From Sulfurihydrogenibium sp. (lineage in GTDB: Bacteria > Aquificota > Aquificia > Aquificales > Hydrogenothermaceae), in NCBI RefSeq assembly GCF_028276765.1, contig NZ_JAPYVU010000009.1, positions 1 to 41,389 of the forward strand: a DNA stretch of 41,389 bases. The letters are read 5' to 3'. A program made the position numbers and the translations under genes. The notes beneath the pieces were generated by a model that saw nothing but the letters and a program-made list of their open reading frames with translations, was not told the origin of the DNA and searched no databases. Positions 1-41,389 of the stretch are shown here, piece by piece (position 1 is the first letter of the stretch; every line of letters starts with the position of its first letter).

Positions 1-187
1 ACTGCTACCTGATAGTCATTTTCATACAGATAATCAGCAAGCTTTAAATGGTAAACTCCTGTATGCTCCATTATGATAAGCATATCTGACTTTTTAAACT
101 TTTTAAGATAAGGCTTAATTTTCTTTTCAAACTCTACTGGGTCAGATTTAACTTCAAAAGTTTCTTTAAAGCCTAATGTTCTTACTG
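1..187 (-). pseudogene. IS110-family transposase fragment
   Basis: Read on the minus strand, 187 to 1 gives an open stretch ending in MEHTGVYHLKLADYLYEN at the window edge. This is the conserved second acidic block (E-x-TG-x-Y) of IS110-type DEDD transposases. The N-terminal block with the first catalytic Asp (usually V-G-I-D-V-S-K) is not upstream in frame; a stop codon interrupts the frame about 18 bases further up, inside a tandem copy of GTTTTAGGAA (191-210). The rest of the protein runs off the window, so only the N-terminal truncation is certain. I read it as the broken start of an insertion sequence. Confidence 0.7.
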
Positions 188-190
188 CAG

Positions 191-275
191 GTTTTAGGAA
201 GTTTTAGGAAGGACAGTCTAAAACATCCTAAAGCGGTCTTAAAAGACTAATGACAGAAACTTGATCTGTCCTTCC
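191..275. repeat. Inverted repeat and hairpin debris next to the IS110 fragment
   Basis: GTTTTAGGAA occurs twice in tandem (191-200, 201-210). GGAAGGACAG at 207-216 is answered by its exact complement at 266-275. A smaller hairpin, GTCTT/AAGAC, lies at 236-247 between them. The arrangement suggests the non-coding end of a mobile element. IS110 elements carry their guide (bridge) RNA in this kind of flank, but I cannot show that this remnant encodes one. Confidence 0.45.
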
Positions 276-301
276 TTTTTCTCCCATGTCTGTAATTATT
301 A

Positions 302-350
302 GTAAAACTTATTCTCTTAAAGTTTAAAAATTTTTGGTATATTTAATATA
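302..350. repeat. 48-bp sequence repeated in inverse at 38559-38607
   Basis: The stretch from TAAAACTTATTCTC to the TATA-rich end is the near-perfect reverse complement of 38559-38607, with about two mismatches by eye. Both copies lie beside transposase remnants and palindromic repeats. It probably marks the end of a once mobile element. Confidence 0.6.
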
Positions 351-351
351 A

Positions 352-394
352 GATGACGGAAAAGTAAGCTTACGAGAATTTTGGAACACTCTTA
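352..394 (+). repeat. Palindromic repeat family 1, right-end fragment
   Basis: It reads GATGACGGAAAAGTAAGC followed by TTTTGGAACACTC, matching the right end of the full copies at 18775-18926 and 31433-31580. The left arm is missing. Confidence 0.7.
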
Positions 395-414
395 CTTAAA
401 TCAATATAAAATAC

Positions 415-452
415 AAAACCCATCGCCATGTTTTAACACAATAGCGAAGGGC
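415..452 (-). terminator. Probable intrinsic terminator of metK
   Basis: On the minus strand CCCTTCGC pairs with GCGATGGG with one mismatch. The loop contains its own TGTT/AACA pairing, and the hairpin is followed by TTTTG. It lies just downstream of the metK stop. Confidence 0.55.
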
Positions 453-470
453 ATCTTGAAATTTTTAAAA

Positions 471-1673
471 TTAATACAATCTAAAGTGTCTGTTTAAGAA
501 TTTTTGCCATGTAGAAGGAAGCTTATCCAATTCTTCTTGTGCAATTTTCATTACTTTTTCTTTTATTTTATTTAAATCGCCATTTACTCTTAATTTAACA
601 TCACAAACCTGTGGTTCAGTGATTGGTTTACCGATTTGGCTAACTAAATAGCAGTAAGCCTCTTCAACTTCTTCAATCTCCGCAACGATTCTTTCTGCCA
701 TATCCATTGCTGCAGTATTGTATATCTTTCCTATATGAGATACCGGGTTTTTACCAGCAGCAGCTTCTAAGCTCATTGGTCTGTAAGGAGTGATTAAGCC
801 ATTAACTCTATTACCTCTTCCAACCTGACCGTCATCACCAGCTTCTGCAGATGTTCCGGTAACAGTTATATAAACAGACTCATTATCTATATCATCCGCT
901 GTATTTATAAATATATCAACATGTTTGGTTGTTAATCTTTGAGCTATTGAGTAAGCATAATTAGTAACAATTTCTTTTTTCTCAACATAATCTTTTATAT
1001 CATTAACATACTTGTCAACAAAAGCCATAGCTATTGTTATTCTGATGTTATCATGGTTTCTAACACCCATAATTTTAATATCTTCACCAACATATGGATG
1101 TTCTTTTTTAAACTCTTTACTGTTTAAAGCTCTCTCAAGTTCATAAACGATCGTTTCTACATCAGAAAACGGAGCAAATCCAACACCAAAAGATGTGTCG
1201 TTGGCAAGAGGAATTTCGCCCTTTAATTGAAATCTTTCAAAGAGTTCAACTAAATCCTTACTACCGGGTTTTAATTTTGGATGAATAATAACATGATTAG
1301 CTATATCTAAGTTAGGAATGTTTTCTTTTAACCATTTGTGAGCTGTCTCTATAGCCAACTCTTTTATCGGTAATTTTTTATTTCCTTTTTCATCAATCGC
1401 TCTTCCGGTTAAATAAATTTCTATTGGCTCAATAATTTTTCCGCCTTTAAATTGTGGGTCTGCAATTCCACCGATCAGTAAGGCTTTATCAACGTTGTGA
1501 TGCATAATTGCTCCAAATTCTTCTCTGTATAGGTTAGATAATGCTATTGACAATTCTTCTGCTAATGCATCACAAATCGTGTCAGGATGACCTGTTCCCT
1601 TTCTTTCTACAATTTCTACAGGTTGCTGGCTTACTTTTTCAAACTCTAAAATTCCAACGTTAATATTTGCCAA
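471..1673 (-). CDS. metK: S-adenosylmethionine synthetase, archaeal type
   Basis: This 400-residue enzyme makes S-adenosylmethionine from methionine and ATP in the cytoplasm. It belongs to the archaeal class of methionine adenosyltransferase, not the usual bacterial MetK. Evidence is the early GTGHPDTICDALAEE segment, the central GDDGQVGRGNRVNG glycine-rich block, and ITPYRPMSLEAAAGKNPVSH; its length is typical for the archaeal class. The start has a strong Shine-Dalgarno sequence (CAGGAGG) 6 bases upstream. It is transcribed divergently from rpsT, and the two promoters appear to share one palindromic -35 hexamer. A likely terminator follows it. The archaeal type is, to my knowledge, normal in Aquificales, so it is a lineage marker rather than a fresh transfer. 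The product supplies the methyl donor for PrmC and RimO and the source of methylthioadenosine recycled by MtnA in this window. Confidence 0.95.
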   Translation of the reverse strand: MANINVGILEFEKVSQQPVEIVERKGTGHPDTICDALAEELSIALSNLYREEFGAIMHHNVDKALLIGGIADPQFKGGKIIEPIEIYLTGRAIDEKGNKKLPIKELAIETAHKWLKENIPNLDIANHVIIHPKLKPGSKDLVELFERFQLKGEIPLANDTSFGVGFAPFSDVETIVYELERALNSKEFKKEHPYVGEDIKIMGVRNHDNIRITIAMAFVDKYVNDIKDYVEKKEIVTNYAYSIAQRLTTKHVDIFINTADDIDNESVYITVTGTSAEAGDDGQVGRGNRVNGLITPYRPMSLEAAAGKNPVSHIGKIYNTAAMDMAERIVAEIEEVEEAYCYLVSQIGKPITEPQVCDVKLRVNGDLNKIKEKVMKIAQEELDKLPSTWQKFLNRHFRLY

Positions 1674-1705
1674 TCTTTTACCTCCTGAAAAATTTTAAGA
1701 ATATT

Positions 1706-1757
1706 AAATTACCATATTTTAAACATGCTTGCAAATTTTAATTAAACAGGTTAAAAT
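1706..1757. promoter_or_regulatory. Divergent promoters of metK and rpsT sharing a -35 box
   Basis: TTGCAA at 1729-1734 is its own reverse complement. Rightward, 17 bases separate it from TAAAAT (1752-1757), giving a good sigma-70-type promoter for rpsT. Leftward, 17 bases separate the same hexamer from TAATTT (1711-1706) for metK. Only the rightward promoter has a strong -10 match. Confidence 0.55.
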
Positions 1758-1789
1758 ATTTATCTACATTCTTTAAGACGGAGGATTAA

Positions 1790-2113
1790 ATGGCTAAAAC
1801 TACATTATCACCAAAAAAACAGAAGCATAAAAGAAGAGTAAAGAAAAATATTAGAGTTGCCGAAAGAAGAAGGCTCGAAAATAGATATCATATTTCAAGA
1901 ATGAAAACTGCATTCAAAAAACTTTATTCAGTTCTTGAAAAAGAAGGTCCAGAGGCAGCATCTAAATACTTACCATTATGCCAAAAGCTTGCATACAGGG
2001 CTGCAGCTAAAGGGGCTATTCATAAAAATGAAGCTGCAAGAAGAGTTTCAAGAGCAGCTAAAAGAATAAAAGCGGCTTTAGAAAAATTGCAACAACAGCA
2101 ACAAGTTGCATAA
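1790..2113 (+). CDS. rpsT: Small ribosomal subunit protein S20
   Basis: A 107-residue, highly basic protein that binds 16S rRNA in the body of the 30S subunit. It shows the S20 pattern: an N-terminal Lys/Arg cluster (KKQKHKRRVKKNIRVAERRR) followed by long alpha helices with repeated Ala-Ala-Arg/Lys stretches such as AAKGAIHKNEAARR. It is somewhat longer than the usual 85-90 residues because of an N-terminal extension and a glutamine-rich tail (QQQQQ). The start ATG follows GGAGG with good spacing. A clear promoter (TTGCAA, 17 bases, TAAAAT) lies upstream. The tRNA, tilS and ftsH genes follow on the same strand, so some co-transcription is possible. Confidence 0.93.
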   Translation: MAKTTLSPKKQKHKRRVKKNIRVAERRRLENRYHISRMKTAFKKLYSVLEKEGPEAASKYLPLCQKLAYRAAAKGAIHKNEAARRVSRAAKRIKAALEKLQQQQQVA

Positions 2114-2151
2114 TTTTTAATTTTGAAATAAAATATTATTTTGAAGAAAGT

Positions 2152-2225
2152 GGCGGTATAGCTCAGTTGGTTAGAGCACACGGCTCATATCCGTGGGGTC
2201 CGGGGTTCGAATCCCTGTACCGCCA
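2152..2225 (+). tRNA. tRNA with CAT anticodon (elongator Met more likely than Ile2)
   Basis: The acceptor arm GGCGGTA (2152-2158) pairs with TACCGCC (2218-2224), with A2225 as discriminator and no encoded CCA. The D arm contains AGCTCAGTTGGTTAGAGC. The anticodon stem CACGG/CCGTG encloses CTCATAT, with anticodon CAT at 2186-2188. The T arm reads CGGGGTTCGAATCCCTG. The fully paired acceptor end and the lack of the GGG/CCC anticodon-stem signature exclude an initiator tRNA. CAT is also the gene sequence of the minor isoleucine tRNA, whose C34 is converted to lysidine by TilS, and tilS starts 9 bases downstream. The D and T arms resemble elongator Met, so I favour Met but cannot exclude Ile2. Confidence 0.9.
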
Positions 2226-2233
2226 TTATAATC

Positions 2234-3580
2234 ATGCTTGAAAGCAAATTCCTAAAAGCTGTTAGAAAATTTAATCTTATTGAAAATCAAGATAAAATCC
2301 TTATAGCATTCTCAGGTGGCCCTGATTCTTTAGTTTTAACCAACCTACTACTAAAATTCCAAAAAACCTTGAGTATATCAGAAATTCAGCTTGCACATCT
2401 AAATCATGCTCTAAGAAAAGAGTCAGACCAAGACCAAGAATTTTGCGAAAATTTTGCCAGTAACCTTGGTTTAAAGATTCATGTTAAGAAAGTCGATGTT
2501 AAAAAAGTTGCCAAAGAGCAAAAAATTTCTGTAGAAGAAGCAGGAAGGTTAGAGAGATATAAATTTTTCAATGAAATTCTTCAAAAAGAAAATCTAAATA
2601 AAATAGCAACAGGGCATCATCTTTCAGATTTAACAGAGTCTATAGTTCTTTGGTTTATCCAAGGAAATAAACGAGGACTAAAGGGTTTTCGTCCAAAAGA
2701 AAACAATATAATAAGACCATTATATCTAATCACAAAAGAAGAGATTGAAGAATACTGCCAAAAAAACGGATTAGTCTATTTAATAGACCAGTCAAACTTT
2801 TCAAGAAATTATTTAAGAAATCAAGTTCGCTTAGATGTTATACCAATTTTGAAAAAAATCAATCCAGATTTAGAAAATTCAATGTTAAATTTATCTCAGT
2901 TTTCATATTTTGATGAATCCTACTTAGACAAGCTAACGGAGGAGTATTATTCCAATCTTGATAATAAAAATTTATTAGACTTATCTTTTATTAAGATGCT
3001 TCCAAATGCTTTAAAATACAGACTTTTAATTAAATGGATATATGAAAACACCAATACTTACCCATCTTACAAGCAAATCTTAAATCTAATGGAAATTTTA
3101 GACAAACAAGGACAAAAAGAGATAAAAATTTCAAAAGATATTAAAATTGTAAAAACATACGATAAACTCGAAATTTTAACATCTGAAAATATGGAAAATT
3201 TACAAATAGAGTATAAATTAAAAGTTGGTCAGAAAATTTTCTTAAAAGAGTTTTGTATGGAATTAGAAAGCTATATAATCGATGCTAAAGACTTTAAAAA
3301 AGATAAAAATACAGAATGTTTTGATTTGCCGGAAGATAGTATTTTAGAAATTAGAACAAGAAAAGAAGGAGATAGATTTTTACCTTTTGGTAGAAAGACG
3401 GAAAAGAAGTTAAAAGATGTTTTTATTGATTTAAAAATTCCAAAACATATGAGAGATAGCATACCCCTTTTGGTGTATAATAATAAAATACTATGGATAA
3501 TTGGATACAAAAGGTCTGGATATTATCCGGTTTCAGAAAATTCAACGAAAGTTATTTGTTTTAGATATAAGGAGGTATAG
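2234..3580 (+). CDS. tilS: tRNA(Ile)-lysidine synthase
   Basis: This enzyme attaches lysine to C34 of the minor isoleucine tRNA (CAT), changing its codon reading from AUG to AUA. The PP-loop ATP pyrophosphatase motif SGGPDS sits at residues 27-32, followed by HLNHALR and the ATGHHLSD segment that replaces the common GHHxDDxxET. The C-terminal domain is present ([15 protein letters not shown], then a [13 protein letters not shown] segment), so this is the long, two-domain type at 448 residues. It begins 9 bases after a CAT-anticodon tRNA gene. Its last codons contain the GGAGG that serves as ribosome binding site for ftsH, so the two are translationally linked. Confidence 0.93.
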
Positions 3581-3582
3581 AA

Positions 3583-5481
3583 TTGCAGCTAACAAGAAGT
3601 TTATTGATATGGTTTTTAATCGGTGCTATGATGATTTTGGCTTTCAATATGTTTGGTTCAAAGCAGCTTGCTGATAACAAGGTTCCCTTCACTGAATTTG
3701 TCAATATGGTAAATGAAAAAAATATTAAAGAAGCCACAATAAGAGGAGAAGAGCTTATAGCTGTTACGGAAGATGGGAAAAAGGTTGAAACTATAGTTCC
3801 ATCCGGCTATTCAAGACTATATGATATTTTATCTGAAAATGGTGTGCAGCTAAAAGTATTACCAAGTGAAAGCAGTAATTGGTTTTTAACTTTATTAGTT
3901 TCTTGGTTGCCAATACTGCTTTTTATTGGTCTTTGGATTTTTATGATGAGACAGATGTCCGGTGGTCCAAATAGAGCATTTTCTTTTGCAAAAAGTAAAG
4001 GAAAGCTGTACTTAGAAGAAAAGCCTAACGTAAAATTAGATGATGTTGCCGGAATGGATGAAGTGAAAGAGGAAGTAAAAGAGCTAATAGAATATCTTAA
4101 AGACCCATCAAGATATCAAAAACTTGGTGGTAGAGCACCAAAAGGAATATTACTCTATGGAGACCCGGGTGTCGGTAAAACTTTATTAGCTAAAGCTATA
4201 GCCGGGGAAGCTAACGTTCCTTTCATTTCTATATCAGGTTCAGATTTTGTCGAGATGTTTGTCGGTGTTGGAGCTGCAAGAGTTAGGGATTTGTTTGAAA
4301 CCGCAAAAAAACATGCTCCCTGTTTAATATTTATAGATGAGATTGACGCAGTAGGTAGAGCCAGAACAGGTGTTGGTTTTGGTGGTGGTCATGATGAAAG
4401 AGAGCAAACATTAAACCAATTACTTGTTGAATTAGATGGATTTGATACTAATGAAGGAATAATAGTGATTGCAGCGACAAACAGACCAGATATTCTTGAC
4501 CCAGCATTACTTAGACCGGGAAGGTTTGACAGACAGATTTCTGTTCCAAAACCAGACGTAAAAGGAAGATACGAGATACTAAAAGTTCACGTAAATAAAA
4601 AGAATGTACCGCTTGATGAAGATGTAGATTTGATGACAATAGCAAAAGGAACACCAGGATTTTCGGGTGCAGACCTTGCAAACCTTATAAATGAAGCAGC
4701 ACTTCTTGCAGCAAGAAGAAATAAAGAAAAAGTAGGCATGCAAGAATTAGAAGATGCATTAGATAGAATCATGATGGGATTAGAAAGAAAAGGAATGGCG
4801 ATAACGGAAAAAGAAAAAGAAAAAATTGCGTACCATGAAGTTGGTCATGCAATAGTTGGAGTAATGTTAGAGGAAGCTGACCCATTGCATAAAGTTTCTA
4901 TAATTCCAAGAGGTGCTGCTCTTGGTGTAACTGTTAACCTTCCTGAAGAAGATAAGCATCTTTATTCTAAAAAAGAGCTGATGGCCAGAATCTTACAGCT
5001 TTTCGGGGGAAGAGCGGCAGAAGAAGTATTTTATGGAAAAGATGGAATTACAACAGGAGCTGAAAATGACCTAATGAGAGCAACAGAATTGGCTTATAGA
5101 ATTGTTGCAGCTTGGGGAATGAGCGATGAAATAGGACCTATACACATCTCTACAAACAGAAGTGGCGGATTTTTCTTTGGAAACCAAGGACCAGAAATTA
5201 GTGAAGAAACTGCAAGAAAGATAGATGAGGAGGTTAACAAAATATTAAGAGAATCTTATCAAAAAGCTAAAAACATAATAGAAAGCTATAAAGATGCAGT
5301 TGTAGCAGTAGTTCAGCTTTTACTTGATAAGGAAACGATAACTTGCGAAGAAATGTTTGCGATTTTAAAAGAATATGGCGTTCCAGTATTAAATAGATGT
5401 AGAAAGTTTGAAAGCGTAGTCACAATAACAGATTCTTCAAGTCCAGAAACTCCTCCCGCAGAACTTCCGGCACCAGCATAA
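3583..5481 (+). CDS. ftsH: ATP-dependent zinc metalloprotease FtsH
   Basis: A 632-residue membrane-anchored AAA+ protease that degrades misfolded membrane proteins and short-lived regulators. There are two N-terminal membrane segments (about 5-24 and 103-124) around a small periplasmic domain. These are followed by Walker A GDPGVGKT (193-200), Walker B FIDEID (250-255), the zinc motif HEVGH (418-422) and the third zinc ligand Asp496 in [10 protein letters not shown]. All key residues are intact. The start is TTG at 3583, supported by GGAGG located in the end of tilS. The C-terminus ends in a Pro/Ala-rich tail ([12 protein letters not shown]). The tilS-ftsH order is common in bacteria. tatD follows 4 bases after the stop. 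Confidence 0.97.
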
Positions 5482-5485
5482 TTAG

Positions 5486-6283
5486 ATGATAGACACCCAC
5501 TGTCACTTAGATATGCTTTCTTCAGAAGAGGATGTATTAGAGAGCGTGGACAGGTTAGACTACCTGCTCACCATTGGCTGTGATAAACAGGAAATTTATA
5601 AAGCTATAGAATTTACAAAAAAATTTAACAATGTTTACGCATCAATAGGGTACCATCCTTATGACATAGGTGATATATCCGAAAAAGATATAGAAAATTT
5701 AGCAAAACTATATAAAAACAACAGTAAAGTTGTAGCCATTGGAGAATGTGGATTAGATTTCTATAGAGATAAAACTCCAAAAAATTTACAAGAAAAGTTT
5801 TTTAGATTACAAATAGAGCTTGCAAAAGAGTTAAAACTTCCGATAGTCATTCATAGCAGAGAGGCGGATGCTGACACTGAAAGAATACTTTCTGAATATG
5901 CACCATTTGAAAATGGTGGGATAATGCATTGTTTTGGCGGTAGCTTAAGATTAATGGAAGCAACTTTAGAAATGGGCTTTTACATCTCTTTTGCAGGAAA
6001 TATAACCTACCCAAAAGCTGATAATTCAAGAGAAATAGCTAAAAAGGTTCCTTTAGATAGATTGTTATTAGAAACAGACAGCCCCTTTTTAGCTCCTCAA
6101 AAAGTAAGAGGAAAGCCAAATAAACCATCAAACATATTTTACACTTTAGAGTTTGTAGCGAATCTTCTTGGAATTTCACCTAATGAGTTAGAAAAAATTA
6201 CCGATGAAAACGCAAAAAGATTATTAAAATTTGATAACAAACTTTTGTCAGCAGTAATTAATAGTGTTTCAAAATTTTCGTAA
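5486..6283 (+). CDS. tatD: TatD-family metal-dependent hydrolase; stop supplied by a repeat
   Basis: A TIM-barrel hydrolase of the TatD DNase family, acting on DNA or on D-aminoacyl-tRNA depending on the member. Metal ligands are visible: THCHLD (His5, His7), GECGLDF (Glu87), IHSRE (His123), MHCFGG (His148) and TDSP (Asp198). It starts 4 bases after ftsH and has no strong ribosome site of its own, so it is probably coupled. The last residues (SVSKFS) and the stop lie inside a palindromic repeat that begins near 6263, so the native C-terminus was cut or altered by that insertion. Length (265) stays near the family norm, so function is probably kept. Confidence 0.9.
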   Translation: MIDTHCHLDMLSSEEDVLESVDRLDYLLTIGCDKQEIYKAIEFTKKFNNVYASIGYHPYDIGDISEKDIENLAKLYKNNSKVVAIGECGLDFYRDKTPKNLQEKFFRLQIELAKELKLPIVIHSREADADTERILSEYAPFENGGIMHCFGGSLRLMEATLEMGFYISFAGNITYPKADNSREIAKKVPLDRLLLETDSPFLAPQKVRGKPNKPSNIFYTLEFVANLLGISPNELEKITDENAKRLLKFDNKLLSAVINSVSKFS

Positions 6284-6397
6284 GCTTACCTTTCCGTGTC
6301 ATCCTGAGGTCGTAAGGCCGAAGGATCTCTTCTTTTAAAAAACGATAAGAAGGAAATTCTTCGCCGGCTTGACAGCGCGGATTTTTGAAACACTCTC
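6263..6397 (-). repeat. Palindromic repeat family 1, overlapping the end of tatD
   Basis: It starts AGTGTTTCAAAATTTTCG, then the GTCATCCTGAGG...CCGAAGGATCTC arm and the GAAATTCTTCGCCGGC arm, and ends TTTTTGAAACACTCTC. The terminal inverted repeats are readable. The first 21 bases form the end of the tatD reading frame. Confidence 0.75.
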
Positions 6398-6409
6398 AAT
6401 TAAATTTTT

Positions 6410-6470
6410 CACTTCTTATATATAAACTCCTCTGGAAAAGGGTTCAAATAAACTTGCAATGACTGTAACG
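6410..6470 (-). pseudogene. Relic of the 3' end of a DUF523-DUF1722 gene
   Basis: On the minus strand this stretch reads LQSLQVYLNPFPEEF. The intact protein encoded at 16360-17295 ends LQSQVYLNPFPEELM. The nucleotide match includes CTCCTCTGGAAAAGGGTTCA. Both sites are flanked on the same side by a family 1 repeat. Only about 15 codons remain, so it is a fragment of a duplicated locus. Confidence 0.6.
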
Positions 6471-6506
6471 ATACCTTATATATATAACTCTTATCTTGAG
6501 TTATCA

Positions 6507-6986
6507 TTAAAACTCTATCACTTCATCAGATTGATACGTATATCTTCTGTAATCATATGCTAACGGTATTTTAAATTCTCCATCTTTTGATTCAAAGTTA
6601 ACGACCTGTCCAATAAAAAGCGTATGCTCAGAAAAGCTTATTTTATCTTTTTTTACACACTCTAATGAAAGGATAGATTCTTCTATTAGATAACTTCGTA
6701 TAAGCTTTGCAGGTTTTTTCGTTAGTTTTGTTCCGTAGAATTTGTCTGTATGTTCGCCTGTTGTTCTTCCTGTATAGTTTATTGCTCCAACATGGGATAT
6801 ATCTACGAAGTTTAAACCAAAATCAAAGCTTCTGTTTAATAGATAATGAGTAAATCTTTCAGTGTGAACAGAGATTCCTATGAGTAAAGGGTCTTCTTCT
6901 AAAACAATAAAGTTGTAGCAGGGCATTATATTTTCCATAACGGTGATCAAAGCTACAGGTTTTGGTATTTTTTCTAAAATGTTCAT
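6507..6986 (-). CDS. Flavin-reductase-like FMN-binding protein
   Basis: A 159-residue protein of the flavin reductase-like, FMN-binding split-barrel fold. Visible family features are the early P-K-P-V-A-L-I-T strand, HTERFTHYLLNRSFDFGLNF (the I-x-x-T/S-x-x-N-L region), TGRTTGEHTDKF (equivalent to the SGR-x-x-DKF flavin-phosphate segment) and the late HTLFIGQVV strand. Such proteins either reduce FMN with NAD(P)H or hold FMN for partner redox proteins; the substrate cannot be read here. A ribosome site AGAGGT precedes the ATG. It is a distant relative of the protein at 9492-10004. No partner gene is directly adjacent; the downstream side holds repeats. Confidence 0.75.
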   Translation of the reverse strand: MNILEKIPKPVALITVMENIMPCYNFIVLEEDPLLIGISVHTERFTHYLLNRSFDFGLNFVDISHVGAINYTGRTTGEHTDKFYGTKLTKKPAKLIRSYLIEESILSLECVKKDKISFSEHTLFIGQVVNFESKDGEFKIPLAYDYRRYTYQSDEVIEF

Positions 6987-7074
6987 GTATTACCTCTTAA
7001 AAGTTTCTTAATAGTTAAACATAATATGACTTCATTTTATACACCATTTTTTTAAGATTAAACATTATTTTAAA

Positions 7075-7216
7075 AGTGTTACAAAATTCTCGTAAAATTA
7101 TCTCTCTGTGTCATCTGAGGACTTTAGTCCGAAGGATCTCCTGTTTTAAAGATTGAGGAAAAAGGAGATTCTTCGCTTCGCTCAGAATGACAACGTTGAT
7201 TTTTGGAACATCCTCA
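7075..7216 (-). repeat. Palindromic repeat family 1 copy
   Basis: It runs AGTGTTACAAAATTCTCG, GTCATCTGAGGACTTTAGTC, GGAGATTCTTCGCTTCGC and ends TTTTTGGAACATCCTC. It lies between two minus-strand genes, ending 9 bases before the photolyase stop. Confidence 0.75.
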
Positions 7217-7225
7217 CATTATTTT

Positions 7226-8593
7226 TCATAAACTCCTTACTTTTTCTACGTATTTTTTAATATCAAACTTTGCTTCTAAACCCGATGCGCTCATATATCT
7301 AACTTTTCCAAAGATTTTTCTTTCTTTCCATGGTCTGTCATGGGTTCCAAAGCACCAGGATATGCCGGCATAACCGTTTGGGTCTCTTCCGTCAAGCTCG
7401 TATTTATCATTTAGATAGCATGCAATATCAAAGGCATGTTTTGGGTCATGCGTCCATTCTATAATTTTTTTACACCAATACATCCTCATGTAGTTATGCA
7501 TCTTTCCGGTTTTTAAAAGTTCAAGCTGTGCAGCATTCCAGTATTCATCATGGGTTTTTGCATTTTCAAACTCTTCTAATGTGTAAACATAATCTCTTTT
7601 GTCGTTTTTGTGATCTTCTAATGTTTTTTTAGCCCAGTCCGGAATGCCTTCATAATGGTTATAGTTTGGATTATAGTAGCAAAAGTTCCTTGCAAGCTCT
7701 CTCCAAACTATCAGTTCGTTGAAAAAGCTATCAACGTTTTCATCTTTTTTATACTCTGACAAGATTTCAAGGACAACTTCTACCGGCGAGATTTGTCCAA
7801 AATGAAGATAAGGACTTAGGTTTGACTGATAGTCAAGCTCCGGATGAGACCTGTACTCTTTATATTTATGAAGCTTCTTTTCAATAAATTCTTTTAAATG
7901 CTTCTTTGCTTGGCTATAACCACCTATAAAAGGTGATAAACTAACGCTTTTGTCTATGTTGAGAATATCTAAAATCTCTAAGGAACTATTTAAAGTTAGC
8001 TCCTTTATTCCAAAGTCAAGATTGACGGATTTAATCTTTGACTCCCTTGGCTCTAAATTAAGAAGATATAAATCTAATAAATCATAAATCTTTTTTCTTA
8101 TATTGAAAGCATAAACTTCTTGCTTTTGAGATGCAATCTCTACAGGAACACAAACATCAGACTCTACTTCGTAAAATGGTATATCTAATTGTTTTGCTAT
8201 ATCACTATAAAGCTTTCTATAATACTTTAAATAGGCTTTATCTGTAATTAAGGCAATGGCATTCTTTGATATCTCTATGACTCTTTGCTTGATATCATCT
8301 GATTTTTCTATGATAAATTTCATACCTCTTTCTTCTATGGACTTTTTGGCTTCTAAAATTCCATCTAACATAAATTTGTAGTACCTTGCATTTGAGTATT
8401 TATATTTGTCTGTAATTGGAAAATAGACTAATAATGGTTTTTTGTAGTCATTTGATAGGTTGATTGCGTATTCAAGACCGTGGTTAAAGTTTGCTCTATG
8501 GCTGTGAGACATCCAGTAAATTATGTATTTGCCTGATTGATTAAACTGTCTGTCGTTTAAAGCTTTTACTCTTCCTTTGAATTCTAATTCCAT
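7226..8593 (-). CDS. phr: Class II deoxyribodipyrimidine photolyase
   Basis: A 455-residue light-driven repair enzyme that uses reduced FAD to split cyclobutane pyrimidine dimers. The C-terminal half carries the class II signature: SNLSPYLHFGQIS, ELIVWRELARNFCYYNPNYN, MHNYMRMYWCKKIIEW and DGRDPNGYAGISW followed by CFGTHDRPW and FGKVRYM. The N-terminal alpha/beta antenna domain (YWMSHSHRANFNHGLEYAI) is also class II in style. It starts at ATG behind AAGGAGA. It appears monocistronic, with repeats on both sides. Class II enzymes are scattered among bacteria, archaea and eukaryotes, so horizontal acquisition is possible. Codon use looks like the neighbours. Confidence 0.92.
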   Translation of the reverse strand: MELEFKGRVKALNDRQFNQSGKYIIYWMSHSHRANFNHGLEYAINLSNDYKKPLLVYFPITDKYKYSNARYYKFMLDGILEAKKSIEERGMKFIIEKSDDIKQRVIEISKNAIALITDKAYLKYYRKLYSDIAKQLDIPFYEVESDVCVPVEIASQKQEVYAFNIRKKIYDLLDLYLLNLEPRESKIKSVNLDFGIKELTLNSSLEILDILNIDKSVSLSPFIGGYSQAKKHLKEFIEKKLHKYKEYRSHPELDYQSNLSPYLHFGQISPVEVVLEILSEYKKDENVDSFFNELIVWRELARNFCYYNPNYNHYEGIPDWAKKTLEDHKNDKRDYVYTLEEFENAKTHDEYWNAAQLELLKTGKMHNYMRMYWCKKIIEWTHDPKHAFDIACYLNDKYELDGRDPNGYAGISWCFGTHDRPWKERKIFGKVRYMSASGLEAKFDIKKYVEKVRSL

Positions 8594-8685
8594 CGATTAT
8601 CTCCTTTTGTATAGGTTTATTGTTCTTTATTTGTTTTTTATCCTTAAATTAAAGCTTTAAGGGTTGATTGCCTCTCTATTTTACT

Positions 8686-8925
8686 GAGACTACTTGCAAA
8701 AACCAACATCGTCATTCTGCAGCAGTGCCAAAAATCTCATGTTTTTCTTTTCAAATCAAGAAAAATCAAAAAAAAGAGATCCTTCTGGCTTAAGTCATCA
8801 GGATGACAAAAATTAAAGGAGCAGGGGCAATTCATGAATTGCCCTTACATATTCTACGTTAACTGTAACCTTATTCGTCATTCTTAAGTCGGCGAAGAAT
8901 CTTATACTTTTACCCGAACGTTTAT
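8686..8925. repeat. Degenerate family 1 and family 2 repeats in the 8594-9059 gap
   Basis: A worn family 1 copy covers about 8686-8815 (TTGCAAAAACC, GTCATTCTGCAG, GAGATCCTTC, GGATGACA). Part of a family 2 copy covers about 8850-8915 (AACCTTATTCGTCATTC, GGCGAAGAATCTTAT). A perfect 20-base palindrome sits between them. I see no gene in this gap. Confidence 0.6.
8825..8844. repeat. Perfect 20-base palindrome
   Basis: GGGCAATTCATGAATTGCCC is exactly self-complementary. It sits between two worn palindromic repeats and has no following T-run, so it is not an obvious terminator. Confidence 0.6.
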
Positions 8926-9059
8926 TTTTATTTTACTTTTAATTTTAATTTTTTACAGATAACTTGTAAAATTTTAAATCTAATATGACAAAAATCAGCT
9001 TTATTATGAAGAGCATTTCTTGGAAAATATTTAGCGTAATAAATCTTGGGAGGTGCGTT

Positions 9060-9491
9060 ATGAAAAAGTTTTTAGCAGCAGTTGGAACAGCAGCATTTTT
9101 AACAGTTGGCTTGGCTAATGCTGAGCAAACTCTGTACGAAAAGCTTGGCGGTAAAAAGGCAATCGATGCAGTGGTTGAAGACCTTACAAACAGAATGATG
9201 CATGACAAACAGCTCAAAAGATTCTGTGGCAACGTGTCAAAAGATAAGGTCAAAACAAACAGAGAGCTTGTAGCTGCGTTTATTTGTAAAGCAACAGGTG
9301 GTCCTTGCGAGTACAAGGGTAAGGATATGAAAGAAGCACATCAAAATCTTGGAATTACAGAAAAAGATTGGGACAGGTTTGTAGAACTTGCAAAGCAAAG
9401 TCTAAACAAGTTTAAAGTACCTGCTGACGTTCAAAAAGAGTTTTTAGGTGCTGTTGCCGGATTAAAAGACCAAGTGGTAAGCAAAAAGTAA
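9060..9491 (+). CDS. Exported group I truncated haemoglobin
   Basis: The true start is the ATG at 9060 behind GGGAGGTG, not the longer in-frame extension upstream. The 143-residue product begins with a signal peptide, MKKFLAAVGTAAFLTVGLANA, with cleavage likely before Glu22. The rest is a 2-on-2 globin: TLYEKLGGKKAIDAVVEDL, the GGP-C-EYKGKDM turn, and AHQNLGI with proximal haem ligand His94. Periplasmic location is inferred from the signal peptide; most truncated globins are cytoplasmic. Functions in the family include NO or O2 binding and detoxification. The next gene, a flavin-reductase-like protein, starts on the base after the stop, so the two are co-transcribed, although only the globin has an export signal. 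Confidence 0.9.
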   Translation: MKKFLAAVGTAAFLTVGLANAEQTLYEKLGGKKAIDAVVEDLTNRMMHDKQLKRFCGNVSKDKVKTNRELVAAFICKATGGPCEYKGKDMKEAHQNLGITEKDWDRFVELAKQSLNKFKVPADVQKEFLGAVAGLKDQVVSKK

Positions 9492-10004
9492 ATGTTTAAA
9501 ATAATAGAAGATGGCTACACCCTTGGATACGTTCCACGACCGCTCGTTATAGTGGTCGTGGAAGAAAATCCTTTTACCGTTGGTTGGCATACACCTGTAA
9601 ATAAAAACCCTTTTCTATACTCTATATCCATAGACAAAACAAATTACAGCTATAAGCTTTTGAAAGATAATTTTACGATAAACTTTCTAACATCTGAATA
9701 CTTTGAAGAAATTCTGATTGCGGGGTCATATCACGGAGACCAGGTTGATAAACTGAGACTACTTAAAAACATCCATCTAACAAATAGTGAAAAAGTGTCT
9801 TCCAAAAGTATTTTAGAGTCTTTCATGGTCTATGAGTGTGAAGTTTACCAAAAATTAGAGTTTCAAGACCATTGTCTTGTGATTGGCGGGGTTTTAGTAA
9901 TAAAGTACAAACAAGGAAAGGTAAAACCAAAAAACAAACTTGCTTTAACAATGGGAAAAAATTACTACTGCTTTAACACTAAGGGATTTTATAAAAAAAT
10001 CTGA
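9492..10004 (+). CDS. Flavin-reductase-like FMN-binding protein
   Basis: A 170-residue protein with the split-barrel flavin-reductase pattern: PRPLVIVVVEE near the start, then NPFLYSISIDKTNYSYKLL, a DNFTINFLTS strand, GSYHGDQVDKLRL (flavin-phosphate region) and CLVIGGVLVIKY. It directly abuts the globin gene (TAA then ATG) with no gap. It has no signal peptide, so it should be cytoplasmic. Its last 26 bases overlap the 3' end of the convergent histidine kinase gene. A reductase role towards haem or flavin partners is plausible from context but not shown. It is diverged from the protein at 6507-6986. Confidence 0.72.
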   Translation: MFKIIEDGYTLGYVPRPLVIVVVEENPFTVGWHTPVNKNPFLYSISIDKTNYSYKLLKDNFTINFLTSEYFEEILIAGSYHGDQVDKLRLLKNIHLTNSEKVSSKSILESFMVYECEVYQKLEFQDHCLVIGGVLVIKYKQGKVKPKNKLALTMGKNYYCFNTKGFYKKI

Positions 10005-10971
10005 AAGTAGAAAACTTTCCATCATAAAAGTATTCTAACTCTCCATTGAAAAATATCTTTAGCCTTTCCCTTAGATTTTTAAGACCTGTTCCCTCTGTTA
10101 TTTCCTCAAAACCTTTTCCGCTATCTTTAACTTCCACATAAAGATACCCGTTTTTTATGTATGAAGATATGATTACTTTTCCGCTGTTTTTTAGTCCGTG
10201 TTTTATAGCATTTTCTACAAGAAGCTGTATTGACATTTTTGGAACGGGTAAAGATAAGGTGTTTTTGTTTATGTAAAATTCAAACTCTATGGCAGGAAAT
10301 CTTAGTTTTTCAATAAAGATAAAGTTTTTTACTATTTTAAGCTCATCTTGTAAGGTTATAATGCTGTTTTCGTCTATGATCATTCTTAAAAATTGTGATA
10401 GTTTTAACATTCCTTTCTCTGCAAGCTTTTGGTCTATATAAACCAGCTCTGAAAGTGTGTTTAGAGCGTTGAATAAAAAATGTGGGTTTATCTGATACTC
10501 TAAGGCTTTTAACTTTAACTCTATGTTCAGCCTGTTTAACTCTTCTTCTATCTTTTTAGAGTTGACAATCATGTAAAGAAGATAACCTATTAACATTGTT
10601 AAAAGTCCTGTCATAATACTAAGATAAAACAGAAATTTGTTAGAAAATTCTAAGTCTATAAGTTTTAGGGCTTTTATAAACTCAAAAGCTGTTAGACTTC
10701 CAATAAAGCCGGCAAAGAAAGACATTAAAAGACTTATAAAAGTATAGTATTTATCGCTTAGTAATGGCAGTATCTTTTTGTTGCTAAAATTAATCATTGC
10801 AAAAGAGAATACAAATATAAAAAATCCAAAGATAGAGCCGGAAATCATTCCTTTAATGATAGGAATATTTAGAATTAAAGATATAAAACCGCCCAAGATA
10901 GAGCCAAAAATCAATCCAAAGATAAAAACTATAGTCCAGTCTTTTTTGTTTATCTCAATGTAGTATTTCAT
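9979..10971 (-). CDS. LytS-type membrane sensor histidine kinase
   Basis: A 330-residue kinase with four or five hydrophobic segments in the first 137 residues. It then has the LytS/YehU-type phosphoacceptor region LEYQINPHFLFNALNTLSELV (His164) and a C-terminal ATPase domain with VENAIKHGLKNSGKV (N box) and VKDSGKGFEEITEGTGLKNLRERL (G box). No separate sensor domain is visible, so sensing probably occurs in or at the membrane. Kinases of this type pair with LytTR response regulators. The only one here is at 17306-18043, 6 kb away across the bd-like operon. The start overlaps the upstream oxidoreductase gene by 17 bases, so it belongs to that operon. The 3' end overlaps the convergent gene at 9492-10004. 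Confidence 0.88.
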   Translation of the reverse strand: MKYYIEINKKDWTIVFIFGLIFGSILGGFISLILNIPIIKGMISGSIFGFFIFVFSFAMINFSNKKILPLLSDKYYTFISLLMSFFAGFIGSLTAFEFIKALKLIDLEFSNKFLFYLSIMTGLLTMLIGYLLYMIVNSKKIEEELNRLNIELKLKALEYQINPHFLFNALNTLSELVYIDQKLAEKGMLKLSQFLRMIIDENSIITLQDELKIVKNFIFIEKLRFPAIEFEFYINKNTLSLPVPKMSIQLLVENAIKHGLKNSGKVIISSYIKNGYLYVEVKDSGKGFEEITEGTGLKNLRERLKIFFNGELEYFYDGKFSTFRFFYKIP

Positions 10972-12421
10972 CTATATCCTCTATTTGAAGGAGTAAGTTA
11001 AGCACACCAATTATAACACCCGGCCAGCCCTGACCGGGAAAAACAGAGTCTCCAACTAAATAAACTCCTTTTATGGGCGTGAAGTTGAAAGGATACTTAA
11101 AGGGAATGTAGTCTTTTATAAGCGGTATTCCGCCAACTGTTCCGTTGTATCTTCCTGTGTATCGCTGAAAAGTCTTTGGGCTTCCTACCATGACGTTTTT
11201 TATCTTACAATCTTTAAATTTTGGCACGTATTCAAAAAGCCTGTTTAAAATAAAATCTTTTGCTTTCTCTTTTTTCTCAATATACTCTTGTTTGCTTAAA
11301 TCTTGCCAAAATGATATTTTACAGTGGGTTGATATGATGACAGATTTTTCTCCGTCTTTTGTAAGGACTTCATCTTCTTTGTCTGAGATTGAGACAAAAA
11401 ACGAGTTGCTGCCGGTATAAGGGTTTATGTCTTTATGGATTATTTGGTAGTGATACTCATCAACTATGTTATTTTTATCTTCCAAATTAAAGTATATCGT
11501 CAAGCTTGACCAGATTTTTGAATACTTTTTTCTGTTTTTGATGCAAGCATCTTTAAAATCTTCAAGTAAATCACAGTAATCCCATATAGTTTTGTTTAAA
11601 ATCACATTCTTAGCCTCAAAGACTTCTTTATCTGTTATCACTTGGAAAAAATCTTTTACTTTTTTTATTTTTATCACTTTGTGTTTCAAAAAAACATTTT
11701 TGTAATCACCGGCTAAGCAGTCAAAAACCTTTCCCATTCCACCATAAACATAGTAGTTGTCAAGGTTTGGATAAGTCAAACCCATAGACCCAACGGATAT
11801 AGGAACGTCTCTGCTATATCCTTGAGATGTCATCAGAATTTGATTGTCTAAAAAGTCTTTAAAGTCCTCGTCAAAATCTCCAAGATTGTCTTTAAAAAAA
11901 TCGTAAGAAGTCTTAAATTGATAGGACAAGGTTTTTAGTAAGTATCTGTAATTCTCGGCAAACTTTTTAAAAAGCAGTTTTGGATTTTTATAATTTATGG
12001 GTATCACATTGTAAATATTCTGCCAGTTAGCATCAGAGATAGAGTAAACCTTTTGCCAAACAGACCTTAGGTTTTTGAAATTAAAATTATTCTCAAGCTC
12101 TAAGACTGCCTTTTCTCTGTCTGAATATCTTTTTATAGCTTTATCTCCAACGAATACAACCATCGGAACTTCAAGCTTTTTTACCTTTGGTTTTGGAAGG
12201 TTTAAGAATTTAAAAACTTTCCCAAGGGGCATATGGTCTTGTAGTCCAACCAATGTAGAAGCTCCAACGTTGTACAGATATTCCTTTCTTTTGAATGTTC
12301 CGCTACAACCTCCTAAGTATGACTCTTTTTCAAGCAGTGCCACCTTTTTACCTATCTTTTTTAAGATCGCATAAGAAACCGTCCCGCCAATTCCACCACC
12401 AACTACTACATAATCAAACAT
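10955..12421 (-). CDS. CrtI-like FAD-dependent oxidoreductase
   Basis: A 488-residue flavoprotein of the phytoene desaturase / carotenoid isomerase / retinol saturase group. The N-terminal dinucleotide-binding motif is VVGGGIGGTVSYAIL, followed by LLEKESYLGGCSGTF. The C-terminal FAD motif is GVYLVGDSVFPGQGWPGVIIG. The middle, substrate-defining region is not diagnostic by eye. Carotenoid or related isoprenoid oxidation is likely but not certain. No crtB-like phytoene synthase is nearby. The gene starts behind AAGGAGAG, lies 9 bases after a small unknown gene, and overlaps the downstream kinase gene by 17 bases. This gives an odd operon of unknown, isoprenoid-type oxidoreductase and membrane kinase. 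Confidence 0.8.
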   Translation of the reverse strand: MFDYVVVGGGIGGTVSYAILKKIGKKVALLEKESYLGGCSGTFKRKEYLYNVGASTLVGLQDHMPLGKVFKFLNLPKPKVKKLEVPMVVFVGDKAIKRYSDREKAVLELENNFNFKNLRSVWQKVYSISDANWQNIYNVIPINYKNPKLLFKKFAENYRYLLKTLSYQFKTSYDFFKDNLGDFDEDFKDFLDNQILMTSQGYSRDVPISVGSMGLTYPNLDNYYVYGGMGKVFDCLAGDYKNVFLKHKVIKIKKVKDFFQVITDKEVFEAKNVILNKTIWDYCDLLEDFKDACIKNRKKYSKIWSSLTIYFNLEDKNNIVDEYHYQIIHKDINPYTGSNSFFVSISDKEDEVLTKDGEKSVIISTHCKISFWQDLSKQEYIEKKEKAKDFILNRLFEYVPKFKDCKIKNVMVGSPKTFQRYTGRYNGTVGGIPLIKDYIPFKYPFNFTPIKGVYLVGDSVFPGQGWPGVIIGVLNLLLQIEDIDEILH

Positions 12422-12430
12422 ACACTCTCC

Positions 12431-12739
12431 TTAGTTTAAAGATAGCATTTCATCAAAGTAATCATTCAGGCTTGATGCTATGATTTCCAAATCTTGTGGC
12501 TTTTTGATGATTTCAATCTTAAACAAATCAGAAGGAATGCAGATTTTAGAAGTGCTTTTACCTTTAACCTCTATCTTTTCTTCAAAATCTTTGTAGTAAT
12601 AAGTAATTATCACTTCATAGCTTTGTTTAGACCTAAAGGTTATAACAGTCTCAAAGCATCCTTGCCCTTCAAAATAGACGAAATTATCAGTTGGTTTTAT
12701 TTTTATGATGGACAGGTAGTCTAATTTTATACACTTCAT
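12431..12739 (-). CDS. Hypothetical protein, 102 residues
   Basis: I do not recognise this protein. It is soluble, beta-strand-rich by appearance (alternating Ile/Val with charged residues, for example YEVIITYYYKDFEEKIEV) and has no signal peptide or membrane segment. The start is supported by AGAGGTG 8 bases before ATG. It heads the operon with the CrtI-like oxidoreductase (9-base gap) and the LytS-type kinase. A binding or accessory role for the oxidoreductase is only a guess from adjacency. Confidence 0.6.
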   Translation of the reverse strand: MKCIKLDYLSIIKIKPTDNFVYFEGQGCFETVITFRSKQSYEVIITYYYKDFEEKIEVKGKSTSKICIPSDLFKIEIIKKPQDLEIIASSLNDYFDEMLSLN

Positions 12740-12845
12740 AGTCTACACCTCTAAGGTTTGATTTAGAATAATGATATTGATTTTGACCAAAAGCTTGAAG
12801 GGCTGTTATTTAAGTATAACGGTTAGATTTTAGAGTTTAGAGGGT

Positions 12846-12873
12846 TAAAAAGAGGGACCCTTTAAAAGGGTCC
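12846..12873 (-). terminator. Intrinsic terminator of the bd-like operon
   Basis: GGACCC (12855-12860) pairs with GGGTCC (12868-12873). Read on the minus strand the hairpin is followed by CTCTTTTT. It lies about 30 bases after the stop of the 67-residue membrane protein. A separate perfect palindrome, AGCTACCAGCTGGTAGCT (12902-12919), covers that gene's stop codon. Confidence 0.7.
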
Positions 12874-12903
12874 TAAAGTCTGAGGTGTGGTGAGAAAACA
12901 CAG

Positions 12904-13107
12904 CTACCAGCTGGTAGCTAAAAGCAAAACGTTGTATCCTACGTGAAATAACTCCCAAAATATGTATACAATCAATAGCCATTTAAAAAACTTTCTTTCT
13001 ATCCCTTTTGCATCTTTATATATCAAATACAGAAATACAGCTATTAAAAACTGTAAAAATAAAGAAAAAGAGAGGGTCAAAAGACCCTCAAAGCTTAGAT
13101 TTTTCAT
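12904..13107 (-). CDS. Small membrane protein, third gene of the bd-like operon
   Basis: A 67-residue protein with two predicted membrane helices, about residues 8-30 (LLTLSFSLFLQFLIAVFLYLI) and 42-63 (FKWLLIVYIFWELFHVGYNVLL). The loop between them is basic (KDAKGIERK). I recognise no family. Its ATG overlaps the TGA of the preceding bd-like/cytochrome c gene (ATGA), which argues for coupled translation and a role as a small subunit, as CydX is for true cytochrome bd. The similarity to CydX is positional only. A hairpin with a U-rich tail sits inside codons 7-16, so transcripts may often end before the gene is complete. That hairpin could instead mean the reading frame is spurious. Confidence 0.6.
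   Translation of the reverse strand: MKNLSFEGLLTLSFSLFLQFLIAVFLYLIYKDAKGIERKFFKWLLIVYIFWELFHVGYNVLLLATSW
13061..13089 (-). terminator. Terminator-like hairpin inside the 67-residue gene
   Basis: On the minus strand GAGGGTC (13089-13083), TTTT, GACCCTC (13078-13072) is followed by TCTTTTTCTTTA. It is a perfect 7-bp GC-rich stem with a U-rich tail, only 15 bases after the stop of the cytochrome-c-tailed gene and within the next reading frame. Confidence 0.65.
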
Positions 13108-14468
13108 TTAAGCTCTGTTATCCATTTTGCGATCTTTTCTGCCTCATCTTTTGGTACGTTTGTCATAGGTGGCATTGGAGTATAACCAGGCCAGTTTGAA
13201 GGTTCAGGTTGATAGATTAGTTTTACTATTCTGTCCGGAGTATATCCTTTTTTAGCAACATCTTTAAAAGCAGGTCCAACTATTTTGGTATCAACTGCAT
13301 GGCATGCTGTACAGCCATTTTTTGCAATCAATTTTTCTCCTTCTGATAGGTTAGCCGCCTCTGCAACAGAAATTCCAACCGGCTTAGTTTTTGCTTCTTT
13401 GTAATCTTTCTCTACTGCTGCTAAGTACTCCTGAGTTTGTTTTTGCATTTGTGCTATTGCCGGTTCAAGTAGTGATATTCTCATTCCGTGTCTTGTTATT
13501 CCCATTGATATAAGCGTTACTAACAACAATCCAGCAGCCAAATAAGCATGCTTTGGAGAGATATTATCGTTGAAAAACTCTTTAAGCAAGATAGCAATCG
13601 CACCAAGAATAGATATCACGGCTATAATTATAAATACTTCAAATCCTTTTGAATAGAAGTTTTCAATACCGTAGTTAGGAAATTGGAAGAATGTCAACGT
13701 TCCAACAAAAAGGTTTAAAACAGTTGGAACTAAAAACCATGCTTTTCCTTGTCTGATGAGGATGTTTGCCGCCTCTAAATCTTGACCTTTACTTTTTTTA
13801 TAAACTCCGTACAAGAGCATAAACATGCCGTTTACTGCAAACGCTCCAAGGTAAAAGTGAGCCAATCTAAACAGTACATCAGGTCTTGAAACAACATCCC
13901 AAAAGTGAGTGTTTGGCGTCCAGGTTGATGGTGTTATGTAAAGTTGTACTGTAGACATAAACACAGGAGGCAGTGATAAAAACAGTATAGCAGCTATAGC
14001 ACCTATGGTGATATGCAGTGCTTTATGGTTTTCAAGTTTATGCCAACTAAATTTATACAGATATGAAATTAAAAAGGCTACTACGTTTCCCCAAATTATA
14101 TGGAGCCATTGAGGTGAGTTCATAACAGAAGCCGAATAAAAGAAAGCTGTGTACATAACGCTTACAATCAAAAGAGGAGCAACTCCCCATAACGCCCCCA
14201 TATTTTCGCTAATGGTTACAGGTGTAGTTAGTAAGTATGCTACTTTGTCATAATTTTTGTCATTTTTTAAATGACCTATCCAGTTGTTAATCACAGATAA
14301 AACAGAAGAGCCAAGTAAAACGTTGATGAAAATTATGTGAACTAAGAATGAAACAACCAGAAGAATATGAAAAACAGGAACTATTATAGCATCCATTCCA
14401 CCTGTTGGAAGGGGTAAAGGTATATCATGGGGAAGGTAAGGGAAAATTGGGTTATTTGGATTATTCAT
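13104..14468 (-). CDS. bd-oxidase-like membrane protein with C-terminal cytochrome c domain (second subunit)
   Basis: The start is best placed at the ATG at 14468, behind GGAGGTGG; the GTG three codons earlier is part of that ribosome site. The 454-residue product has about nine membrane helices resembling the CydA fold, with early histidines in FHILLVVSFLVHIIF, followed by a linker and a monohaem cytochrome c domain. The haem motif is CTACH (Cys386, Cys389, His390) and the likely Met ligand lies in PMPPM. A ring of Asn/Pro-rich residues (MNNPNNPIFPYLP) precedes the first helix. The cytochrome domain should face the periplasm. It pairs with the similarly built protein encoded 17 bases upstream. 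A role passing electrons between cytochrome c or quinol and an acceptor is inferred; oxygen reduction is not shown. Confidence 0.82.
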   Translation of the reverse strand: MNNPNNPIFPYLPHDIPLPLPTGGMDAIIVPVFHILLVVSFLVHIIFINVLLGSSVLSVINNWIGHLKNDKNYDKVAYLLTTPVTISENMGALWGVAPLLIVSVMYTAFFYSASVMNSPQWLHIIWGNVVAFLISYLYKFSWHKLENHKALHITIGAIAAILFLSLPPVFMSTVQLYITPSTWTPNTHFWDVVSRPDVLFRLAHFYLGAFAVNGMFMLLYGVYKKSKGQDLEAANILIRQGKAWFLVPTVLNLFVGTLTFFQFPNYGIENFYSKGFEVFIIIAVISILGAIAILLKEFFNDNISPKHAYLAAGLLLVTLISMGITRHGMRISLLEPAIAQMQKQTQEYLAAVEKDYKEAKTKPVGISVAEAANLSEGEKLIAKNGCTACHAVDTKIVGPAFKDVAKKGYTPDRIVKLIYQPEPSNWPGYTPMPPMTNVPKDEAEKIAKWITELK

Positions 14469-14485
14469 TTTTTCCACCTCCGATT

Positions 14486-15853
14486 TTATTTATTTACTGC
14501 TGTTTGGGTTTGCTTTTGTTCTACTAATGTAGCAAGGTATGCTGCTAATGCTTTTCTTTCTTCATCCGTTCCTACAAATGGTGGCATAAAAGGAGTTGCT
14601 GGAGAGTTTAAAGCTCCTATTCTGTGATAGATAGCATTCTCATCTAAGCCTTTAACTTTCTTGGTTATTGCATTTACTCCATTTACAGAGTGGCAAACTC
14701 TACATTCAAGCTTAAACAAATACTCACCTACTTTAACTTTGTTTTCTTCTGTAATAGTTCTGTACTGTTGGGGAACAAAAGATGCATACTTTAAAACACC
14801 AACGCTATTTAAATGTGCAACGTCAAATTTTCTAATTCCATGGGCGTACATGTATCCATAAATTATATAAGGTTTTCTTACAAATTCTCTAATTCTTTCA
14901 AACTCAGCCACTAAGAACACATAAGAAACCATCATTAAAGATGCTAAGGCAAACGGAACAGCTTTTGGTTTTAGGTAGAAAGCAAAAATTGCAACAAGGA
15001 TTAAAGCAAACGCTCCAAGAAGTGCGATAATTAGCATTTCTTTATGACCGATGTATTTGGTTGTCAATCCTGCAACAAACATTAAGCTTTTTGCTTCTTG
15101 AGGAATTTGTGCATAATACCACAATCCAAAGATAATTGTAATTGGAATGGTTGCAAGCACAATTCTTCCAAACCATCTTTCAGCTTTTTCTCTTAATGTT
15201 AAATCATTTCTTGTAAACCACCAAGTCCAGTACATTGATATTGCAGCAGCAAAGCCAATAGCAAAAAATGTTCTAAACATTAAAGATGGTATCCAGCTTG
15301 GGTTAAAGAGTGATGCTATATAGTCTGGCTGAGCTGGAAAGTCTGATTTAAGCCAGTTTCCTGGTGTTAGCATAAATCCAAGTATCGCAGTGATGATAAC
15401 CATCGTAAGCCAGCTTGCAACTGCGTAAACAATTCCAAACTTCAAGTTTTGAGTTCTTTTTTCCCATCCGTACGTTTTCCATGTTAAAAACCATGCAAGT
15501 AAGAAAATTAACTCAACGTTAAACACTATCCATTCTGTAAACCATTTCCAGAAGAAAACTCTAAGCAGTGAGCCAATAGCCGGTGGGTCTATGATGTTTG
15601 CGTGTATCCATATACCTATTCCTGTCAAAGCACCGATGGCGGTTGCAGCAATAAACAGAACAAACAAGATTTTGTAGGTTAGGTCATAGAGCTTCTGGTC
15701 GTTAGTTTTTATGGCATACCACTGGGTAAGAGCAAGAACGATACTTCCACCAACCGCAGCACCGTGAGAGATAAGAACGTGGAGGATGGCATCAATCGCA
15801 AAGATGAGCCTATGCCCTAAAACGGGCATCTCAAAAATCGGATAGTCAAACAT
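14486..15853 (-). CDS. CydA-like membrane protein with C-terminal cytochrome c domain (first subunit)
   Basis: This 455-residue protein opens like cytochrome bd subunit I. RLIFAIDAILHVLISHG places His25 where E. coli CydA has the b595 ligand His19. FFWKWFTEWIVFNVELIF has two acidic residues (Glu107, Glu114) in the helix where CydA has Glu99 and Glu107. About nine helices are followed by a cytochrome c domain with CRVCH (Cys384, Cys387, His388) and a likely Met423 ligand in PFMPPF. The long quinol-binding loop of classical CydA (the GRQPW region) is not recognisable. The family is the cytochrome-c-tailed branch of the bd superfamily. The start follows AGGAGGTG, and a -35-like TTGACA and a palindrome lie upstream. 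It heads a three-gene operon. Confidence 0.85.
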   Translation of the reverse strand: MFDYPIFEMPVLGHRLIFAIDAILHVLISHGAAVGGSIVLALTQWYAIKTNDQKLYDLTYKILFVLFIAATAIGALTGIGIWIHANIIDPPAIGSLLRVFFWKWFTEWIVFNVELIFLLAWFLTWKTYGWEKRTQNLKFGIVYAVASWLTMVIITAILGFMLTPGNWLKSDFPAQPDYIASLFNPSWIPSLMFRTFFAIGFAAAISMYWTWWFTRNDLTLREKAERWFGRIVLATIPITIIFGLWYYAQIPQEAKSLMFVAGLTTKYIGHKEMLIIALLGAFALILVAIFAFYLKPKAVPFALASLMMVSYVFLVAEFERIREFVRKPYIIYGYMYAHGIRKFDVAHLNSVGVLKYASFVPQQYRTITEENKVKVGEYLFKLECRVCHSVNGVNAITKKVKGLDENAIYHRIGALNSPATPFMPPFVGTDEERKALAAYLATLVEQKQTQTAVNK

Positions 15854-15899
15854 GACTTACACCTCCTGTTAAAATTATATTAAAATTAACACTAAATTC

Positions 15900-15928
15900 A
15901 CTTTAAACTAAAATATGATTTTTGTCAA
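15900..15928 (-). promoter_or_regulatory. Candidate promoter of the bd-like operon
   Basis: A perfect -35 hexamer TTGACA lies on the minus strand at 15928-15923. After 17 bases comes TAAAGT, a weak -10. The distance to the start codon is about 45 bases. A perfect palindrome lies 14 bases upstream of the -35. Confidence 0.5.
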
Positions 15929-15941
15929 TATTCATAAAAAG

Positions 15942-15955
15942 ATTGATTAATCAAT
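15942..15955. promoter_or_regulatory. Palindromic candidate operator upstream of the bd-like operon
   Basis: ATTGATTAATCAAT is exactly self-complementary and sits just upstream of the TTGACA. It contains the FNR-type half-sites TTGAT and ATCAA, but separated by 2 bases, not the usual 4, so it is not a standard FNR site. Regulator unknown. Confidence 0.45.
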
Positions 15956-16167
15956 GATTTATTGAATAATAATTTTGATAAGTAATTTTTAAATATTCAT
16001 TTTTTAAAAGAGAAATAAAGTGAAATTTGAAAATACCAAAAAGAAATAAAAAGACTACAAGATGCAGAGGTAAGCAAGAAAAGAAATTTAAACAGAACGT
16101 AAAAATAGGAAAAGACAAATAAATCTTAGATTTTCTTTAAGGGTTTTTTAAGTTAACTCAAGTATAA

Positions 16168-16325
16168 GAGCGTTCCAAGGTTCTTGCAGGCTTACCTTTC
16201 CGTGTCATCCTGGAGGCTGTAAGCCGAAGGATCTACTCTTTTAAATAAGGTGAGAAAGTGAGAGGTGAAAGACGGAGATTCTTAAGCCGGCTGCAGAATG
16301 ACTGTGTGGATTTTTGGAACGGTTT
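16168..16325 (-). repeat. Palindromic repeat family 1 copy
   Basis: It runs GAGCGTTCCAAGG, CTTACCTTTCCGTGTCATCC, CCGAAGGATCTAC, GGAGATTCTTAAGCCGGC and ends GGATTTTTGGAACGG. The rest of the 15854-16359 gap is A/T-rich, and I see no gene in it. Confidence 0.7.
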
Positions 16326-16359
16326 TGCTCTGAATGTGTTAAATTAGCTTTTTCACTTC

Positions 16360-17295
16360 CTACATCAACTCCTCTGGAAAAGGGTTCAAATAGACTTGTG
16401 ATTGTAGATAGTTGTCGTTAAACCTGTATATGAAGCTTTTAATGTATTCAAGGAGACCTTCAAGATGAAGTCTGTTATTTGTGAATTTATCTATCATTCT
16501 AAGTAGATGCTTTTTTTCTGACTGGGAAATTTTATCTGAGAAATGTCCGTATATGTGCTGGATGACGTTTAAATGTTTGTTTAAATTTGACCTTTTAGAT
16601 AAAGCACTATAGAATAAATTAACATACTGATTCATTGTCTCATCTAATCCATACTTTTTCCAGTTTGCAAGTATATTTCCCATCTTTTTTAAAGCGTTTG
16701 GGTCATAAAGCATAAGCAAATATTTATGTTCTTGGTGAAATTTTAGCAAATCGTTGATATCTTTATAATTATCCTTCAGATATCTTAATCTTGCATAAGA
16801 AAAAATCTTTGTTAAAAAGTCTCTTCTTATCCAGTAGTCGTTCAACCTTCCCTCATCTTCCACCGGTAAGTAGGAGTAATGATCCATAGCCTTTTGTGCA
16901 AATAAACCGCTGCTTTTTCCGTTTATCAAACCTTTTAAGTTTTCTTGATAAAGTTTAGCATCTTTTACTCCACAGCTTGGAGATTTTGCTTTTAGTAAAA
17001 ATCCGTCAACTTCTCCAACAGATTTTAAAAAATTTTCTGAGTAGTTTATAATCTCTTCTGTGTAATCTTTCATGCTGTTTGGCTCTATCATTCTTATCTG
17101 ATTGTCTTTTTTGTAAAGCAAGACAGAAGGTCTTGGAACAGACATTCCTATGTCTACCTCTGGACAAACTGTTATGTATTCAACATAATCAAGAAGTTTT
17201 TTGCTAAACTCATCGTTTACAATACCGCCGTTGTATCTAACCGGCTCTATGTTTAAACATCTACTTAAAACGATTCTTGGCTTGTAGTAGTTCAT
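16360..17295 (-). CDS. DUF523-DUF1722 fusion protein (TudS-like desulfidase domain plus YbgA-like domain)
   Basis: A 311-residue two-domain protein. Residues 1 to about 150 are DUF523, with three cysteine sites expected to bind an Fe-S cluster: SRCLN (about 12-16), VCPEV and SPSCGV. DUF523 includes the thiouracil desulfidase TudS, which removes sulfur from 2-thiouracil. The C-terminal part (about 170-300; YARLRYLKDNYKDINDLLKFH, then HKYLLMLYDP) is DUF1722, the YbgA-type domain. The fusion is known in other bacteria. Whether this member acts on thiolated bases is inference. It starts behind AAGGAAAA, 10 bases after the response-regulator gene. A fragment of a second copy of its 3' end lies downstream of tatD. 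Confidence 0.85.
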   Translation of the reverse strand: MNYYKPRIVLSRCLNIEPVRYNGGIVNDEFSKKLLDYVEYITVCPEVDIGMSVPRPSVLLYKKDNQIRMIEPNSMKDYTEEIINYSENFLKSVGEVDGFLLKAKSPSCGVKDAKLYQENLKGLINGKSSGLFAQKAMDHYSYLPVEDEGRLNDYWIRRDFLTKIFSYARLRYLKDNYKDINDLLKFHQEHKYLLMLYDPNALKKMGNILANWKKYGLDETMNQYVNLFYSALSKRSNLNKHLNVIQHIYGHFSDKISQSEKKHLLRMIDKFTNNRLHLEGLLEYIKSFIYRFNDNYLQSQVYLNPFPEELM

Positions 17296-17305
17296 GATTT
17301 TTCCT

Positions 17306-18043
17306 TTAAATGTTCAGATAATCCCTTAAATATTTTGCACCATCTCTGCTTGTTTTTAAAGTGTCTGGTATATCTTGGAATGTGATTAAAAATTTACTTT
17401 GTTCTACTGACTTCATCTCTTTAATTTTTGTAAGATTTACTAAGTAGCTTTTATGAACTCTAAAAAAACCTTTGTATTTTAAGATATCTTCAAACTCATA
17501 CAGCTTTCTGTTAGAAATGTACTCTTTATCCTTTGTTCTTATGACTGTCTCAGAAAGTTCGGCCTTTATGTAATAAATATCATCCGGCTTTAATAGAACT
17601 ATCTTGCTAAGATGCTTTACTGGTATGAGTATTTCTGTGTTAGTAGTAATGGTTGCTATCTTTGCAAGGTTAAAGCTTTTGTTTTCTATATTTTTTATTT
17701 TCTCTAATGCTTTTTCTACGTCTTCTTTTGTAAATGGCTTTAATAGATAATCTATTGCATTTGCCTTAAAGGCATCAAGTGCAAAGTCTCCATATGCCGT
17801 TGCAAAGATTATGTAAGGCGGATTATCCATACTCTCAATGACTTCTTTTGCAATCTCTAAGCCTGTGCCGTCTGGAAGCTTAATATCTAAAAATAACACA
17901 TCAATCTCTTTATCTTTCATCTCCGATAGAGCTTTTTCCTTACTGTCAGCAACTCCAACAATATTGATGTTTCCAATCTCTTTTAAAAGTCTAATCAATC
18001 TTTCTCTTGCGATTGGTTCATCTTCTACGATAAAAACATTCAT
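17306..18043 (-). CDS. LytTR-family response regulator
   Basis: The start is taken as the ATG at 18043, behind AAAGGAGG with 7-base spacing; a TTG two codons upstream would overlap that site. The 245-residue protein has a CheY-like receiver with acidic pocket EDE (7-9), phosphoacceptor Asp53 (FLDIKLPDG) and Lys102 (LLKPF). A C-terminal LytTR DNA-binding domain follows (IYYIKAELSETVIRT, then FFRVHKSYLVNLTKI). It fits the LytS-type kinase at 9979-10971 as partner, although the two genes are about 6 kb apart with the bd-like operon between them. It sits between a CopD-like membrane protein (13 bases upstream) and the DUF523 protein. Confidence 0.92.
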   Translation of the reverse strand: MNVFIVEDEPIARERLIRLLKEIGNINIVGVADSKEKALSEMKDKEIDVLFLDIKLPDGTGLEIAKEVIESMDNPPYIIFATAYGDFALDAFKANAIDYLLKPFTKEDVEKALEKIKNIENKSFNLAKIATITTNTEILIPVKHLSKIVLLKPDDIYYIKAELSETVIRTKDKEYISNRKLYEFEDILKYKGFFRVHKSYLVNLTKIKEMKSVEQSKFLITFQDIPDTLKTSRDGAKYLRDYLNI

Positions 18044-18056
18044 GATCAAACCTCCT

Positions 18057-18482
18057 TTAATCTGGCTTAAAAACAGCCATGTAAATAATAATTAGTCCGA
18101 AAAGTATCAAAAATGGTGAAATTATCAATACAAATCTATCATACCTTTTATAATCTTCTATGTTTTTCGCCTTTACAACAAAATAAAGATTTAAAGCTTC
18201 CATGGGAGCAAAAAACAGCAAAGCTGTCAAAATCTTAACTCTTAACCAAGTTATTGAAAAATCTTCATAGAACAAAAAGTATAAGCTCAATCCAAGGGAT
18301 ATTACTGCCGAAAACAAAAATACTTCTAAGTATACTAAATATTTGTAAAATTTTCTTTCTTTTTCTTGATTTTCATCTTTTAAAACAAAGGTTTTATAAA
18401 TCAAATACAACGACATAGAGCTTGAAGAGCTAATCCAACCTATCACAGCAAGTATATGCAGATATTTCAAAAAAAGATACAT
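18057..18482 (-). CDS. CopD-like / DUF2269-like four-helix membrane protein
   Basis: A 141-residue integral membrane protein with four helices, beginning YLFLKYLHILAVIGWIS. The H-x(5)-W motif in helix 1 is typical of CopD- and DUF2269-like proteins, which often bind haem b or copper through such histidines. A second conserved-looking stretch is WLRVKILTALLFFAPMEALNLYF. Exact function is unknown. Translation starts right after a terminator-like hairpin whose 3' arm, AGGGAGG, is also its ribosome binding site. That suggests tight or conditional expression relative to the 38-residue gene in front. The next gene is the LytTR regulator. Confidence 0.7.
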   Translation of the reverse strand: MYLFLKYLHILAVIGWISSSSSMSLYLIYKTFVLKDENQEKERKFYKYLVYLEVFLFSAVISLGLSLYFLFYEDFSITWLRVKILTALLFFAPMEALNLYFVVKAKNIEDYKRYDRFVLIISPFLILFGLIIIYMAVFKPD

Positions 18483-18508
18483 AAAAAACCTCCCTAATGT
18501 TAGGGAGG
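18483..18508 (-). terminator. Terminator/attenuator hairpin that contains the next gene's ribosome site
   Basis: On the minus strand CCTCCCTAA (18508-18500), CA, TTAGGGAGG (18497-18489) is followed by TTTTTT (18488-18483) and then the ATG of the CopD-like gene. The 9-bp stem plus U-run is a classic intrinsic terminator. Its 3' arm AGGGAGG is at the right distance to be the Shine-Dalgarno sequence. Confidence 0.75.
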
Positions 18509-18521
18509 AAAAATTTTAGCA

Positions 18522-18638
18522 TCACTGACCAAAGATTGCGCTACCAAACTTATGTCCAAGATAAAACACAAGACTAATTCCAATCACATGAACTACCCAC
18601 CAACCGATTCTTAAAAACCTCATAGATTCTGGCAACAT
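18522..18638 (-). CDS. 38-residue single-helix membrane peptide
   Basis: A very short gene with strong translation signals: AGGAGGTG, 6 bases and ATG, a leader closely matching the one in front of the CydA-like gene (both contain AGGAGGTGTAAGTCATG). The peptide starts MLPESMRFLRIGWW, continues with one hydrophobic helix carrying two histidines (VVHVIGISLVFYLGHK) and ends FGSAIFGQ. It resembles small oxidase-associated peptides such as CydX or CcoQ in build only. It is followed at once by a terminator-like hairpin, and a TATAAT-type -10 lies about 30 bases upstream. It appears to be the first gene of the unit with the CopD-like protein and LytTR regulator. Confidence 0.65.
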   Translation of the reverse strand: MLPESMRFLRIGWWVVHVIGISLVFYLGHKFGSAIFGQ

Positions 18639-18666
18639 GACTTACACCTCCTTAAGATAAATTTAC

Positions 18667-18672
18667 ATTATA
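18667..18672 (-). promoter_or_regulatory. -10 element of the 38-residue peptide gene
   Basis: TATAAT on the minus strand lies about 30 bases before the start codon. A matching -35 is not clear. Confidence 0.4.
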
Positions 18673-18774
18673 AGAGTAAAGTAGTGGCTAAGGCTTTTAA
18701 ATGGAGATTGTGTCGTTTTATGTGATTGATTTTTCAGTTTGTAGATTAAGCAGGAATAAAATCGTTGTGGGAGG

Positions 18775-18926
18775 CTGTTCCAAAAATCAAAATTGTCATT
18801 CTGAGCGAAGCGAAGAATCTCATAATTTTCTTTTCAAATCAAAAAATCAAAAACGAGATCTTTCGACATTACGGCCTCGGGATGACAAGGAAAGGTAAAC
18901 TTAAGGGAATTTTGGAACACTCTTAA
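18775..18926 (+). repeat. Palindromic repeat family 1, full-length copy
   Basis: Left end TGTTCCAAAAATC, left arm GTCATTCTGAGCGAAGCG, centre CTTTTCAAATCAAAAAATC, right arm GAGATCTTTCGACATTACGG, right end TTTTGGAACACTC. This is one of the best-preserved copies, about 152 bp. Confidence 0.85.
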
Positions 18927-18969
18927 TCGTTGTGGTGATTTTTAAGATAATCTTTATATAAGATGATAT

Positions 18970-19145
18970 TTCGTGTGAGAAACTCAATAAAAATAAGATT
19001 CTTTGCCGGCTGCAGAATGACGAATAGGGTTGTCCCTAGTCAAGTATATGATTATCAAGTTTTCTTCGTCATCTTGAAGCTGTAAGCCAAAGGATCTTAT
19101 TGTTTATATTACATAAAAACCATTAATTTCTCACTCCAAGGTATG
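18970..19145 (-). repeat. Palindromic repeat family 2 copy
   Basis: Ends TTTCGTGTGAGAAACTC and AATTTCTCACTCCAAGGTA, with inner arms GATTCTTTGCCGGCTGCAG and AAGCCAAAGGATCTTATTG. In reverse it aligns along its length with 38613-38793. Apart from repeats I see no gene between 18673 and 19209. Confidence 0.7.
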
Positions 19146-19209
19146 CAAAAAATATAACATTGTTTAAAATTATCTTAAAAAGCTAACAAAAACTAATTTC
19201 TTTACCTTG

Positions 19210-20499
19210 CTACTCCACAATTTCCCTTCTTATCTTAGCGCCGATATTGATTAATTTATCATCTATATGTTCATAACCTCTGTCTAAATGATAGATGCTA
19301 AATATTTTTGTTTCTCCTTCTGCTACCAAGCCAGCGATTACCATTGCAGCACTTGCTCGTAAATCTGTTGCTTTTACTTCTGCTCCTGTAAATTTCTTAA
19401 CAGGTCTAATAATAGCAGTTTTTCCTTTTATTTCAATATCTGCTCCAAGTCTGTTTAACTCTGGAACATGCATAAATCTATTTTCAAAAATATTTTCTGT
19501 AATCTCGGATATTCCATCAGCAAAACAAAGTAGAGTCATAAACTGAGCTTGAAGGTCTGTTGGAAAAAGCGGATATTCTTTTGTCTCTATATTTACAGGT
19601 CTTAATTTTTCTTCTCTTTTAATTAAAACTTCGTAATCTGAAAGCTTTACAATGTGTATGCCGATTTTATTTGAAATTTCTTCCACATACTCCAAATATT
19701 GACTTGGATAGTTTTTGATTATTATTTTTCCATCTGTCAGTGCAGCTAATACTAAAAAAGTTCCGGCTTCAATTCTATCTTGAATTACTTTATGATAAGC
19801 TCCGTGAAGTTCTTTTACGCCGTTTATAACAATTCTATTGGTTCCTTCTCCTTTAATATCTGCTCCCATTTTTTTAAGCATAACGGCAAGGTCTACAACC
19901 TCCGGCTCTAATGCTGCGTTTTCTATAATTGTCTGACCTTCTGCTAAAGATGCAGCCATTAAAATATTTTCTGTTCCTGTAACCGTGATTTTGTCAAAGA
20001 AGATATGAGCTCCCTTTAAGCCTTTTGGTGCATAGGCTTTTATATATCCATGCTCTATTTTTATCTGGGCTCCCATTTTTTCTAAGGCTTTTAGATGTAA
20101 ATCAACCGGTCTTGCTCCGATAGAACATCCACCGGGCAGAGCAACTTCTGCATAGCCAAACCTTGCAAGCATTGGACCCAGTACAAGGATAGATGCTCTC
20201 ATCTTATTTACTAAATCGTATGGGGCGGTGTAAGATTTTGGATTAGCAAGTTTAAAACTGTATGTTTTATCTTTTATGTGATTTATTTCTGTTCCTAATT
20301 CTTGTAAAAGCTTTTTCATTGTATCTATATCTAAAAGGTCTGGAAGGTTTTCTATTATTACTTCATCAGATGTTAGGATGGTTGCAGCCATATTAGGAAG
20401 TGCGGCATTTTTAGCCCCAGAAACTTCTAATACACCCTCTAATCTATTTCCACCTTCTATAATTAATACTTCCTTCAACTTAACATCTTCCTTCAACAT
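19210..20499 (-). CDS. murA: UDP-N-acetylglucosamine 1-carboxyvinyltransferase
   Basis: This enzyme transfers enolpyruvate from PEP to UDP-GlcNAc, the first committed step of peptidoglycan synthesis. The 429-residue sequence shows the MurA landmarks: SGAKNAALP near the N-terminus, the catalytic-loop Cys125 in LPGGCSIGARPVDLH, TGTENILMAA and the late DLRASAAMVIAGL. Cys at the active site predicts fosfomycin sensitivity, from family knowledge. A short N-terminal extension (MLKEDVKLKE) precedes the usual start. The ATG follows AAGGAGAA. It appears monocistronic, with repeats on both sides. Confidence 0.96.
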   Translation of the reverse strand: MLKEDVKLKEVLIIEGGNRLEGVLEVSGAKNAALPNMAATILTSDEVIIENLPDLLDIDTMKKLLQELGTEINHIKDKTYSFKLANPKSYTAPYDLVNKMRASILVLGPMLARFGYAEVALPGGCSIGARPVDLHLKALEKMGAQIKIEHGYIKAYAPKGLKGAHIFFDKITVTGTENILMAASLAEGQTIIENAALEPEVVDLAVMLKKMGADIKGEGTNRIVINGVKELHGAYHKVIQDRIEAGTFLVLAALTDGKIIIKNYPSQYLEYVEEISNKIGIHIVKLSDYEVLIKREEKLRPVNIETKEYPLFPTDLQAQFMTLLCFADGISEITENIFENRFMHVPELNRLGADIEIKGKTAIIRPVKKFTGAEVKATDLRASAAMVIAGLVAEGETKIFSIYHLDRGYEHIDDKLINIGAKIRREIVE

Positions 20500-20599
20500 T
20501 ATTCTTCTCCTTTATTTTAACAGGTTTTTTGCTTTATATCTAATTTTTAATCAAGAATACTTTAAAATTTTAATTAAGTCTAAAATTATTAATTAATCT

Positions 20600-20792
20600 T
20601 TGTTCGTCTTTCTGTAGCCGTGCAAAGAATCTCCACCTTTGTGCTTCTATAATGTCATTCTGCAGCCGGCGAATAATCTCCAATTCTCGCCTCTCACTTA
20701 TTCACTTTCTTTAAAAGAGGTGTTTCTTCGGACTAAAGTCCTCAGGATGACGTGATGAAGATAAACTTACAAAAATTTTAAAACATTCTCAT
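20600..20792 (+). repeat. Tandem family 1 repeat copies between prmC and murA
   Basis: A left-arm fragment at about 20600-20640 is followed by a fuller copy (20650-20792): GTCATTCTGCAGCCGGCG, CTTCGGACTAAAGTCCTCAG, GATGACG and end TTTTAAAACATTCTC. It ends within a few bases of the prmC stop at 20795. Confidence 0.7.
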
Positions 20793-20794
20793 TT

Positions 20795-21667
20795 TCAATC
20801 TCCTATTTTTTTAAATCTCTCGCCAATAACAACTCTATCAATTCCAGCCAAATCTTTATGGATTTCTACATTTTTATATCCTTTATCTTCTAAAATTTGC
20901 TTTACCTTTTCAGCTTGACCTATTCCAACTTCAAAAGCAAAAAAACCATCTTCTTTTAGAAAATCTTTTAAAGAATTCACTATCTTTTCGTAAAATTCTG
21001 TTCCTTCTTTACCAGAAATTAAAGCTTCTTTTGGCTCTTTTTTTACTTCTTCTTGAAGTTTTTGATAATCTTCTTCTTTTATGTATGGTGGATTAGAAAC
21101 TACAAAATCAAGCTTTGGAAGGTTTAAAGAATTCATTTTTTCATTCACAATATCAAACTTAAAAAGTTTTAACCTGTCTAAAACTTTATGAATTTTAGCG
21201 TTTTTTTCTGTAATCTCTAAGGCTTTTTCTAAGATATCAATTCCTATGATTTTCAAGTTTTTTATATTTTTTAATAAACTAACAGAAATGCAGCCACTAC
21301 CTACGCCAACTTCTAAGCCGATTAACTCCCTCTTAACATTTTGCAACTTTTCAATAACTTTCTCTACCAAAATCTCCGTCTCCGGTCTTGGGATTAAGAC
21401 GCCTTCTTCTATGTAAAAATCAAGTCCAAAGAATTCTTTGCTTTTTGTAAGGTATGCCATAGGATAGCCTGAAGCTCTTTTTTCAGATAAAACTATTAAT
21501 TTTTTTGCATCTTCTTCCGATATCTCTAAATCCGGATATGAAATAATGTAATGTTTTGGAAGATTGAGAATTTTAGAAATCAGTATTAAAGCTTCATTCG
21601 CCGGATTTTCTATTTTTGATTCTTTAAAGATTTCTGTTATTTTACTAAATAGATCTTTTAACTTCAT
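20795..21667 (-). CDS. prmC: Peptide chain release factor N5-glutamine methyltransferase
   Basis: This SAM-dependent enzyme methylates the Gln of the GGQ motif in release factors. The start is set at the ATG at 21667, which overlaps the TGA of the upstream TRIC-type gene (ATGA); a longer TTG start would overlap by 25 bases. The 290-residue protein has the N-terminal helical domain, the linker GVLIPRPETEIL, SAM motif I LEVGVGSGCISVSLL and the catalytic SNPPY (NPPY 192-195). No release factor gene is adjacent. It is the last gene of the ruvB-sfsA-TRIC-prmC operon and ends beside a palindromic repeat. Confidence 0.94.
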   Translation of the reverse strand: MKLKDLFSKITEIFKESKIENPANEALILISKILNLPKHYIISYPDLEISEEDAKKLIVLSEKRASGYPMAYLTKSKEFFGLDFYIEEGVLIPRPETEILVEKVIEKLQNVKRELIGLEVGVGSGCISVSLLKNIKNLKIIGIDILEKALEITEKNAKIHKVLDRLKLFKFDIVNEKMNSLNLPKLDFVVSNPPYIKEEDYQKLQEEVKKEPKEALISGKEGTEFYEKIVNSLKDFLKEDGFFAFEVGIGQAEKVKQILEDKGYKNVEIHKDLAGIDRVVIGERFKKIGD

Positions 21668-22284
21668 TGAAATTTTGGAAGCTTCCAATCATAGAGAATT
21701 GCTACGATTCTAAACATCAGAACAAGTAAACTACAAACAATAGATGCTACTGTTAAATCTGATGTTAAAACCATAGATATGTAAAATCCAATTGATCCTA
21801 TTATGCTACAACTTGCGTAAAAATCATCTCTCAGTACAGATGGAACTTTTCCAAGAAGTAAATCACTAATTACACCACCACCTACACCTGTAAGTGTCGC
21901 AAGAATGATAATTCCGAAAAAAGACACATCAGCATTGTATGCAATGATTGCTCCCGTTGTAGTAAAAGCTGACAGACCAATTGCATCAGGAATTAAAATG
22001 TAGTATTTGTTTGAAATATCACCTTTAACAACTTTATACATCACCACAGCAACCCAAACACCAAAGAGTGCAACGCTCATATCTGTGATGGATTTTAAAG
22101 CATTTGGAATTGTATTTATAAGTAAATCTCTCGTAATTCCACCACCAAGTGCAGTCATAACACCTAAAACAGTAATTCCAAGCAGGTCTAAACCTTCTTT
22201 TATTGCCTTTAAAGAACCGGTTACAGCAAAAGCTACAAGCCCTATAATGTTCATTATGAAGAAAATTTCTTTTGCAAACTCCAT
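21664..22284 (-). CDS. TRIC-type cation channel family protein (UPF0126)
   Basis: A 206-residue membrane protein of the prokaryotic trimeric intracellular cation channel family. It shows seven hydrophobic segments and the internally duplicated glycine-rich motif: VMTALGGGITRDLLI in the first half and LTGVGGGVISDLLLG in the second. Each is followed by a P-x-A/V-L-x-x-D/I element (IPNALKSI; VPSVLRDD). Members conduct monovalent cations as trimers. The start ATG follows GAGGAG and lies inside the end of sfsA (31-base overlap). The stop overlaps prmC. Its physiological role here cannot be inferred from the neighbours. Confidence 0.85.
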   Translation of the reverse strand: MEFAKEIFFIMNIIGLVAFAVTGSLKAIKEGLDLLGITVLGVMTALGGGITRDLLINTIPNALKSITDMSVALFGVWVAVVMYKVVKGDISNKYYILIPDAIGLSAFTTTGAIIAYNADVSFFGIIILATLTGVGGGVISDLLLGKVPSVLRDDFYASCSIIGSIGFYISMVLTSDLTVASIVCSLLVLMFRIVAILYDWKLPKFQ

Positions 22285-22973
22285 ATCTCCTCACTCAGGT
22301 TTAAACTACCATTTAACATAATGTTAAATTCCTCATCAAACCTTACTTTGTAACCTAAAAATTTTACTCCAACTTCTAACGCTTTTAAGAAGTATTTACT
22401 TAACTCTTTATCTGTTTCATAATTTGGCAGAAATTCTTCACAATCTCTAAATGCAATTATCATAATACCTGCTTCATAACCTTTATTTTTTAATTCTATC
22501 AGATGTTTTATATGTTTTGCTCCTCTTGATGTTGGTGCATCAGGAAATAGACAGAGTTTTCCTTTTTTAAGATTACAGCCTTTGACTTCTATATAAAAAT
22601 TGTCATCAATGACAAAATCTATTCTACTGTCTTGATACAAAACCTCTTTTTTTATCTTTTCAGGTTTAAAGCCAAGATATCCTTTTTCTATAATTTTTTC
22701 TGCTATTTTGGAATGGAAAGAAGTATTTATTAGAATGTAGCCCTCTTCCATCTTCACAGATATTAACTTGTAATCTGTTTTATTTTCTGCTTTATTTTTT
22801 ATGACTAAAATCTCTCTTCCTTTTGTGAGAATTTCTTTTAGCCTTCCCGTGTCTGCAATATGACATTTTGTAATACTTCCATCAATTTCAATCAGTCCAA
22901 CAAATCTGTTTAATCTCTCTATAAACTTGGCTTTTTTTAAAGATGGAAACTCTGATTTATCAAGAATTTTCAT
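22254..22973 (-). CDS. sfsA: SfsA family protein
   Basis: A 239-residue protein of the SfsA (sugar fermentation stimulation) family, which has an OB-like N-terminal domain and a nuclease-like C-terminal domain. Family motifs are CHIADTGRLKEIL (40s), RIDFVIDDNFYIEVKGCNL, and FPDAPTSRGAKHIKHL near residue 150. The D..D/E.K arrangement (DFVI...EVKG) resembles a PD-(D/E)XK nuclease core. In vivo function is not settled. It overlaps the ruvB 3' end by 14 bases and the next gene by 31, so it is a middle gene of a tightly packed operon. Confidence 0.9.
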   Translation of the reverse strand: MKILDKSEFPSLKKAKFIERLNRFVGLIEIDGSITKCHIADTGRLKEILTKGREILVIKNKAENKTDYKLISVKMEEGYILINTSFHSKIAEKIIEKGYLGFKPEKIKKEVLYQDSRIDFVIDDNFYIEVKGCNLKKGKLCLFPDAPTSRGAKHIKHLIELKNKGYEAGIMIIAFRDCEEFLPNYETDKELSKYFLKALEVGVKFLGYKVRFDEEFNIMLNGSLNLSEEIWSLQKKFSS

Positions 22974-23934
22974 AATTTTCTAAATACTCAACTGCCGTAG
23001 GTAATGCAACTCTTCCTTTTGCCGTTCTTTTTATAAATCCAAGCTTAAGAAGATAGGGTTCAATTACTTCTTCTATCGTTCTTTTGTCTTCTGATATTGC
23101 AAAAGATATTGTGTTTAGGCCAACAGGACCACCGTTAAACTGATAAACCAAAGATTTTAGATATTTTAAAGACAGTCCATCTATTCCGTCTTTACCGATA
23201 GATAAAAATCTCAATGCATCAAAGGCTGTATCTCTATCTATAACATCTTTTTTGTGAATGACTGCATAATCATAAACTCTTTTTAAAAGTTTGTTTGCAA
23301 TCCTTGGAGTTCCTTTTGAGTGTTTGGCAATCTCTAAAGCTCCCTCTTCTGTAATGTCTATGTTTAAAATTTTTGCAGACCTTAAAATGATCTCTTTTAA
23401 AGATTTCTCATCATAAAAATCAAGGTTTAAAATTATTCCGAAACGAGAGATTAAAGGCGTTGATAACATGCCTATTCTTGTAGTAGCTCCAATCAGTGTA
23501 AATTTATTAATGTCTAATCTTATGGCTTTGGCAGACCTTGCCTTCCTGTTAGACCCACCACCAACTATAACATCCACTTTAAAATCTTCCATTGCAGAGT
23601 ATAAAATTTCTTCCAATGTTGGAGTTAGTCTGTGAATTTCATCAATAAATAAAATATCTCCTTCTTTTAAGGAAGTAAGCAGTCCTATAAGGTCTCCTTT
23701 TTTCTCTAAAACAGGTGCAGATGTTATTTTTATATTTGTCCCAAGTTCATTGGCTATAATTGTCGCAAGGGTTGTTTTACCAAGCCCTGGTGGTCCTGAA
23801 AGTATAGTATGGTCAAGAGTTTTTCCTTGAATTTTACATGCTTCTATAAAAACTTTAAGCTGTTTCTTAACTTCTTCCTGTCCTATAAAATCATCAAGCT
23901 TGAGTGGTCTGATTGAATGTTTTTCTGATATCAT
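22960..23934 (-). CDS. ruvB: Holliday junction branch-migration helicase RuvB
   Basis: This AAA+ motor drives branch migration of Holliday junctions with RuvA. The 324-residue protein opens with IRPLKLDDFIGQ, then Walker A GPPGLGKT (47-54), Walker B FIDEIH (96-101), sensor 1 GATTR, the arginine finger region LISRFGIIL and the C-terminal winged-helix domain with GPVGLNTISFAISED. All key motifs are intact. It is the first gene of a four-gene operon. It is divergent to the EVE-domain gene, with only 30 bases between starts. ruvA and ruvC are not in the window. Confidence 0.97.
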   Translation of the reverse strand: MISEKHSIRPLKLDDFIGQEEVKKQLKVFIEACKIQGKTLDHTILSGPPGLGKTTLATIIANELGTNIKITSAPVLEKKGDLIGLLTSLKEGDILFIDEIHRLTPTLEEILYSAMEDFKVDVIVGGGSNRKARSAKAIRLDINKFTLIGATTRIGMLSTPLISRFGIILNLDFYDEKSLKEIILRSAKILNIDITEEGALEIAKHSKGTPRIANKLLKRVYDYAVIHKKDVIDRDTAFDALRFLSIGKDGIDGLSLKYLKSLVYQFNGGPVGLNTISFAISEDKRTIEEVIEPYLLKLGFIKRTAKGRVALPTAVEYLENYENS

Positions 23935-23964
23935 AACAGTATTATTTTACCATGAGGTTTTTTA

Positions 23965-24360
23965 ATGGCAAGGTATTATTTAGCCAAGACAGAACCTGAA
24001 GAGTATTCATATGATATGCTGGAAAAAGAAGGTAAAACTGTTTGGAATGGAGTGAAAAATCCGTTAGCTCAAAAGTTTATAAAACAGATGAAAAAAGGTG
24101 ATTTGGTTTTTATCTATCATACAGGAAAAGAAAAAGCTATCGTTGGAATTGGTAAAGTAGTGTCTGAGCCTTATCAAGATGAGAATGGTTTGTATGTTGT
24201 AGATATTCAGCCATACAAGAGATTGAATAAGAAATTAACTTTGTCAGAGATTAAAAAAATGAAAGAGTTTCAAGATTTTTATCTTGTTAAAATGCCCCGT
24301 TTATCTGTAATGGAAGTTCCGGACGATTTGGCTAATTTGATTTTAAAGTTAACAGAGTGA
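23965..24360 (+). CDS. EVE-domain protein
   Basis: A 131-residue single-domain protein of the EVE family, a PUA-like fold that can bind modified bases in DNA or RNA. It begins RYYLAKTEPEEYSYDML, continues with VWNGVKNPLAQKFIKQMKKGDLVFIYHTG and has the late YLVKMPRLSVMEVPDD; these are the usual landmarks (K-T/S-E-P, WDGVRN-like, GD-x-x-x-x-YH). EVE proteins recur near restriction, defence and RNA-modification genes. Here the neighbours are divergent ruvB and, 0.9 kb downstream, the CRISPR array. The modified base recognised is unknown. Confidence 0.88.
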   Translation: MARYYLAKTEPEEYSYDMLEKEGKTVWNGVKNPLAQKFIKQMKKGDLVFIYHTGKEKAIVGIGKVVSEPYQDENGLYVVDIQPYKRLNKKLTLSEIKKMKEFQDFYLVKMPRLSVMEVPDDLANLILKLTE

Positions 24361-24415
24361 GAGGTGATGAAGATTTTTAATATGCTTGTAAAGATGTCTT
24401 AGGTGGTAATCTTGT

Positions 24416-24583
24416 CTGTCATTCTGCAGGTGGTGATAAATCTTGACCTCAAAGATATCATTCTGAACGAAGCGAAGAATCTCTTCCTTTCTTTTCAAGT
24501 CAAAAAATCAAAAAGAGATCCTTCGGACTTTGTCCTCAAGATGACACGGAAAGGCAAGCTTACAAGAATCCTGAAACGCTCCT
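24416..24583 (+). repeat. Palindromic repeat family 1, with an extra left-arm fragment
   Basis: Two left arms (GTCATTCTGCAGG and ATCATTCTGAACGAAGCG) precede the shared centre TCAAGTCAAAAAATC. The right arm GAGATCCTTCGGACTTTGTC and end CCTGAAACGCTCC follow. It suggests one copy inserted into or recombined with another. Confidence 0.7.
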
Positions 24584-24593
24584 CAATTTCTGC

Positions 24594-24622
24594 TTGACAT
24601 ATAGAAAATTTTTTTGTATATT
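24594..24622 (+). promoter_or_regulatory. Strong promoter-like sequence upstream of the CRISPR locus
   Basis: TTGACA (24594-24599), exactly 17 bases, TATATT (24617-24622). The transcript would run into CTTGGCAATTGAATA (24653-24667), a sequence repeated next to the array at 25172-25186. Confidence 0.6.
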
Positions 24623-24652
24623 TATATTAGCTTTTTAATTTTTTAACTGCAC

Positions 24653-25186
24653 CTTGGCAATTGAATAGGTGACCCACACAAGCTTATTTTAAGTGAAACA
24701 TGAGACGTGAGAAGTGAGACGTTGGAGATTGGTTTATCAATATCTTAGCTATTTTTGTTTGATTATGTGATAGGTTGGTGAAATGATTCAGCAGTCAGTG
24801 AAGCTAAGGTATTGGTAATGTGATTTTATTTTTTGATGTTTGATTTAAGCTTGTGTAGTGATGTTTTTAAAGAGATTTTTTGAAAAGTAAATGTAAGTGT
24901 TTGTTAAAATAGACTTTTTAATTTTGAATTTTTTAATGCTTAATTTTTTGAAAATTTGTAATTTTTTATTTTAAAATTTTTTAAGATCGGGAAGTTAAGG
25001 AGTGGTATTTGCAGCGAGCTTCTGAGTTTGTGGTTTTCAGCGGTTGGCTTGTGATGGGATGTTAAAGGATAAAATAATAAAATATAATAATATATTTTCT
25101 GTATATCGAGGTTTGCTGCAAAAAACTTCAACTTGCGGATTTTTTAAAAATTTGGTATAATGTTTTACAACTTGGCAATTGAATAA
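24653..25186 (+). repeat. Duplicated leader-like 15-mer around a 500-bp A/T-rich stretch
   Basis: CTTGGCAATTGAATA occurs at 24653-24667 and again at 25172-25186, 40 bases before the first CRISPR repeat. The stretch between contains TGAGACGTGAGAAGTGAGAC (near 24701-24720), the same kind of sequence found in the palindromic elements at the far end of the array. I see no credible gene in it. Confidence 0.5.
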
Positions 25187-25225
25187 GGTTTTTGCGAATT
25201 TATTTTTGAGTTAAAAGTTAACGGG
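25134..25225 (+). promoter_or_regulatory. Probable CRISPR leader with promoter
   Basis: TTGCGG (25134-25139), 17 bases and TATAAT (25157-25162) point into the array, which begins about 60 bases on. The region is A/T-rich and carries the CTTGGCAATTGAATA box. The leader side is supported by the pattern of repeat decay: left repeats are identical, while the far-right ones are degenerate. Confidence 0.65.
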
Positions 25226-26098
25226 GTTCCATCTGAACCGTGTGGGTTATAAAGCATAAACCATAATACATCCCTCCTATAATTAATTTTGTTCCATCTG
25301 AACCGTGTGGGTTATAAAGTTTCAAAAGTTTCCAAATCCTTGACAAGATATTTAAGTTCCATCTGAACCGTGTGGGTTATAAAGATTTCTTGATCGAGAG
25401 TTTAAAAAGTTCTCGATCTAGTTCCATCTGAACCGTGTGGGTTATAAAGAGGGGCTATAAATGTCGTTATCGTAGGGATAATTCCGTTCCATCTGAACCG
25501 TGTGGGTTATAAAGACCTTTACGTAGGATCCTTCTCCATTTGTATAGACGGTTACATCTGAACCGTGTGGGTTATAAAGGACGAGAACTAACATAAACCT
25601 TTAAAACAACATTAGAGTTACATCTGAACCGTGTGGGTTATAAAGTCCGGTTCAGGAACAGGGAGCTCAAACAATATCCATGTTACATCTGAACCGTGTG
25701 GGTTATAAAGACAGCTGAAAAATCAAGAATGCCTAACGTACAAGTTCCATCTGAACCGTGTGGGTTATAAAGATTTAGGCTGACAAAGATCTGAATCTCC
25801 CAATCCCCGTTACATCTGAACCGTGTGGGTTAGAAAGCGTTTTTTATGTCTATATAGGTAGTTTCGTAGCACTGTTCCATCTGAACCGTGTGGGTTAGAA
25901 AGCCGAATGATGGAGGAGGCTGCTATGAAAAGAAACATGTTCCATCTGAACCGTGTGGGTTAGAAAGAAATATGAACATCGTGATCTTCTCTAGTTCTAC
26001 ACCGTTCCATCTGAACCGTGTGGGTTAGAAAGCTATCAAGCACAAACTCTTGTCCGTAGAATGAGCCGAGTTCCATCTGAACCGTGTGGGTTTTGTAA

Positions 26099-26197
26099 GG
26101 TGAGACGTGAGATGTGAGACGTGAGACGTTTTAAAAGAATGATATTGGTTTAAATTCTTCTACGTTTTACGTTCCACGTTTCACTTCTCACGTTAAA
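26099..26197. repeat. Palindromic element 1 in a CRISPR spacer position
   Basis: About 99 bases between the repeats at 26070 and 26198. The left arm GTGAGACGTGAGATGTGAGA... is matched by the imperfect complement ...CGTTTCACTTCTCACGTT on the right, giving arms of about 40 bases. It is nearly three times the normal spacer length. Confidence 0.75.
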
Positions 26198-26282
26198 GTT
26201 CCATCTGAACCGTGTGGGTTAGAAAGAGATTATTGATGACTACGGCTACATTATAATCATTTTTACATCTGAACCGTGTGGT

Positions 26283-26380
26283 GGGTCATGTGAAGTGAAA
26301 TGCAAGATGTAAGAAGTAATATGTTTCATAAGAACGGTGATAGTTTAAATAACGCTTCACGTTTTACGTCTTACGTTTAA
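26283..26380. repeat. Palindromic element 2 in a CRISPR spacer position
   Basis: About 98 bases between the repeats at 26262 and 26381. Left arm ATGTGAAGTGAAATGCAAG, right arm CACGTTTTACGTCTTACGTT. It is related to element 1 but diverged. The repeat in front is broken at its 3' end (GTGTGGTGGG). Confidence 0.65.
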
Positions 26381-26409
26381 GCTGTATCTGAACCATGTTG
26401 GTTATGCAA

Positions 26410-26490
26410 ATTGAAAAGTGGAAGTGAGATGTGAGACAGATTTAAACTCTTTTTACATTTCACGGTTCATTTTTCACGTCTCGCTTACAG
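26410..26490. repeat. Palindromic element 3 at the array end
   Basis: About 80 bases between the degenerate repeat at 26381 and the repeat vestige near 26492. Left arm GTGGAAGTGAGATGTGAGAC, right arm TTTCACGGTTCATTTTTCAC then GTCTCGC. It is the most worn of the three. Confidence 0.6.
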
Positions 26491-26558
26491 CATTCCATCT
26501 TGAAATTTTTAGTCAAAAAGGTTATCTTATTCAAATCTAATTTAAAATAGAGGGTTAT

Positions 26559-27851
26559 GTGAAAAACTTAAAGATAAATTTTATAAGCTTAGGCTGTCCT
26601 AAGAATCTTGTAGATACAGAAGTTTTAATTGGAAAGTTAAATCAAGAAAATATAAGCTTTACAGCCAATCCGGAAGAGGCGGATGTTATATTAATAAATA
26701 CATGTGGATTTATTGAGCCTGCAAAAGAAGAATCTATTGAAACAATCTTAGAAGCTGTCAAGCTGAAACAAAATTCAAACAAAAAAATAATCGTTACAGG
26801 CTGTTTGGTAGAGCGTTATAAACAAGAACTTGAAAAAGAAATTCCGGAAGTAGACTACTTCATTGACCTAAAAAATCAATCTCAAATTCCAGTATTATTT
26901 GACATAAAACCCAAAGAAAACACAAAAAGAATAATATCAACTCCAAAACACACAGCCTACCTAAAAATCTCTGAAGGATGCGACCATACATGTAGTTTTT
27001 GTGCCATTCCAAACATAAGAGGAAAACATAGAAGTAAGCCAATAAAAGCTCTGGTAGAAGAAGCAAAATACCTTGCAGATTTAGGCGTTAAAGAGTTAAA
27101 CATCGTATCTCAAGATACAAGCTACTACGGATATGATTTATACGGAAAACCGATGTTGTTTGAACTTTTAAAGCAGCTTGAAAAAATAGATGGCATAAAA
27201 TGGATAAGACTTTACTATCTTTATCCATCAACAGTAGATGAGGATTTCTTTAAATTCATAAAAGACAGTGAAAAAATTCTTCATTATATAGAAATGCCAA
27301 TTCAACACTCAGAAGATAAAATCTTAAAAGATATGATGAGAGGATACAGAAAGAAAAAACTTTATCAAATCCTACATTGGAAAGAAAAATACACGCCAGA
27401 TATGACAATCAGAAGCTCTGTTATTGTAGGCTATCCAACAGAGACAGAAGAGGATTTTGAAAGCTTGAAAAATTTTATACAAGAAGCTCAGTTTGATTGG
27501 CTTGGTGTTTTTGTATATTCCCATGAAGAAGGAACGCCTGCTTACCAAAAACATAAAGACAAAATCCCAAAAAAAGAAAAAATCAGAAGATTTAATGAAA
27601 TTACAGCATTGCAAGAAAACATCACAGAACAGAAAAATAAAAGCTTAATAGGCAAAGAATTAGATATAATAATTGATGGATTTTCGGAAGAATGGGAAAC
27701 CCTGCCAATTGGAAGAAGCTATAGAAGTGCTTTTGAGATAGACGGCGTTGTATACGTAGAAACAACAGAACCTGTTAATGTTGGAGATATTATAAAAGTA
27801 AGAATAAAAGATACTATCGATAAATACGATGTTGTTGGAGAAGCTGAGTGA
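26559..27851 (+). CDS. rimO: Ribosomal protein S12 methylthiotransferase
   Basis: A radical-SAM enzyme with two Fe-S clusters that adds a methylthio group to an Asp of ribosomal protein S12. The start is GTG at 26559, after AGAGGG. N-terminal cluster cysteines are Cys13 ([12 protein letters not shown], diagnostic of RimO over MiaB), Cys49 (INTCGFI) and Cys82 (TGCLVERY). The radical-SAM motif is CDHTCSFC (Cys141, 145, 148). The last 70 residues form the TRAM domain. Length (430) is typical. The stop overlaps the GTG of mtnA. No promoter is obvious, since the CRISPR array ends only about 55 bases upstream, so read-through from the array is possible. Confidence 0.95.
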
Positions 27852-28867
27852 GAAAGTTAAAAGATATAAAGCCGTTAGAACTTAAAGATGATGTTTTATA
27901 TGTAATAAATCAGTTAAAACTTCCACATGAGTTAGTATGGGAAAAGCTTGAAACCTTAGCAGACTATGAAAAAGCAATAAAAGATATGATTGTTAGAGGT
28001 GCTCCGTTAATCGGAATAGTTGGAGCATATGGATTTTATACAGGAATAAAAGAAGGCATTGATTACATTCAAGTTTATGAAAGATTAAAACAGACAAGAC
28101 CAACGGCAGTAAACCTGTTTTGGGCTCTTGATAGAATGAAATCTATCTATGAAAAATACGGAAATGATTTAAACCTGCTTCTAAAAGAGGCAAAGAGAAT
28201 AGAAGTAGAAGATTATCACGCAAACAGGTCGATTGGTGGATACGGAGAGGTTTTAATTCCAAAGAAAGCAAACATTTTAACCCATTGTAATACCGGTGCA
28301 TTGGCAACTGCCGGCTGGGGAACAGCTCTTGGAATCATAAGGTCTGCATTTGAAAATGATAAAGATATAACCGTTTACGTAGATGAAACAAGACCTTATC
28401 TACAAGGTTCAAGATTGACCGCTTGGGAGCTTTTGCAAGAGGGGATACCTCATTATATAATTACAGACTCATCAGCCGGCTTTTTAATTAAAAAAGGAAT
28501 GATAGATGTAATCGTAGTTGGTGCCGATAGAATAACATTAAACGGTGATGTAGCAAATAAAATAGGAACTTATAGCCTTTCAATCCTTGCAAAACATCAC
28601 AATATTCCGCTCTATGTTGCAGCTCCAAGCTCTAGCTTTGATTTTAACTTAGAATCTGGAGATGAAATACCAATTGAAGAAAGAAACGAAGATGAAGTAA
28701 AAAACTGTCACTGCTGTAAAGTTGCACCGCAGCAGTCTAAAGCATTAAACTACTCATTTGACATAACACCTGCAGAAAATATTACAGCTATAATAACAGA
28801 AAAAGGTATAATAGAAAAGCCAAATAAGGAAAAAATTTTAAAATTTTTTGGGAGAAAGTTATCATGA
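27848..28867 (+). CDS. mtnA: Methylthioribose-1-phosphate isomerase
   Basis: This enzyme isomerises 5-methylthioribose 1-phosphate to methylthioribulose 1-phosphate in the methionine salvage pathway. The 339-residue sequence has the expected [16 protein letters not shown], the catalytic Cys147 in [29 protein letters not shown] and Asp227 in [20 protein letters not shown]. The related translation factor eIF2B subunits lack the Cys/Asp pair seen here, which supports the isomerase call. The GTG start overlaps the rimO stop (GTGA), and its own end overlaps yvcK by 4 bases. No other mtn genes are visible, so the rest of the pathway lies elsewhere or is incomplete. Confidence 0.94.
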
Positions 28868-29856
28868 AAGTTGTAGCAATTGGTGGGGGAACTGGATTAA
28901 GCACACTTTTAAGAGGATTAAAGTATTTTGTCCCGGACATAATACAGGATTTGACAGCTATAGTTACGGTTTCTGATAATGGGGGAAGCACCGGGATTTT
29001 AAGAAAAGAGCTTAACATACCTGCTCCTGGGGATGTTAGAAACTGTATTACAGCTTTGGCTGAAGATGAGGATATACTAACAAAAGTAATGCAGTATAGA
29101 TTTGAAGAAGGGGAAGGTCTGAAAGGTCATAGCTTTGGAAATTTATTTTTGACTGTTTTGACAAAAATTACAGGAGATTTTTTAGAAGCTGTAGAAATAA
29201 CATCCAAAATCTTAAAAATTAAAGGTCATATAATTCCATCTACAGATTCCATGGTAAATTTGGTAGCAGAGTTTACAGATGGAAATATCATTAAAGGTGA
29301 AGTTGAAATTACAGAGTATGGTAGAAAATTAATCGCAAAGATAAAAAGGATATGGCTTGAGCCGGAGGATGTAAGAGCTCCACAAAAAGCTGTAGATAGT
29401 ATATTAGATGCAGATATGATAATACTTGGACCGGGTAGCTTGTTTACAAGTATAATTCCTAACCTGCTTATAAAAGATATAAGAGATGTTGTATTAAACT
29501 CAAAAGCTTTTAAGCTTTACATATGCAACGTCATGACTCAGTATGGTGAAACAGATGGCTTTACAGCTTCAGACCATGTAAAAGCACTAAATAAAATAGT
29601 AACAGGTGATGAAGAGTCAACATTTTTAAATGCAGTACTGCTAAATACAACCATTCCACCGGATGAAGTTCTCAAAAGATACTTAAAAGAAAATTCAGAG
29701 CCTGTTGTGGCAGATGTTGGAAATCTATCAAGAATGGGACTTACAGTTTATGCAAAAGATTTATTAGACGAAGGAAACTATGCAAGACATAGTCCTAAAA
29801 AATTAGATGCAGCAATTTTAGAAATTATCAACAATTTAAAAGTGCATGCAGTTTAA
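28864..29856 (+). CDS. yvcK: YvcK/CofD-like protein (gluconeogenesis factor family)
   Basis: A 330-residue member of the YvcK family, related to the transferase CofD. YvcK binds UDP-sugars and helps shape cells during growth on gluconeogenic carbon. Motifs are [17 protein letters not shown] at the start, [26 protein letters not shown] and [20 protein letters not shown]. It has no membrane segment. The ATGA overlap with mtnA and the 11-base overlap with nadB place it inside a coupled operon. Regulation through UDP-GlcNAc is known from Bacillus and only inferred here. In many bacteria yvcK sits with rapZ and whiA; that context is absent. Confidence 0.92.
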
Positions 29857-31420
29857 TAGATATTTAACCTGTTTTAATACAAAAGAATTACCGGAAGAAA
29901 GGGTTGATACGATTATTGTTGGAACCGGACTTGCCGGCATCTCTACCGCTTATTATCTCTTGCAGCTTGGCATAAAACCACTACTCATAACAAAGAAAAA
30001 GCCGGGTATATCAAACTCTTTCTTAGCTCAGGGTGGAATAGCCGCTGCAATCTCTCCGGAAGATTCTACAGAATTACACTATGAAGATACATTAAAAGCA
30101 GGTAAAGGTCTATGCATAGAAAGAAACGTTAGACTTCTTGTTGAAGAAGGATTAGAAAGGGTCATAGATTTAATCAATATTGGTGTAAATTTTGATAGAG
30201 ATGAAAAAGGTTTTATTAAACTTACAAGAGAAGGGGCACATTCAAGAAATAGAGTCTTACACTCAAAAGACAAAACAGGTTATGAGATAGGAAAAACTCT
30301 GCTGTCGTATGTGAAAGATAAAGTAAGCTTAGCAGATGGCTATTATTTAGAAGAGATTTTAACAGATGAAGATAGATACGTAGGAATTATCCTGTCAGAT
30401 GGAAACAGTCAAAAGGTGATAAGGTCTAAATCTATCGTTTTAGCAACAGGTGGCTATAGTGCAATATATTTACGAAATACCTCTGCTTACAATGTGGCAG
30501 GAGATACAATCTCTGTTGCTTATAGGGCAGGCTGTGAGCTTATGGATTTAGAGTTTGTTCAGTTCCATCCAACAGCTATTTACTTAGAAGGAAAACCAGG
30601 ATGGCTTATATCAGAAGCAGTAAGAGGAGAAGGTGCTATACTTGTTGATGAAAACGGTGAAAGATTTATCGATGAGCTAAAACCAAGAGATGAAGTAGCT
30701 AAAGCAATATTTAAAAAATACCAAGAAGGACATAAAGTATTTTTAGACATAAAACCTTTATTAGAAAAAGGTATTGACTTTAAAGAAAGATTTCCTAATG
30801 TTTATAGTATGTTGAAAGAATTCGGTCTTGAAAACGAAACAAGAATACCGGTAAGCCCATCTGCCCATTATACGATAGGTGGCATAAAAGCAGATTTAAA
30901 CGGAAAAACGGATATAAAAGGACTTTTTGCAGTTGGTGAAACTTCGTCAACAGGCGTCCATGGAGCAAACAGACTTGCAAGCAATTCGCTTTTGGAGTGC
31001 ATAGTATCCGGATATAAAACAGCATATACTGTATATTTACACAATATTTATGCTAATATATTAGATGTAGATATTAAAAATGAAACACAAACAAAAGAAC
31101 AGTTAAGCAAAGAAGAAAGGGCTGAAGTTTTAAAGAATATAAAAACTATCATGTGGGAAAAGGCAGGGCTAATTAGAAGCAGAGAAAGTTTAGAAAGCGC
31201 TATTTTAGACTTAGAAAATCTATATAATTCAATAGATAAATTCTGTAATGTTAGATATCTCAAAGATTTAATAATTCTTGGAAAAGGTATATGTGAAGCA
31301 GCTTTGAAAAGAGAAGAAAGCAGAGGTGTTCATTACAGAATTGATTTTCCGGAGGAAAACGAGGAGTTTAAAAAACATTCAATCTTAGAAAAAAATTTTA
31401 AAATAAACCATAGGAAGTGA
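29846..31420 (+). CDS. nadB: L-aspartate oxidase
   Basis: This flavoenzyme oxidises L-aspartate to iminoaspartate, the first step of de novo NAD synthesis. The 524-residue protein has the FAD motif IIVGTGLAGISTAYYLL, SFLAQGGIAAAISPEDS, the HSRNRVLHSKDKTG substrate region, LEFVQFHPTAIY and HYTIGGIKADLNG, then STGVHGANRLASNSLLEC. The pattern and length separate it from succinate dehydrogenase flavoprotein. The start lies within the end of yvcK. NadA and NadC are not in the window. Known NadB enzymes can use fumarate as acceptor under low oxygen, which would suit this type of organism. A palindromic repeat begins 13 bases after the stop. Confidence 0.95.
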   Translation: MQFNRYLTCFNTKELPEERVDTIIVGTGLAGISTAYYLLQLGIKPLLITKKKPGISNSFLAQGGIAAAISPEDSTELHYEDTLKAGKGLCIERNVRLLVEEGLERVIDLINIGVNFDRDEKGFIKLTREGAHSRNRVLHSKDKTGYEIGKTLLSYVKDKVSLADGYYLEEILTDEDRYVGIILSDGNSQKVIRSKSIVLATGGYSAIYLRNTSAYNVAGDTISVAYRAGCELMDLEFVQFHPTAIYLEGKPGWLISEAVRGEGAILVDENGERFIDELKPRDEVAKAIFKKYQEGHKVFLDIKPLLEKGIDFKERFPNVYSMLKEFGLENETRIPVSPSAHYTIGGIKADLNGKTDIKGLFAVGETSSTGVHGANRLASNSLLECIVSGYKTAYTVYLHNIYANILDVDIKNETQTKEQLSKEERAEVLKNIKTIMWEKAGLIRSRESLESAILDLENLYNSIDKFCNVRYLKDLIILGKGICEAALKREESRGVHYRIDFPEENEEFKKHSILEKNFKINHRK

Positions 31421-31432
31421 CAACAGTAAAGA

Positions 31433-31580
31433 TGTTCCAAAAACTCAAATCGTCATTCTGCAGCCGGCAAAAATCTCATAATTTTCTTTTCAAATCAAAA
31501 AATCAAAAAAGAGATCTTTCGATATTACGACCTCGAGATGACAAGGAAAGGCAAACTTACGGGAATTTTGGAACACTCTT
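31433..31580 (+). repeat. Palindromic repeat family 1, full-length copy
   Basis: Left end TGTTCCAAAAACTC, GTCATTCTGCAGCCGGC, centre CTTTTCAAATCAAAAAATC, right arm GAGATCTTTCGATATTACG, right end TTTTGGAACACTCTT. It is nearly identical in its centre to the copy at 18775-18926. Confidence 0.85.
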
Positions 31581-31590
31581 ATTACAATAG

Positions 31591-31619
31591 TTGCTATTTT
31601 CCGTAAAAAAGTGTAAAAT
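31591..31619 (+). promoter_or_regulatory. Promoter of the structured leader and atpC
   Basis: TTGCTA (31591-31596), exactly 17 bases, TAAAAT (31614-31619). The start of transcription would be near 31627, leaving about 410 bases before the atpC start. Confidence 0.6.
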
Positions 31620-31699
31620 AATAAATTATTATAAATAGAAAACTATTAACTACAAAAAGTGTGAAGAGATATACGGAAGCAATAGAATACTATTGATTA

Positions 31700-32035
31700 A
31701 TTATGAAAAAAAGATTGACAGCTCCTGTAGAAAATGGAAAAGTAAGACAGCTACCCAAAAACCTGTCAACCAATGGAAGTAGCAGATGAGAGGTCTGCCC
31801 ACAGGTAGACATAAAAGCTGGCAAGTTCTTTCCATAGTCTCAGGCTTTTGCTGTCTTGAAAGGTCTTACAAAGATCTTTATTCTTTGAAGCGTGTTATAA
31901 TTTCAAAGGATTGGATAGCAGTGGCTGATAGGACACTTCCAAAATACCGCCTGTTGGGGTCGGAAGTGTCTGAAATGGCGGAATACAAATACCCCAACCC
32001 AAACTGTGCGAGTTTTATACAGTTTGGTTGACCAG
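31700..32035 (+). ncRNA. Structured RNA candidate: atpC leader or independent small RNA
   Basis: No credible protein explains this stretch, but complementary segments are dense. Stem A is GACACTTCC (31932-31940) with GGAAGTGTC (31962-31970). Stem C is GTTGGGGT (31953-31960) with ACCCCAAC (31991-31998). A and C interleave as an H-type pseudoknot, and CCGCC (31947-31951) with GGCGG (31977-31981) could add a third crossing stem. A 9-bp hairpin follows: CCAAACTGT (31999-32007) with ACAGTTTGG (32019-32027), 13 bases before atpC. Upstream, segment 31761-31769 can pair with TTGACAG (31715-31721) through CTGTCAA or with ACAGGT (31801-31806) through ACCTGT, but not both. This looks like a regulatory RNA. 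I do not recognise a known riboswitch, 6S RNA, tmRNA or RNase P RNA in it. Confidence 0.5.
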
Positions 32036-32040
32036 GAAAA

Positions 32041-32445
32041 ATGTATAGATTGGACGTAGTTACTCCAACAGGTAGTGTATTTAGTGGTGATGTTTATCAG
32101 ACTGTAATTACAACAGCCGATGGCGAAATTGGTATTCTTGAAAATCATATGCTACTACTTACAAATATAACTCCCGGAAAATTAAGAATTGAGAAAGCTG
32201 ACGGAGAAGTAAAAGAATTTGCAGTAACTTATGGTGTTTTAGATGTTAGAGGCGATAAGGTTATTGCTCTTGTAGAAGAAGTTTTTGAGCTTGATAAAAT
32301 TAATGTTGAGAACGAAAAAAAGCTTTTAGAAGAAGCTAATCAAAAGCTACAAAATGAAAATCTTTCAGAAGAAGAGAAAGAGCATTACGAAAAACAAATA
32401 CTAAGGTCGCAAACTTTATTAGACCTTGCATCTGCTAAGGTTTGA
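32041..32445 (+). CDS. atpC: F-type ATP synthase epsilon subunit
   Basis: A 134-residue subunit of the F1 central stalk that couples rotation and can inhibit ATP hydrolysis. The N-terminal beta-sandwich shows YRLDVVTPTGSVFSGDV, the signature TTADGEIGILENHMLLLTNI, and GVLDVRGDKVIALVEEV. The C-terminal half is the helical hairpin, rich in Glu and Lys (about 85-134). It stands apart from the other atp genes, which are not in the window. Its ribosome site is weak (CCAGGAAAA), and it is preceded by a strong hairpin and a long structured leader, so its expression may be controlled after transcription starts. Confidence 0.95.
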   Translation: MYRLDVVTPTGSVFSGDVYQTVITTADGEIGILENHMLLLTNITPGKLRIEKADGEVKEFAVTYGVLDVRGDKVIALVEEVFELDKINVENEKKLLEEANQKLQNENLSEEEKEHYEKQILRSQTLLDLASAKV

Positions 32446-32474
32446 ATGAATAAGTAATTTATAATTCTGAGAAC

Positions 32475-32608
32475 ATAGGTCCAGAATCGTCATTCTGTAG
32501 CCTGTAAGGAATCTACGGTTTTTGTTCCTTTCTTTCTAAAACACATTAATAACATAAGATTATTCGGTCTTACAACCTGAGGGATGACGATGTGGATTTT
32601 TAAAGCCT
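32475..32608 (+). repeat. Degenerate palindromic repeat family 1 copy
   Basis: Left part TCCAGAATCGTCATTCTGTAG, then GATTATTCGGTCTTACAACC, GGATGACGATGTGGATTTTT. The terminal GGAACA is lost. Confidence 0.55.
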
Positions 32609-32617
32609 CGGGGTATA

Positions 32618-32851
32618 ATACTAAAATATTAGTAGTAGTTTTTTCACATCTTGGGTGAGAAATTAGCAGTTTTTATAAATTAAAAAGGAGATCCTTCGGA
32701 CTTACGTCCTCAGGATGACAGGAAAAGGTTGATTGATAAGTGTTAAAGGAAGGACAACCTTATTTGTCATTCTGAGCGAAGCGAAGAATCTCCTACTTTT
32801 ACTAAATTTCTCACCCGACGTATACTAAAATATTAGTAGTAGTTTTTTCAC
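32618..32851 (+). repeat. Palindromic repeat family 2 flanked by 30-base direct repeats
   Basis: The element (about 32648-32823) runs from TTGGGTGAGAAATTAGC to TTTCTCACCCGACGT, with inner arms GAGATCCTTCGGACTTACG and GTCATTCTGAGCGAAGCG. It is bracketed by two identical 30-base copies at 32618-32647 and 32822-32851 (beginning ATACTAAAATATTAG, ending GTTTTTTCAC). The second copy touches the stop of the DUF4416 gene. I see no gene in the 32446-32847 gap. Confidence 0.75.
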
Positions 32852-33363
32852 TTCCTTGTTTTCTCACTTTTCAAATAAATTCTTCGTACTTCATTAAAAA
32901 AATCAGCGTTTTCTTTGTAGTCTAAATAACTCCATAATAGTGGCTGAAAACTTCCATGATGGTAAAGTAGCTGCATCTCAGCATAAACACCGTTTGATAA
33001 ATATATTCTTGAACCCTTGTCTTTATGGCTAAGTGCTACAACTTGATATTCATCAACATAAACCGGGTCTATATTAACTGTTCTATTCCCATCTACACGT
33101 AAACTATCTTCTAACTCCATAGAGTACTTTTTTATTTTTACACTGTCTTCTTTGTCTATTATTTCATCAAAAAGAACAAACTTTTTTATCAAACCTTCTC
33201 CCATCTCTTTTTCATAATAATGAGAGTATTCTAAGCCAAATTCTTTAGATTGAAGAATAATACTTCCAAAATTTTTTTGTAGCTCATCTATGGCTTTTGT
33301 TAAGTATTCTTGTTTATTTTTATTCCACATTAAGGCAAAAACAATTAAAGCTTTATTTTTCAA
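32848..33363 (-). CDS. DUF4416 family protein
   Basis: A 171-residue cytoplasmic protein of the uncharacterised DUF4416 family. Recognisable features are SHYYEKEMGEGLIKKFVLFDEII, the NIDPVYVDEYQVVALSHKDKG region (family pattern R-x-V-N-L-D-P-G-Y-L) and RIYLSNGVYAEMQLLYHHGSFQPL followed by a W-x-Y-x-D-Y motif. No catalytic residues are known to me. Its start overlaps the stop of the moaC-moaB gene by 4 bases, so it is the last gene of an eight-gene operon. Its own stop codon lies at the edge of a direct repeat flanking a family 2 element, so the 3' end may have been trimmed. Confidence 0.8.
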   Translation of the reverse strand: MKNKALIVFALMWNKNKQEYLTKAIDELQKNFGSIILQSKEFGLEYSHYYEKEMGEGLIKKFVLFDEIIDKEDSVKIKKYSMELEDSLRVDGNRTVNIDPVYVDEYQVVALSHKDKGSRIYLSNGVYAEMQLLYHHGSFQPLLWSYLDYKENADFFNEVRRIYLKSEKTRK

Positions 33364-34274
33364 TGTTTCTTTTCACCTTTTGCCATTCTGATTGCATGTT
33401 TTAACAATGGCGCAATCATTCTTAAATTATCTTTTACTCCGCCGGTGCTACCTGGTAAATTGATTATTAAGGTATGGTCTCCTGCTATACCGCAAACAGC
33501 TCTTGATAAAAGAGATTTTGGAGTAAATTTAATCCCAACGATTCTCATAGCTTCGGAAAAGCCTATCATCTCTTTTTCTATCACTTCTCTCGTTGCTTCC
33601 GGTGTATTATCTCTTTTACTAAATCCTGTTCCGCCTGTTGTAAAGATAATATCGACTTTATCTATTAAAGATTTGAGTTTTTCTACTAATTTTTCCTTAT
33701 CATCAGGAAGAATTGTATAATCCACAACCTTGCCACCAAATTCATTTTCGATAATATCTATTGCTGTTTTTCCGCTTTTGTCTTGAGCCTCACCTTTATA
33801 GCAGGAATCACTTAAAGTGATTACCGCACAGTTTAAGCCAGAAAGGTCTTCTTCATAGTCAGATTTTCCACCTTTTTTAGATAAAAGTTTAATATCTGAG
33901 ATAATCATATTTTTATCAAAAGCTTTACACATATCATACACATTTAAAAGTGCAGCAGAAACTGCCGTTAAAGCTTCCATTTCTACGCCGGTTCTACCAA
34001 TACATCTAACAAAAGATTTTGCATATACTCCATCTTCATGAAGCTCAACTTCTACAAAAGCTTGGTCTATCATGATAGGATGACAAAAAGGTAATATCTC
34101 AGGTGTTTTTTTTGCCCCCATCATTCCAGCCATCATAGAAGCTGTGAGCACATCTCCCTTTGGAATTTGTTTATTCCTTATAAGCTCTACCGTTTCCTTC
34201 GACAAGTATATTTTCCCTTCAGCTGTTGCCTCTCGGATAGTTTCAAACTTTATAGAAACATCTACCATTTTCAT
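33360..34274 (-). CDS. moaCB: Fused molybdenum cofactor biosynthesis protein MoaC-MoaB
   Basis: A 304-residue fusion of two steps in molybdopterin synthesis. Residues 1 to about 145 are MoaC, which with MoaA forms cyclic pyranopterin monophosphate: KGDVLTASMMAGMMGAKKT, LPFCHPI, GVEMEALTAVSAALLNVYDMCKA and the terminal GGKS. Residues about 147-304 are MoaB/MogA-like, the MPT adenylyltransferase fold: VITLSDSCYKGEAQDKSG, FTTGGTGFSKRDNTPEAT and INLPGSTGGVKDNLRMI. No linker problem or frameshift is seen. It starts behind TAGGAGAG, 12 bases after the carbonic anhydrase gene. Other moa genes are not in the window. The fusion guarantees equal amounts of enzymes that act two steps apart. Confidence 0.93.
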   Translation of the reverse strand: MKMVDVSIKFETIREATAEGKIYLSKETVELIRNKQIPKGDVLTASMMAGMMGAKKTPEILPFCHPIMIDQAFVEVELHEDGVYAKSFVRCIGRTGVEMEALTAVSAALLNVYDMCKAFDKNMIISDIKLLSKKGGKSDYEEDLSGLNCAVITLSDSCYKGEAQDKSGKTAIDIIENEFGGKVVDYTILPDDKEKLVEKLKSLIDKVDIIFTTGGTGFSKRDNTPEATREVIEKEMIGFSEAMRIVGIKFTPKSLLSRAVCGIAGDHTLIINLPGSTGGVKDNLRMIAPLLKHAIRMAKGEKKH

Positions 34275-34286
34275 GATTTCTCTCTC

Positions 34287-34910
34287 CTAAGTTATTAGTT
34301 TAAACGTTCCATCTTCCATATCGTAGTTATAAATGTCTCCAGTATCTATGACATAATACCAGCCATATATGTTTAATTTTCCATCTTCAAATCGTTCTTT
34401 TACAAATGGATATGTCAAAAGATTTTTAATCTGATTTACTATGTTTATCTGTTCAACTGCCATCTCTAATTTAAGTTCATTATTTTCTGTACAAATTTTC
34501 TTCGCATAATCGACCGATGGTTCTATCAATTCTATCCATTTTTTAACATGTGGAATGTTTTCTAAATTTTCTTTATGTAGTGCACTATAACATCCGCCAC
34601 AGTTTGAGTGTCCGCAGACTACTATATTTTCAACATTTAAAACTAAAACTGCGTACTCTATGGCAGAAGTTGTTGCAACATATTCTTGTGTATCTCTATA
34701 CGGTGGTACTATATTGGCTATGTTTCTAACTGTAAAAAGCTCGCCGGGCATAGTTTTTGTTATTAAATCTGGAATTATCCTAGAGTCTGAACATCCAATA
34801 AATAATGTATGTGGATTTTGTTTATCCTTAAGTTTTTCAAATATATCTTTGTATTTTTCAAAATCTTCATTTTTAAACTTGTATATACCTTCAAATAATT
34901 TTTTCCCCAT
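34287..34910 (-). CDS. Beta-class carbonic anhydrase
   Basis: A 207-residue zinc enzyme interconverting CO2 and bicarbonate. Zinc ligands are Cys40 (GCSDSR, with the Asp42-Arg44 dyad), His101 and Cys104 (CGHSNCGGC). The strand VRNIANIVPP is also typical. There is no signal peptide, so it is cytoplasmic. It would supply bicarbonate or CO2 to carbon fixation, which fits an autotroph, and the neighbouring purine and riboflavin genes may simply share growth-linked expression. It starts behind GAGGGG, 10 bases after hpt. Confidence 0.94.
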   Translation of the reverse strand: MGKKLFEGIYKFKNEDFEKYKDIFEKLKDKQNPHTLFIGCSDSRIIPDLITKTMPGELFTVRNIANIVPPYRDTQEYVATTSAIEYAVLVLNVENIVVCGHSNCGGCYSALHKENLENIPHVKKWIELIEPSVDYAKKICTENNELKLEMAVEQINIVNQIKNLLTYPFVKERFEDGKLNIYGWYYVIDTGDIYNYDMEDGTFKLIT

Positions 34911-34920
34911 ATAAAACCCC

Positions 34921-35448
34921 TCAAACTACCGCATAAATTTCTTTTAAGTTTCTTCCTTCTTCTGCCCAATCAAGTCCATATCCAACCACAAATTTATCCG
35001 GAATTTCAAACCCGTAAAAATCAGCATTATAATCTACTTCTCTTCTTTCTCTTTTATCTAAAAGCACACAGGTTTTTAATTTTTTTGGCTCTCTTAAAGA
35101 TAACGCTTCAACTAAAGCTTTTAAAGTTCTTCCTGTATCTATAATGTCGTCAACAATCAAGACGTTTTTATCTTTAATGTCAACAGACATATCTTTTATA
35201 AAGATAACCTCTCCAAAACTTTCCATCCCTGTTTTATAGGAAGATACCTGCATAAAATCAATAAAAATTTTTCCTTCCAAATTTCTTACCAAATCAGCAA
35301 AAAACATAAATGAACCTTTTAAAATACCTATAACATAAAGCTCTTCGCCATTGAATTCTCTACTTATAGCTTTTGCAAGCTCTTTGACTTTTTCTTGAAT
35401 TTTGTCTTCCGGTATTAAAAGTTCTAATTTTCTTCCTCTTATCTCCAT
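34921..35448 (-). CDS. hpt: Hypoxanthine phosphoribosyltransferase
   Basis: This enzyme salvages hypoxanthine or guanine by joining it to PRPP. The PRPP-binding motif VLIVDDIIDTGRT is at about 96-107, preceded by LKGSFMFFADLVR (loop I) and the flexible loop SSYKTGMES. The late DKFVVGYGLDW is the purine-contact region of HPRTs and separates it from PyrR or Xpt. Length (175) is typical. The start ATG directly follows the stop of the GNAT gene with no gap, so the two are co-transcribed. Confidence 0.93.
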   Translation of the reverse strand: MEIRGRKLELLIPEDKIQEKVKELAKAISREFNGEELYVIGILKGSFMFFADLVRNLEGKIFIDFMQVSSYKTGMESFGEVIFIKDMSVDIKDKNVLIVDDIIDTGRTLKALVEALSLREPKKLKTCVLLDKRERREVDYNADFYGFEIPDKFVVGYGLDWAEEGRNLKEIYAVV

Positions 35449-35865
35449 TTATAGCTCCTTTTTCATCAAAATTGCATCATCTGAGTTTGAATAATACTTT
35501 TCTCTATAACCATATTCATAAAAACCAAACTTTTTATATAGATTGATCGCTCTTGAATTTTTTGAAGAAACTTCTAAGTAGCAAATCTTTACGTTATTCT
35601 CTTTTAGCTTATTCAAAAGATACTCTAACAAAATTTTACCATATCCCAAACCTTGAAACTCTTTTTTGACAGCTATTAGAAAAAGCTCTGCTTCATCTAA
35701 AATATAAAAGTAGCTTAAAAATCCTATGATTTGACCATTTATTTCTAAAACTGTTGGATTGTTGTTTTCGCTAAAAAAAGAGTCATCAAAATCTTTTTCA
35801 AAGATATCTCTTAAGAAACTTTTTACTATTTCTTTCTCGTTTGGGTTTAATGGTCTAAAAGTCAT
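35449..35865 (-). CDS. GNAT-family N-acetyltransferase (RimI-like)
   Basis: A 138-residue acetyltransferase. The acetyl-CoA binding segment is VKKEFQGLGYGKILLEYLL (the Q/R-x-x-G-x-G/A pattern), followed by ICYLEVSSKNSRAINLYKKFGF (motif B), as in RimI-type enzymes that acetylate protein N-termini. The substrate cannot be told from sequence. It overlaps the end of the cytochrome gene by 11 bases and abuts hpt, so it is a middle gene of the operon. Confidence 0.85.
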   Translation of the reverse strand: MTFRPLNPNEKEIVKSFLRDIFEKDFDDSFFSENNNPTVLEINGQIIGFLSYFYILDEAELFLIAVKKEFQGLGYGKILLEYLLNKLKENNVKICYLEVSSKNSRAINLYKKFGFYEYGYREKYYSNSDDAILMKKEL

Positions 35866-36772
35866 AGGATGCTATTTTTTCTGGTTTTTCCTGCCAAGAT
35901 AATTTTCTGCTTAAAACTATTCTAACTTTGTCAAATTCTGCTACTGAGTTAAATTCTAAGACTTTTTCTTTGCCATTTACAAATGGATCATTTGGAAGAA
36001 CTGTTATGCTGTCAGAATAAACATCCTTACCACCTTTTAAAAAGGTTACATCAACGTAGTATTTAGGCTTTCCGTTATCTGCTGTTGGTACATTATGGGG
36101 AACTTTTTTATTTAAGATTGTGAGTTTTAATGTCTTGTCTGTTTTCTCTGCTTTTACTTCAAAAAATTCTGGTTTTGATTTTGGAACTATAAATCCGTGA
36201 TGATGAACTTCCTTTGGTAAGTGCATGTATGTAAATGGAAATTTTTGAATCAAGCTTCCTTTTTCCGCAGGCATATGACATTGCTGACAGTTTTTGTCCG
36301 TGCCAACCATTTTCCATTGTTTGTACGTTTCTTGATGGCATCCTGAACATATTTCTGCTTTTGTATATGTTAAATCTTGTGTTGACGGATGGGGTGGAGA
36401 AAATACATCGTAAGGTCCATGCATGCTTTTTGTAGAATCTCTAAAGTGGCAGGCTACGCAGTTAACTCCATCCTCTCTGTGTGCATCTCTAAGCTTTGGT
36501 TTTTCATTAATTGTTATCTCATAAGGTGCATGACATGAAAGACATTTTTCTTTTGAATAATTTTCACTTCCTCTTTTAAATTCTGGGCTTATCCAAGACA
36601 TTGCATGCCTTGATTCTTTAAACTGATTGTATATATTCTCATGACATTCTGCACATCTTTTTGAAGTTGGTCTTTCAAGTAAATCTTTTTCCTGAAAAAA
36701 CTCTAAACCTTTTTCACAGGAGGTTAAAAATATAGATATCATCAAAAGTGTCAGATAGTTTAAATATCGCAT
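35855..36772 (-). CDS. Pentahaem c-type cytochrome lipoprotein
   Basis: A 305-residue exported cytochrome. The N-terminus is a lipoprotein signal ([14 protein letters not shown], Cys19), so it should be anchored outside the inner membrane. Five CxxCH sites bind haem: CAECH (40-44), CLSCH (77-81), CVACH (105-109), CSGCH (142-146) and CQQCH (162-166). The pattern recalls cytochrome c554-type multihaem proteins. Residues after about 175 contain a His cluster (EVHHHGF) and a beta-rich domain with [12 protein letters not shown], seen in several multihaem oxidoreductase-associated proteins. The redox partner is unknown. It overlaps ribBA by 13 bases, an unexpected neighbour. Confidence 0.88.
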
Positions 36773-38001
36773 TTTAAGTCTTCCAATCCTTCTATCATAT
36801 GTCCAAGTTTATCTTTTTTAGCTTTTATATACTTTTCATTATGTGGATTTGTTTGTGTAACAATAGGCACCCTTTCAACGATCTCAAGTCCAAAACCTTC
36901 TAAAGCTACTATCTTTCTTGGATTATTCGTCATAAGTCTCATTTTTCTAACACCAAGGTCTAACAAAATTTGGGCTCCTGTTCCAAAATCTCTTAAATCT
37001 GCATTAAATCCGAGTTTATGATTTGCTTCCACTGTATCATAACCCTCATCTTGAAGCCTGTATGCTTTTAGTTTATTGATAATTCCAATACCTCTTCCCT
37101 CGTGCCCTCTCATGTATACTAAAACACCTTTGCCTTCTTCGGCTATCTTTTGAAGTGCTAAGTGTAATTGATTTTGACAATCACATCTTAAAGAACCAAA
37201 TATATCACCTGTCAAACATTCTGAGTGAACCCTTACAAGAACAGGCTCATCTTCTTTTATCTCTCCCATCACAAGTGCCACATGCTCAGTATTATCAACT
37301 AAACTTTTATAACCATATATCTTAAACACACCATACTTTGTAGGTAAGAATGCCTCTGCTTCTCTTGAAACAAGCTTTTCTTTTTTTAATCTGTATTTAA
37401 CTAAGTCTGCAATTGTAATGATTTTAAGATTATGTTTTTTGGCAAACTCCATCAAATCTGGAAGTCTTGCCATTGTGCCATCTTCTTTCATAATTTCACA
37501 TATAACGCCGGCAGGATATAAACCTGCAAGTCTTGCAAGGTCAACAGAAGCTTCTGTATGTCCTGTTCTTTCTAATACTCCACCTTTTTTAGCCATCAAT
37601 GGGAATACGTGTCCCGGTCTTACAAAATCCTGTGGTTTAGCTTCTGGACTAACTGCTAATTTTATCGTAGTTGCTCTTTCATAAGCAGATATACCTGTTG
37701 TTATTCCATATTTTGGATGTGCATCAATAGATACACAAAAAGCAGTGCCTTTTGGGTCTGTGTTGTTTGTTGTCATTAGTTGGATATCAAGCTCTTTAAG
37801 TCTTTCCGGTAGCATAGTTAAGCAGATTAACCCTCTACCTTCTTTTGCCATAAAATTTATGATTTCTGGCGTTACCTTTTCTGCTGCACAAACAAGGTCT
37901 CCTTCATTTTCTCTGTCTGGGTCATCTACAACAATAACCATTTTTCCGTTTAGAATATCTTCTATGGCTTCATCTATGGTGTTAAATTTAAAATCTGTCA
38001 T
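36760..38001 (-). CDS. ribBA: Bifunctional riboflavin biosynthesis protein RibBA
   Basis: A 413-residue two-domain enzyme. The N-terminal RibB part makes 3,4-dihydroxy-2-butanone 4-phosphate from ribulose 5-phosphate: [32 protein letters not shown] and ICEIMKEDG. The C-terminal RibA part is GTP cyclohydrolase II, with zinc cysteines in [17 protein letters not shown] and the catalytic region [16 protein letters not shown], then [13 protein letters not shown]. Both halves look intact. The ATG follows GGGGGAAG and overlaps the upstream gene's TGA by 4 bases. No FMN riboswitch is visible upstream, where the small coil protein gene lies. Confidence 0.96.
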
Positions 38002-38393
38002 TGACTTCCCCCAAAAATCTTTTCTTTAATCATTTTAATAAAATTTTCTACTTTTTCAATAATCGTTTCAATAAACGACTCTTCTTTTTTAGGCGGCTGA
38101 ACCCCAACTAATTTCCTAATCTCTTCTTCTGCCTTTTTCTCTGCTTCTTTGTCTTTATCCTTTGGTTTTTCTTCATTTGCATCAGAATTTTCAGATTGGT
38201 TTTTGTCTTCTTCTTTTAATGATTTAAGCTTATCTATAGAAGTTTTATATGTAATTGAAGAATTTTCTTCATTTGATTTATTGTTACTTTCTTCAAAAAC
38301 AACCGAATGATATTTTTCTTGCCATTTTCCAACGTTTTGAGAGACATAATAACCTATCGCTATTAAAATTAGTATAATTAACCATTTTTTCAT
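37998..38393 (-). CDS. Membrane-anchored, charged coil protein of unknown function
   Basis: A 131-residue protein that I do not recognise. One N-terminal hydrophobic helix ([15 protein letters not shown]) acts as signal anchor. It is followed by a very polar, Lys/Glu/Asn-rich middle ([20 protein letters not shown]), probably disordered or coiled-coil, and a C-terminal amphipathic helix (about 105-125). The bulk should lie in the periplasm. The start follows AAGGAAG. It is the first gene of the eight-gene operon and overlaps ribBA by 4 bases. It may be a spacer or scaffold protein; nothing more can be said. Confidence 0.65.
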
Positions 38394-38558
38394 TTATTGC
38401 TTCCTTTTTAATATAATCCCTATTAAATATATCGGATGAAAAATTCAATATTCAAATTCGATAAAAGAGGTAGGAGATTCTTCGCTGGCTGTAGGATGGC
38501 AAACAAAGTTATTCTTCCTCTAATGCTTACCATTCAATCTTTCTTTAACCTGCCATCG

Positions 38559-38607
38559 TATATTAAGTATACCAAAAATTTTTAAACTTTAAGAGAATAA
38601 GTTTTAT
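38559..38607. repeat. 48-bp sequence repeated in inverse at 302-350
   Basis: This is the reverse complement of 302-350 with about two differences. It immediately precedes the family 2 element at 38613-38793. Confidence 0.6.
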
Positions 38608-38612
38608 AATAA

Positions 38613-38793
38613 TACCTTGGGTGAGAAATTAGCGGTTTTTGTAAAATTTAAAAATGAGATCCTTTGGCCTTACAGCCTTAGGATGACAAGGAAAAGGTTG
38701 ATTAATAAGTGTTAAGGAAGGATAACCTTATTCGTCATTCTGCAGCCGGCGAAAAATCTTATGTTTTTAATGAACTTCTCACCCGACGTATTA
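38613..38793 (+). repeat. Palindromic repeat family 2 copy
   Basis: It runs from CCTTGGGTGAGAAATTAGC to CTTCTCACCCGACG, with inner arms GAGATCCTTTGGCC and GTCATTCTGCAGCCGGCG. A worn partial copy (about 38468-38505) lies before it. Confidence 0.75.
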
Positions 38794-38842
38794 TTTTCTC
38801 AGTTAAAATTAAATACACAAAATCAAAAAATGGAATGTTTAC

Positions 38843-39175
38843 ATGAGAAAAACAGAACGGTGCTACATAGCAAATGCTACAGGTTTTGCCTATGGAGATA
38901 TTTATAAGCAAAGTAGATTTTATCAAAAGACTAACTTTTTATAGCTGATAAAGGTTATGATTCAATAAGTGTAATACAAAAAATCTTAGACATTGGACTT
39001 ATTCCTGCTATAAAGATAAAGCAAACTCTTAGAATAAAAATAAAGCATCTATTGAGACAGTTATCAAAGGAAAATAAAGAACAAAGCAAATTCAGTGTTT
39101 AGAGTTAAAAGAGAAGATTTTGGAATTTCTACATGATTTTAATTTGTGTATTTTTATTTATCTTATCAATCTTAA
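38843..39175 (+). pseudogene. Degenerate DDE transposase remnant
   Basis: The sequence reads in pieces in several frames. MRKTERCYIANATGFAYGD ends at a stop; it continues in another frame as IADKGYDSISVIQKILDIGL (the ADKGYDS motif is common in IS4/IS5-superfamily transposases), then as NKASIETVIKGK and KANSVFRVKREDFG. At least three frame shifts or stops are needed, so it is dead. The family cannot be fixed from this remnant. Confidence 0.65.
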
Positions 39176-39180
39176 TTTAA

Positions 39181-39331
39181 GAGTGTTCCAAAAACTCAAA
39201 TTGTCATTCTGCAGCCGGCGAAGAATCTCATATTTTTCTTTTCAAGTCAAAAAATCAAAAAAGAGATCCTTTGGTCTTCGATCTCAGGATAGCAAGGAAA
39301 GATAAATTTACAAAAATTTTGGGACACCCTC
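39181..39331 (+). repeat. Palindromic repeat family 1, full-length copy
   Basis: Left end GAGTGTTCCAAAAACTC, GTCATTCTGCAGCCGGCG, centre CTTTTCAAGTCAAAAAATC, right arm GAGATCCTTTGGTC, right end AATTTTGGGACACCCTC. It is inserted right after the transposase relic. Confidence 0.85.
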
Positions 39332-39494
39332 ATCTTAATTTTGAGAAGAAGTTTTTTGATTTTTGGAACAGGGTCAGTAAAAAGTAATAAAGATAAGATA
39401 AATGTTAACCATACCTTACGAAGTTTGAGCTACAAATCTAAATTTTTCAGTAATAAATGATTTAATGTTGGTTAAAAAAATTTAAAAAAAATGT

Positions 39495-39553
39495 GATATA
39501 ATTCCCGGCTTTTGGAAAAAGTTTTCGGTAAAGTCTAATCTTTTTTAAGATTA
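39495..39553 (+). promoter_or_regulatory. Extended -10 promoter and leader hairpin of the CopD-like operon
   Basis: TGATATAAT (39494-39502) is an extended -10. The leader then contains TAATCTT (39536-39542) and AAGATTA (39547-39553), a 7-bp A/T-rich hairpin. About 175 bases separate the -10 from the GTG start. There is no clear -35. Confidence 0.45.
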
Positions 39554-39677
39554 TTTTGATATCTTTGGAGGGATGTAGCGGTTAAGTATTTTTGAAATCT
39601 TATTTTCGACTTGGACAATATCTTGCATTGAACTTAATTTTAGGATAAAATTGTCTTTAATTTTAAAGGAGTTTACT

Positions 39678-40127
39678 GTGAAAGAATTAGTCTTAACAAT
39701 TCATATAATTTTGGCTACATTATGGATAGGCGGTATGCTATTTATGGTTTTTGTACTATCTCCATATGTCAGAAATCTACCAAACAGTGTTGAGGTATTT
39801 CAAAAAGTTGGGAAAAGATTTTCTATTATTGGAACGTTTATAGGCTTACCTTTGCTTTTTATTACCGGAATAGGAAACATGCATAATTTAGGTGTTTCTT
39901 TTAACGATTTGATAAACAGGTCCTCTGAGTATGCATCAACACTGCATGATAAGATTCAGCTTTTCTTGCTAACTTTCTTTTTAGCAGTATTACATGACCT
40001 ATACTTTGGTCCAAGGTCCCATTTAAATGAAAAATTTAGAATAATGACACGAATTATTGGAATAATCAATCTCATAATTGGAGTGGTTATTATCTATTAT
40101 GCAGCAAAATTGAGATTTGGGGGTTAA
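39678..40127 (+). CDS. CopD-like membrane protein
   Basis: The start is taken as GTG at 39678, behind AAAGGAG with 6-base spacing; an upstream TTG would put that site inside the gene. The 149-residue product has four membrane helices. Helix 1 (LVLTIHIILATLWIGGMLFM) carries the H-x(7)-W-x-G-G-x-L/M pattern of CopD-type proteins, which may bind copper or haem. A second His is in LAVLHDLYFGPRSH. Its role is unknown. It overlaps nothing, but the Rrf2 regulator gene begins one base after its stop, so regulator and membrane protein are expressed together. Confidence 0.72.
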   Translation: MKELVLTIHIILATLWIGGMLFMVFVLSPYVRNLPNSVEVFQKVGKRFSIIGTFIGLPLLFITGIGNMHNLGVSFNDLINRSSEYASTLHDKIQLFLLTFFLAVLHDLYFGPRSHLNEKFRIMTRIIGIINLIIGVVIIYYAAKLRFGG

Positions 40128-40128
40128 G

Positions 40129-40557
40129 ATGTTATCAGAATCTGTTAAAGATTGTATAAGAGCTTTAATCTATCTTGCTATAAATCAAGAGAAAAGCTAT
40201 GTTTCCGTAAAAGAAATAGCTGAAAAATTAAATCTTCCTTTCCATTATTTAGCAAAAAACGTTCAAAAACTTGTAAAATCTGGAATTCTTGATTCTTATA
40301 GAGGTCCAAAGGGTGGTATAGTTTTTAAACAGCCAATAGAAAGCATAAAAATAATAGACATTATTAAATCATTAGATGATGATAGATTATTCAAATCTTG
40401 TATTTTAGGGTTCGAGGAATGTAGTGATGAAAATCCATGTGCCATTCATAATAGATGGGTCGTTGAGAGAAATCATTTGTATAATCTTTTTAACACATCT
40501 CTTAAAGATATAGTGGAAGATATTAAGCAAGGAAGAATTAGCAACGTAAAATTATGA
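40129..40557 (+). CDS. Rrf2-family Fe-S transcriptional regulator
   Basis: The start is the ATG at 40129; an in-frame TTG four codons earlier overlaps the previous gene. The 142-residue protein has the Rrf2 winged helix-turn-helix: SVKEIAEKLNLPFHYLAKNVQKL, then SYRGPKGGIVF. It also has a ligand set like IscR and NsrR: Cys91, Cys98, Cys104 and His107 (CILGFEEC, NPCAIH). E. coli IscR uses Cys92, Cys98, Cys104 and His107 for a [2Fe-2S] cluster, so this protein very likely senses Fe-S status, NO or redox state. Its position between the CopD-like gene and lipB suggests control of this unit. Confidence 0.88.
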   Translation: MLSESVKDCIRALIYLAINQEKSYVSVKEIAEKLNLPFHYLAKNVQKLVKSGILDSYRGPKGGIVFKQPIESIKIIDIIKSLDDDRLFKSCILGFEECSDENPCAIHNRWVVERNHLYNLFNTSLKDIVEDIKQGRISNVKL

Positions 40558-41132
40558 TAGAAATTGTAAATCTTGGATTGATTGATTATCAAGACGGTTT
40601 AAGTATTATGAAAGATTTTCATAAAAAAGCATTAGAGAATAATAAAAACTATCTTTTGATATGTCAGCATTATGATGTTTATACGGTAGGTCAAAATGAA
40701 AATAAAAATTTTCCTGTAAATGTGATAAAAACAGATAGGGGCGGGTCTATAACGTTTCACGGACCCGGTCAGCCGATTTTTTATTTTATTTTTAAAGTTA
40801 AAAGCCCAATTGTTTTTTATAAAAAAGTAGTTAAGTCTTTTGATATTGTCTTTAAATCTCTTTGTGAAAAAATTTATCATGATTTTAAAAATCCTGGATT
40901 TTACATTGAAAATAGAAAGCTTGCATCAATAGGGTTTAAGTATAGCAAAGGTTATTCTTTGCATGGCGTAGCTGTAAATCATTCGGTTGATTTAGATAAA
41001 TTTAATCTAATAAAACCATGTAATTTAGATGGTTACGTTGCAACATCCTTAATCAATGAAGGCATTGAGATTGAATTAGATGAGTTAGTCAGTAGAATAA
41101 CGAATAGCATATTAGAGAATTTTCAAAGGTGA
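40554..41132 (+). CDS. lipB: Lipoyl(octanoyl) transferase
   Basis: This enzyme moves octanoyl groups from acyl carrier protein to lipoyl domains, the first step of lipoate attachment. The 192-residue protein has TDRGGSITFHGPGQ (60-73), Lys122 in RKLASIGF and catalytic Cys156 in KPCNLDG, all LipB hallmarks. It is slightly short for the family. The ATG overlaps the regulator's stop (ATGA), so it is coupled to an Fe-S-sensing regulator. That makes sense because the partner LipA is an Fe-S enzyme; lipA itself is not seen here. Confidence 0.93.
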   Translation: MIEIVNLGLIDYQDGLSIMKDFHKKALENNKNYLLICQHYDVYTVGQNENKNFPVNVIKTDRGGSITFHGPGQPIFYFIFKVKSPIVFYKKVVKSFDIVFKSLCEKIYHDFKNPGFYIENRKLASIGFKYSKGYSLHGVAVNHSVDLDKFNLIKPCNLDGYVATSLINEGIEIELDELVSRITNSILENFQR

Positions 41133-41178
41133 AAAATGAGATAAAGGTGAGTAAATGAGAGAGCGGGAGGTAAAAGGT

Positions 41179-41230
41179 GGAGATTCTTCGCTTAGCTTAT
41201 AATGACGATGTTGTTTTTGAAACAGTCTCT
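41179..41230 (-). repeat. Palindromic repeat family 1 fragment
   Basis: GGAGATTCTTCGCTTAGC, then GATGTTGTTTTTGAAACAGTCTC, matches one arm and end of family 1. The remaining bases to the window edge are A/T-rich, and I see no gene there. Confidence 0.6.
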
Positions 41231-41389
41231 GTTTTATATTGCAATAAACTAAGACGAAATTGTATATGCTTTGTCCAATAATAGAAAATCATAGAATAGT
41301 CTATTTTTTTCTGCATACGTTTTATTGCTTTTCTTTAATTAATTATACACTACGCTAATAATTATTCATTGTTAAAAACCTATTAATAA

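Follow-up and report, generated by a model that had tools for sequence, protein, structure and literature searches.

What kind of enzyme is encoded by two adjacent Sulfurihydrogenibium genes that each join a CydA-like membrane domain to a C-terminal cytochrome c, and does the small ORF overlapping the second gene belong to it? We analysed a stretch of 41,389 nucleotides, here called the window, from the hot-spring bacterium Sulfurihydrogenibium sp. (GCF_028276765.1, contig NZ_JAPYVU010000009.1, positions 1 to 41,389, forward strand). The three ORFs described in a first-pass annotation, with their CRVCH and CTACH motifs and the ATGA overlap, were all recovered on the minus strand, and are referred to as P1, P2 and P3:

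14486..15853 (-), P1: CydA-fold protein with C-terminal monohaem cytochrome c, 455 aa, defined by ORF and ribosome-binding site
14519..14743 (-), P1 cytochrome c domain: residues ∼371-445, PF13442 at 6.7e-7
14690-14704 (-), P1 CRVCH: residues 384-388, axial Met423
13104..14468 (-), P2: second CydA-fold protein, with C-terminal c551-like cytochrome c, 454 aa from the ATG
13107..13346 (-), P2 cytochrome c domain: residues ∼378-457 (457-aa numbering), matching c551-type structures
13299-13313 (-), P2 CTACH: residues 389-393 (457-aa numbering)
12904..13107 (-), P3: 67-aa two-helix ORF with two hydrophobic stretches, ATGA overlap with the P2 stop
13072..13089 (-), terminator-like hairpin and T-run within the first P3 codons
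12855..12873 (-), intrinsic-terminator-like hairpin after P3, -12.6 kcal/mol

In the mechanical ORF list, P2 starts at a GTG at 14477 (457 aa, 13104-14477, minus strand). As the ribosome-binding site GGAGGTGG directly precedes an ATG at 14468 and the GTG sits inside this site, the GTG was ruled out and the start moved to the ATG, which is most likely the true one and gives 454 aa. P2 of the orthologues G005 and G006 likewise begins with MNNP. The hairpin downstream of P3 is likely the end of a P1-P2-P3 transcription unit.

Both proteins resemble CydA. P1 matched the CydA chain of 5DOQ (chain A) at 1.5e-10 in sequence, and P2 matched the same chain at 1e-7. AlphaFold models were built for the two proteins as separate chains with no haem included. 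Foldseek comparison of the P1 model (pLDDT 82, from a 41-sequence alignment) with the PDB returned CydA chain 5doq_A as best match (1.7e-6, TM 0.60), and for the P2 model (pLDDT 90, from a 40-sequence alignment) 8b4o_A was the best (4.3e-5, TM 0.56), with CydA chains listed first and c551 thereafter. All bd-type structures matched here are quinol oxidases. Fold matches to an NrfD/ActC membrane subunit were weaker than those to CydA for either protein, and this assignment was rejected.

Eight transmembrane helices were predicted for P1, and a periplasmic haem c domain occupies the place of the ninth helix of canonical CydA. Loops 1, 3, 5 and 7 of P1 and P2 are on the whole more positively charged, placing the haem c domains of both proteins in the periplasm. 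In a profile alignment to 5DOQ, P1 residues H25, E107 and E114 fall on the positions of the CydA His and two Glu, and all three are invariant in 73/73 aligned sequences, as are E319, R322, E323, R326, K327 and P328. The stretch E323-x-x-R326-K-P forms an E-x-x-R-x-P motif that corresponds to the E of AEVGRQPW in CydA, an assignment based on the fold match and on the second, low-scoring segment of the 5DOQ profile alignment. The corresponding active-site haem ligands and proton-handling acids are, in E. coli CydA numbering, His19, Glu99, Glu107 and Glu445/Arg448. A relative on a Thermus plasmid (L171) carries Asp at the E114 position. H30, kept in 72 of 73 sequences and not a canonical ligand, may be a candidate for a new haem contact. 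C384, C387, H388 and M423 of the cytochrome c domain are invariant among the 73 sequences. The connection between TM6 and TM7 measures only ∼25 residues, and thus the Q-loop is absent. At the position of the haem b558 ligand His186, none of 41 P1 sequences had a His, and the Met ligand was not located.

P2 also has eight predicted transmembrane helices. Its Pfam matches were PF01654 (2.3e-4) and PF00034 (1.9e-5), and its cytochrome c domain matched c551-type structures at 8.7e-14 and weaker. Residues H47, P101, P183, R204 and R329 are invariant in 73/73 sequences, yet of the active-site set only the His (H47) is kept and the acids are absent. Because P2 retains a His without the active-site acids, P1 is likely the catalytic subunit, and we propose P2 to be a non-catalytic, haem-c-bearing pseudo-CydA partner. 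An assignment of P2 as CydB was ruled out, as CydA chains outrank CydB chains among its fold matches. The profiles of P1 and P2 match one another, partly via the common cytochrome c domain. Overall, these results bear out what had been read from the letters of the window: that both proteins belong to the bd superfamily (CydA chains being the best PDB matches of both models), that each carries a haem c domain (the CxxCH domains score as PF13442 in P1 and PF00034 in P2), that P1 has His25 and two acidic residues at CydA-like positions, and that no quinol loop is recognisable.

The P1-P2 pair is real and well conserved. A scan of named genomes yielded 80 loci, of which 78 extend far enough to judge pairing, and in 78/78 P1 lies directly next to P2 with the gene order unchanged, which is strong evidence for a P1-P2 complex. 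The family is widespread, with members in Campylobacterota, Aquificota, Pseudomonadota and Thermus. CxxCH is present in P1 of every related locus and in P2 of 27 of 78 loci (28 counting the frameshifted L086), where, a few outliers aside, it is confined to one main clade (Hydrogenothermaceae, Pseudomonadota, Sulfuricurvum/Arcobacter); P2 of the Aquificaceae lacks haem c. In a P1 tree, taken within the family only, the window falls in a fully supported clade of 22 two-haem-c members; besides the window, these are a second member of Hydrogenothermaceae, 12 Pseudomonadota and 8 Campylobacterota. Window P1 is ∼60% identical to its Pseudomonadota relatives but only ∼30–34% identical to P1 of Aquificaceae, which belong to its own phylum. 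As the window-type operon, present in 5 genomes of the phylum set, occupies at least three different neighbourhoods, horizontal transfer is likely.

The first-pass annotation had defined the complex by its small third subunit, and this part did not hold. P3 is confined to four Sulfurihydrogenibium operons; no other of the 61 relatives has it. The closest orthologous operon outside the genus, G019, lacks P3 although its P1 and P2 are 85% and 82% identical, and P3 was not seen in the wider locus set, scanned within set distances from the operon. The annotation had itself named absence of the small gene from related operons as evidence against its view, and this is what was observed for the third subunit. 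A third subunit as a trait of the family was hence ruled out, P3 being genus-specific. Could P3 nonetheless be an obligate subunit in this genus, replacing the missing ninth helix in the manner of CydX or CydS, small proteins that stabilise canonical bd (PMC8951039)? Between the window and G006, P3 is 40% identical, with the same length, two helices, 4-nt overlap and FHxGYN motif, and its dN/dS is 0.37; moreover, small membrane ORFs lie at the operon in other lineages (Azonexus, Magnetococcales/Rhodospirillaceae, an Agrobacterium plasmid). However, the codon-position signal of P3 is weak (p ∼0.05), the terminator-like fold at its start is found in both the window and G006, and in G004, one of the four copies, the start ATG has become AAG. 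With P3 absent from G019 and not seen at most other loci, we regard an obligate three-subunit complex as doubtful. No convincing similarity was detected between P3 and the small ORFs of Azonexus, Agrobacterium or Magnetococcales. P3 resembles CydX, CydS and CydH in being a small membrane protein that accompanies a bd-type oxidase, but it differs in that it has two helices, is restricted to one genus and shows no detectable homology with the remaining small ORFs in the comparison. P3 is not a conserved subunit; it appears to be a genus-specific accessory of uncertain status.

Having set P3 aside, we compared the P1-P2 pair with known systems. The OR-C family was reportedly described by phylogenomics by Murali, Gennis and Hemp in 2021 (ISME J). 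In general, members of OR-C have a CydA homologue in which the quinol site is missing and the C-terminus bears haem c, and its partner is another paralogue of the superfamily. P1 shares with them the CydA homology, the missing quinol site, the C-terminal haem c and the superfamily paralogue as partner, and the OR-C-type resemblance noted from the window's letters is upheld. P1-P2 fits OR-C by the features tested, and the lack of a Q-loop and of the b558 His excludes a quinol oxidase. PMC13189123 names OR-C as one of three families, and papers citing the 2021 study divide the cytochrome bd superfamily into qOR, OR-C and OR-N. Among the papers searched, none reports an assay or isolation of an OR-C enzyme. 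The OR-N type, represented by CydAA' of Nitrospira and Nitrospina, is likewise bd-like without a quinol site, with cytochrome c as proposed donor and two CydA paralogues that have been proposed to assemble into a single complex (PMC10839748, PMC12342949, PMC3578206), and in all these respects resembles P1-P2. In contrast to the eight helices plus haem c of both P1 and P2, the Nitrospina bd-like protein has 14 predicted transmembrane helices, additional ones standing in for the Q-loop (PMC3578206). Canonical CydAB (5DOQ, 6RKO, L001) shares with P1 the CydA fold, the catalytic His, the acids and the E-x-x-R-x-P motif, but P1 has neither Q-loop nor b558 His and carries a haem c tail instead of TM9, and its partner is CydA-like, not CydB. 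The idea of an OR-C family is already known; subject to the content of the 2021 paper, our analysis contributes a clade with two haem c domains, a link to bc1 and small ORFs that vary between lineages.

Genomic context offers clues to the donor. In an epsilonproteobacterial genome (L124), genes for a Rieske protein, cytochrome b and a dihaem cytochrome c1-like protein (1787-4422) lie directly upstream of P1-P2, and a free monohaem cytochrome c is encoded just downstream of P2 in Thiomicrorhabdus, Hydrogenovibrio, Halothiobacillaceae and a Methylosinus plasmid. This context points to cytochrome c as the electron donor. O2 would be the acceptor, because the active-site residues of P1 are conserved. 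The window genome encodes a bc1-type cytochrome b, a cbb3-type oxidase and, elsewhere, canonical CydAB (L001); with these two oxidases present, O2 respiration as such does not depend on P1-P2. In our assessment, P1-P2 is probably a member of the bd superfamily that resembles OR-C and reduces O2 with electrons from cytochrome c and not from quinol.

Further genes were noted around the operon. Two-component regulators adjoin it in several lineages, and in the window a LytS-like histidine kinase (9979-10971) and a LytTR response regulator (17306-18049), both on the minus strand like the oxidase genes, flank the oxidase region. A carotenoid desaturase/isomerase-like flavoprotein is encoded at 10955-12421 (-) (CrtD at 1.8e-61, below the curated cut-off), and a periplasmic-looking bacterial (truncated) globin at 8985-9491 (+) (PF01152, 7.7e-16), 3.4 kb from P3. 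On a plasmid of Methylosinus sp. C49 (L173), P1-P2 together with cytochrome c and two-component genes adjoin methanobactin genes, a neighbourhood that may hint at use under copper limitation.

Some of these surroundings would also suit a cytochrome-c-dependent nitric oxide reductase, or an enzyme of NO/O2 stress, on the bd fold. nosL lies ∼2 kb downstream in the Azonexus locus, and globin genes directly follow the operon in Methylotenera (by Pfam) and Zoogloea (by sequence resemblance), besides the globin near P3 in the window. The window genome has a single haem-copper oxidase-type subunit I, which is cbb3-like, and no haem-copper NO reductase was found in it; furthermore, RegBA-like regulators are generally known to control denitrification as well. 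Nevertheless, P1 retains every catalytic residue of the bd enzymes that reduce O2, most loci have no denitrification genes nearby, and the bc1/cytochrome c context suits an oxidase equally, making such a role unlikely. The specific form of this idea, that P1-P2 reduces NO, or NO and O2, with cytochrome c as a copper-free, bd-fold NO reductase unrelated to the haem-copper ones, seems to us decidedly improbable. A quinone-linked enzyme running in reverse, from cytochrome c to quinone, has a precedent as a hypothesis for Nitrospina bd-like proteins (PMC3578206) and could draw on a pentahaem c7-type cytochrome after the operon in two KSB1-type loci, one of them also with an ActB-like molybdoprotein, which resemble components of alternative complex III, but the missing quinol loop and the intact O2-site residues of P1, superfluous for such an enzyme, render it very improbable.

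Returning to the cytochrome-c-fed O2 reductase, the observed pairing, fold, residues, charge-based topology and context led us to a model for haem content, substrate, donor and direction of electron flow. In this model, P1 and P2 would pair up as a heterodimer in the membrane and reduce oxygen with electrons supplied by cytochrome c in the periplasm. P1 would hold the two-haem O2-reducing site, its periplasmic haem c domain replacing the ninth helix and the quinol/b558 input, and P2, the CydA-like partner without catalytic acids, would fill the place of CydB or, as in CydAA', of A'. The second, c551-like haem c, on P2 in the clade of the window, probably serves as the docking site for the soluble donor or passes electrons on to P1. 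Electrons would pass from bc1 or a soluble dehydrogenase to cytochrome c, then to the haem c of P2 and/or P1, and from haem c via the active-site haems of P1 to O2, with protons drawn from the cytoplasmic side. P3 would be an accessory of this genus, if it is made at all.

Relatives of P1-P2 may be hidden by their annotation. Apart from their cytochrome c domains, the scanned P1 and P2 proteins gave no hit above cut-off to a dedicated Pfam or NCBIfam family, and the plasmid records examined here label the genes only 'cytochrome c', 'c-type cytochrome' or 'hypothetical protein'; the relatives on Thermus thermophilus plasmids (L171, L174), for example, appear merely as cytochrome c and hypothetical protein. 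Oxidase surveys relying on such annotation may miss the P1-P2 family. If the proposed function is true, these bacteria could respire downstream of bc1 without copper and with another energy yield, and the enzyme, fed by cytochrome c, would offer a test of whether a bd site can function in the absence of haem b558.
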